Source of the DNA: an uncultured PS1 clade bacterium
Lineage (GTDB): Bacteria; Pseudomonadota; Alphaproteobacteria; MED-G09
Direction of reading: 5' to 3'
DNA: 40,840 nt
Assembly (NCBI GenBank): GCA_902537725.1
Contig: CACBCD010000008.1
Coordinates: 1-40,840, forward strand
Part shown: one piece after another, positions 1 to 40,840 of the stretch
Position numbering within the stretch: position 1 is the stretch's first letter
Layout of the letters: every line of letters begins with the position of its first letter
Made by a program: the position numbers and the translations under genes
Notes under the pieces: generated by a model
The model's input: only the letters and a program-made list of their open reading frames with translations
Told to the model about the DNA's origin: nothing
The model's database searches: none

Positions 1-55
1 GAAAAGATTATAATCAAATTACATTTGTTTTCACTTGTTTCTGGCTATTTTTAAA

Positions 56-132
56 TGGTGATCCCGAGAGGATTCGAACCTCTGACCTACGGATTAGAAA
101 TCCGTTGCTCTATCCAGCTGAGCTACGGGACC
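56..132 (-). tRNA. tRNA-Arg (anticodon TCT)
   Basis: The minus strand folds as a complete cloverleaf with an encoded CCA end at 56-58. The acceptor stem pairs 126-132 with the bases before the discriminator A. The anticodon loop TTTCTAA, closed by an ACGGA/TCCGT stem, gives anticodon TCT, which reads AGA, a favoured Arg codon in AT-rich genomes. The T loop has the standard GGTTCGAATCC arrangement. Confidence 0.97.
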
Positions 133-173
133 ACTATTCTTAATTATACAATTTTTCTTATAATATAAATGTT

Positions 174-920
174 TTAATAGTCTAGAGAATAAGTTGATAT
201 TTCTACTTCATCTTCAGCCATTGAATACTCGAGATAAGTTTTGATATTTATATTTTTATAATTGTTATTATTTCTGACATAATCCAAATAATCATTAGAG
301 AATCCTCTTTCCCCTGCCAAGGCGGAGATTAATTTTCCTACATTATCGGCAAAAATAATCGAACCATTTTTTAAAAGACCTCTCTTTTCTATGGCAATTA
401 AATCTCTCTTATATAAATTCTTCCAATGATCTAGCAAAACAAAATCAAATCTATATCTAAGAGTTCCTATAATTTTTTCAGAGGAACCTTCAATAAGTAT
501 TATTTTATCCTTTAACCCTGAATATTTTATAATTTCTAATGCATTCCTAGCGTATGTTTTATTAACCTCGATAGATACAACCTTACCAAATTTTGTTAGG
601 TTTTTCGCCATCAAGATTGCTGAATAACCACAGAAACATCCTAATTCAAGTATTGTAAGATCGCTCCCAATTTTCTTTAATTGATTGGTCAGTAATGAAC
701 CTTTAATATCACCAATATTCATTAAAAATCTTCTATTTTTTGCAAAATTATCCATGGCCTTAAGAACACTATCTGGATTATTTCTTATAGCATTTTCAAA
801 AACATATTTTTTTACTTCACCAGAAATTTCCTCTCTTTTAAAAATTTTATTGAAAAAATTTTCAGCAAAAATTCTTAAAATAAATTTTAAATTTTGAGGT
901 TTTAAAAATATTAGCTTCAT
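174..920 (-). CDS. COMT-like class I SAM-dependent O-methyltransferase
   Basis: The 248-residue product looks like a catechol O-methyltransferase-type enzyme that moves a methyl group from S-adenosylmethionine to a small hydroxylated substrate. The SAM-binding motif I appears as LELGCFCGYSAILMAK near residues 92-107. It is followed by a strand ending in the acidic residue of VVSIEVN and by LLDHWKNLYKRDL, which resembles the COMT metal-binding DHWK segment. About 60 N-terminal residues, rich in Phe, Lys and Asn, precede the domain and may be a helical cap. No signal peptide is evident. It stands alone downstream of a divergently read hypothetical gene and its substrate cannot be told. No clear Shine-Dalgarno precedes the ATG. 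Confidence 0.8.
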   Translation of the reverse strand: MKLIFLKPQNLKFILRIFAENFFNKIFKREEISGEVKKYVFENAIRNNPDSVLKAMDNFAKNRRFLMNIGDIKGSLLTNQLKKIGSDLTILELGCFCGYSAILMAKNLTKFGKVVSIEVNKTYARNALEIIKYSGLKDKIILIEGSSEKIIGTLRYRFDFVLLDHWKNLYKRDLIAIEKRGLLKNGSIIFADNVGKLISALAGERGFSNDYLDYVRNNNNYKNINIKTYLEYSMAEDEVEISTYSLDY

Positions 921-1063
921 CTGATAAATTTTATTTTTAAAAAATTATTTAATAAACAGTAAAATTATATTTGTATTAATTAACGTATAATAATATTAAT
1001 CATTCATCATTATAATAAAAAATTAAATTTATTATTCATTTAATTGAACTTTGAAAGATACCC

Positions 1064-1645
1064 ATGCAAGAAGACTTATCAGATTATTTAATCGATCAAG
1101 AGTTTCTTCAGTTTATTAAAGCAATGAAGATCTATTATTGGACTCAGGACTTATACGATCTCCATGTTTTAAGGAAGAAATGCAGCGATAATTTAAAAAC
1201 GAAATTAAAATTAAATAAAACAACTAATAATATACTTGAGGAATATTATCGTTTTTTTGAAGACTCTATCTCAACAGAAATAAAAAAGAAAAATCCAAGA
1301 AGATATCTTGAAACTGTTGAAAGCTTGGTTCTTTTATCGCAAAAACACGATAAAATGATAAATGATTTTGGTAAAGATAGTGTTGAGGCTAATCAAATAT
1401 TAAATGAATATCTTGATTATAGACTAAAGTTAAAGATTGATATTGAAGAAGATATTTCAATAAATAATGATAATGAAATTGAAGAAAAAATAAATTCATA
1501 TCAAAAAATAATATGGTCTTTTTTTAATAAAGTGAAAATAATTTATCTAGAACATCTAAATGAGGCTCTCGTTATTTGGAATGATGAAGAGGAGAAATCA
1601 ATTTTCATATCGTCTGAAAAACCCTCTAGTAATGAAATTAATTAA
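1064..1645 (+). CDS. Hypothetical acidic helical protein
   Basis: I do not recognise this 193-residue protein. It is soluble, with no signal peptide or membrane segment, and is rich in Lys, Glu, Asp, Asn and Ile. Its long stretches look alpha-helical; residues about 75-125 and 135-175 could form a helical bundle or coiled coil. There are no cysteine pairs or nucleotide-binding motifs. The ATG follows a weak GAAAG ribosome-binding site. It is a single gene, divergent from the COMT-like gene, and its last 8 nt overlap the 3' end of the convergent NTF2-like gene. Codon use matches its neighbours. Confidence 0.6.
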   Translation: MQEDLSDYLIDQEFLQFIKAMKIYYWTQDLYDLHVLRKKCSDNLKTKLKLNKTTNNILEEYYRFFEDSISTEIKKKNPRRYLETVESLVLLSQKHDKMINDFGKDSVEANQILNEYLDYRLKLKIDIEEDISINNDNEIEEKINSYQKIIWSFFNKVKIIYLEHLNEALVIWNDEEEKSIFISSEKPSSNEIN

Positions 1646-2147
1646 TCTGCTGCCAAGTATGAACTAGACACTTCCATGATCCGTCTTCCTGACGCTTAAG
1701 TACATCAAAATATATACTATCGGAAACTGTATCTTGGAGAGCCCCTTCTGATGGAACGCTTTTGGCATCACCTATGAAAGTAATATAAACTACATAATTG
1801 TACTCCACAGTGGCAATATCTCCGTAAAATTTAATATTCTTAGGTGTTTTTTGGTCGATTTCATAAGAGGCAACATCAAAAACAGGGCCAAGAAAAGTTC
1901 TATAATTTTCTTTTCCTGTGATAACTGGGCCGCCTGGTGGAATCAGAACAATATTTTCGTCTAAAGAGTCAACATAACCTTGAATATCACTTGTCTCTAC
2001 AGCAATATACCAATCATCATAAAGATTATTAATCTTCATCTTATCAAGCTCTCGTTCATGATGCATTCCCAATATCTCGTAGGGTATAAAAATTAAAAGC
2101 ATTAAAAATAAAAATGAATATTTTTTAATAACATTAAAATTTGACAT
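1638..2147 (-). CDS. Exported NTF2-like (SnoaL/DUF4440) protein
   Basis: The 169-residue product has an N-terminal hydrophobic signal segment (about residues 7-27) followed by a cone-shaped NTF2-fold domain. A typical segment is LYDDWYIAVETSDIQGYVDS, and the fold ends in a GSWKCLVHTWQ strand. Family members are small hydrolases, isomerases or ligand-binding proteins, and this one probably acts in the periplasm. I chose the ATG at 2147 because a strong GGAGGT lies just upstream (2151-2160). The upstream in-frame start would bury that site. The ribosome-binding site overlaps the stop of the nitroreductase gene, so the two are probably co-translated. The 3' end overlaps the convergent hypothetical gene by 8 nt. 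Confidence 0.75.
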   Translation of the reverse strand: MSNFNVIKKYSFLFLMLLIFIPYEILGMHHERELDKMKINNLYDDWYIAVETSDIQGYVDSLDENIVLIPPGGPVITGKENYRTFLGPVFDVASYEIDQKTPKNIKFYGDIATVEYNYVVYITFIGDAKSVPSEGALQDTVSDSIYFDVLKRQEDGSWKCLVHTWQQIN

Positions 2148-2158
2148 AAATACCTCCA

Positions 2159-2716
2159 CTAAGACCACTTATAAACAAAATCATTAAAATTAGAAACTTC
2201 TGGAGCTTCCAATTTTTTGTCTGTTGAGCCAATGTACAAATAGCCAATAATAATATCACTTTTATCCAAACCAAAAGATATAGAAACTTCTTCATTAAAA
2301 GCTAAAAAACCTGTTCTCCAGATTGCAGTATAACCAAGTGAATGACTAGCAATTAGGATATTCTGTGCAGCAGCACCTGCAGATAAAATTTGTTCTATTT
2401 CAGGAACTATTTCATGTTCTTTTGTAGATGCAATAACAACAATAATTAATGGTGCTCTAAAAGGAGCGCTTAAAATTTTATCTTTATTTGCTGAGGCTTT
2501 TTCAGGGTCTGATTTTTTTATTGCTTTATAGGCTGCTTCTGCCAACTTTCTTCTACCCTCACCAGAAACATTTAGAAATTTCCAAGGTTTTAAAGCTCCA
2601 TGATCAGGTGCACGAAGAGCTGACTTATATATTAACTCTAATTCATGATCATTTGGAGCCGGTTCCTCAAGTCTAGGGGCCGATTTTCTTGATAATATAG
2701 CTTCTATAGCATTCAT
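2159..2716 (-). CDS. YdjA-like FMN nitroreductase
   Basis: This 185-residue protein belongs to the nitroreductase superfamily and most resembles the short E. coli YdjA type. It has the N-terminal RKSAPRLEEPAP segment, RAPDHGALKPWKF (FMN phosphate contact region), APFRAPLIIVVIAS, and a C-terminal IIGYLYIGS strand. These enzymes bind FMN and use NAD(P)H, and in the cell they usually act on quinones or unknown enones rather than nitroaromatics. It is cytosolic with full family length. The NTF2-like gene follows and its ribosome-binding site overlaps this stop codon. The complex I accessory gene lies 15 nt upstream on the same strand. Confidence 0.88.
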   Translation of the reverse strand: MNAIEAILSRKSAPRLEEPAPNDHELELIYKSALRAPDHGALKPWKFLNVSGEGRRKLAEAAYKAIKKSDPEKASANKDKILSAPFRAPLIIVVIASTKEHEIVPEIEQILSAGAAAQNILIASHSLGYTAIWRTGFLAFNEEVSISFGLDKSDIIIGYLYIGSTDKKLEAPEVSNFNDFVYKWS

Positions 2717-2731
2717 AATCTTTATAAAATA

Positions 2732-3037
2732 TTAATGAGTCCAGGGAGTTTTTTTATCATATGAAAAATTATCAGAATATGACTTTGGCTTGATTTTTGA
2801 TTTCTTTGTTTCTCTAATTGTATATTCAATTAAATTTTTTTCGGCAAAGGCAATAGCTAACTCTTTAGAAGAGAATTTTAACTTAACCTGGTTCTGTGTA
2901 TCGCTCGATGAAGTCCAATTCATAACAGGGTCAATTGTTGTAGTTGATGATCTAGAAAATTCTAATATCCAGTTAGCGCTCTTTGCGCGTCCGGACTGAG
3001 TAACAGATTTAGATGGTTGATAAATTTTTGCTTTCAT
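2732..3037 (-). CDS. NDUFS4-like accessory subunit of NADH dehydrogenase (complex I)
   Basis: The 101-residue product matches the ETC complex I conserved region family (NDUFS4, 18 kDa subunit). The N-terminal KAKIYQPSKSVTQSGRAK, the central WTSSSDTQNQVKLKFSSKE and the C-terminal KPKSYSDNF followed by TPWTH are diagnostic. In alphaproteobacteria and mitochondria this subunit sits on the peripheral arm and helps stabilise the NADH-oxidising module. It is usually a lone gene away from the nuo operon, as here. It lies 3 nt downstream of the oxygenase gene on the same strand, so the two are probably co-transcribed. It is one of the strongest alphaproteobacterial markers in the window. Confidence 0.92.
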   Translation of the reverse strand: MKAKIYQPSKSVTQSGRAKSANWILEFSRSSTTTIDPVMNWTSSSDTQNQVKLKFSSKELAIAFAEKNLIEYTIRETKKSKIKPKSYSDNFSYDKKTPWTH

Positions 3038-3040
3038 AAG

Positions 3041-4471
3041 TTAGTTCGATAGCCAACTGCCATGCGCTCCAAAAGGTACTCTTTGAGGTAAAATAACCTC
3101 GCATACAGGTTTTTTATCAAAATTTTCAACATCTACAATAACTAATTTTGATTTTTTAATATTATCATCAAAAACAATTGCCATAACCCAACCTTTTTCT
3201 TCGCTAGATTCTTTACTTTTAGGAACAAAAACTGGTTCACCTCCAAATACTTTATCACCCAAATCATGATCAGTTCTTGTATTTTTTTCCAAATTAAATT
3301 TGTACAAAAATTGTCCAAAAGTTAATGTTTTGGCATTTTCATCAATAGCCATGGCATATCCATTTTTTGCTTTTAAACCAGTTAATCGATCATCAACTCT
3401 TGCAAAATCACATGCTGCATCATCAATTTGTTCTTCTTTGCAAGTTTCAGCATCTAAATTAATTGTCCACTTCCAAAGTTTTCCAGTTGTATCCTTGCCA
3501 CCATATATTTCGTCCATTCCACCAACCATTGCTTTATTTTGCCTACATACATGGAGAATTATCTTATTATCCTCCTCATAGGCATTCATTGGATGAAAAA
3601 CAAAACAAGGATTAATATCTATCCACTTTATATCTTTATTAGAACCATCTCTTGGCATTACTCCTAATCTAGCACCACACTCAGGCCTAAAACCAAACGG
3701 GTCTGACCCACTAACAGCTTGATCAAGATCAAAAACAAGAGGAAGATCCATAAAAATTACATAATTTCTTGTAATATTCCAATCATGCATCATAACAGGT
3801 CTAGGAATATCTATTTCTTCGGATTGAACTAATTCGCCATCGGCAGAAACCCTATGATATGTTAAATATGGTTTTCTCATCATTTGATATCCAAAAAATA
3901 ACAGTTCATTTGTCTCAGGACATATTCTTGGATGAGCAGTCATAGGCCCATTTAGTTTTCCTTTAAAATCATGAGAACCAACTGTTTCAAGATTATCATC
4001 AACAATCCAAGGAAAGTGAGCTTCCTCTAATGTTAAAATTTTGTCTGCATGTCTAATAACATGGGTATTAGCAGGTGAAGCTTTTAAATCAAAAGAACCC
4101 TCCATCATACTCATATCATTCTCAAAATAGGGTGTTCTAACATATTTATTTTTATAAGATGCCTTACCGTTTTCAATTTCAACGCAATGAAGCATACCAT
4201 TACCAAAAAACCAATGATCACTGTAACCAGAGACTGGATTCATTCCATTTCTAATGTATTTTCCACTAATCTCTTTTGGGATATCTCCAATTACTTCAAG
4301 GTTTTGCACCTCTAGTTCCTTCTCAACAGGAGCCCAATTACCTTTTAAATGCCACTGTTTTTCAGGATTTTTAACATTTTTATTATTTTTTGGTACTGAC
4401 CTCACAAGTTTATTTAAAATAGGTTGTGGTAATTTTAAAAGAAGTTTCGTAGCAACAGTTTGAATATTCAT
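3041..4471 (-). CDS. RPE65-family carotenoid/stilbene cleavage oxygenase
   Basis: The 476-residue protein is a carotenoid cleavage dioxygenase-family enzyme (seven-bladed propeller, non-heme iron). The four expected iron-ligand histidines are visible at about H180 (TAHPR), H229 (MMHDWNIT), H293 (FHPMNAYE) and H470 (FGAHGSW). Members cut a conjugated double bond in carotenoids, apocarotenoids or lignin-derived stilbenes; sequence alone does not decide which. The start was placed at the ATG at 4471 because GAGG lies 6 nt upstream, and the longer reading adds an unlikely hydrophobic extension. The NDUFS4-like gene follows after 3 nt. A proteorhodopsin occurs about 29 kb away, but retinal for it is normally made by the unrelated Blh family. 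It is divergent from the GlcG-like gene across 88 nt. Confidence 0.9.
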   Translation of the reverse strand: MNIQTVATKLLLKLPQPILNKLVRSVPKNNKNVKNPEKQWHLKGNWAPVEKELEVQNLEVIGDIPKEISGKYIRNGMNPVSGYSDHWFFGNGMLHCVEIENGKASYKNKYVRTPYFENDMSMMEGSFDLKASPANTHVIRHADKILTLEEAHFPWIVDDNLETVGSHDFKGKLNGPMTAHPRICPETNELLFFGYQMMRKPYLTYHRVSADGELVQSEEIDIPRPVMMHDWNITRNYVIFMDLPLVFDLDQAVSGSDPFGFRPECGARLGVMPRDGSNKDIKWIDINPCFVFHPMNAYEEDNKIILHVCRQNKAMVGGMDEIYGGKDTTGKLWKWTINLDAETCKEEQIDDAACDFARVDDRLTGLKAKNGYAMAIDENAKTLTFGQFLYKFNLEKNTRTDHDLGDKVFGGEPVFVPKSKESSEEKGWVMAIVFDDNIKKSKLVIVDVENFDKKPVCEVILPQRVPFGAHGSWLSN

Positions 4472-4559
4472 TTTTTCCTCTGTTATTTTTATTGTTGTGA
4501 TATTTACAATATAGTTACATATTACATATAACATCTTAAAATAAAATTGGGGGATTTAA

Positions 4560-5048
4560 ATGAAAAGAATTCTATTTTTCATGGTAACAGCTTTTTTTGC
4601 ATTAAACCTAAATGCTGAAATTTTAAAAAAACCAATTATAACTCTTGAAGTTGCAAAAAAAATGGCAGAGTCTTGTTTAGTTTTAGCTAAAAATAATGAA
4701 AAAAAAATTAATATAGCTATTTATGAATCTCCTGGTTCCTTAAAATACTATGCATCAATGGATGGCACTTATCCTGCTTCCGAAGAAATATCACGCCTAA
4801 AAGGTAAAACAACAGCTGGCTTACCTTACACAACTGACGAACTAAGAGACATGGCTTTTTCAGGAGATAATCCAAACCAAGGTCTTTTAACGTTACCAAG
4901 CGTTGTATTGCTTAAAGGTGGTGTTCCAATAATACTTAAAGATGGTACTCATATTGGAGGTGTTGGAGTTTCTGGGGCAAGCGGTGGTTTTGATAAAAAT
5001 TGCGCAGAAAAAGCAGTTGAAATAGCTAAAAATATTATGGTGGAATAA
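4560..5048 (+). CDS. Exported GlcG/HbpS-family (DUF336) protein
   Basis: The 162-residue protein starts with a clear signal peptide (about residues 1-19, cleavage after NLNA). The rest is a GlcG/HbpS-type domain, recognised by LEVAKKMAESCL near the N-terminus, GGVPIILKDGTHIGGVGVSG and the C-terminal DKNCAEKAVEIAK helix. Some members bind heme (HbpS) and others are linked to corrinoid or glycolate genes, so the ligand is open. A GGGGGA sequence lies 7 nt before the ATG. A DUF2141 gene for another small exported protein starts 4 nt downstream, suggesting a two-gene periplasmic operon read away from the oxygenase. Confidence 0.85.
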   Translation: MKRILFFMVTAFFALNLNAEILKKPIITLEVAKKMAESCLVLAKNNEKKINIAIYESPGSLKYYASMDGTYPASEEISRLKGKTTAGLPYTTDELRDMAFSGDNPNQGLLTLPSVVLLKGGVPIILKDGTHIGGVGVSGASGGFDKNCAEKAVEIAKNIMVE

Positions 5049-5052
5049 ATTA

Positions 5053-5493
5053 ATGTATTCAAAATCATTTTTAATTTTATTTTTATTATTTCCAATTTTT
5101 GGATATTCCGAAACTATGATCATCAACATAGAGACTAAGTATGACGATGGTTATGCAATGTTGGGAATATACGATAAAAAAAATAATTTTGGTAAAGCTA
5201 AAGTCAATGAAAAACCAGATGCAAACTTAGTTTTAATGGGTGCAGTAGTTAAAATTACTAACAAAAAAGCAACAGCTATTATAGATGTGCCTTTTGGAGA
5301 GTATGCAATTGCAGGATTTCAGGATTTAGATGGTAATGGTGTCTTAACAGGTAATTTCCTTGGAATACCAAAAGAACCTGTAGGTTTTTCAGGAGATGCC
5401 AAAATAAGGTTTGGTCCGCCAAAATGGAATGATGCAGTATTTAAATTTAAAGAAATGGACCAAAAAGTTTTAATATATTTAGATAAAATATAA
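5053..5493 (+). CDS. Exported DUF2141 protein
   Basis: The 146-residue product has a signal peptide (about residues 1-18, cleavage after GYS) and a beta-rich DUF2141 domain. The family signature is clear: PFGEYAIAGFQDLDGNGVL, then GIPKEPVGFSGDAK and GPPKWNDAVFKF. The DLDGNG segment looks like a calcium-binding loop, though this is only inferred. The biochemical function of DUF2141 is not known. It begins 4 nt after the GlcG/HbpS-like gene and is surely co-transcribed with it. Confidence 0.88.
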   Translation: MYSKSFLILFLLFPIFGYSETMIINIETKYDDGYAMLGIYDKKNNFGKAKVNEKPDANLVLMGAVVKITNKKATAIIDVPFGEYAIAGFQDLDGNGVLTGNFLGIPKEPVGFSGDAKIRFGPPKWNDAVFKFKEMDQKVLIYLDKI

Positions 5494-5524
5494 TTATTTC
5501 AATGATTTATATAGCTTAATTAAT

Positions 5525-5529
5525 GGAGG
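5525..5529 (+). promoter_or_regulatory. Ribosome-binding site deciding a TTG start
   Basis: A full GGAGG lies 8 nt before TTG 5538 and overlaps the upstream in-frame ATG at 5523-5525. A ribosome bound here would initiate at the TTG, shortening the isomerase-like protein by five residues. Confidence 0.7.
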
Positions 5530-5537
5530 ATTTTGTT

Positions 5538-6113
5538 TTGGAAAAAGTTAAATGTTTTTTTAATTTCAGAAGCCCATATGCTTACTTAGGTGTAAAAAAA
5601 GCGATAGAGGAAAATATAAATATGGAGTTTTTGCCCCTTTGTTACATGCCTAAGGAAATAGTTGAGTTTTTTATAAACGCTTCGGGTAATGAATATAAAA
5701 GATCATATCTCTATTTAGATTGTAATAGATTATTTAAAGAGATAGGAATTGAGAATGTTAGCGAAAGTCTGAATAAAGAGGCAAATTGGCCAAAAGTACA
5801 CTCTGCTTGGCTTTCTGCAGATGATAATAACTTAGGAAATGAGTTTATGATGGAAGCATTTAATCAAAGATGGCATAAAAAAAATGACTTAGGTAATGTT
5901 GGAATAATTGAAGGTATATGTGAGAAAATTGGTTTTGATAAAAAAATTGCAATATCTGCTATGGATGATGACAGTTTTGATAATAGGTTAAAGTCATATA
6001 CTAAAATTATGAGAGAATATAAGGTCTTTGGTGTTCCAACCTTCATTTATAAAGATGAGATTTTTTGGGGGCAAGATAGAATTTATGCCTTAAAACAAAA
6101 AATCAATGAATAA
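5538..6113 (+). CDS. DsbA-fold 2-hydroxychromene-2-carboxylate isomerase-like protein
   Basis: This 191-residue protein is of the glutathione S-transferase kappa / 2-hydroxychromene-2-carboxylate isomerase group (thioredoxin-like DsbA fold without a CxxC). It shows FFNFRSPYAYLGVKKA at the N-terminus and the C-terminal VFGVPTFIYKDEIFWGQDR typical of the family. Known members act on aromatic ring-cleavage intermediates with glutathione, but many homologues have no known substrate. I place the start at TTG 5538 because a perfect GGAGG (5525-5529) sits 8 nt upstream. The in-frame ATG at 5523 would overlap that site. It follows the DUF2141 gene by about 45 nt and converges on the VOC gene. Confidence 0.8.
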   Translation: MEKVKCFFNFRSPYAYLGVKKAIEENINMEFLPLCYMPKEIVEFFINASGNEYKRSYLYLDCNRLFKEIGIENVSESLNKEANWPKVHSAWLSADDNNLGNEFMMEAFNQRWHKKNDLGNVGIIEGICEKIGFDKKIAISAMDDDSFDNRLKSYTKIMREYKVFGVPTFIYKDEIFWGQDRIYALKQKINE

Positions 6114-6121
6114 AAAATTAA

Positions 6122-6658
6122 TTAAGTAAGCTTGTTATTTCTTTCAAGTTTATAGGTATCACCTACCTTAAATTTTTCATGAGCCCTCTTCCATCTAGAG
6201 AATTCCCCTAAAATATGATTTGGATCGCCATGAATTTCTGTAAAAACACCATTAACGGATCTTGTATCTATGTAAGCAGCATCTACACCGTCAGCCCAAA
6301 GTCTACATGCTAAGTCAAAACCCATTTTTAAAAACCTATCCAGTTCCTCCTCAAAATCAGACACTAAAATACCGATATGATGGAAACCTTCCTCACCTCT
6401 AGCAAACATATCTCTGTATATAGAGGGAGTATCGTCATGTTGTTCAATAAATTGAATCATAGTGTCACCAAGATAGCCAAAAGCATAAGAAACATCTGCT
6501 TCATCAGAGGTATTTCTATACTCAAATTTATCTGTTTTATGATGATGAGTAAAAACGAAAGGACCAGCTCCATATAGATCGCTCCATTTTTTTGCAGCCT
6601 CATCAATACTATTAACAAAATAAGCTTGTTGAAAAATTGGATTCTTTTCAATTATCAT
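6122..6658 (-). CDS. VOC (glyoxalase/bleomycin-resistance fold) protein
   Basis: The 178-residue cytosolic protein has two beta-alpha-beta-beta-beta modules of the vicinal oxygen chelate superfamily. The first starts at PIFQQAYFVNSIDEAAKKW and the second at FHHIGILVSDFEEELDRF, near residue 92. HIG in the second module and the late FTEIHGD strand offer likely metal ligands. It resembles the Glyoxalase_4 branch that includes methylmalonyl-CoA epimerases, but the substrate is unknown. It is the last gene of the chorismate mutase-P450-amidohydrolase operon and starts 3 nt after the amidohydrolase stop. Confidence 0.82.
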   Translation of the reverse strand: MIIEKNPIFQQAYFVNSIDEAAKKWSDLYGAGPFVFTHHHKTDKFEYRNTSDEADVSYAFGYLGDTMIQFIEQHDDTPSIYRDMFARGEEGFHHIGILVSDFEEELDRFLKMGFDLACRLWADGVDAAYIDTRSVNGVFTEIHGDPNHILGEFSRWKRAHEKFKVGDTYKLERNNKLT

Positions 6659-6661
6659 AAA

Positions 6662-8374
6662 TTAACTCCTAATTAACCTTCCAGGCAGCTCGCCAGTAGA
6701 AACTCCATCTACGTATGTAACTTTTCCTGAAACAATCGTATATTTGTAACCATCAACCCTTTGTACAAGTCTTTTTCCTTCAGCTGGCAAATCGTAACGA
6801 ATTTCAGGTGAGTATAAAGTTAGATTATCAAAATCGATAATATTTATGTCTGCTTTCATTCCCTCTTTGATTAAACCTCTATCTTTAAGGCCAATAGCAA
6901 GAGCATTATCTCTTGTATAGGATTTAATAATCCAGGGTAGATCTAATTTTTTACCTCTAGTTCTATCTCTCCCCCAAAATGTTAACATATGAGTCGTGAA
7001 GCTTGCATCACATATAGTCGCACAATGTGCTCCTCCATCACCCAAACCCAATAAAGTATGTTCACTGCTAATCATTTCTAAACTTGCTTCGAGAGAATAG
7101 TCCAGATAATTACCTATCGGATAGTATAAAAGGCTGTTTCCATCCTCTTCTAATAAGATGTCATAAATATAATCATTAATTTCTCTATTAAGTTTTTTTG
7201 CCTTAGATCCTAAGCTAGTCTCTTTATTAGGCTCATAATCAGGAATTTTATCAAGAACATATATATTATCAATATTTCTTATAATTGACTTTACCAAGCC
7301 ATTACTGGAGGAGCCCTGCTCGCTCAGTAATTTTTTCCTAAAATCTTCATTTCTCATTATCGAAACCCTCTCCTCAAGAGGCAAATCAGCTATTTCAATA
7401 TATGAGGGATGTCCAGAAAAAGGGTTCAAGGTTAGATTTAAACCAAGCATAAGTCCTATGGGTCTTCCACATGCTTGAGCTCTTACAGGAAGACCTCTTT
7501 TTGCGGCATCTTCGATCCAACCAAGTAAATCTCTATAGTCATATTTAGTACCATCTGTTTGCGCAAGAGTTATAGAAATAGGACATCCTGATTCTTCTAC
7601 CATTTTCTCAAGCATTTTAAATTCATCATATCCACCCAAAAAGTCTGAAACTAATTGCAAAACTCCTTTTCCTGTCTTACCTATTTCTTTGGCTATTTGA
7701 ATTAATTCATTCCCAGCAGCATCAAAACTTGGAACCAATTCACCTTTTGATGTTTTATGAAAAACTGTCCTTGATGTTGTAAATCCTATAGCACCATTTT
7801 CTATAGCTTCTGCACTAAGTTCTGCCATTTTCTTGATATCGTCTTCAGTTGCAGACTCTCTATCAGCACCTCTTTGCCCCATAACATATAAACGAAGGGC
7901 TCCATGGGGAATTTGGGCACCAATATCCATATCAAACCCTTTATTATCGAGAACATTCAAATAGTCAGAAAATGAATTCCAATTCCACTCTAAGCCCTCA
8001 GTCAAAACTACATCAGGAATATCTTCAACACCTTCCATTAAACTTATAAGTCTATCGTGATCGTGATCATGAACCGGAGCAAATCCTACACCACAGTTTC
8101 CCATTAAAGCTGTTGTGACACCATGCCAAGAAGATGGGGATAAAAAATTATCCCAAGTAGCTTGTCCATCATAATGAGTATGAATATCTACAAAACCTGG
8201 TGTAACAATAAAACCATTTGCATCAATTTCTCTCTTCACATTAATTGAAGAGCTTATTTTTCCAATTTTTTCGATCTTTCCGTCTTTTATCAATATATCA
8301 GATAAAATTTCTGGACCACCTGATCCGTCAATAATTTTACCATTTCGAATTATTAAATCTGATATTTCCTCCAT
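6662..8374 (-). CDS. D-aminoacylase/dihydroorotase-like amidohydrolase
   Basis: The 570-residue protein is a binuclear metal-dependent amidohydrolase of the N-acyl-D-amino-acid deacylase type. The N-terminal beta-sandwich (DLIIRNGKIIDGSGG) leads to the metal motif FVDIHTHYDGQ with H65 and H67. C94 lies in MGNCGVGF, and a late catalytic Asp is likely within GDGGAHCAT. The C-terminal KADINIIDFDN returns to the sandwich. Family members hydrolyse N-acyl-D-amino acids or cyclic amides; this substrate is unknown. I chose ATG 8374 because AAGGGAG lies about 8 nt upstream, rather than the upstream in-frame TTG. It is co-transcribed after the P450 (21 nt gap) and before the VOC gene (3 nt gap). Confidence 0.87.
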   Translation of the reverse strand: MEEISDLIIRNGKIIDGSGGPEILSDILIKDGKIEKIGKISSSINVKREIDANGFIVTPGFVDIHTHYDGQATWDNFLSPSSWHGVTTALMGNCGVGFAPVHDHDHDRLISLMEGVEDIPDVVLTEGLEWNWNSFSDYLNVLDNKGFDMDIGAQIPHGALRLYVMGQRGADRESATEDDIKKMAELSAEAIENGAIGFTTSRTVFHKTSKGELVPSFDAAGNELIQIAKEIGKTGKGVLQLVSDFLGGYDEFKMLEKMVEESGCPISITLAQTDGTKYDYRDLLGWIEDAAKRGLPVRAQACGRPIGLMLGLNLTLNPFSGHPSYIEIADLPLEERVSIMRNEDFRKKLLSEQGSSSNGLVKSIIRNIDNIYVLDKIPDYEPNKETSLGSKAKKLNREINDYIYDILLEEDGNSLLYYPIGNYLDYSLEASLEMISSEHTLLGLGDGGAHCATICDASFTTHMLTFWGRDRTRGKKLDLPWIIKSYTRDNALAIGLKDRGLIKEGMKADINIIDFDNLTLYSPEIRYDLPAEGKRLVQRVDGYKYTIVSGKVTYVDGVSTGELPGRLIRS

Positions 8375-8395
8375 AAAATAAACTCCCTTCAAAGT

Positions 8396-9646
8396 TTAAC
8401 TATTAGACTCAAATACAAGATCAAGTTTTTTATACCCTCTTGTTGCAAATGTAGGAATATGACTCAAATCTGCATCTTCATCTAAGTTAATATATTTTAA
8501 TCTATCAAAAATAGTTTCAAAAGCAATCCTTGCCTCTGCTTTTGCTAAACCAAGACCAACACAAATATGAGGTCCAAATCCAAAACCTACGTTCTTATCA
8601 GCGTTATGTCTATGAAGGTCAAATTTATTTGGATTGTCAAAATATTTTGGATCTCTTCCAGCTGTACCCCAGCCAAGCATTATATTAGAGCCCTCAGGAA
8701 TCTCTGTTTCACCAATAAATGTATCTTCTGTAACTATTCTATACAAACATTGAACTGGAGCGTCAAACCGCATGACTTCATCTATAAAAGAAGGTATCAA
8801 AGAGTAATCATTTCTCAATAAATTCATTAAATTAGGTGATTTAATAAGTAATCCCATGGCGTTACCTATAAGATTAGTTGTTGTTTCGTTACCGGCAAGC
8901 ATTAAAGTATTTACAATCGGAAGAACTTCTGAAGTATCAAGTGATTTTCCTTCAACTTTTGCTGTGGCTAAGGATGTTATTAAATCATCTTTAGGATCAT
9001 CCCTTCTTTTTTCAACAGTTGACTCAAAATGTTTATTTGCCTCAACAAAGGATTTTGCCACTCTCAGACGTGCTTTATGATCAAGAACGTCTAAATTTCC
9101 TGATAGGATATCATCTGACCATATTTTAAATTGACCAGCATCTTCACGAGACATTCCTAAAGCCTCAGCGATTACTATCATTGGAACATAAACAGCATAA
9201 TCTTTTATAAAATCAGTTTTTTTTGTATCTATAAAAACATCAATTAAACCATTAGCTATATTTCTAATTCTGGGCTCCATTGAACGAACCCACTTTCCTG
9301 TGAAAGCTTTATTCACTAACTTTCTATGAATTGTGTGTTTTGGGGGGTCAGTTGTCCATAAAGCATTTACAACCTTAGGACCATCATCAAATATTTCTTT
9401 TACATCTTCTTCAAGAGGTTCACCACTAACTCCTGTAGGTAAAGGACCTCCCTCTGAAAAATAACTGTTTGAAAATACTGAAGTGTTTTTTGTAATTTCT
9501 TTAATATCGTCCATACGACCTATCCAATACCCAACGCCTTCAACATGAACAGCTCGAGCATTATCTTTATGAATTGCGGTATAAAATTCATAAGGATTTT
9601 CCATAACTTCTGGATCAGTTAAATTATAATCGATAGCTTTTTTCAT
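8396..9646 (-). CDS. Cytochrome P450 monooxygenase
   Basis: This 416-residue soluble bacterial P450 shows all hallmark motifs. The I-helix oxygen-activation segment is AGNETT (251-256), the K-helix ExxR lies in DEVMRF, and the heme loop GFGFGPHICVGLGLA places the axial thiolate at C362. There is no membrane anchor, so it should take electrons from a ferredoxin and reductase, neither of which is in the window. It likely hydroxylates a hydrophobic or terpenoid-like substrate, but the sequence does not say which. It sits between chorismate mutase (20 nt upstream) and the amidohydrolase (21 nt downstream), which suggests the P450, amidohydrolase and VOC enzyme handle one pathway. Confidence 0.95.
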   Translation of the reverse strand: MKKAIDYNLTDPEVMENPYEFYTAIHKDNARAVHVEGVGYWIGRMDDIKEITKNTSVFSNSYFSEGGPLPTGVSGEPLEEDVKEIFDDGPKVVNALWTTDPPKHTIHRKLVNKAFTGKWVRSMEPRIRNIANGLIDVFIDTKKTDFIKDYAVYVPMIVIAEALGMSREDAGQFKIWSDDILSGNLDVLDHKARLRVAKSFVEANKHFESTVEKRRDDPKDDLITSLATAKVEGKSLDTSEVLPIVNTLMLAGNETTTNLIGNAMGLLIKSPNLMNLLRNDYSLIPSFIDEVMRFDAPVQCLYRIVTEDTFIGETEIPEGSNIMLGWGTAGRDPKYFDNPNKFDLHRHNADKNVGFGFGPHICVGLGLAKAEARIAFETIFDRLKYINLDEDADLSHIPTFATRGYKKLDLVFESNS

Positions 9647-9666
9647 TGATTATTTAGTGTAAGTTT

Positions 9667-9945
9667 TTAATCATCAAAATGATCAATTTCATATCTAATA
9701 GATAGCTCAATAAGAAATCTCCATAAATACTCCATAGAATTTGGATCTAAGCCTAATTCCTCAGACTGAGATCTTATACCAGAAATTACCTCTTCAATTC
9801 GTTCATAGTCTCTAATTTCATTAGTATTTTTTTTTATAATTGAAGCTTCATGAATCAAATTAAAACGATCCTTAAATAAAGATAAAAGAGATGAATCAAT
9901 TTTATTAAGCTCTATTCTTAAATCAGCCATATTATCGTATTTCAT
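9667..9945 (-). CDS. AroQ-type chorismate mutase
   Basis: The 92-residue protein is a stand-alone all-helical chorismate mutase-fold protein. It has LRIELNKIDSSLLSLFKDRF in the first helix, a lysine pair in IIKKNT and YERIEEV in the second helix. These match the usual active-site Arg, Arg, Lys and Arg-Glu positions. The enzyme would turn chorismate into prephenate for Phe/Tyr synthesis. An isochorismate pyruvate-lyase role cannot be excluded, because the final-helix Gln seems to be replaced. Its ATG is 15 nt after tRNA-Pro(TGG), with AGGAG just upstream. It heads the P450 operon, an unusual partnership. Confidence 0.85.
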   Translation of the reverse strand: MKYDNMADLRIELNKIDSSLLSLFKDRFNLIHEASIIKKNTNEIRDYERIEEVISGIRSQSEELGLDPNSMEYLWRFLIELSIRYEIDHFDD

Positions 9946-9960
9946 TTTTATCTCCTGAAA

Positions 9961-10037
<77 letters not shown>

Positions 10038-10063
10038 ATACATTTTAAATATTATATAAACCC

Positions 10064-10507
10064 TTACCGTTTTTTTGTAATTATTTTTTTTAAGGACTCA
10101 ATTTTCCTTAATTTAAAAATTGATGTAACACTTAAAACATTTCGTGTCGATACTTTAAGCATTGTATCACAGTATACATAATCCCCTTTAACATGAGAGA
10201 CATTTCCATAGCCTTCCAACCACTCACCTTGTCTTGCAGCAGATAAAAACTCAGAATTAAATTTTATCGTAACACCTGCTCTTTTTGTTTTATAATAGAC
10301 TGTATGACCCAAAACACCATCAGCAAAAGCCATTAACATTCCACCATGTGCAATATTTGCTGCATTACAATGCCTATCTAAAATATATGCACCATGAATC
10401 CATTTATTACCCTCTTCTTTAATATAAAAAGGACCGTTATGATTTGTATATGGCCCCCTTCTCTCATTAATAACAAATCCATCGGGAATATTTCTATTTT
10501 CAGACAT
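10064..10507 (-). CDS. PaaI-like hotdog-fold thioesterase
   Basis: The 147-residue cytosolic protein has the hotdog fold of the PaaI/acyl-CoA thioesterase family. The signature ANIAHGGMLMAFADGVLGHTV forms the central helix, whose HGG and Asp lie near residues 53-63. VTIKFNSEFL is the next strand. It probably hydrolyses an acyl-CoA or aryl-CoA, acting as a housekeeping or detoxifying thioesterase. It is read toward tRNA-Pro and the chorismate mutase operon, and is divergent from the CoxG gene across 120 nt. The far C-terminus is lysine-rich (residues 130-147). Confidence 0.87.
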   Translation of the reverse strand: MSENRNIPDGFVINERRGPYTNHNGPFYIKEEGNKWIHGAYILDRHCNAANIAHGGMLMAFADGVLGHTVYYKTKRAGVTIKFNSEFLSAARQGEWLEGYGNVSHVKGDYVYCDTMLKVSTRNVLSVTSIFKLRKIESLKKIITKKR

Positions 10508-10627
10508 AAAGATCTCATAAAAAAATTACAAAATTATATAATAGTTTATAATTTTCTCTTTCCTTATTAAACCGATAAATTGTATAACACCATTAGTTAT
10601 TAATCTTTTAGTTAAGGAGTATTTCCA

Positions 10628-11200
10628 ATGGAAATGAAAGGTGAAAAAATTATTTTTACTTCTAGAGAAAAAGTATGGGAAGCTTTAAATGATCCTGAAC
10701 AACTTCTTAAAGCAATTCCTGGTGCTCAAAGCGTTGAAAAAATAGACGATGAGAATCTTATTGCTACTGTAAAAACTAAAATAGGACCTATAAGTGCAAA
10801 ATTCAGTGGAAAAATAAAACTATCGGATATTAATCCGCCTCATAGTTACAAACTTACTGGTGAGGGTACTGGAGGAGCAGCCGGCTTTGCTAAAGGTCAG
10901 GCTGAAGTTGAATTAAATGATCATGAGGATGGAACAAAACTATCATATTCCGTAAATGCAAGCGTTGGAGGTAAATTAGCGCAAATTGGTCAAAGGTTAA
11001 TAGATACCGCAGCTAATAAATTAGCCGATGAATTCTTTGGAAAATTTAATGAAATTTTATCAGAAAAGAAAGATACAATATCATCAGAAGAGAAAAATCA
11101 AATAAGTGATCCTGGAATAATTCCTTCAAAATGGATTAGTTCAATTATAATTCTTGTAATTTTAAGTATTGTTTTATGGTATTTTTTAGGTCAAATATAA
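10628..11200 (+). CDS. coxG: CoxG-like SRPBCC protein with C-terminal membrane anchor
   Basis: The 190-residue protein has a SRPBCC (START-like) domain of the carbon monoxide dehydrogenase subunit G family at residues 1-145. It begins MEMKGEKIIF, contains LNDPEQLLKAIPGAQSVEKI, and has the family's AAGFAKGQAEVEL segment. After a polar linker, a hydrophobic helix (about 168-188) anchors it to the membrane as a tail anchor. CoxG proteins are thought to recruit the Mo-hydroxylase to the membrane and help link it to quinones. AAGGAG precedes the ATG. It leads the cox cluster, with CoxS 24 nt downstream. Confidence 0.9.
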   Translation: MEMKGEKIIFTSREKVWEALNDPEQLLKAIPGAQSVEKIDDENLIATVKTKIGPISAKFSGKIKLSDINPPHSYKLTGEGTGGAAGFAKGQAEVELNDHEDGTKLSYSVNASVGGKLAQIGQRLIDTAANKLADEFFGKFNEILSEKKDTISSEEKNQISDPGIIPSKWISSIIILVILSIVLWYFLGQI

Positions 11201-11224
11201 TATTATTTTTTTAACGAGGAAAAA

Positions 11225-11686
11225 ATGTCTTTAGTAGAATTAGAAATAAATGGAAAAAAAATTTCGCAAGATGTTGAAGAGCGTCAATTATTAGTTCATT
11301 TCATAAGAGATGATCTAAATCTTACAGGAACACATGTTGGATGTGATACTAGTCAGTGTGGTGCTTGTGTTATTCATATTGATGGGAAAGCTGTTAAAAG
11401 CTGTTCTATGCTAGCTGTTCAGGCTAATGATACAAAAATTACAACAATTGAAGGCCTTGCAGATGGTGAAAATCTTCATCCTGTCCAGGAGGCTTTCAGA
11501 GAAAATCATGGTTTGCAATGTGGTTTTTGTACACCTGGAATGATAATGGCAGCTGTTGATATAATTAATAGGATCTCTAATTTAAATGAAAAAACAGTCA
11601 GAGAAGAGCTTGAGGGTAATCTTTGCAGATGTACTGGTTATCAAAATATCGTAAAATCTATTCTAGCTGCTTCAGAAAAGATGTAG
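11225..11686 (+). CDS. coxS: CoxS-like [2Fe-2S] subunit of a Mo-hydroxylase
   Basis: The 153-residue protein is the two-cluster iron-sulfur subunit of CO dehydrogenase/xanthine oxidase family enzymes. The N-terminal plant-ferredoxin-type cluster is held by C40, C45, C48 and C60. The helical C-terminal domain holds the second cluster with C99, C102, C134 and C136 (CGFCTPGM and LCRCTGYQ). It should pass electrons from the molybdopterin site in the large subunit to FAD in CoxM. Length and motifs are complete. An AACGAGG ribosome-binding site precedes the ATG. CoxM follows after 6 nt. The expected large subunit is missing between or around them. Confidence 0.95.
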   Translation: MSLVELEINGKKISQDVEERQLLVHFIRDDLNLTGTHVGCDTSQCGACVIHIDGKAVKSCSMLAVQANDTKITTIEGLADGENLHPVQEAFRENHGLQCGFCTPGMIMAAVDIINRISNLNEKTVREELEGNLCRCTGYQNIVKSILAASEKM

Positions 11687-11692
11687 GTAAAA

Positions 11693-12493
11693 ATGTATCA
11701 ATTTAATTATAAAAAAGTAGAAACTATTGAAGAAGCTGTAAATGAATTATCAGCAAATCCAGAATCTAAAATTTTAGCAGGGGGAATGACGCTTATTCCA
11801 ACAATGAAACAAAGACTGGCATCTCCTGAGCAATTAATTGATATTAGAAATATTAAAGAACTTAATTTTATTAAGGAAGAGTCTAATAATATTGTTATCG
11901 GCTCTACAACCAATCACTATACAGTTGCTTCATCTGATCTAATTAAAAATAAACTATCGTCTTTATCCAGACTAGCAGAAGGTATAGGTGATCCTCATGT
12001 AAGAAATATGGGTACAATTGGTGGGGCAATATCAAACAATGATCCAACAGCAGATTATCCTGCGGCGTGTTTAGGTCTAGGCGCTACAATTAGAACTAAT
12101 AAAAGAGAAATAAGTGCAGATGATTTTTTTATAAGTCTTTTTGAAACAGCCCTTGAAGAAGATGAGATTGTAGTATCAATTTCTTTTCCAATAATTTCAG
12201 ATTCGTTTTATATGAAGTTCCCTAACCCTGCTTCAAGATATGCAATGGCAGGTGTTTTTATATCAAAAAATACCTCGGAAGTAAGAGTTGCTGTAACAGG
12301 GGCAAGTGAAAATGGTGTTTTTAGGTGGACTGAAATGGAGAGCTCTCTGTTAAATGATTGGTCAAAATCAAGTGTAGAAGATGTAAAACTCTCACCTGAG
12401 GGCATAATGTCAGATATTCATGGTAACTCTGAATATAGGGCTAACCTCGCTAATATTATGGCGATTAGAGCTTTTGAAGGTATCAATGAGTAA
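11693..12493 (+). CDS. coxM: CoxM-like FAD-binding medium subunit of a Mo-hydroxylase
   Basis: The 266-residue protein is the flavin subunit of a CO dehydrogenase/xanthine dehydrogenase-type enzyme. FAD pyrophosphate-binding motifs are present: AGGMTLIP (from A29) and MGTIGGAISNNDPTADYPA (from M106). The C-terminal CO_deh_flav_C domain follows from about residue 170. It would accept electrons from CoxS and pass them to a quinone or other carrier. It starts 6 nt after CoxS and its last 8 nt (ATGAGTAA) contain the start of the XdhC-type gene, so the two are translationally coupled. Confidence 0.94.
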   Translation: MYQFNYKKVETIEEAVNELSANPESKILAGGMTLIPTMKQRLASPEQLIDIRNIKELNFIKEESNNIVIGSTTNHYTVASSDLIKNKLSSLSRLAEGIGDPHVRNMGTIGGAISNNDPTADYPAACLGLGATIRTNKREISADDFFISLFETALEEDEIVVSISFPIISDSFYMKFPNPASRYAMAGVFISKNTSEVRVAVTGASENGVFRWTEMESSLLNDWSKSSVEDVKLSPEGIMSDIHGNSEYRANLANIMAIRAFEGINE

Positions 12494-12812
12494 TGATCCT
12501 ATTGAAAATGCACTAAATTGGCTAGAACAAGGTCACAAAGTTGCCATTGCTACTGTAGTAAAAACATGGGGCTCAGCTCCAAGAAAAGCTGGATCACAAT
12601 TAGCAATAAGGGATGATGGTTTAATGGTTGGTTCGGTATCAGGTGGCTGTGTTGAAGGGGATGTTGTTGAAAATGCCCTTGAAATCATAAACACACCCTA
12701 TTCAGTAAAACTTTTACAATATGGTATTACCAATGATACTGCTTGGGAGGTTGGCCTTGCTTGTGGAGGGGATATCAAAATTAGAATAGACTCAATACAA
12801 AACGATGGATAA
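12486..12812 (+). CDS. XdhC/CoxI-type N-terminal domain protein
   Basis: The 108-residue protein equals only the N-terminal XdhC_CoxI domain. It shows the KVAIATVVKTWGSAPRKAGS start, VGSVSGGCVEGDVV and VGLACGGDIKI. XdhC proteins bind molybdenum cofactor, help its sulfuration and insert it into the large subunit. The longer in-frame reading from 12420 lies inside CoxM and is not credible. ATG 12486 sits in the ATGAGTAA overlap with the CoxM stop. The Rossmann half of XdhC is encoded by the next gene, which overlaps by 8 nt. Confidence 0.9.
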   Translation: MSNDPIENALNWLEQGHKVAIATVVKTWGSAPRKAGSQLAIRDDGLMVGSVSGGCVEGDVVENALEIINTPYSVKLLQYGITNDTAWEVGLACGGDIKIRIDSIQNDG

Positions 12813-13524
12813 AACCCTTCTGAAAAAAATCCTAGAAAATAAAAATAAAAAAAAATCATTTTGTTTGATTTCTCAAGCCGATGTTGCAGAAACAAGCCTT
12901 GTGAATAATGAAGATATTGAAAAACATAAATTCTCAAAATTAATTAAAAAAGCAATTTATGAAGATAAACTTATTCTAGAGGAAATTGATGGAAAAGAAT
13001 GGATTTTCAATCCCTTTAACCCCCCTGTGAAATTAATTATTGTTGGCGCAGTTCATGTGGCTCAGTCACTATCAATAATTGCAGAAAACGCCAATTTTGA
13101 TGTAGTAATAATTGACCCAAGGGAGGCATTTGCTGCTCAAGATAGGTTTCCAAATAATAAAGTTATATGTGCTTGGCCAGAAGATGCTTTTAAAGAAATT
13201 CAATTAGATGAGAGAACTGCGGTTGTTACATTAACTCATGAACCAAATTTGGATGATATTGCCCTTAAAAATAGCTTAAATAGTAAATGTTTTTATATTG
13301 GAGCTCTTGGAAGTAAAAAGACTCATAAAAAAAGAATTGATAGATTTATGCAAGATGGTTTTAATTCTGATTTACTTAAAAGGATAAATGGACCAATAGG
13401 TCTTCCTATAAATGCTCAAACACCACAGGAAATAGCAATTTCAATTATGGCAGAAATTATTTCTTCACTAAGATATCAAAAAGAAAGTATCGAAGAGTTA
13501 AGGGAAAATTGGAAAAATCGTTAG
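12805..13524 (+). CDS. XdhC C-terminal Rossmann-domain protein
   Basis: This 239-residue protein carries the XdhC_C domain. After about 70 variable residues comes a Rossmann-like stretch (LIIVGAVHVAQSLSIIAE). It is followed by VVIIDPREAFAAQDRFP, TLTHEPNLDDIAL, YIGALGSKKTHKKRI and GLPINAQTPQEIAISIMAEI, all typical of the C-terminal half of XdhC/CoxF. It should work with the preceding small protein in Mo-cofactor maturation. It overlaps that gene by 8 nt (ATGGATAA) and its own end overlaps the MobA-like gene by 16 nt, so the whole set is one transcript. Confidence 0.9.
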   Translation: MDKTLLKKILENKNKKKSFCLISQADVAETSLVNNEDIEKHKFSKLIKKAIYEDKLILEEIDGKEWIFNPFNPPVKLIIVGAVHVAQSLSIIAENANFDVVIIDPREAFAAQDRFPNNKVICAWPEDAFKEIQLDERTAVVTLTHEPNLDDIALKNSLNSKCFYIGALGSKKTHKKRIDRFMQDGFNSDLLKRINGPIGLPINAQTPQEIAISIMAEIISSLRYQKESIEELRENWKNR

Positions 13525-14080
13525 AAAAAATTGATTGTTTTATTCTCGCGGCCGGAATGTCAAAGCGTATGGGTAAAGATAATAAATTATTAAAAAAAAT
13601 TAATAATAATATAATTATAAATCAAACACTTATGAATCATATTGAAAGTAAAATTAATAATATTTATTTAATTTTAGGCCATGAGAAGGATCTTATTCTT
13701 GAGAACATAGATTATAAAGAAATTTTTATCGTAGAAAATAATAACTACAAAAGTGGAATGTTATCTTCAATTCTTAAAATTGACGAAAATATTGATGATA
13801 AAACTTCTGGTATTTTAATATCTCTTGCAGATATGCCCTTTGTTACATCAAACGATATAAATAATTTAATAGAGATATTTAATAAAAATAATCAAGAGCT
13901 AATATGTATACCCAAAAATAAAGAGAAATTAGGAAATCCAATTTTACTACCAAAGAAAATTTACAAAGACTTAACTAAGGATTTAAGAAACTTATTTTAG
14001 AGAAAAAATATGAATTTATTGAAGTAAATCTATCTAAAGGAGTAACAAAAGATTTTGATACAATTGAAGACTTTAATTAA
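13509..14080 (+). pseudogene. Frameshifted MobA-like (molybdopterin nucleotidyltransferase) gene
   Basis: The reading frame starts at TTG 13509 with AAGGGA upstream and encodes a MobA/MocA-type nucleotidyltransferase. FILAAGMSKRMGKDNKLL is the nucleotide-binding loop, ISLADMPFV the metal Asp region, and KLGNPILLP follows. The frame stops at 13998-14000 (TAG) after 163 residues. The adjacent frame continues KKLILEKKYEFIEVNLSKG and then KDFDTIEDFN to a stop at 14078-14080, which is the expected C-terminal end of this family. So one frameshift lies near 13975-13990. It may be a real mutation, a base-calling error or an assembly error. MocA enzymes attach cytidylate to the Mo-cofactor for CoxL-type enzymes, matching its operon. 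The sirtuin gene converges 1 nt away. Confidence 0.85.
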
Positions 14081-14081
14081 T

Positions 14082-14819
14082 TTAATTTATATTTTTTGAT
14101 AAAAAACTGCCTATCTCATCATTAATTACTAAATCTGCATAAATATCTAAATCAGTTTTTTCTCTATTTAAGATTATTAACTTCGATCCATTTTTTTTTG
14201 CAAGTATAGGGAAGCTTGCAGCTGGATATACTTGAAGCGAGGATCCGATCGTAATAAATAAATCACAAGATAGTGAACACTCCTGAGAGAGAATCATTTC
14301 TTTTTCAGGCATAGCTTGGCCAAAAGAAATTGTAGCTGCCTTAACAATTCCTGAACATAAATCACAATATGGAGGTTTATTAGTCTCTTTAAATTCCTTC
14401 ATAATTTTTGATAAGTTATATTTAAAACCACAATCCAAACATTTCGCATAAGTTGTGTTTCCATGCAGCTCAATAATAATATCATTAGGAATACCTGACT
14501 CTTGATGCAAATTATCAATATTCTGAGTAATTATATTTTTTACTTTTCCACTTTCAACAAGCTTGACAATAGCCATGTGACCAATATTTGGCATTGCTTT
14601 TGAGATATTTTTATCAATTTCAAATTTCCTTCTCCATGCCTCTATTCTGACAGTTTCTGAAGATAAAAAATCGCTAAATTCAATTGGTTGATATTTTTTC
14701 CAAATACCTGTTGGGCTCCTAAAATCTGGTATCCCTGACTCTGTTGAGATACCTGCTCCAGTAAAAACTACTATATTTGAGCTATTTTCAATAAGTTTTT
14801 TGAAAGTTTTATCAATCAT
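14082..14819 (-). CDS. Sir2-family NAD-dependent protein deacylase
   Basis: The 245-residue protein is a full bacterial sirtuin that removes acyl groups from lysines using NAD+. It has the NAD-binding VFTGAGISTESGIPDFR (GAGIS at 21-25), TQNIDNLHQ, and the catalytic His H119 in ELHG. The structural zinc site is C127, C130, C152 and C155, and the late IGSSLQVYPAASFP motif follows. In this family it can regulate acetyl-CoA synthetase and other enzymes. It is transcribed toward the MobA-like gene and ends 1 nt from it. It lies 23 nt downstream of the bacterioferritin-like gene on the same strand. Confidence 0.94.
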   Translation of the reverse strand: MIDKTFKKLIENSSNIVVFTGAGISTESGIPDFRSPTGIWKKYQPIEFSDFLSSETVRIEAWRRKFEIDKNISKAMPNIGHMAIVKLVESGKVKNIITQNIDNLHQESGIPNDIIIELHGNTTYAKCLDCGFKYNLSKIMKEFKETNKPPYCDLCSGIVKAATISFGQAMPEKEMILSQECSLSCDLFITIGSSLQVYPAASFPILAKKNGSKLIILNREKTDLDIYADLVINDEIGSFLSKNIN

Positions 14820-14842
14820 ATTTGAATATTAATATATTAAAG

Positions 14843-15280
14843 TTAATCTGAAAAATCTTTAAGCATCTTTTTTAATTCAAGACTATGTTGCTCTTCCTGA
14901 CCAATCATACCTCTTGTATACTCTTCGAGATAAACTGATGCATCTTCAACACAATCTAGTAATTTTTTATAAAGATTTAATGCATGTATCTCATGCTCTA
15001 AACTCTCAGTCAAAATATCATTAATTGAATGTCTGTTACTTTCTTTAATTTTTGCAATCTTTTGACTAGGATGACCATCCAAACCAGTAATTAATTCTCC
15101 TGCTTGCTGCGCATGTAAAAGAGACTCAGTTGCTTGAGCTTGAAGAAATTCAACAATTGGTATTCTATTTGGGCCCGAAACCATAAGTGAAGAATGAGTG
15201 TATCTAACTACACCTGCAAGTTCATACTCCATTATTTCATTTAATATATTGCACACTTCATTTTCATTTAAACTCTTCAT
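14843..15280 (-). CDS. Bacterioferritin-like diiron protein
   Basis: The 145-residue protein has a four-helix ferritin-like fold. Diiron ligands are suggested by EYELAGVVRYTHS in helix 1, ESLLHAQQ in helix 2, LEHEIHAL in helix 3 and GQEEQHSLE in helix 4, giving the usual Glu and ExxH pattern. It resembles the short bacterioferritin-type proteins that oxidise and may store iron. The heme-ligating Met of true bacterioferritins is not obvious. ATG 15280 was chosen because GGAG lies 7 nt upstream; the longer reading would add a spurious hydrophobic N-terminus of 34 residues. It is probably co-transcribed with the sirtuin. Confidence 0.85.
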   Translation of the reverse strand: MKSLNENEVCNILNEIMEYELAGVVRYTHSSLMVSGPNRIPIVEFLQAQATESLLHAQQAGELITGLDGHPSQKIAKIKESNRHSINDILTESLEHEIHALNLYKKLLDCVEDASVYLEEYTRGMIGQEEQHSLELKKMLKDFSD

Positions 15281-15433
15281 AATATTCTCCAATAATAATA
15301 TACAGACTATTATCAAAAAAAATAATGCTTGTGTGCTAATGCAATTTATTTGCAAAATTTTTTTTAAATTCTTTAAAAGCAAATTTGCAAACCTAATTAA
15401 GTTGAGTAATCTAATTAAAAAAAGGAGAGAGTA

Positions 15434-15598
15434 ATGGAAACCTCATTAATTGATAATATATTCGCATGGTGTCTAATAGTTGCCGTTATATTACTTAGCT
15501 GGTTAATAATAAGATTATCTTTACTTCTAGATAGCCACCAAGATCGCCTAGAGGAAACTCTAAATAAAATTGAGAAATCACTAATCGAAAAAAAATGA
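15434..15598 (+). CDS. Small single-helix membrane protein (54 aa)
   Basis: This short frame encodes 54 residues. A hydrophobic helix spans about residues 9-31 (IFAWCLIVAVILLSWLII within it). An amphipathic charged tail ending LEETLNKIEKSLIEKK follows. A strong AAAGGAGAG lies 4-11 nt before the ATG, which argues for real translation. I do not recognise the family. It stands between the bacterioferritin-like gene (divergent) and the ATP-grasp gene (convergent). The tail could form a short coiled coil in the cytosol. Confidence 0.6.
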   Translation: METSLIDNIFAWCLIVAVILLSWLIIRLSLLLDSHQDRLEETLNKIEKSLIEKK

Positions 15599-15606
15599 TT
15601 TAAAAA

Positions 15607-15678
15607 ATGCAAAAGATATTATTATATTTAATTATAATAGTCATTTTACTTTCTTTTTTGTTAAAAAGAATTATTTAA
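15607..15678 (+). CDS. Possible 23-aa hydrophobic micropeptide
   Basis: A 23-residue frame (MQKILLYLIIIVILLSFLLK, then RII) starts 8 nt after the preceding small membrane gene. It is a single hydrophobic helix with Lys/Arg flanks. No ribosome-binding site is visible, and such frames arise by chance in AT-rich DNA, so it is only a candidate. Confidence 0.25.
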   Translation: MQKILLYLIIIVILLSFLLKRII

Positions 15679-15697
15679 TCTGTCATTTAAATATTTT

Positions 15698-16999
15698 CTA
15701 AAGCTCTATTTTATCGGCTGTAGGCATTACATCATTTCCCAATTCACTATTTTTTCTTTCCTTGAAGGCATTCAAATCACCAATAGCTGCTTGCCAAGTG
15801 TAAAAATATTCCCTTCCCTCTATAGGAACAGGAAAACAACCAAAGCCAATTGGAAGAACAGCAAAATCTCCCTCGAATTCCCCAACTAAATATTTATCAA
15901 GAAAATCTACATAAATATCTTTTTTTTCTATAGGAACTATATCAAAGAAAGGTATTGCATCTCGTTTATTATTGATTTGGCCTAAAATTTCAGCAGGAAA
16001 CAATCCTCCAGTCCATCTAGCATTTATTTCAGTAATCGAAATCTCTCCATTTTTACCTATAAAAAAATCTATTCCACAATTACTCCCTTCGGGACTAGAA
16101 TAACCATGATAACGAGCATATTCCCCAACCTTAATTAATATTTTTTGATGCTCAGGAGATACTTTTACTGATTCTGATATAAGATTGCCTACCCAAAGAC
16201 CATCAGCAAAAAGAATCTTTCTTGTATTAGCGATTCTTATATCTTCATCGCTAATACAAAGATCAACAGTCATCTCAGTAAAGTTTACTAAATCAAGTTT
16301 TTCTTGAAGTAAGATAATCATCTCATCATCATACTCATCAACATAAAGACTAGCTTCTTGAACACTGTTTACAGAAGCTACATTTCTTGATCCTGCTAAA
16401 CCTAAAAGCTTAATAATTATTTTATTGTTATACCTTAAAAAGAAATCATAAACTTTTTGACTTTCAAGTTCTGACTTCTTAATAACTATCGTATCTGGAG
16501 TAGGAATTCCAAAACAAGGTGCATTCTCAGCAAAATGTTTTTTTGAATTTACATTTCTATTTATGCCCAAAAGTTCTTCGTCTTGATGAATCACAGCATT
16601 TGAACCACTTGTCATATATAAATTTACAACATCTACAATACCTTTATTTTGATTTACGTATTTAGCAACAGAGTCATAAAAATTTAATTTAGGGTGATAA
16701 CTATAATTTTCAATGGGTACTACTTGATCTACAAGGCGTTTATAAAAATTATGATATCTTAGAAGAGTTTTATTCCACTCTGGGCTTTTATATGAGTCAT
16801 AAACTGCTAAATGATCATGCGAGTTACCAACGCATGTAAGTGCAATTTGTAACATTGAGGTAAGTTCGACATTTGAAATATGATCTTCTTTTTGCTTTTC
16901 AGTAAGATTTTCAAGATCAAAAAAAAGTGAACAATCATCTCCCGCCATTGCAAAAAGTGATGAATATTTTAGACTTGGAAAAAAAGAACCTGCTTTCAT
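15698..16999 (-). CDS. Orphan ATP-grasp-domain protein
   Basis: The 433-residue protein has an ATP-grasp fold in its middle and C-terminal parts. The phosphate-binding lysine region is KIIIKLLGLAGSRNVAS (around residues 192-208). The metal-binding strand SITEINARWTGGLFPAEIL (about 332-350) carries the expected Glu-x-Asn-x-Arg. About 150 N-terminal residues form a pre-ATP-grasp-like region with LYMTSGSNAVIHQDEELLGI. ATP-grasp enzymes join a carboxylate to an amine or thiol through an acyl phosphate; this one could be a peptide ligase, but the substrates are unknown. No partner biosynthetic gene lies next to it. It is read from its own promoter after a 116-nt gap from the nitroreductase gene. 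Confidence 0.75.
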   Translation of the reverse strand: MKAGSFFPSLKYSSLFAMAGDDCSLFFDLENLTEKQKEDHISNVELTSMLQIALTCVGNSHDHLAVYDSYKSPEWNKTLLRYHNFYKRLVDQVVPIENYSYHPKLNFYDSVAKYVNQNKGIVDVVNLYMTSGSNAVIHQDEELLGINRNVNSKKHFAENAPCFGIPTPDTIVIKKSELESQKVYDFFLRYNNKIIIKLLGLAGSRNVASVNSVQEASLYVDEYDDEMIILLQEKLDLVNFTEMTVDLCISDEDIRIANTRKILFADGLWVGNLISESVKVSPEHQKILIKVGEYARYHGYSSPEGSNCGIDFFIGKNGEISITEINARWTGGLFPAEILGQINNKRDAIPFFDIVPIEKKDIYVDFLDKYLVGEFEGDFAVLPIGFGCFPVPIEGREYFYTWQAAIGDLNAFKERKNSELGNDVMPTADKIEL

Positions 17000-17115
17000 A
17001 ACTTACTCATATTTTTGACTATGTTCATACCAAATATTATGCTCTATAATAATCATAAATATACTAATAATATCTGTAAAGAACACCAAATTTAAAGATA
17101 GGTAATCTTACAAAT

Positions 17116-17787
17116 TTAAAAACCTTTAAAATTTACGACTTCTGAAACTGGTCTACGTTTTGAAACAACTTTATTTGCGGGAAAAGAAAAGTCAGGATAA
17201 CCCATGGCAACACAAATCATTATAGTTTCATCATCAGGAATATTTGCGTATTTTCTTACTACTGGTGATTGCATTATTCCCTGACTATTAATTACAGCAC
17301 CTAAACCTCTTGACCACCCAGCATTAACCAGACCATTTACAACAGCCCCACAATCGAATTTAGATATATCATCATCTTTAAGTGAACTATCAAATGTTAC
17401 AATTACTGCTACTGGTGCATCAAATTGTCTAAAACCTCTTAAAACCCAGTCATTTCTGGCTTCTTTATCATCCCTAGCAATGCCCATTTCCTTAAATAGT
17501 TGGATTGCTATCTCTATTTGTCTCTCACGATGAGGGCCTTCATACCCTAATGGAGATCTGATTTCTCTTGAAGGTGGAACGCCAGCTATATTTCTCTCTG
17601 TATTTTCTTTTCTAATATTATCAAGTATGTCACCTGTAACAACATGAAAGTGCCAAGGCTGAGTATTCATCGATGAAGGAGATCTTAATGCAAGTTCAAA
17701 GATTTCCTCGAGCAAATATCGTGAAACTAATTTTTGTTTAAACCCTCTAATACTTCTTCTACCCATAATGACTTCATCGAAATTCAT
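17116..17787 (-). CDS. Nitroreductase-family FMN oxidoreductase
   Basis: The 223-residue protein is a nitroreductase superfamily enzyme. It has MGRRSIRGFKQKLVSRYLLE at the N-terminus, RSPSSMNTQPWHFHVVTG (FMN and phosphate contacts) and a mid-protein FDCGAVVNGLVNAGWSRGLG helix. The ICVAMGYPD strand and KRRPVSEVV close the fold. It probably reduces quinones, nitro compounds or enones with NAD(P)H. It is about 40 residues longer than the YdjA-like enzyme at 2159 and belongs to another branch (NfsB/oxidoreductase-like). TGGAGACT precedes the start. It is divergent from the DoxX-like gene. Confidence 0.88.
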   Translation of the reverse strand: MNFDEVIMGRRSIRGFKQKLVSRYLLEEIFELALRSPSSMNTQPWHFHVVTGDILDNIRKENTERNIAGVPPSREIRSPLGYEGPHRERQIEIAIQLFKEMGIARDDKEARNDWVLRGFRQFDAPVAVIVTFDSSLKDDDISKFDCGAVVNGLVNAGWSRGLGAVINSQGIMQSPVVRKYANIPDDETIMICVAMGYPDFSFPANKVVSKRRPVSEVVNFKGF

Positions 17788-17881
17788 TTTTAGTCTCCAT
17801 TCATTTATATTATCTTATACATTTAAATAACTTTTTTGAAAGATAGTTAAATAAAAGTATTATTTTTATGGGAGAATATTT

Positions 17882-18280
17882 TTGGAAAATTTATTCAAAT
17901 TACCAAAAGGTATTAGAAAAAAAATTGTATTAATAGGGTTGGCAATTTTTTTTATTTATTTTGGCATAGATCACTTTATAAATCCTGACTTTTATCTTTC
18001 TATAATGCCACCCTCTTTTCCTCTTCATGAAGAAGCCGTCTATATAAGTGGTTTTTTTGAGATTATTGGTGGTATTGGTCTACTTTTTCATCGATTTCGT
18101 AAAATAGCTGGATGGGGGCTTTTTGCCTTATTAATTGCTGTCTATCCTGCAAATATTTATATGGCTATTACACCAAATGCATTTCCTGATATACCAGTTT
18201 ACATGCTTTATTTTAGGCTCGCTCTTCAATTTCTCTTTTTTTATTGGGCATATACTGTTACCAGAGAAAGTTATAATTAA
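17882..18280 (+). CDS. DoxX-like four-helix inner membrane protein
   Basis: The 132-residue protein has four hydrophobic helices (about 15-32, 50-67, 74-94 and 103-124). It also has DHFINPDFYLSIMPP, a DoxX/DUF417-like feature seen in small integral membrane proteins. The function is unknown; some relatives are linked to thiosulfate or quinone redox. It starts at TTG 17882 with GGGAGA 6 nt upstream, since an ATG at 17866 is in another frame. It is followed about 60 nt later by the RTX-like gene on the same strand. Confidence 0.72.
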   Translation: MENLFKLPKGIRKKIVLIGLAIFFIYFGIDHFINPDFYLSIMPPSFPLHEEAVYISGFFEIIGGIGLLFHRFRKIAGWGLFALLIAVYPANIYMAITPNAFPDIPVYMLYFRLALQFLFFYWAYTVTRESYN

Positions 18281-18341
18281 AATTATATCTATAGACAAAT
18301 TTAAAAAATTTATAAAAAATAATTAAAATCAAAGGAAAAAA

Positions 18342-19202
18342 ATGGCTACTTTAAATTTTAATTCTGGAAAAAATATTATTATCCCAACAGAAAACGATAT
18401 GACCTATAGAGGGTTAGGTGGAGATGATGTTTACATAATTTCTAAAGCTATAGAAAGTAATACAAAGATACAAATAATTGATACTGAAGGATCAAATACT
18501 ATCCAACTTATAGATGGTTTAACTATAGCAAATTCATTATTTACAAAAAATGCAACTAGATTAACCCTTTCAAACGGTTCAGAAATCACTATCAATGGTG
18601 CTGATAAATTCACATATGAAACAAGTGGAAATTCAACTACTGGAGATATTGGTCAAAAGTGGACTTACTCTGATTTTGTAAAAGGAATGGGGGTTACCGA
18701 AGGCCCTCCTGCTTCAGGCTCTAAAAACGGTACAATCAATCTATTAATTAATGATAATTTTAAAGTTCCCGAAGAGACTAATAATGATGACACTTCATCA
18801 AGTGAGTACACAATTATAGATATTGATGTATCATCCGACACTACAATTACGGCTACTAGTTCACCAGAAGATTTTCGTTACGAGGTAGGAACAGATGGTG
18901 TATCTGCAGAGGGTAGTTATGAGGTTATTATCGATGGGTTTGATAAGTCCAATGACAAACTTACACTAGTGCTTGTTGGTGGTGACTCAAATTTAACAAC
19001 TCAAGAATTTGATTCTATAGAAAATATTGAAGTAACTTCAAATCCTTTCAATGGAACTCAAATTTTCTTTGTATCACCTGCATCTAGCGATGATAGTGGA
19101 ACTCTAACATTATCAGGTATTGAAGAGACCTTTACAGAGTCAGGTCTTTGGACAGCAAATACATATAATGTTGAAATAATTGCTGATATTAATTTAGTTT
19201 AA
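18342..19202 (+). CDS. RTX-like secreted acidic beta-rich protein
   Basis: The 286-residue protein is acidic, has no cysteine and has no classic signal peptide. Near the N-terminus it has one RTX-like calcium-binding turn (GLGGDDVYII). Next come NTIQLIDGLTIANS and LTLSNGSEITINGADKFTYE, a module common in alphaproteobacterial type I-secreted surface proteins. The C-terminal half is Ser/Thr/Asp-rich beta repeats, and the end (NVEIIADINLV) is acidic and hydrophobic, like type I secretion signals. It may be an S-layer or extracellular adhesive protein, but this is inference. AAAGGAAA precedes the ATG. Its last 14 nt overlap the convergent hydrolase gene. No type I transporter is in the window. 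Confidence 0.65.
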   Translation: MATLNFNSGKNIIIPTENDMTYRGLGGDDVYIISKAIESNTKIQIIDTEGSNTIQLIDGLTIANSLFTKNATRLTLSNGSEITINGADKFTYETSGNSTTGDIGQKWTYSDFVKGMGVTEGPPASGSKNGTINLLINDNFKVPEETNNDDTSSSEYTIIDIDVSSDTTITATSSPEDFRYEVGTDGVSAEGSYEVIIDGFDKSNDKLTLVLVGGDSNLTTQEFDSIENIEVTSNPFNGTQIFFVSPASSDDSGTLTLSGIEETFTESGLWTANTYNVEIIADINLV

Positions 19203-20142
19203 TTTTTTTTAAACTTGTATAAGCCCTATCAATGAACATGCCACGCATTGATATCGTATTATACTTACTATCATAATCCTTTGTAATTTTTGAATTTAAA
19301 ACCGCTTCTAATGACTCCCCTTTTTTAATAGAGTTTAAAATTCTCTCTCTCATATTTTTTAACATCTTTACTGTATCTTCAATATCATTTCTCGATGCTA
19401 TGTCGCCATGCCCAGGCATTACAATAGTATTATCATCAATTAATAAAATAACATTCTCAAGAAATTCTATCATTCCATCCAAACTACCTCCATTATCAAC
19501 GTCAATAAAAGGATATGAATTAGAAAAAAAAACATCGCCCATGTGTATAGCATTTTGATTATTAAAGAGGATTACTGAATCACCAGTTGTGTGAGCAGAC
19601 CCAAAATGAAAAATATCTATTTTCTCATTGTTAAAAAAAAGGGACATACCTTTTTCATGTGTAATTACAGGTAATGCATTTGAAGGATATGGATTTTGTT
19701 GAAGCTTTTCGTTTAAACCATGATTAATTATTCCACCACTTTTCATATTTTTTCTTGCATTTGAATGGGAAATAATTTTTGTATCTTGTGGATTTATTAA
19801 AAGGTTTCCATCTGCATGATCCCAATGCCAATGGGTATTTATAGTATATATAATTTTGTCGTCAGTCAGTTTTTCTATGGCTTTCATTATTTTTGGAAAA
19901 ATAATAGGTATTTGACTATCTACAATAAGGACACCATCAACACCTGTGGATACAGCAATATTTCCTCCGAGACCATAAAGTAAAAAAAGACTGTCACTCA
20001 CTTTTTTGGTAGTAACCTCAGTTGTCTCTAAGTTACCCCAAGCATTTCTGGCCCATTCTTCAGTTGAAATTACCTTGCTGTAAGAAAAATTTGTATTAAA
20101 CAAAATTAGCAATAAAAACAGTGAATAAAGAAAGCCTCTCAT
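19189..20142 (-). CDS. Exported metallo-beta-lactamase-fold hydrolase
   Basis: The 317-residue protein starts with a signal peptide (about residues 1-22) and has a metallo-beta-lactamase fold. The zinc motif is NTHWHWDHADGN (HxHxDH), and further ligands lie in GSAHTTGDSVI and VMPGHGD. The family includes SoxH-like and quinoprotein relay hydrolases, glyoxalase II relatives and subclass B lactamases; this one resembles SoxH-type periplasmic hydrolases. The substrate is unknown. It converges with the RTX-like gene (14-nt overlap). The promoter region would be the AT-rich 20143-20198 stretch upstream. Confidence 0.87.
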   Translation of the reverse strand: MRGFLYSLFLLLILFNTNFSYSKVISTEEWARNAWGNLETTEVTTKKVSDSLFLLYGLGGNIAVSTGVDGVLIVDSQIPIIFPKIMKAIEKLTDDKIIYTINTHWHWDHADGNLLINPQDTKIISHSNARKNMKSGGIINHGLNEKLQQNPYPSNALPVITHEKGMSLFFNNEKIDIFHFGSAHTTGDSVILFNNQNAIHMGDVFFSNSYPFIDVDNGGSLDGMIEFLENVILLIDDNTIVMPGHGDIASRNDIEDTVKMLKNMRERILNSIKKGESLEAVLNSKITKDYDSKYNTISMRGMFIDRAYTSLKKIKLN

Positions 20143-20198
20143 TTAAAACTCCATAAACAAAATATAAAAATCATCATAATTTAATAAAAAAAAATTAC

Positions 20199-20234
20199 AA
20201 AAAAATAATGCCCAGAAAATTAATCCTGAGCATT
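20199..20234 (-). terminator. Rho-independent terminator of the TonB receptor gene
   Basis: On the minus strand, AATGCTCAG and CTGGGCATT form a 9-bp stem (one G-U pair) around a loop of about ten bases. It is followed by a run of seven T (20199-20205 read in reverse). It lies just after the receptor stop codon. Confidence 0.8.
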
Positions 20235-20260
20235 ACCAACCATACTAATTAAATAATAAT

Positions 20261-22675
20261 TTAAAATTTATAGTTTATTTTCAGACCAAAATTTCTGCCT
20301 GGTAAAGGTACTTCATTCTTAACAAAAGAAGAATGATTTCTAGCAACCTCATCAAGAAGATTTCTTCCAAGCAATGATAAACTTATTTCATTTAGATTAT
20401 TAAGAACAAAAGTTTTTCTTAGAGAAAAATCTAGCATTTCATAGGCTTCAGTCATTGTTTCGCCTTCACCTATGTCGTTTTGCTTCTCAACATCCTTATA
20501 AGTAAGTTTTGCAGAAAGGTTATCTTCAGAATAAGAAAGAGCAAGAATATTTCTTGCAGGCACAATCCTTGGAATATTCATTCCATTTTTAAATTCACCT
20601 GAAACTGAATCTCTTCCAAGAGATAAAGTGAGGTTTCCTCTATTAAAATTGAAAACTTGACTTACTTCAATCTCATAACCTTCTAACTCAGCATCTCTTT
20701 GAAGAAAGTTTGCAAGAATTAAACCACCATGATCGTCGTGATCACCATGTTCTTCATGTTCTTCATGTTCTTCTTCAGTTTCATCTTGTAGATAAATATA
20801 ATTATCAATATTATTTCTAAAAATATTACCTCTTAAAGAGAAATTATTGTTTTGATAATAGACATTCAAATCAATATTATTAGCTGTCTCGGACTCGAGA
20901 TTAGTATTACCAACCTCAAATCGACCAGTAACAAGGTGTGCTCCGTTCATAAATAATTCAACTGGAGCAGGTGCTCTTTCAACCATAGAAAGACCTAAAC
21001 TCAATGTTAAACCATCTGTAACATCGCGAGATAAATTAACAGCAAAACTTGTTTCACTGAAATCTTTATTGAAAAACTCTATCTCTTCCTCATGCTCATC
21101 TTCGTCATGATGTTCTTCTTCGTCATGATGTTCTTCTTCATCGTGATGTTCATCTTCGTCATGATGTTCTTCTTCGTCATGATGTTCCTCTTCATGAGCA
21201 ATTGAACCTTTTCTTGATATATCATCGTATCTGATACCAAAATCAAGATGAAATAAATCAAATTCTTTTGATAGGTAATATCCTACAGACATTTCTTCGT
21301 TATCTGTTGGTCTCATAAATGCTTCAGCACCAATAATGGATATTTCTTCCTCAACATAATTAATAGAAAGTTTTTGATCTGCAAAAGTATTTGAAATATC
21401 AAAAATAAATCCATACTCTTTTGATTTATTTTCAAAATTTGTTGGACCTTCTGCATGACCATGTTCATCATGTTCGTCTTCTTCATGCTCGTCTTCGTCA
21501 TGATGTTCGTCTTCATCATGATGGCCCTCCTCTTCAGCATGCTGTTCAGTATGAAGATAATCTGAAGATCTGAAAAAATAATCAATTTTTTTCAAAAATG
21601 AATTATTGATTAAATATGAGCCTTCAACATCAAAAATATCAGATTCTGTATTAGAGAAAATTCTTTCACCTTCATGCTCATCTTTAGCATGATGCTCTTC
21701 TTCATCGTGATGTTCTTCTTCGTCATGATGTTCTTCTTCGTTATGCATACCATGGCCTTCATCACCATGGCCTTCATGACCTTCACCATGAAAAGGAACT
21801 CCAAAAAGACTCTCAGAGTTTCTATATGAAAGACCAAAATATCCCCAATCACCTGTCTTTGAAATTCCAAATCTTTGAGTAGTTGACTCAAAATCAGAAT
21901 TTTCTAAGTACCCAAGATTTTCTTCGTCATGATGTTCATCTTCATCATGATGCTCGTCTTCGTCATGATGCTCGTCTTCGTCATGATGCTCGTCTTCGTC
22001 ATGATGTTCGTCTTCCATATGAATTATTGCACCATTAGGAATATCGTAATTATCAAATTGAGAATCCTTATACGCCAGACTTACATTAAAACCACCAAAA
22101 TTATTTTGATATGAAATACTTCCAGACTCTCCATCATTAACAGACTGGCCTTCAAGACCAATATTAAGTCTTGATTCTTTAAAATCTTCTCTAGCTATTG
22201 TATTATCAATTATATTAACAATGCCTCCAACAGTTCCACTAGAGTATAGTAAAGATGATGGTCCCCTGACTATTTCAACTTGTTGAATATCATTTAAATC
22301 TACCTCATTCATGTGATCATCACCAATAGTCGAAACATCTCTTAAGGTTTTACCATTATTCATAATTCTCACTCTATTACCTGATAAACCTCGAATTATG
22401 GGATGGCCCACTGCGGAACCAAAATCTGATGACTGAACACCAAGAAGGTTATCTAGTGACTCACCTAAGCTTAAAGTTGTATCAAAAACTGTATCATTAC
22501 CTTCAATAACATGAATAGGATCGTCAAGATCCGATAGATTTGTATCAATGTAAGACGAGGTAACAATTATCTCATCAGTTACATCTGAAGCATCAACTGC
22601 TTCATTTGCATACAAGATTTTACTGTGTATTGTTAGAGCGCACACAAGTAAAAGCGCTATAATTAAATTTTTCAA
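20261..22675 (-). CDS. ZnuD-like TonB-dependent outer membrane receptor with His-rich loops
   Basis: The 804-residue protein is a TonB-dependent receptor: a signal peptide (about 1-23), a plug domain, then a 22-strand beta barrel ending in a Phe (GLKINYKF). In the plug, DDHMNEVDLNDIQQVEIVRG and LLYSSGTVGGIVNIID resemble ZnuD zinc receptors. So does the C-terminal NLLDEVARNHSSFVKNEVPL. Five long insertions are almost pure His, Asp and Glu, built on the unit HHDEDE or HHDEEE, and are likely extracellular loops that collect zinc or another divalent metal. They swell the protein beyond the usual 700-750 residues. It is the last gene of the MerC operon, 34 nt after the small His-rich gene. Confidence 0.93.
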   Translation of the reverse strand: MKNLIIALLLVCALTIHSKILYANEAVDASDVTDEIIVTSSYIDTNLSDLDDPIHVIEGNDTVFDTTLSLGESLDNLLGVQSSDFGSAVGHPIIRGLSGNRVRIMNNGKTLRDVSTIGDDHMNEVDLNDIQQVEIVRGPSSLLYSSGTVGGIVNIIDNTIAREDFKESRLNIGLEGQSVNDGESGSISYQNNFGGFNVSLAYKDSQFDNYDIPNGAIIHMEDEHHDEDEHHDEDEHHDEDEHHDEDEHHDEENLGYLENSDFESTTQRFGISKTGDWGYFGLSYRNSESLFGVPFHGEGHEGHGDEGHGMHNEEEHHDEEEHHDEEEHHAKDEHEGERIFSNTESDIFDVEGSYLINNSFLKKIDYFFRSSDYLHTEQHAEEEGHHDEDEHHDEDEHEEDEHDEHGHAEGPTNFENKSKEYGFIFDISNTFADQKLSINYVEEEISIIGAEAFMRPTDNEEMSVGYYLSKEFDLFHLDFGIRYDDISRKGSIAHEEEHHDEEEHHDEDEHHDEEEHHDEEEHHDEDEHEEEIEFFNKDFSETSFAVNLSRDVTDGLTLSLGLSMVERAPAPVELFMNGAHLVTGRFEVGNTNLESETANNIDLNVYYQNNNFSLRGNIFRNNIDNYIYLQDETEEEHEEHEEHGDHDDHGGLILANFLQRDAELEGYEIEVSQVFNFNRGNLTLSLGRDSVSGEFKNGMNIPRIVPARNILALSYSEDNLSAKLTYKDVEKQNDIGEGETMTEAYEMLDFSLRKTFVLNNLNEISLSLLGRNLLDEVARNHSSFVKNEVPLPGRNFGLKINYKF
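20726..20790 (-). repeat. His/Glu-rich repeat segment 5 of the TonB receptor
   Basis: Short in-frame repeats of HEEHEEHGDHDD type in the last third of the barrel, the most C-terminal of five such segments. They are more diverged than segments 1 and 4. Confidence 0.7.
21082..21198 (-). repeat. His/Asp/Glu-rich repeat segment 4 of the TonB receptor
   Basis: Five to six in-frame 18-bp units encode HHDEEE or HHDEDE in tandem. The units differ mainly at third codon positions and at the D/E choice. Length could change by slippage in steps of six residues. Confidence 0.85.
21454..21552 (-). repeat. His/Asp/Glu-rich repeat segment 3 of the TonB receptor
   Basis: In-frame tandem repeats encode HHDEDEHHDEDEHEEDEHDE followed by HGH, inserted between two barrel strands. 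Confidence 0.8.
21669..21790 (-). repeat. His/Glu-rich repeat segment 2 of the TonB receptor
   Basis: This segment has two parts: a Gly/His part (HGEGHEGHGDEGHGMHN) and then three tandem EEEHHDE-type units. It is one loop of the receptor. Confidence 0.8.
21920..22020 (-). repeat. His/Asp-rich repeat segment 1 of the TonB receptor
   Basis: Five nearly identical 18-bp units encode HHDEDE in tandem, in the first extracellular loop region after the plug. Several neighbouring units are identical at the DNA level, so they look recently duplicated. Confidence 0.88.
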
Positions 22676-22709
22676 TTTAAACTCCGTAATTAATTAATAA
22701 AAAAAGAAT

Positions 22710-22991
22710 TTAAATTTCTGGAGGAGCTCTTGAATGAAAGTTTATAAAAAACTGAGGAGTGTAATTATCTAGATTTTTAAAATTATTAAAATCAGATAAA
22801 AATAGCTTTTCTAATTTAATATCAACATTATCATCAAATAAATCATTGATACAAAAGTGGCACTCTGCTTCAGAATGACTAATATCATGTTCTTCATGGT
22901 GGTGAGATTCAAATGAAGAAACAGATAAAAAGAAAATTCCAGTTAGAATAATTAAATATTTTTTATGGAATGGATTGATAAATCTATTCAT
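22710..22991 (-). CDS. Small exported His-rich protein (DUF2946-like)
   Basis: The 93-residue protein has a signal peptide or single helix (about 11-28), then a metal-binding patch HHHEEHDISH, a CHFC pair, and the C-terminal SRAPPEI tail typical of DUF2946-like proteins. It may hold or hand over zinc or copper in the periplasm. ATG 22991 overlaps the MerC-domain stop (ATGAATAG, 8 nt); an in-frame GTG at 23000 would be a longer start. The TonB receptor starts 34 nt downstream. The role as a metal shuttle is inferred from context. Confidence 0.75.
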   Translation of the reverse strand: MNRFINPFHKKYLIILTGIFFLSVSSFESHHHEEHDISHSEAECHFCINDLFDDNVDIKLEKLFLSDFNNFKNLDNYTPQFFINFHSRAPPEI

Positions 22992-23394
22992 GGCAATCAC
23001 ATTCTAAATGATCACAAAGTTTGTAATTTTTATAATGAGAAAATGTTATTAAAATGGAACCAATAATTGTTAACAAAATTTCTCCAGAAATAGTTTTTAT
23101 GGATAATTCTATAAATAATGCAGAAACCAAAATTGCCAGTCCACTTAAACCAATAAAAAATATAAAAGAATTTTTATGATTATTTAAACCAACTATTAAA
23201 GCAAAAGAACTTACAGGAACCACTAAAAATAAAAGCATATAATGAATTAATTCACTATTTAAACTCACGGATATAAAACTAGATAATAGAATCATAAATG
23301 AAGGAAATAAAAGACAATGTAATAAACAGAGTGCTGAAATACCGATTGATACTTTATCTGAAACCTTTTGTGCGTATATTAATTGTGCAAACAT
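22984..23394 (-). CDS. MerC-domain inner membrane protein
   Basis: The 136-residue protein has four membrane helices and the MerC-type cysteine pattern: ISALCLLHCLLFPSFM in helix 1 and a C-terminal KLCDHLECDCHE with extra metal-binding Cys, His and Asp. MerC proteins carry metal ions such as Hg2+ across the inner membrane. In metal-acquisition operons, MerC-domain proteins probably carry zinc. I chose the ATG at 23394; the longer reading runs through the tRNA-Glu gene and is not credible. It is the first protein-coding gene of a three-gene operon with the His-rich protein and the TonB receptor. Confidence 0.82.
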   Translation of the reverse strand: MFAQLIYAQKVSDKVSIGISALCLLHCLLFPSFMILLSSFISVSLNSELIHYMLLFLVVPVSSFALIVGLNNHKNSFIFFIGLSGLAILVSALFIELSIKTISGEILLTIIGSILITFSHYKNYKLCDHLECDCHE

Positions 23395-23417
23395 ATCCCA
23401 TTCAACCTTATAAAAAC

Positions 23418-23492
23418 TGGTAGTCCCTAGGGGAATCGAACCCCTCTTTCCAGGTTGAAAACCTGGCGTCCTAACCGATAGACGAAGGGACC
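23418..23492 (-). tRNA. tRNA-Glu (anticodon TTC)
   Basis: The minus strand gives a 75-nt cloverleaf with encoded CCA (23418-23420). The anticodon loop TTTTCAA reads TTC. The T arm GGGGTTCGATTCCCC is perfect. It lies between recJ (32 nt upstream) and the MerC-domain gene (23 nt downstream), all on the same strand. Confidence 0.97.
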
Positions 23493-23524
23493 ACAGTTTC
23501 ATAAGCTTATATAGGTGTAATTCA

Positions 23525-25309
23525 TTAAGCTGTAAAGAGGTCTCTGATATGAAATTGAACAGCTTTATTCCCTTGCCAATCATTTTTCTTTATAACGCCC
23601 GCAAAATGGATTAATGACCCTGAATGATTCATTATAATATCACCTAAAGGGGTGCCTTTTGAACCAAACGCAATTGCATCTATGTTACCATAGTTTGCAT
23701 TAGATATTTTAACCTTAAGATGCCCTTTTCCTACTTCTGACCAATAATCAATTTTTGCATTTTTAATAATAAACTGTGGCTCAGGATTGCCTTGTCCATA
23801 AGGTGATGCAACATTAATTAATTCATATAAATCTCTGTTAATAATGGAAGAATCAATAATCTCATCATAATAACTTATCTTATTTAATGATGTACTATTC
23901 GATTGTAAATAAACCTCCTCATCACAAAAATCTTTAAAACTTTCGAAAGTATTATGGTTAAGAGAAAATCCTGCAGCCATTTTATGTCCACCACCTGAAA
24001 GGAGTAACTTTTTATTAACCCCCTTAATAATAAGCTTACCAACATCTATTCCTGAAATTGATCTTGCAGATCCGGTTAACTTTCCCTCAATATCACTAAT
24101 TACAAAAGATGGTCTATAGTACTTATCCTTAATTCTACTTGCTACAATCCCCAAAACACCCAAATGCCAGTTTTCCCCTATAGCAATTAATGAATTAGGG
24201 AAGGTATTTAATTTTTTATTAGAGATATTGTCTTCAATATTATTAACAGCCTCAAAAAGAACAGTCTCTTCTATATTTTGGCGCTGTTTATTAAGATTAT
24301 TCAATCTTTCAGAAATAGCTAAAACTTCATCTTCACTATCTGAGGTTAATAATCTAAAACCAAGATCTGAAGCCCCAGTTCTACCAGCTGCATTTATCCT
24401 AGGCCCTATCCTATAACCTAACTCAGTAACACCAATATCTTTTGAACCAGAAATAGATTTTAAAGCTTCAATGCCTAATCGAGAATTTCTTGATATTACT
24501 CCAATTCCCTCTTTGACAAAGGCCCTATTAAGCCCCTTTAATTGAACAACATCACAAACTGTTCCGAGAGCAACTAAATCTAAATATTGTTTTAAAGAAG
24601 GTTCTTTAATATCTGGAAAAATATTTTTATCTCTTATAGCTCTTCTTAATCCAACTATAAAAATAAAAGTTAGCCCTACTGCCGCTAGATCATTTAAACC
24701 TGAGCTATCCTCTTCTCTCGAAGGGTTGATATGCGCGTAAGATACTGGAAGATCACTATCCACCTTATGATGGTCAATTATTATAGGATTCATTCCTTTT
24801 GATTGAGCATAAATCATAGGCTCAATAGAGGTTGCACCGCAATCAACTGTTATAAAAGTATCAATACCTTGATTAGAAAAAAAATCTATTGCTAATTTAT
24901 TAGGACCATACCCCTCTTTTAATCGGTCTGGAATATATATTTCTGTTTGTATATTATAATGATCAAAAAATAATTTTAATATGGAAGAAGATGTAGCACC
25001 ATCCACATCATAATCACCCAATATACCAATTCTCTTTTTTTTTGACATACAATCCGAAATAAAATCAACACCTTTATCAAGATCATATAATTTGCTTGGG
25101 TCTAAAATTAATTTATTAACCTCAGGATTTAAAAAAGAATTCACTTCTGAAGAATTCACATCTCTTCCTGCAAGAATTTTAGCTAATAATTTAGGAATAT
25201 TATTTTCTTTTTGAATAATCGATACTTTTTCTAAATCTGATACTCTTTCTTTCCAAAGAGAACCTTTAGCAGAAAATTTATTTTCTAAAAAAAACCCATT
25301 ATTATGCAT
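23525..25309 (-). CDS. recJ: Single-stranded-DNA-specific 5'-3' exonuclease RecJ
   Basis: The 594-residue enzyme degrades single-stranded DNA 5' to 3' in recombination and mismatch repair. DHH phosphoesterase motifs are clear: LGDYDVDGATSS, TVDCGATS and IIDHHKVDSDLPVSYAHINP. The DHHA1 motif LLSGGGHKMAAGFSL follows, then the C-terminal OB-like domain (YGQGNPEPQFIIKNA). Length is typical. It starts 5 nt after glpX, so glpX and recJ are in one operon. The recJ-glpX-hom order is a known alphaproteobacterial arrangement. Confidence 0.97.
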   Translation of the reverse strand: MHNNGFFLENKFSAKGSLWKERVSDLEKVSIIQKENNIPKLLAKILAGRDVNSSEVNSFLNPEVNKLILDPSKLYDLDKGVDFISDCMSKKKRIGILGDYDVDGATSSSILKLFFDHYNIQTEIYIPDRLKEGYGPNKLAIDFFSNQGIDTFITVDCGATSIEPMIYAQSKGMNPIIIDHHKVDSDLPVSYAHINPSREEDSSGLNDLAAVGLTFIFIVGLRRAIRDKNIFPDIKEPSLKQYLDLVALGTVCDVVQLKGLNRAFVKEGIGVISRNSRLGIEALKSISGSKDIGVTELGYRIGPRINAAGRTGASDLGFRLLTSDSEDEVLAISERLNNLNKQRQNIEETVLFEAVNNIEDNISNKKLNTFPNSLIAIGENWHLGVLGIVASRIKDKYYRPSFVISDIEGKLTGSARSISGIDVGKLIIKGVNKKLLLSGGGHKMAAGFSLNHNTFESFKDFCDEEVYLQSNSTSLNKISYYDEIIDSSIINRDLYELINVASPYGQGNPEPQFIIKNAKIDYWSEVGKGHLKVKISNANYGNIDAIAFGSKGTPLGDIIMNHSGSLIHFAGVIKKNDWQGNKAVQFHIRDLFTA

Positions 25310-25314
25310 TTCTT

Positions 25315-26280
25315 TTAAAGATTAAATTTTTCATTATTTGTGTGATGAGATTTAATCCAACGAACAGTTCCTGATGAGGACCTCATAACAACTGTATTTG
25401 TCCATAAACCATTCCTGTTTTCAATTCCACTTAACATTGAACCATTAGTAACCCCTGTCGCGGCAAAAAGAGCATCACCACTAACCAATTCATTTAATGT
25501 ATAAATTTTATTATAATCTTTAATTCCCATTTTAGATGCTCTATCTTTTTTTTCTTGATCTTCAAGAACAAGCTTTGCCTGCATTTGCCCACCAGTACAC
25601 TGAAGTGCAGCAGCAGCTAGAACACCCTCTGGAGCTCCACCAATACCCATATACATATCAATTCCTGTTTGAGGGTCGGTAGTGTGAATTACCCCAGCAA
25701 TATCTCCGTCAGGAATTAGTTTTACTCTTGCTCCTGAGGAACGGATTGTTTCAATTATGTCAGCATGCCTAGGTCTATCTAAGACACAGACAGTAACTAG
25801 CTCAATTGGTTTTTTTGTCGCCTTACTATAAGCTTTGACATTTACATCAGGGTCTTCATCTAAATGAACTAAGTCATCTGGACATCCTGGGCCAATAGCA
25901 ATCTTATCCATATAAACATCTGCGGCATTTAATAAGGATCCCTTTTCGGCCATTGCAATTGTTGTGAGAGCATCAGATTGACCTTTTGCTGTTAAAGTTG
26001 TTCCCTCCAACGGATCAAGGGCAATATCTACTTTCGGACCTTTTCCTGTACCAACTTTTTCACCAATATAGAGCATTGGAGCTTCATCTCTCTCACCCTC
26101 TCCAATAACAACCTCACCTTGAATATCAAGCTTATTAAGTTCCTTCCTCATTGCATCAACTGCAGCTTGATCAGCTTCTTTTTCATTACCCCTACCAACA
26201 AGTAAAGAGGAGGCAACTGCTGCCCTTTCTGTAACTCGAACCAACTCAAGAGTTAATATTCTATCAATGTTACTGTTCAT
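25315..26280 (-). CDS. glpX: Class II fructose-1,6-bisphosphatase GlpX
   Basis: The 321-residue enzyme removes phosphate from fructose 1,6-bisphosphate in gluconeogenesis. It shows the class II motifs GEGERDEAPMLYIGEKVG and VDIALDPLEGTTLTAKGQSD (Asp and Glu metal ligands). ECT-type signatures also occur in MGIGGAPEGVLAAAAL and GVTNGSMLSG. TGAGGTGC lies just upstream of the ATG. It follows hom by 12 nt and precedes recJ by 5 nt in one operon. Confidence 0.97.
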   Translation of the reverse strand: MNSNIDRILTLELVRVTERAAVASSLLVGRGNEKEADQAAVDAMRKELNKLDIQGEVVIGEGERDEAPMLYIGEKVGTGKGPKVDIALDPLEGTTLTAKGQSDALTTIAMAEKGSLLNAADVYMDKIAIGPGCPDDLVHLDEDPDVNVKAYSKATKKPIELVTVCVLDRPRHADIIETIRSSGARVKLIPDGDIAGVIHTTDPQTGIDMYMGIGGAPEGVLAAAALQCTGGQMQAKLVLEDQEKKDRASKMGIKDYNKIYTLNELVSGDALFAATGVTNGSMLSGIENRNGLWTNTVVMRSSSGTVRWIKSHHTNNEKFNL

Positions 26281-26292
26281 TTAAGCACCTCA

Positions 26293-27597
26293 TTAATTGT
26301 CCTTAAGGACAGGTAAAAAAATTGGATTTAAAGAAATTAAATCCGTTTTTATTAATTCTGAAAAAGCAGAATTTATAGAATCTGAATCAACAGGATATGT
26401 TAATATAATAACAGGGGTAGAATTTTTTTCATCCTTTAAATGCAAATCTCCTCTTTGAATTACTTGATCAATTGAAATACCATTTTTTTCCAAAATGGAG
26501 GTAAATTTTGCCATTGAACCTTTTTGATCAACTAAAAAAACTCTTAAATAATAACATCTTTTTGAAATCTCATTATTATTGGTTGAGTCAAGTAAATCAT
26601 CAAAGGGTTTATTGAATAGATGACTTTTAATGCCTTGAGCAAAATCAACAATATCAGATAAAACCGAAGCAGATGTTGGTCCTTCACCAGCACCTTCACC
26701 CTCTAAAATAAGTGTACCATTATAATCAGTATTAATACAAACAACATTACTAACACCCTCAACCGTTCCTAGAGAACCATCTTTTTTTACAAGCATTGGA
26801 GATATCTCCTTAGAAATACCTCCCTTCATCAAGGATGATTTACCAATTAACTTTATCTTGTAACCAAATTCTTTTGCATACTTATGATCGATGGTTTGAA
26901 TGTTTTCAATACCTATTACGCTTGTATTCTCTAATGAAGGAAACTCTCCAAAACTAATTGCGCTTAAAATTGATAATTTATGGGCAGCATCCATACCATT
27001 GATATCGAAAGAAGGATCTGCTTCAGCATAACCCAATTCTTGTGCTTCAGATAAAGCATCTTCAAAACTTTTATTTGCTGAATTCATTCTAGATAAAATA
27101 AAATTTGAAGTTCCATTTAAAATACCAAAAATATTATTTATTTTATCAAGAAATAAACCGCTTTTAAGAGTCTTAATTATCGGTATTCCTCCTGCTACTG
27201 CAGCCTCATAGCCAAAAAATACATTATTTTTACAAGAGAGTTCTGATAAAATTTTACCGTTAGTTGATAGAAGCGCTTTATTTGCTGTAATAAAACCTTT
27301 TTTATTATTTATAGTTTCAATGGCCAAATCATAAGCTATTCCTTTTTCTCCACCAACCAATTCAATTACAAGATCAATATTCTTATCTTTAGCAAGATCA
27401 ATAGGATCGTCATACCAATTAAAATCTTCAAGATTAATTGATCTTTTTTTGGTTTTATTGGATGCAGAAACACCAATAATTTCAAAATCAAGACCATATT
27501 TTTCTTTAAGACTTTCTTGATTTCTCAATAGATTATTTACAACACCGCATCCAATTGTGCCTAGACCAGCAATCCCGATATTAATTGAATTACTCAT
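26293..27597 (-). CDS. hom: Homoserine dehydrogenase
   Basis: The 434-residue enzyme makes homoserine from aspartate semialdehyde for Met and Thr synthesis. It starts with the nucleotide-binding GIAGLGTIGCGVVNNLL. The catalytic core GILNGTSNFILSRM and GYAEADPSFDINGMDAAHKL follow, and a C-terminal ACT domain (YYLRVFLVDQKGSMAKFTSI) senses amino acids. Complete length. Its ATG lies in an ATGAGTAA overlap with the stop of the aminotransferase gene, so the two are translationally coupled. Confidence 0.97.
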   Translation of the reverse strand: MSNSINIGIAGLGTIGCGVVNNLLRNQESLKEKYGLDFEIIGVSASNKTKKRSINLEDFNWYDDPIDLAKDKNIDLVIELVGGEKGIAYDLAIETINNKKGFITANKALLSTNGKILSELSCKNNVFFGYEAAVAGGIPIIKTLKSGLFLDKINNIFGILNGTSNFILSRMNSANKSFEDALSEAQELGYAEADPSFDINGMDAAHKLSILSAISFGEFPSLENTSVIGIENIQTIDHKYAKEFGYKIKLIGKSSLMKGGISKEISPMLVKKDGSLGTVEGVSNVVCINTDYNGTLILEGEGAGEGPTSASVLSDIVDFAQGIKSHLFNKPFDDLLDSTNNNEISKRCYYLRVFLVDQKGSMAKFTSILEKNGISIDQVIQRGDLHLKDEKNSTPVIILTYPVDSDSINSAFSELIKTDLISLNPIFLPVLKDN

Positions 27598-28765
27598 CCA
27601 TAAGCCTTTTTAAATTTCTTGCGGCTTGTCTTATTCTTTGTTCGTTTTCTACCATTGATAATCTTACATAACCCTCACCATATTCACCAAAACCATCTCC
27701 CGGTGAAACAGCAATATCTGCTTTCTCGATAAGCATTTTAGAAAATTCAAGTGATGATAAGTGTTTAAATTTTTCAGGTAGTGATGACCACGCAAACATT
27801 GTTGCCTTTGGAGATGGAATATCCCAACCAGATCTTGAGAATGACTGAACTAAAACATCTCTTCTTTGTTTATAAACATTTCTTATTTCATTTATAACAG
27901 ACTCGTCACTATTAAGAGCTGCTGCCGAAGCCACTTGAATGGGTGTAAATGCTCCATAATCCAAATAAGATTTAATTCTTGTAAGAGCTGCAATTAAATA
28001 TTCATTACCTACAGCAAAACCCATTCTCCATCCTGGCATAGAGAAGCTTTTCGATAAAGATGTAAATTCAACCGCTATATCTTTAGCTCCATCAACTTCT
28101 AATATAGATGGAGGCTTATCGTTTTGTTCAAAATAAATTTCCGCATATGCTAGATCAGATAGTAGAATTATATTATGTTTTTTTGCATAAGGGACAATTT
28201 CTTTATAAAAATCCAATGAACAAATTTCTGCTGTAGGATTAGAAGGAAAATTTAATATCATTGCCTTAATATCTTTATCTGAGCTCTCAACTTTTGAAGA
28301 AATTTCAGACATTAAATCAATTTCAGAATTAATATTATAATGAATTAGGTTGGCATCATTTATAATAAAACCAAAGGCATGAATTGGGTATGCTGGATTT
28401 GGGACCAAAATTGTGTCCCCTGGTGATGCAAGTACTTGCGCCATATTTGCAAGGCCTTCTTTAGACCCAATAGTTGCAATAATCTCTTTATCATAATCCA
28501 GTTTTACATTAAATCTTCTCTCATAGTATTTTGCATTTGCTTTTCTCAAGCCAGTAATACCTCGAGAAGCAGAATAACGATGCATTTTAGCATCCTGACT
28601 AGTTTCAACTAATTTATCAACAATATGCTTTGGGGTTGGGATATCAGGGTTTCCCATACCAAAATCAATTATATCACTTCCCTTTGCACGAGCAGCATCT
28701 TTTATTCTGTTTACCTCAGTAAAAACATAAGGTGGTAATCTTTTAAGTTTTTCTAATTCTCTCAT
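27590..28765 (-). CDS. AlaC-like class I aminotransferase
   Basis: The 391-residue pyridoxal-phosphate enzyme is a fold-type I aminotransferase like AlaC and LL-diaminopimelate aminotransferase-like enzymes. It has DFGMGNPDIPTP, the PLP-stacking and Asn/Asp region LNFPSNPTAEIC, the Schiff-base Lys in TSLSKSFSMPGWRMGF, and the C-terminal GEGYVRLSMVE with the carboxylate-binding Arg. Its exact substrate (alanine, glutamate, aspartate or a related amino acid) cannot be set from sequence. It is followed by hom with an 8-nt overlap, a coupling seen in alphaproteobacteria. Confidence 0.93.
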   Translation of the reverse strand: MRELEKLKRLPPYVFTEVNRIKDAARAKGSDIIDFGMGNPDIPTPKHIVDKLVETSQDAKMHRYSASRGITGLRKANAKYYERRFNVKLDYDKEIIATIGSKEGLANMAQVLASPGDTILVPNPAYPIHAFGFIINDANLIHYNINSEIDLMSEISSKVESSDKDIKAMILNFPSNPTAEICSLDFYKEIVPYAKKHNIILLSDLAYAEIYFEQNDKPPSILEVDGAKDIAVEFTSLSKSFSMPGWRMGFAVGNEYLIAALTRIKSYLDYGAFTPIQVASAAALNSDESVINEIRNVYKQRRDVLVQSFSRSGWDIPSPKATMFAWSSLPEKFKHLSSLEFSKMLIEKADIAVSPGDGFGEYGEGYVRLSMVENEQRIRQAARNLKRLMDE

Positions 28766-28792
28766 TCCACGACTATATTTAAATTAAAAGAA

Positions 28793-29014
28793 CTAATCTG
28801 AAATATCGACGATATCACTCTCAATATCATCAATACAGTCAGGTGCATTAATATTTGAAGGCCATTTAGCTTCTTTATCTAATTTATAATATTCCTCATC
28901 AGTTAATACTTCTTTTACTTTATCACTATAAAGATATCTGTTTTTAATACTATCTCTTGTCCCGCAACCAGTAATTAAAAAAAGTGCTAGTGAAAAAGAG
29001 AAAATTAGCTTCAT
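28793..29014 (-). CDS. Small lipoprotein
   Basis: The 73-residue protein begins with a lipoprotein signal: a hydrophobic segment and lipobox LITGC with the lipid-accepting Cys at residue 17. The mature part is short, acidic and contains one further Cys. I do not recognise the family. It sits between argC (15 nt upstream) and the aminotransferase gene (27 nt downstream) on the same strand. Confidence 0.7.
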   Translation of the reverse strand: MKLIFSFSLALFLITGCGTRDSIKNRYLYSDKVKEVLTDEEYYKLDKEAKWPSNINAPDCIDDIESDIVDISD

Positions 29015-29029
29015 AACTCATTAATAGAA

Positions 29030-29980
29030 TTAATTAAAAGTATCTTCAAGAGATAATGACTCTTCAAACCCAAAAGCAATATTTAAGTTTTGAATACACT
29101 GCGATGCTGCACCTTTTAATAAATTATCAATTACACAACAAGTAACTAAATTTTGACCGTCATCACTCACTGAAAATCCTCCAATAATTGCATAATTTTT
29201 ATTGATTACATCTTTTATTAAAGGTGCCTCTTTTAGAATTCTTATTAATTTATTATTTTTATAAAAATCACTATAAATTTTTAAAACTTTTTTTTCATTT
29301 AATTTTTCTGATAAAGAAAAATGAGATGTAATAAGTATTCCTCTGAAAAAATCAGCTACGTGTGGACTAAAATAAACTTCGCTATAACAATGTTTGTTTA
29401 TTTCTTTTTCATGAGTATGACTTGATAATGAATATGGATAAATACTCTCATTTATTATATCAGGATTATTTTTATCATTGGGTGTTGCACCTGCGCCGCT
29501 ATAGCCAGAGATACCAATGCAAGAAACTTTTGAAGTGATAAATTCTTTTATAGGGGCAATTGAGAGTTGAGAAGCTGTCGCATAACATCCAGGATTACTT
29601 ATCCTATTCGTACCAATTGTAATATTATTGATTTCAGGAATACTATAAAACCAATTATTATTAAATCTAAAATCAGAACCAATATCAATCATTACAATTG
29701 AACTATCGATTTTTTCAATTTTTTCGACAAATTTCGATGACTCACCATTTGGTAATGCAAATATAACAATATCAATTTCATCTAACTTCATCTCTCCATT
29801 TAAGTTTGAGTATTTCAATTCAGGGTTTTTATTATATGAGTCAATTTTCTGACCAGCTTTTGAACTTGAATAAACTAATGATAAATCAAAATATTTATGA
29901 TTATCAATAATCTTAATTATTTCCTGACCTACAAAACCCCTTCCACCAAGAAGAGCTATATTATATTTATTTTTATTCAT
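29030..29980 (-). CDS. argC: N-acetyl-gamma-glutamyl-phosphate reductase
   Basis: The 316-residue enzyme reduces N-acetylglutamyl phosphate to the semialdehyde in arginine synthesis. The N-terminal NAD(P)-binding ALLGGRGFVGQEIIKII, the catalytic-Cys motif SNPGCYATA, GYSGAGATPND, and SSHTHEKEINKH (catalytic His) are all present. Length fits the short, type 2 form. It lies just after the rpsI terminator, so it has its own promoter, and is followed by the small lipoprotein. Confidence 0.96.
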   Translation of the reverse strand: MNKNKYNIALLGGRGFVGQEIIKIIDNHKYFDLSLVYSSSKAGQKIDSYNKNPELKYSNLNGEMKLDEIDIVIFALPNGESSKFVEKIEKIDSSIVMIDIGSDFRFNNNWFYSIPEINNITIGTNRISNPGCYATASQLSIAPIKEFITSKVSCIGISGYSGAGATPNDKNNPDIINESIYPYSLSSHTHEKEINKHCYSEVYFSPHVADFFRGILITSHFSLSEKLNEKKVLKIYSDFYKNNKLIRILKEAPLIKDVINKNYAIIGGFSVSDDGQNLVTCCVIDNLLKGAASQCIQNLNIAFGFEESLSLEDTFN

Positions 29981-30008
29981 TATTTTATCCTACAACTAAA
30001 ATTAAGAC

Positions 30009-30035
30009 AAAAAAAGAGCGCTTTGAAAGCGCTCT
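30009..30035 (-). terminator. Rho-independent terminator after rpsI
   Basis: A near-perfect palindrome at 30015-30035 (AGAGCGCTTT and AAAGCGCTCT around a central base) is followed on the minus strand by a seven-T run. It separates the rplM-rpsI transcript from argC. Confidence 0.92.
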
Positions 30036-30057
30036 ATTAAATTTATATTAAATTTTT

Positions 30058-30534
30058 TTAACGCTTCGAGAATTGATAACTTCTTCTCGCCTTTGCTCTT
30101 CCATATTTTTTACGTTCAACTACTCTTGAGTCTCTAGTTAAGAAACCGCCAGGCTTAAGAGTTTTTTTGACTTCTGGCTCGAAGTTAACCAAACATTTGG
30201 ATATTCCGTGACGAATTGCACCTGCTTGCCCAGATAAACCTCCACCTGTCACTGAGCATGTTACATCAAATTGATCTACTCTTTCAGCAGCAACTAAAGG
30301 TTGATTAATAAGCATTCTTAATACAGGTCTTGCAAAATAATCATCGCTAATTTTACCATTAATTTTAATTATGCCTGAACCAGGTTTTAACCAAACGCGC
30401 GCAACAGCATTCTTTCTTTTACCAGTAGCATAGGCCCTACCATGTTCATCAACTTTCTTTTCTGGTAAAGGAGTGTTCACCAGAGCAGAATCACTATTTT
30501 TTAAATCTTCAATATTTTCTATATCTATATCCAT
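30058..30534 (-). CDS. rpsI: 30S ribosomal protein S9
   Basis: The 158-residue protein is S9, which touches the P-site tRNA through its C-terminal tail. The tail [16 protein letters not shown] is canonical. [20 protein letters not shown] and [19 protein letters not shown] are the body motifs. A 30-residue acidic N-terminal extension is usual in alphaproteobacteria. The ATG overlaps the rplM stop by one base (TAATG), and a terminator follows. Confidence 0.98.
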
Positions 30535-30998
30535 TATCTTTTCACATTCTTGTTATTTAAAGATGAAACATCAATAATCTCAGGTTTTTGGGCCTCATGA
30601 GGATGCTCTGGTCCAGCATAGACCTTCAGATTACCAAACTGTGTATTTGAAAGAGGTCCTGATGGCATCATTCTTCTGATTGCCTTTTGAAGTACTCTCT
30701 CTGGAAACTTACCACCTAAAATTTTCTCAGGAGTTGTTGATTTAATACCACCGGGATAACCTGTGTGTTTATAATAAATTTTGTCAGAAAATTTGCTTCC
30801 AGTAAAATGAACTTTATCAGCATTTATAATTATAACATTATCGCCGTCATCTACATGCGGAGTATATGAGGGTAAATGTTTTCCACGAAGTCTATTTGCA
30901 ACAAAGGCAGCCAACCTACCCACAATAAGGTTAGAGGCATCAATTAATATCCACTTTTTATTTACTTCTGATTGTTTTGTAGAAATAGTAGTTTTCAT
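30534..30998 (-). CDS. rplM: 50S ribosomal protein L13
   Basis: The 154-residue L13 is an early-assembly large-subunit protein. It carries [40 protein letters not shown] and the late [20 protein letters not shown]. The gene pairs with rpsI as in almost all bacteria. A likely promoter lies about 35-65 nt upstream, so the pair is transcribed apart from ctaA. Confidence 0.98.
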
Positions 30999-31033
30999 AG
31001 CATTTATTCTTTATTTTAATTAATAATGCCATC

Positions 31034-31062
31034 TTTCTATATTTTTAAATAATTTGTGTCAA
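31034..31062 (-). promoter_or_regulatory. Likely sigma-70-type promoter of rplM-rpsI
   Basis: The minus strand has a perfect -35 TTGACA (31057-31062). A -10-like TATAGA follows at 15 nt, or the overlapping TAGAAA at 17 nt spacing. It lies just upstream of rplM in the gap after ctaA. Confidence 0.55.
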
Positions 31063-31107
31063 ATTATTAAAAAAAATTATATAAAACAATTACTTACAAG
31101 TAGGTAA

Positions 31108-32124
31108 CTATTTACCGAACCTTGAAAGATACAAAGAAAAGGTAATGGAAGAAAAGACCAATAATGAGAAAAACTGATGAAGAAGAGCTGTTTCCCAAGG
31201 AACCATTAAAATAATTGTAAAAATACCAAGTGCAATTTGAACAAAAATTAACAAAAGCGTTAATAATGAAACCTTTAACATGAAATAATTATTTCTAGAT
31301 AAATATACATTAAGTAAACCCAAAAAAAGTATAAGATATCCAAGAGTTCTATGATTAAACTGAACATTAGATCTATTCTCAAAAAGATTATAAATTTCTA
31401 TTTGAGGTATCCAATAATCAGACGGTACTATACTAAGCCCCATTAATGGCCATGTTGGATATACTAATCCAGCATCTAAACCTGACATTAGTCCACCCGA
31501 AAAAATTTGCACAAAGACAACAATTGAGAAAAAGCTAAACCAAATCGGCCTAGTCCCATTTGTGTTAGCAAGTTTTATGTTTGCGACCTCAAATAATAGC
31601 ATAAGGGTATTATAAATTATTATAAAGGCCATTAATAAATGGATAGATAATCTATATTGGCTAACATCAACTCTTTGAGTTAAACCACTTTGAACCATAT
31701 ACCAACCAATATATCCCTGTACCCCAATTAGAATAGAAATTAAAACTGATCTTCTAATAACTGGTTTTGAGAGTTTTTTCATAAAATAAAAAATAATTAA
31801 AGGTATTAAACACACTAACCCAACTAATCGAGCTAACAATCTATGGCCCCACTCCCAAAGATAAATAACTTTAAATTCTGATAAGGTCATTGAGCTATTT
31901 ACTAAAATATATTCAGGTATTTTTTTATATTTTTCAAATTCTATAAACCAAGATGATTCTGATAAAGGCGGTAAAATACCTATAAAGACCTCCCATTCGG
32001 TAATAGATAAACCAGAGTCGGTAATTCTTGTTGCACCACCAACTAAAACTAATGTAAAAAGTAGTAAAAGAAGACTAGATACCCATAAAACTAGAGGAAG
32101 GTTTGTATTTTTTTCTGTATTCAT
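31108..32124 (-). CDS. ctaA: Heme A synthase (COX15/CtaA family, alphaproteobacterial type)
   Basis: The 338-residue membrane protein oxidises heme O to heme A for aa3-type cytochrome oxidase. Eight helices are visible. The heme-ligand histidines lie in WEWGHRLLARLVG, SIHLLMAF, QFNHRTLGYL and LLHQFFSL. The first loop VGGATRITDSGLSITEWEVF and the Glu-rich segment after it are typical of the mitochondrial-like branch, which lacks the disulfide Cys pairs of Bacillus CtaA. The first ATG at 32124 is preferred over the in-frame TTG just upstream. A matching aa3 oxidase must exist elsewhere in the genome. Confidence 0.96.
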   Translation of the reverse strand: MNTEKNTNLPLVLWVSSLLLLLFTLVLVGGATRITDSGLSITEWEVFIGILPPLSESSWFIEFEKYKKIPEYILVNSSMTLSEFKVIYLWEWGHRLLARLVGLVCLIPLIIFYFMKKLSKPVIRRSVLISILIGVQGYIGWYMVQSGLTQRVDVSQYRLSIHLLMAFIIIYNTLMLLFEVANIKLANTNGTRPIWFSFFSIVVFVQIFSGGLMSGLDAGLVYPTWPLMGLSIVPSDYWIPQIEIYNLFENRSNVQFNHRTLGYLILFLGLLNVYLSRNNYFMLKVSLLTLLLIFVQIALGIFTIILMVPWETALLHQFFSLLVFSSITFSLYLSRFGK

Positions 32125-32171
32125 CAATGTGCTTCTCTGTAAAAATAAATATAATAAATGGTTAAAAAAAA

Positions 32172-32387
32172 TTGGTTAAATTAAAACAAAAAACTAAAAA
32201 ATTAATTGGCACTATCATAATACCTATTTGGTTAATTTTATTCTTAGGAATTATAAGTTCCTTGGGAGAAATTTTACTTCCAAGATTTGGTAACTTTGAA
32301 ACATTTGTATTTTATTTCGTGGGTGGAATAGTATGGATTTTTCCTGTAATGCCACTTATTAGCTGGATGCAAAAAGAACGAAATTAA
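32172..32387 (+). CDS. DUF2842 two-helix membrane protein
   Basis: The 71-residue protein is a DUF2842 member, a family almost limited to alphaproteobacteria. TKKLIGTIIIPIWLILFLGI gives helix 1, and helix 2 ends with the family's IVWIFPVMPLISWM motif. Function is not known. It starts at TTG 32172; the ATG at 32158 is in another frame and stops soon. No strong ribosome-binding site is visible. It is divergent from ctaA, a placement common for this family. Confidence 0.75.
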   Translation: MVKLKQKTKKLIGTIIIPIWLILFLGIISSLGEILLPRFGNFETFVFYFVGGIVWIFPVMPLISWMQKERN

Positions 32388-32464
32388 TCAAATCTTCCAT
32401 AAGTTATTTTGTTAAGAAAAAATATCGCTCCTAAAAAAATTGAAATTACTATAATTGCTGTCAT
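32384..32464 (-). CDS. Possible 26-aa membrane micropeptide
   Basis: A short minus-strand frame encodes MTAIIVISIFLGAIFFLNKI followed by TYGRFD: one hydrophobic helix and a short polar tail. AAAGG lies about 7 nt before the ATG. It ends convergently with the DUF2842 gene, overlapping by 4 nt. It may be a small membrane-complex subunit, but nothing in the sequence proves it is expressed. Confidence 0.4.
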   Translation of the reverse strand: MTAIIVISIFLGAIFFLNKITYGRFD

Positions 32465-32573
32465 AAAAATAACCTTTTAGTTATAATTCTGTTTTATAAT
32501 ATGTTTTGAAAAAAAATATAAGTCACTTATTGACGCATCTCAAAAAATTCTTTTAAGTAACCATAGGATAGGT

Positions 32574-32868
32574 ATGAGACATTTTAAATTAAATACTCAT
32601 ATTATTTATATACTGTCCTTTTCTTTATTTATTTTGTTTATGCGCCCTACATCCCAAGTAGGAGAGTCACTTGGGGAAAGTCTGTATAATAATCATTGTT
32701 CTGATTGCCATTCCCTAAGCATAATAGGTGGCGCACATGGTTCATCTTGAATGGGTGTTTTTAGGGCTCTAACTGCGACTATAAGTCCTGATATTTATTA
32801 ACCTGAAAATGTTAATACTATTTAGGTAATTAAGTTATGGAATAGATGTCCGAAAAAAAACAAATGAA
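32574..32868 (+). pseudogene. Decayed c-type cytochrome gene
   Basis: From ATG 32574 the frame reads a signal segment (HIIYILSFSLFILFM), then GESLYNNHCSDCHSLSIIGG and AHGSS, with the heme-binding CxxCH of a class I cytochrome c. A TGA follows where family members continue with a W/L-GVFGR-like stretch; the next codons read MGVFRALTATISPDIY. TAA and TAG codons then fall in the same frame where Ser and Trp are expected, before LWNRCPKK, which resembles the C-terminal helix of cytochrome c. So the gene carries three in-frame stops. Its 3' end overlaps the start of the DUF2237 gene in another frame. Confidence 0.7.
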
Positions 32869-33217
32869 TATAAGAAATTTGCCAATAGAGCCTTGTTCAT
32901 TTGATCCCCTCACAGGCTTTTATAGAAATGGATGTTGTGATACTGGTGATAATGATAGAGGTATCCACACTGTTTGCGTAATACTTACTGAGGAATTCTT
33001 AGTTTTCTCCAAAAGCGTTGGAAATGATTTATCAACACCAATGCCACAATATGACTTTCCAGGTCTATTACCAGGGCAAAAATGGTGCTTATGTGCTAAT
33101 AGATGGCTTGAAGCATATAACTCAGGAATGGCACCACCAATAATTGCAGAATCAACTAACATTAAAACGCTGGAAATAATTGATATTGATTTAATTAATC
33201 AATACACACTTAACTAA
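32846..33217 (+). CDS. DUF2237 family protein
   Basis: The 123-residue cytosolic protein is a clear DUF2237 member. It has CSFDPLTGFYRNGCCDTGDN, GIHTVCVILTEEFLVFSKSV, GNDLSTPMPQYDFPGLLPGQ and KWCLCANRWLEA. The conserved Cys, His and Asp residues hint at metal binding or an active site, but no function is established. It is read from within the remains of the cytochrome c gene and is followed by a 371-nt gap before proteorhodopsin. Confidence 0.9.
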   Translation: MSEKKQMNIRNLPIEPCSFDPLTGFYRNGCCDTGDNDRGIHTVCVILTEEFLVFSKSVGNDLSTPMPQYDFPGLLPGQKWCLCANRWLEAYNSGMAPPIIAESTNIKTLEIIDIDLINQYTLN

Positions 33218-33319
33218 AATTTTTAGAAAAATAAAAGATTAGTAAAAGAAAAAAAATTAAAATTATTAAAGGAAAAATAGAGTAAAAAATCTTTTTTATC
33301 ATATAGTTATACAAAAATC

Positions 33320-33430
33320 CTAATTTATAAATGCTTTAATTACAAAATCATAAATAACAATTTTAAATACCACAATTGTGAGTGATAAAATAAAAATAGT
33401 TAAAAGAATTTTTTCAATTAATTTAAACAT
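33320..33430 (-). CDS. Possible 36-aa single-helix membrane peptide
   Basis: The frame begins MFKLIEKILLTIFILSLTIV and ends KAFIN. It is a single hydrophobic helix with charged ends, preceded by AGGA about 10 nt from the ATG. Chance hydrophobic frames are common in DNA this AT-rich. Confidence 0.3.
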   Translation of the reverse strand: MFKLIEKILLTIFILSLTIVVFKIVIYDFVIKAFIN

Positions 33431-33529
33431 TTTTTTACTTTGTCCTAAACTACTAGCTATTAATACATCAAATTTATTAATTAAAATAAATAAGTCAAAA
33501 AAAAAGGTTTCTTTTTTTACATTTTTTCC

Positions 33530-33557
33530 TTGATATTTGTCTCTAAATTTATAGAGT
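33530..33557 (+). promoter_or_regulatory. Candidate promoter of proteorhodopsin
   Basis: TTGATA (33530-33535) and TAGAGT (33552-33557) are spaced 16 nt apart, a moderate sigma-70 match. It would give a 5' leader of about 25 nt that holds the strong GGGAGGT ribosome-binding site (33576-33582). Confidence 0.35.
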
Positions 33558-33588
33558 CTTAATTAAATATTAAGAGGGAGGTACATAA

Positions 33589-34278
33589 ATGTACAACATA
33601 GCATCTACCGACTACGTCGGTATTTCCTTTTGGCTCGTTTCTGCAGCAATGTTAGCTGCGACAGCTTTTTTCTTTTTAGAGAGGAGTTCTGTTAACGGTA
33701 AATGGAAAACATCATTAACTGTTGCTGGTTTAGTAACAGGTATAGCATTCTGGCATTATTTATATATGAGAGGAATGTGGATAGAAACAGGAACATCACC
33801 AACAGTTTATAGATACATTGATTGGTTGTTAACTGTTCCTCTCCAAGTTGTTGAGTTTTATCTTATTCTTGCAGCTGTAACAACAGTTAGAGGCGGTGTA
33901 TTTTTCAAATTATTAATTGGTTCACTTGTGATGCTTATAGCTGGTTACCTTGGTGAAGCTGGTCTTGCGCCTGTTCTTCCTGCCTTTGTAATTGGTTGTG
34001 CTGCTTGGCTATATATAATTTATGAAATCTTTGCAGGTGAAACATCTAAAATAAATGCTGCTAGTGGCAATGTAGCTTCTCAAACAGCATTTTCTGCAAT
34101 GAAATGGATTTTAACAGTTGGTTGGGTAATTTATCCAGTTGGATACTATCTTGGTTATTTAGGTAGCGGAGTTGACGCTAATAGCCTAAACCTTGTTTAT
34201 AATTTAGCTGATTTTGTTAATAAAATATTATTTGGTCTTGTAATTTTTGTTGCTGCATCGAGAGATTCAAACGCATAG
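33589..34278 (+). CDS. Proteorhodopsin, blue-absorbing type light-driven proton pump
   Basis: The 229-residue seven-helix protein uses retinal to pump protons out of the cell with light. The proton acceptor D78 and donor E89 lie in RYIDWLLTVPLQVVEFYLI, the counterion-pairing His H56 in FWHYLYMRG, and the retinal-binding Lys K212 in NLADFVNKILFG. The spectral-tuning residue is Q86 (position 105 in the SAR86 protein), where Gln gives blue absorption and Leu green. The D/E pair marks a proton pump rather than a sodium or chloride pump or a sensor. It lacks the N-terminal signal found in some relatives. A GGGAGGT ribosome-binding site and a 3' terminator frame it as a single gene. Carotenoid and Blh genes for retinal are not nearby. 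Confidence 0.98.
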   Translation: MYNIASTDYVGISFWLVSAAMLAATAFFFLERSSVNGKWKTSLTVAGLVTGIAFWHYLYMRGMWIETGTSPTVYRYIDWLLTVPLQVVEFYLILAAVTTVRGGVFFKLLIGSLVMLIAGYLGEAGLAPVLPAFVIGCAAWLYIIYEIFAGETSKINAASGNVASQTAFSAMKWILTVGWVIYPVGYYLGYLGSGVDANSLNLVYNLADFVNKILFGLVIFVAASRDSNA

Positions 34279-34300
34279 TTTCATTACTTAATAGTAAAGA

Positions 34301-34333
34301 AAAGGGCTTAATTAATTTTAAGCCCTTTTTTTA
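34301..34333 (+). terminator. Terminator of proteorhodopsin, probably bidirectional
   Basis: AAAGGGCTTAA (34301-34311) and TTAAGCCCTTT (34318-34328) form an 11-bp stem with a short AT loop, followed by a T run to 34333. The minus-strand copy has TTTTCTTT after the stem, so it could also stop the convergent small gene. Confidence 0.92.
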
Positions 34334-34336
34334 TAT

Positions 34337-34606
34337 CTAGTTAATTTTTATTTGCTTTTGAGAATATTTGAAACATATAATCATTTCATTGTAATCGGTT
34401 AACATATAAAAATTACCATTATATAAATAAGCTGTTCTTTCTAATGATTTAGAGGTTTTTAAACTAACTGCCTTACCTTGCTCTATCGCAAGTTGGCAGT
34501 TTTTTGTATCAGTTTCCTCATTTTTTGACCAAACTGCTTGATTCTCTTTTGCATGAACATAAAAAGGAATAAAAATAAGGACTATAGTTAAAAGAAAATT
34601 TCTCAT
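34337..34606 (-). CDS. Small exported hypothetical protein
   Basis: The 89-residue product has a signal peptide (about 1-19, cleavage after VHA). The mature part has two cysteines (NCQLAIEQGK and IICFKYS) that could form a disulfide. I do not recognise the family. ATG 34606 was chosen because it gives a proper signal peptide; the longer reading overlaps the MAPEG gene. It ends next to the proteorhodopsin terminator and starts just downstream of the MAPEG stop, so it is probably co-transcribed with it. Confidence 0.6.
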   Translation of the reverse strand: MRNFLLTIVLIFIPFYVHAKENQAVWSKNEETDTKNCQLAIEQGKAVSLKTSKSLERTAYLYNGNFYMLTDYNEMIICFKYSQKQIKIN

Positions 34607-34613
34607 TTTATAA

Positions 34614-34994
34614 CTATACCGCATGCTTAAATATTCTAATAGCCATATCAAATAAACATATTACTGATAAAAACCAGACAATTGTTCTAAGATAAGAAAT
34701 ACCTAAATAATACAAAACACAATAGATAACTCTTAAAACCAACCATACTGTTGCTGCCATAACAACATCGATATCAGAAATAATACTCAATATAGAAACT
34801 GGTATAAAAATAAATAAGCTTTCTTTTAAATTTTTAAGAGCCCTTATTCCCCTCTCTGATATAACAGGTCTTTTAACTTCTTCATCTCTACTCGACAAAT
34901 TGTATGATAATGGAACTTCCTTTAAGGCCAAAATCATTGGAAGTGGGAGCTGAATAAAATAAAATAACAATGTAAGTAAAATAATATCAATCAC
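34614..34994 (-). CDS. MAPEG-family membrane protein
   Basis: The 126-residue protein has four hydrophobic helices and the MAPEG signature SERGIRALKNLKESLFIFIP after helix 1. Eukaryotic relatives are glutathione-dependent enzymes, but bacterial members are mostly uncharacterised. It starts at GTG 34994 with a perfect AGGAGG 7-8 nt upstream. A small exported protein gene begins 7 nt after its stop on the same strand. Confidence 0.82.
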   Translation of the reverse strand: MIDIILLTLLFYFIQLPLPMILALKEVPLSYNLSSRDEEVKRPVISERGIRALKNLKESLFIFIPVSILSIISDIDVVMAATVWLVLRVIYCVLYYLGISYLRTIVWFLSVICLFDMAIRIFKHAV

Positions 34995-35148
34995 TTTTCT
35001 TCCTCCTTTAGATCATTAAAAAATTTATATTAAAAACTAATATGAGTCGTAAAAGAGTTATAAGTAATTATTAAAGTTATTAAAACTTAATAACTATCGA
35101 AATTATGAAGTATTTGTTAAAATTAAAATAAATAAATTATTTTAAACC

Positions 35149-35292
35149 TTAGCTTTTTATTTTTTTTCTTTTAATTCGAAGTCTATGCAATTTTGAATAT
35201 AGGTTGATATTTTTTTTATTAACAATATCCCTAATCTTCGCTCTTCTGAGTCTCGCTGACTCCGATTTAAGGATTCTCTCAGATCTGTTCAT
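35149..35292 (-). CDS. Possible small basic protein (47 aa)
   Basis: A minus-strand frame encodes a Lys/Arg-rich peptide starting MNRSERILKSESARLRRAKI and ending RLRIKRKKIKS. It has about 17 basic residues of 47. The first half of the DNA is clearly richer in G and C than the flanks, a sign of coding. No clear ribosome-binding site precedes the ATG. It could bind nucleic acid or ribosomes, which is inference from charge only. Confidence 0.45.
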   Translation of the reverse strand: MNRSERILKSESARLRRAKIRDIVNKKNINLYSKLHRLRIKRKKIKS

Positions 35293-35338
35293 AAAATAAA
35301 ATTTTATCGATTAATTATAAAAATTCAAGAAACAAATT

Positions 35339-35437
35339 TTAGTAAGCCTGGAAAAAACCAAACCATTTATATACAGCATTTAACATTGCAAATGCTGATG
35401 ATAATAAAATAAATAATAGAATACCTCGAAGCAACAT
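35339..35437 (-). CDS. Possible 32-aa membrane micropeptide
   Basis: A minus-strand frame reads MLLRGILLFILLSSAFAMLN and then AVYKWFGFFQAY: one hydrophobic helix and an aromatic tail. A strong GGAGGG lies 7 nt before the ATG, overlapping an upstream in-frame ATG, which argues for translation. The family is unknown. Confidence 0.5.
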   Translation of the reverse strand: MLLRGILLFILLSSAFAMLNAVYKWFGFFQAY

Positions 35438-35505
35438 TAATAATCCCTCCATAATTTATCTTATATTAATATTATATAAAATTAATTCAAATCTAAACTT
35501 TTAAT

Positions 35506-36861
35506 ATGATAAAAGATTTAATGAAAAAATTTATTAAGGAGTCAAAACATTTTTTAAAAATTGGAATCCCAATTTTTGGTTCTCAACTATCTTATATGAT
35601 AATGCATACCACTGACACAATTGTATCAGGACAATATGACTCAAAAGAATTAGCCGGTCTTGTTTTAGCAAATGCCTTTACCTTTCCTATTTACATGCTT
35701 TTTCAAGGAATAATGTTTGCAATTACTCCAATAGTTGCTCAATTATTTGGTTCCAGAGAATTTCAAAAAATTGGACAAAAAATGAGACAAATTTTTTGGG
35801 TAGCTATAATGAATGCCTTTTTGGTTTTCTTTATTTTTATTTTTTTTGGTAAAATCCTTCCTTATTTTCCTCTTGATAAAGAAATTTTAACAATTTCAAG
35901 CAACTATCTTCAGGCTGTATCAGTTGGAATGTTTTTTTATATAATGTTTAGATTTTTAAGTTCTTACAGTGAAGGGATGACATTAACGCTTCCCGTATTT
36001 TACGTAGTGCTTTTTGGAGCACTAATTAATATTCCGTTAGATATAATTTTTGCCTTCGGTTATTTTGGTGTCCCTGAAATGGGTAGTGCGGGATGTGGTT
36101 ATGCAACATCCATAATTTCAATGATTATGTTTTTTCTAATACTTAAAATAATATTATCTAATAAGCTTTACAAAAAAACAGAGCTTTTAAAAGAATTTGA
36201 TGGTCCTTCGTTGAGAGTAACTAAAGAAATTCTAAAATTAGGAATTCCAATTGGTATTGGAATATTTACTGAAATGAGTATGTTTTCAGGTGCTGCAATT
36301 ATTATTGGTCAACTTGGCGATAAAGTTTTGTCAGGTCATGCCATTGCTTTAAATATTGCGAGTATTGTCTTTATGTTGCCTTTAGCAATTGGTTTGGCTG
36401 GATCAACTAGAATTGGAAATCTTATTGGTGAAAATAGATTTACTGACGCAAAATTTTCTTCTTATACCGGTGTAACTTTATGTTTTATAGGTGCATTAAT
36501 TAATATGACTATGTTATTACTATTTAGAGATAAATTTGCATCTGTTTACTCAGAGGATCTAGAGGTTTTAAGTGTAGCAGTATCTCTATTGTTTTATGCA
36601 GCAATTTTTCAAATTCCTGATGGTATAGGAATGGGAAGCCTAGGAGCTCTGAGGGGGTATAAAGACACTTTTGCTCCTATGATTTTCTTAATAATATCCT
36701 ATTGGATTTTTGCAATTCCATTTGGTTATTTCCTAACAAATTATGGTATGGTAAACCCTCTAGGAGCTGAAGGAATGTGGATAAGCATGGTATTAGGGCT
36801 AATTATATTTTCAATATTTATTTTTAATAGATTAAGAACGGTATCTTCAAAGTATATATAA
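35506..36861 (+). CDS. MATE-family efflux transporter
   Basis: The 451-residue protein has twelve hydrophobic helices in two halves and the MATE layout. FLKIGIPIFGSQLSYMIMHT opens helix 1 and TDTIVSGQYDSKELAGLVLA follows. The second half starts at LKLGIPIGIGIFTEMSMFSG, near residue 246. MATE proteins exchange Na+ or H+ for cationic drugs, dyes or metabolites. The cargo is unknown. It is followed 12 nt later by the OYE-family gene, so the two form an operon, possibly for removing and reducing reactive compounds. Confidence 0.93.
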   Translation: MIKDLMKKFIKESKHFLKIGIPIFGSQLSYMIMHTTDTIVSGQYDSKELAGLVLANAFTFPIYMLFQGIMFAITPIVAQLFGSREFQKIGQKMRQIFWVAIMNAFLVFFIFIFFGKILPYFPLDKEILTISSNYLQAVSVGMFFYIMFRFLSSYSEGMTLTLPVFYVVLFGALINIPLDIIFAFGYFGVPEMGSAGCGYATSIISMIMFFLILKIILSNKLYKKTELLKEFDGPSLRVTKEILKLGIPIGIGIFTEMSMFSGAAIIIGQLGDKVLSGHAIALNIASIVFMLPLAIGLAGSTRIGNLIGENRFTDAKFSSYTGVTLCFIGALINMTMLLLFRDKFASVYSEDLEVLSVAVSLLFYAAIFQIPDGIGMGSLGALRGYKDTFAPMIFLIISYWIFAIPFGYFLTNYGMVNPLGAEGMWISMVLGLIIFSIFIFNRLRTVSSKYI

Positions 36862-36873
36862 ATAGGTAAAATT

Positions 36874-37962
36874 ATGAAAAAATTAAATGAAGCAATTAAA
36901 TTCCCTTGTGGTATTTCAATGAAAAATCCTTTTATGCTAGCCCCTTTAACAAATACGCAAAGTTTTGAGGATGGTTGCTTATCTGATGATGAATTTAATT
37001 GGCTTTTAATGAGAGCTAAAGGTGATTTTGGTATGACAATGTCTTGCGCATCGCATGTACAAGAGATTGGAAAAGGTTTTCCAGGTCAATTAGGAATTTT
37101 TGATGATATCCATATTGATGGCTTAAAAAGATTAACTGAAAATATTAAGTCTTTTAAAAGTTTAGCAGTTGCACAACTACATCATGCTGGAATGAGGTCA
37201 CCTGAAGATATTATTGGCGAAAGACCAGTTTGCCCCTCCTCCGATGATGAGACTAACTCAAGAGCTCTTACTTTAGATGAAGTAAAAAAACTTAGAGATG
37301 ATTTTATATCTGCTGCTTTTAGAGCTAAAAAATCTGGGTATGATGGTGTAGAGATCCATGGCGCTCATGGTTATATATTGTGCCAATTTTTAAGTTCTTC
37401 AATTAATAATAGAAAAGATGAATATGGGGGATCGTTAGAAAATAGATCCAGAATAATTTTTGAAATTATTGATGGTATTAGAAATGAATGTGGAAAAAGT
37501 TTTCTTTTAGGGGTTAGGCTCTCACCAGAGAGGTTTGGAATGGATCTTGAGGAGATCAAGACAGTTTGTAAACAATTGATTGAGACAAATAAAATAGATT
37601 TTTTAGATATTTCTTTGTGGGATTCATTTAAGTATCCTGCTGGTGAAAAGAACAACGATGATCCAAATAAAAAAACATTATTAGAACATTTTACAGAATT
37701 AGATTTTAAAGATGTTATGCTTACTGTTGCTGGAAATATTCGCACAGGCCAAGATGTTCAAAAAGTTATTAACTCTGGTGTAGATTTTGTTGCAATCGGT
37801 AGAGCCGCAATAGTTAATCATAATTTTCCAAGACTAGTAATTGATAACCCTGAATTTGAACCCTTAAACTTACCAGTATCAAAAAATCATTTAAGAAATG
37901 AAGGTGTCAGTGAAAAATTTATCGATTACCTAGGATTTTTTAAAGGCTTTGTGAAAGAATAA
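36874..37962 (+). CDS. Old yellow enzyme-family NADH:flavin oxidoreductase
   Basis: The 362-residue FMN enzyme is a TIM-barrel ene-reductase of the OYE family. It starts with KNPFMLAPLTNTQSFEDG. VAQLHHAGMRSP, GYDGVEIHGAHGYILCQFLS and NNRKDEYGGSLENRSRI carry the substrate- and FMN-binding residues. VDFVAIGRAAIVNHNFPRLV is the phosphate-binding end. No 4Fe-4S cysteine domain follows, so it is the short form. It would reduce activated C=C bonds using NAD(P)H. It is co-transcribed after the MATE exporter. Confidence 0.92.
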   Translation: MKKLNEAIKFPCGISMKNPFMLAPLTNTQSFEDGCLSDDEFNWLLMRAKGDFGMTMSCASHVQEIGKGFPGQLGIFDDIHIDGLKRLTENIKSFKSLAVAQLHHAGMRSPEDIIGERPVCPSSDDETNSRALTLDEVKKLRDDFISAAFRAKKSGYDGVEIHGAHGYILCQFLSSSINNRKDEYGGSLENRSRIIFEIIDGIRNECGKSFLLGVRLSPERFGMDLEEIKTVCKQLIETNKIDFLDISLWDSFKYPAGEKNNDDPNKKTLLEHFTELDFKDVMLTVAGNIRTGQDVQKVINSGVDFVAIGRAAIVNHNFPRLVIDNPEFEPLNLPVSKNHLRNEGVSEKFIDYLGFFKGFVKE

Positions 37963-38043
37963 AAATTATATTTAAATAACATATTGATCAAATCAAACGT
38001 TATAAAGATATAATTTCTTTTAATGTAAATTTTGAATTTTAAA

Positions 38044-38120
<77 letters not shown>

Positions 38121-38174
38121 ACAAATGATTTATATATTAAAAATTTAATTTAAAAAATATGTTCTTTTAAATTA

Positions 38175-38429
38175 CTATATACTATCTCCAATACCTTCTT
38201 TTTTATTTCTATAATACCCTCTCAAACCAATAATAGTATGAATAATATTTACTAATACAAAAGCGTATAAATCTAAAAAAATAAATAATATTGCTCCCGA
38301 TAAACGCCCAAGAGCTGTAACAATATATCCACTCAGACGTGTATTATGCTTAGTTGAACTCACAAGAGCAACTCCTAATAAACTAATAACAACTACAACC
38401 CATTGGCCGTACAAAACAAAATCATTCAT
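38175..38429 (-). CDS. Small three-helix membrane protein
   Basis: The 84-residue protein has three hydrophobic helices (about 7-24, 32-52 and 54-70). RLSGYIVTALGRLSGAILF lies in the middle, and a lysine-rich tail (YYRNKKEGIGDSI) follows. It looks like a small integral membrane protein of the type seen near transporters, but I do not recognise a family with certainty. A short AAGGTG precedes the ATG. It stands alone between tRNA-Pro(GGG) and a micro-ORF. Confidence 0.6.
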   Translation of the reverse strand: MNDFVLYGQWVVVVISLLGVALVSSTKHNTRLSGYIVTALGRLSGAILFIFLDLYAFVLVNIIHTIIGLRGYYRNKKEGIGDSI

Positions 38430-38572
38430 ATTTACACCTTTTAAAATTAGAAATTAGTCAATAAACATCGATTAGCCACCAAGGTGACAAAATAAAAAAT
38501 TTATTTCCTTAACAAATAAGGATATCATCAGTTTTAATTCTTATAAAAATAAAAATAATAACGGAGAATTTA

Positions 38573-38662
38573 ATGCAAAACGATTTTAAGTGGATTTTAG
38601 GAGTTCTTTTTTTTCTTTTTGGTCCAGCCTTCGCAATTATAATGCTTTATGTAAATTTTTGA
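38573..38662 (+). CDS. Possible 29-aa membrane micropeptide
   Basis: A plus-strand frame reads MQNDFKWILGVLFFLFGPAF then AIIMLYVNF: one hydrophobic helix. CGGAGA lies 6 nt before the ATG, a good ribosome-binding site, so it is one of the better micropeptide candidates here. Confidence 0.5.
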   Translation: MQNDFKWILGVLFFLFGPAFAIIMLYVNF

Positions 38663-38706
38663 ATAAGCTTATTTAATATTTTAGATATTTAAGTTAATTT
38701 ATATCA

Positions 38707-38910
38707 ATGAAGGAATACCCCAAAAGACCAAACCCTAAGACAGGTAAAAATTTTAAAAGGGGTGACTGGAATATTGCAAAAACAAAACGTTTTTTATTTT
38801 ATGAAGTAAAAAAATTGGGAAGAGATAAGAAACATGCTCTAGAAAAATGGGCTATACCAAAAATATATTACAAATATTTAAAAAATACTGAAAAACGCAA
38901 ATCAGTTTAG
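38707..38910 (+). CDS. Small basic hypothetical protein
   Basis: The 67-residue protein is strongly basic: EYPKRPNPKTGKNFKRGDWN at the start and LKNTEKRKSV at the end, with about 20 Lys/Arg. No domain is recognised. Its stop overlaps the convergent NTF2-like gene by 4 nt. No ribosome-binding site is obvious. Its charge fits a nucleic-acid-associated role, but that is a guess. Confidence 0.55.
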   Translation: MKEYPKRPNPKTGKNFKRGDWNIAKTKRFLFYEVKKLGRDKKHALEKWAIPKIYYKYLKNTEKRKSV

Positions 38911-39362
38911 GAGAAATTTTTTAGTGAAAAATGTTTATCAGGGATTAATTGTTTACTGTCGCCCCATAAAGAGTCATTTGCTAATGAGCTATCAAAAACC
39001 TCAATTAGACGAATAATTTTTCCTTCCTCTATTGTTAAAATATGTAAATATATCTGATTATAAGGTTTGCCACTCAATGCAATTCCATCATTTTGTGTCA
39101 TAGCTATTACTGTATCATTGAAAGAATTTATAATTTTAAAATCTTTGCAAAAAACTATTTCCTTAGGATTTACGCAAGAAAAAACAAGAGGAAGAACATC
39201 CTCCATAAATCTTTTTTTTCCTTTATAATGACCAGATAATACACCATTTTCCATTGGGACAATTAATTCAAACTCATTACTTAGTAAACTATCAATTACT
39301 TCAATCTCTCCATTGGAAATACTAGTATAAAATTTTTCTGTAATGTCTTTGATTTGGCTCAT
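38907..39362 (-). CDS. Cytosolic NTF2-like (SnoaL) protein
   Basis: The 151-residue protein has a SnoaL/NTF2 cone fold: KFYTSISNGEIEVIDSLL at the N-terminus, LIVPMENGVLSGHYKGKKRF in the middle, and EGKIIRLIEVFDS as the final strand pair. No signal peptide is present, unlike the neighbour. Family members include cyclases, isomerases and dehydratases; the substrate is unknown. It lies 21 nt after the exported NTF2-like gene in the same operon. Confidence 0.78.
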   Translation of the reverse strand: MSQIKDITEKFYTSISNGEIEVIDSLLSNEFELIVPMENGVLSGHYKGKKRFMEDVLPLVFSCVNPKEIVFCKDFKIINSFNDTVIAMTQNDGIALSGKPYNQIYLHILTIEEGKIIRLIEVFDSSLANDSLWGDSKQLIPDKHFSLKNFS

Positions 39363-39383
39363 ATGATTTAATTTATTAAAACT

Positions 39384-39884
39384 TTAATTTGAGCCAATAC
39401 TTGTCAAAGTATGTTTGATAATTTTCCATGAACCGTCTTTATTGACCATATGAGTATCGTAGTAACCCCATAAAGTAGTTTTTTCATTATCTTTATCTTT
39501 ATAGTAATGCGTAGCCTGAAGATCTGTTCTTGCCTTTGCAACACCATTTTCAAACTTTATTAATGGATTACCGAGCATGTGCTGCGTACTTCTATATTCA
39601 CTAATGGCCTGTTCAACATATTCAACCCAAGAGTCTATTCCACCAAAAGAAACTGGCTCGCCAGATCTAAAACTTGGATCATAAACAATATTAACCTCTA
39701 CATTGTCGTCAAAAATTGATCTAAAAAGATTATAATTTTTGGTATCAATTCCCTTTGCATAGTTATTCATTACATCGATAATTTCAAATTTATCATTTAC
39801 AGATAGATCACCCGCCATCGTATTCCCCATTGTTTGAGTTAAAAAAATTAATGTTAATAATATTTTTTTTATTGTTACAACCAT
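39384..39884 (-). CDS. Exported SnoaL-like protein
   Basis: The 166-residue protein has a signal peptide (about 1-24, cleavage after MAG) and a SnoaL-type NTF2 fold. Marked segments are IIDVMNNYAKGIDTKNYNLF, TQHMLGNPLIKF, and DGSWKIIKHTLTS at the end. It resembles bile-acid-dehydratase/scytalone-dehydratase-like members, so it may bind or dehydrate a hydrophobic ring compound in the periplasm. It forms a tandem pair with the cytosolic NTF2-like gene and is about 26 nt from YcgN, on the same strand. Confidence 0.78.
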   Translation of the reverse strand: MVVTIKKILLTLIFLTQTMGNTMAGDLSVNDKFEIIDVMNNYAKGIDTKNYNLFRSIFDDNVEVNIVYDPSFRSGEPVSFGGIDSWVEYVEQAISEYRSTQHMLGNPLIKFENGVAKARTDLQATHYYKDKDNEKTTLWGYYDTHMVNKDGSWKIIKHTLTSIGSN

Positions 39885-39910
39885 GAAAAACCTCTTAAGT
39901 AAAATTTAGA

Positions 39911-40324
39911 TCAAAAAAGACTACCATTATTATTAAACCAATCAAGAATATATTCATTAACATCTTTTATATCTTTTTCATTAACTGAATAATTTTTTAC
40001 CGACATACCTTCTTCATGAATTGTATTTTTATCACCAGTAATTAAATGATGCCACACCGGTAAATCATCATTATTAAATACCAGTCTATATGAGCATGTA
40101 TCAGGTAACCAACTTAATTCTTCAATGGTTTCAGGTGATAATTTTATACAATCACTTATATTTTTTTGACGATTTTTATAATCGGTACATGCGCAAGTAT
40201 TTTGATCTAAATACATACAGCTAACATTCGAAATTGAAATCTCTCCCGTATCAATATCCTCTAATTTATGAAGACAACATTTCCCGCAACCGTCGCATAA
40301 CGACTCCCATTCATTATCAGTCAT
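39911..40324 (-). CDS. YcgN-family cysteine-cluster protein (UPF0260)
   Basis: The 137-residue cytosolic protein has the UPF0260/YcgN pattern of conserved cysteines: CDGCGKCCLHKLED near residues 9-22, then VSCMYLD, TCACTDY and the WLPDTCSYRLV segment. Such CxxCxxxCC proteins belong to the YkgJ/YcgN group and likely bind zinc or an iron-sulfur cluster. Their role is not established. It leads the minus-strand run that continues into the two NTF2-like genes. Confidence 0.9.
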   Translation of the reverse strand: MTDNEWESLCDGCGKCCLHKLEDIDTGEISISNVSCMYLDQNTCACTDYKNRQKNISDCIKLSPETIEELSWLPDTCSYRLVFNNDDLPVWHHLITGDKNTIHEEGMSVKNYSVNEKDIKDVNEYILDWFNNNGSLF

Positions 40325-40434
40325 TTGTTTAAAAGTTTTATATTTCCAGAACTTATTTTTTTCTTATATAAATTAAATACAAAAGAGAATAACTCTTAAT
40401 AGACAATTAAAATCTTATTATTTAAATTTAAGTA

Positions 40435-40840
40435 ATGAAATTAATTTTACCATTTTTTATCTTTTCTATTTTTTTATTCATCAACAAAGCAGCTTTCGCT
40501 GAATGGTCACTATATGGAGAAACTGAAGCTGGTTATCATTTTATTAATTTAGACGATACAAGTTCAGATGATAAATATGTCTATTACTGGATACTTACCG
40601 ACTACAAAGAACCACAAAACAATAATTTTATTTCAAATAAATTTTTATCGAAAAAAGTATATAAACAAACTGACTGTAGAAGGTTTAGAACTAGTGCATC
40701 TGAAATTATTATTTATAGTGAAAAAATGTCTAAAGGCGAAATTATTATTAAAGAGAAGTATGACGAAAGTAGTTTTTCAACTCCTAATTTTGACTCAATA
40801 GGCTTTGAAGAGCTAGAATTAGTTTGTAGTTACACTAATA
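40435..40840 (+). CDS. Exported hypothetical protein, truncated by window end
   Basis: The first 135 residues are seen before the sequence ends. A signal peptide (KLILPFFIFSIFLFINKAAFA, read in two parts; cleavage after AFA) leads to EWSLYGETEAGYHFINLDD. A beta-rich domain with YYWILTDYKEPQ and DCRRFRTSASEIIIYSEKMS follows. It resembles the surface-adhesin E-like group of small exported proteins that compare measured traits such as a disulfide (Cys in TDCRR and LVCSY). The true end lies outside the window. Confidence 0.7.
   Translation, partial: MKLILPFFIFSIFLFINKAAFAEWSLYGETEAGYHFINLDDTSSDDKYVYYWILTDYKEPQNNNFISNKFLSKKVYKQTDCRRFRTSASEIIIYSEKMSKGEIIIKEKYDESSFSTPNFDSIGFEELELVCSYTN

Follow-up and report, generated by a model that had tools for sequence, protein, structure and literature searches.

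A ZnuD-like receptor gene and its neighbors

The window analyzed here is a stretch of 40,840 nucleotides of contig CACBCD010000008.1 from an uncultured bacterium of the PS1 clade (Alphaproteobacteria). It contains a group of three genes encoding a TonB-dependent receptor, a small secreted-type protein and a MerC-family protein (Table 1). An earlier note on this DNA had placed the receptor ORF at 20261-22675, and these boundaries were confirmed (804 aa, minus strand). The start codon is TTG in the window, and either TTG or ATG in the relatives.

Table 1. Features of the receptor locus, with positions in the window
Feature	Position	Strand	Evidence
Loop E, aa 636-649, predicted extracellular L8; EEH triplets, 9-bp unit, no hexad	20729..20770	minus	
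H580, equivalent of ZnuD His499 zinc ligand	20936..20938	minus	4rdr alignment
Loop D, aa 495-528, predicted extracellular L6; five HH units	21092..21193	minus	
Loop C, aa 384-408, predicted extracellular L4; two full HH units and degenerate copies	21452..21526	minus	
E377, equivalent of ZnuD Glu340 zinc ligand	21545..21547	minus	4rdr alignment
Loop B, aa 298-335, predicted extracellular L3; three HH units; at ZnuD loop 3 position	21671..21784	minus	
Loop A, aa 220-252, predicted extracellular L2; five HH units, 18-bp repeats	21920..22018	minus	
Plug domain, aa 51-152	22220..22525	minus	Pfam
D120-H121, equivalents of ZnuD Asp99/His100 zinc ligands	22313..22318	minus	4rdr alignment
ZnuD-like TonB-dependent receptor gene, 804 aa, TTG start	20261..22675	minus	Pfam, profile, Foldseek
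Small secreted-type protein, His and ECxxC motifs, C-terminal SRAPP	22710..23000	minus	Iterated profile search of flanks
MerC-family inner-membrane protein	22984..23583	minus	Pfam PF03203 3.3e-23
tRNA-Glu, immediately upstream of the MerC-small protein-receptor group	23418..23492	minus	

Pfam recognized both the Plug domain (8.5e-17) and the TonB barrel (1.3e-26) in the receptor, and the combination of a Plug with a 22-strand beta-barrel that characterizes TonB-dependent receptors was recovered by Pfam, the AlphaFold model and Foldseek. The nearest solved structure is ZnuD by sequence, by profile and by fold. PDB 4rdr (ZnuD) was matched at 6.7e-40 with the single sequence and at 2.3e-110 with the profile, and Foldseek with the receptor model ranked ZnuD at the top (4.6e-43) and OprC next (9.5e-31). 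On the NCBIfam ZnuD model NF038289, a narrow model of the exception type, the receptor scored 199.7 bits against a cut-off of 950. Because this score is far under the cut-off, the receptor is designated here as ZnuD-like, not as ZnuD proper.

The buried zinc ligands of ZnuD are Asp99, His100, Glu340 and His499 (PMC4557270). In the profile alignment to 4rdr, read in the chain numbering of that entry (offset 14), they align with D120, H121, E377 and H580 of the window receptor. Asp, His, Glu and His occupy these positions in all 72 aligned homologues. The kinship with ZnuD suggested in the earlier note is thus borne out by sequence, fold and aligned zinc ligands. The identity of a heme receptor was also considered and rejected; the pocket residues and the fold favor ZnuD.

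The small-protein gene is located directly upstream of the receptor gene in the window and in most of about 60 loci from alpha- and gammaproteobacteria. Members of this family have a signal peptide, histidines, an ECxxC motif and a C-terminal SRAPP or SRGPP. The small protein matched no Pfam family at the gathering score. At loose Pfam thresholds, one relative gave a weak match to DUF2946 (E 0.2), and another gave a weak cytochrome match.

The true start of MerC is probably internal to the ORF in Table 1, at about 23400. MerC is upstream of the small-protein gene in the window and in the PS1 loci L012, L013, L014 and L017. It immediately follows the receptor gene in L053, L055, L056 and L057, and lies close to it in L035, L041 and L048. 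In L015, MerC is absent, and only an apparent 3' end of tRNA-Glu is seen upstream of the small gene, as if there had been an insertion at, or a rearrangement of, the tRNA site. Elsewhere in the window, an ORF at 33589-34278 resembles proteorhodopsin, as judged by eye.

Tandem repeats in the predicted extracellular loops

The structure of the receptor was modeled by AlphaFold2 with 72 homologues, resulting in a 22-strand barrel (pTM 0.78). Loops A, B, C, D and E come after strands 3, 5, 7, 11 and 15 of the model. Since these are odd strands and strand 1 rises from the periplasm, all five loops are predicted to be extracellular. Strand parity in the AlphaFold model thus agrees with the extracellular position expected in the earlier note. 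The pLDDT is below 50 in loops A-D and in part of loop E. The low-confidence segments are 220-251, 297-336, 382-408, 496-529 and 643-647, together with the N-terminal region 13-52. Low confidence in the loops would be as expected for disordered repeats.

Loops A, B, C and D contain tandem 18-bp units encoding HHDE(D/E)E, in the numbers given in Table 1. Tandem Repeats Finder reported 18-bp arrays at 21092-21195, 21465-21523, 21674-21745 and 21921-22015, and a 9-bp array at 20746-20773. The claim that HHDEDE/HHDEEE units are present in five loops is therefore correct for four of them, while the fifth, loop E, contains EEH triplets with a 9-bp unit. The copies had also been described as near-identical. 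Identity at the 18-bp offset is 94% in loop A and 88% in loop D, to which this description applies, and lower in loops B (85%) and C (76%).

Perfect 18-bp periodicity extends over up to 44 bp, while 1000 whole-codon shuffles reached at most 13. Synonymous-codon shuffles that preserve the protein gave a mean of 25 (P = 0.033). The 18-bp periodicity of the receptor gene is not due to chance. In the genome containing the window, matches to a degenerate unit pattern are confined to the receptor gene. Matches are present in 12 of the 18 genomes of the family, clustered at one place in each, while the reversed control pattern had no match in any of the 18.

Copy-number variation among PS1 orthologues

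The receptor was compared among about 12 orthologues from the PS1/OCS116 clade, most of them from draft single-cell genomes or metagenome-assembled genomes (MAGs). Loop A is 21, 27 or 33 aa long in most of them, and loop D is either 23, 29 or 35 aa, or 28 or 34 aa. Loop B follows the same one-unit (6-aa) progression, and in some orthologues it carries one or two additional residues. The arrays are more degenerate in L013, L014 and L015. In the loop-masked alignment of 12 orthologues, gaps are observed only at the N-terminus and at the unmasked loop A of L014 and L015, and none in the barrel.

Close pairs differ in whole units. Outside the loops, the receptors L019 and L020 share 99.4% identity at the protein level and 98.9% at the DNA level, while they are 12 aa (two units) apart in loop B and 6 aa (one unit) apart in loop D. 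L021 and L022 are 97.4% identical outside the loops, and loops A and D are each 6 aa (one unit) apart. These whole-unit differences between close relatives classify the arrays as variable-number tandem repeats, and the copy number is not constant, as the earlier note had foreseen. The flanks of L019 and L020 are only 75-96% identical, with 75-90% in some parts, in comparison with the roughly 99% of the receptor. Therefore, the receptor gene seems to have been recently exchanged by recombination, and the arrays seem, from these sequences, to have changed after the exchange.

Adjacent copies share synonymous codons above expectation in L021, L022 and L023 (0 of 1000 shuffles), with a weak excess in L018 and L012 and no significant excess in the window (P 0.24). 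This codon pattern fits turnover by whole units, and slippage and unequal recombination would explain it equally well. Of the proposed six-residue steps by slippage, the steps are thus supported, while slippage is indistinguishable here from unequal recombination.

Short repeats may collapse or expand during assembly, and the predominance of draft single-cell genomes and MAGs makes this relevant. However, the arrays span only about 75-115 bp, and typical short reads are longer than this. The differences preserve the reading frame, most of them amount to whole multiples of 18 bp, and the repeat copies carry their own codon pattern in each genome. Assembly artefact is rejected as the main cause of the copy-number differences on these grounds, and it is very unlikely to account even for a part of them.

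Phages commonly target the extracellular loops of outer-membrane receptors. The free variation of loop length among close relatives could thus reflect drift or selection by phages or bacteriocins, and serve no metal capture. Against this, the loops stay overwhelmingly His/Asp/Glu and only their length and unit number change. Because evasion is expected to alter the sequence as well, this constancy of composition makes such an origin of the variation quite improbable.

Distribution and origin of the receptor

The same five loops are rich in His/Asp/Glu in the receptors of SAR86, SAR92/Porticoccaceae and Halieaceae, and their lengths vary. The window receptor has 49 loop histidines, and the maximum among the gammaproteobacterial relatives is 55 (L033). 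The statement in the earlier note that these repeats far exceed those of Neisseria ZnuD is fair with respect to ZnuD, but the marine gammaproteobacterial relatives are comparably rich in histidine at these loops. The regular hexad repeat is thus what distinguishes PS1. In the 25 closest pairs listed among the relatives outside PS1, there are zero gap residues outside the loops.

In the maximum-likelihood tree, the PS1 receptor is placed inside the marine gammaproteobacterial clade, beside L070 and L071 (98/97 support), and the other sampled alphaproteobacterial ZnuD-like proteins are far from it. Because of this branching position, the simplest reading is that the PS1 receptor was probably acquired horizontally from marine Gammaproteobacteria. 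L055, a contig titled Bacteroidota from a Crocinitomicaceae MAG, also encodes a receptor that falls within this clade, and is probably mis-binned.

Zinc import and regulation

No match to the ZnuA, ZnuB or ZIP families was found in the 18 genomes of the PS1 family, six of which are at least 90% complete, while controls were detected. MerC is encoded in 12 of the 18 genomes and is absent from the near-complete genome G007; thus, MerC is not the sole inner-membrane route in G007. MerC is known as a mercury transporter. A literature search for MerC in connection with zinc uptake returned only a review on mercury tolerance. It can be tentatively proposed, as a rather unlikely scenario, that the tunable receptor, the small Cys/His protein and MerC replace ZnuABC/ZIP in the PS1 family, with MerC carrying zinc across the inner membrane and the number of units setting the capture capacity.

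The more complete genomes of the family usually encode two Fur-family proteins. Zur-box-like sites were found upstream of the receptor in five of nine loci of distant relatives, where 0.04 matches would be expected, and related palindromes recur in SAR86. The scan upstream of the receptor in the window and the other PS1 loci revealed no convincing site.

These observations bear on the identity of the metal. The receptor might take nickel, cobalt, copper or a metal complex instead of zinc, with the loops as a generic net for divalent metals. The His/acid repeats are not specific to zinc, the copper receptor OprC is the second structural neighbor, and the PS1 family has neither a Zur-box-like site in the loci scanned nor a detected ZnuABC. 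On the other hand, ZnuD is closer than any other solved structure by a clear margin, its Asp/His/Glu/His ligands are invariant among the homologues, and distant relatives do have Zur-box-like sites upstream. A metal other than zinc is therefore considered unlikely.

Putative function of the repeat loops

It is quite likely that the receptor is a ZnuD-like transporter with a repeat-tunable extracellular net for the capture of a divalent metal, most likely zinc. The basis of this interpretation is the kinship with ZnuD, the conserved ligands, the predicted placement of the loops, the stepwise copy number and the lack of indels in the rest of the receptor alignment. By analogy with ZnuD loop 3, the five disordered His/Asp/Glu loops would surround the barrel mouth as a net which gathers metal ions with low affinity. 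The metal, presumably zinc, would then be handed to the conserved buried site of D120, H121, E377 and H580, and TonB would drive it inward. The number of units would change by in-frame gain or loss of whole units, through slippage or unequal recombination. Because whole in-frame units are gained or lost, the number of binding sites could change quickly while the barrel is undisturbed. Evolution may thus have adjusted the size of the metal-catching net, with the transporter itself untouched, and loop length may then have adaptive value.

If the loops bind zinc, these receptors of widespread ocean bacteria would represent a natural series in which a single conserved transporter bears extracellular metal-binding arrays of different lengths. 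The tuning of nutrient capture by repeat copy number could then be addressed directly; such questions are usually studied in pathogen antigens and phase variation. The adjacent MerC and the missing ZnuABC/ZIP would likewise be relevant to zinc import in streamlined marine bacteria.

Comparison with known systems

The literature search found no paper that combines ZnuD with bacterioplankton, none on repeat-expanded ZnuD loops among the papers listed, and no functional study of the receptors from SAR86, SAR92/Porticoccaceae and Halieaceae. OprC, the second-best fold match, shows 13% identity and is clearly weaker than ZnuD. In Caulobacter, ZnuK and ZnuL are TonB-dependent receptors regulated by Zur (PMC4176598); by description only, they resemble the window receptor as alphaproteobacterial TonB-dependent receptors linked to zinc.

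The ZnuD-like receptors of SAR86, SAR92/Porticoccaceae and Halieaceae (L024-L086) show about 44-62% identity, have the His/acid loops at the same sites and are usually accompanied by the same small upstream gene. They differ in having 0-7 regular hexads, in contrast to 2-14 in PS1, and in their irregular length steps.

ZnuD from Neisseria meningitidis (PDB 4rdr, 4rdt, and 4rvw) has in common with the window receptor the Plug, the 22-strand barrel and the Asp/His/Glu/His ligands, although the identity in the structural alignment is 21-22%. The loops of ZnuD were described as a fishing net, and its loop 3 contains two His/acid clusters, one of which has cadmium sites in the crystal (PMC4557270). 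Loop B of the window receptor aligns at this position. Both clusters of ZnuD are in loop 3, whereas the window receptor has five rich loops, four of which contain the variable 18-bp repeat.
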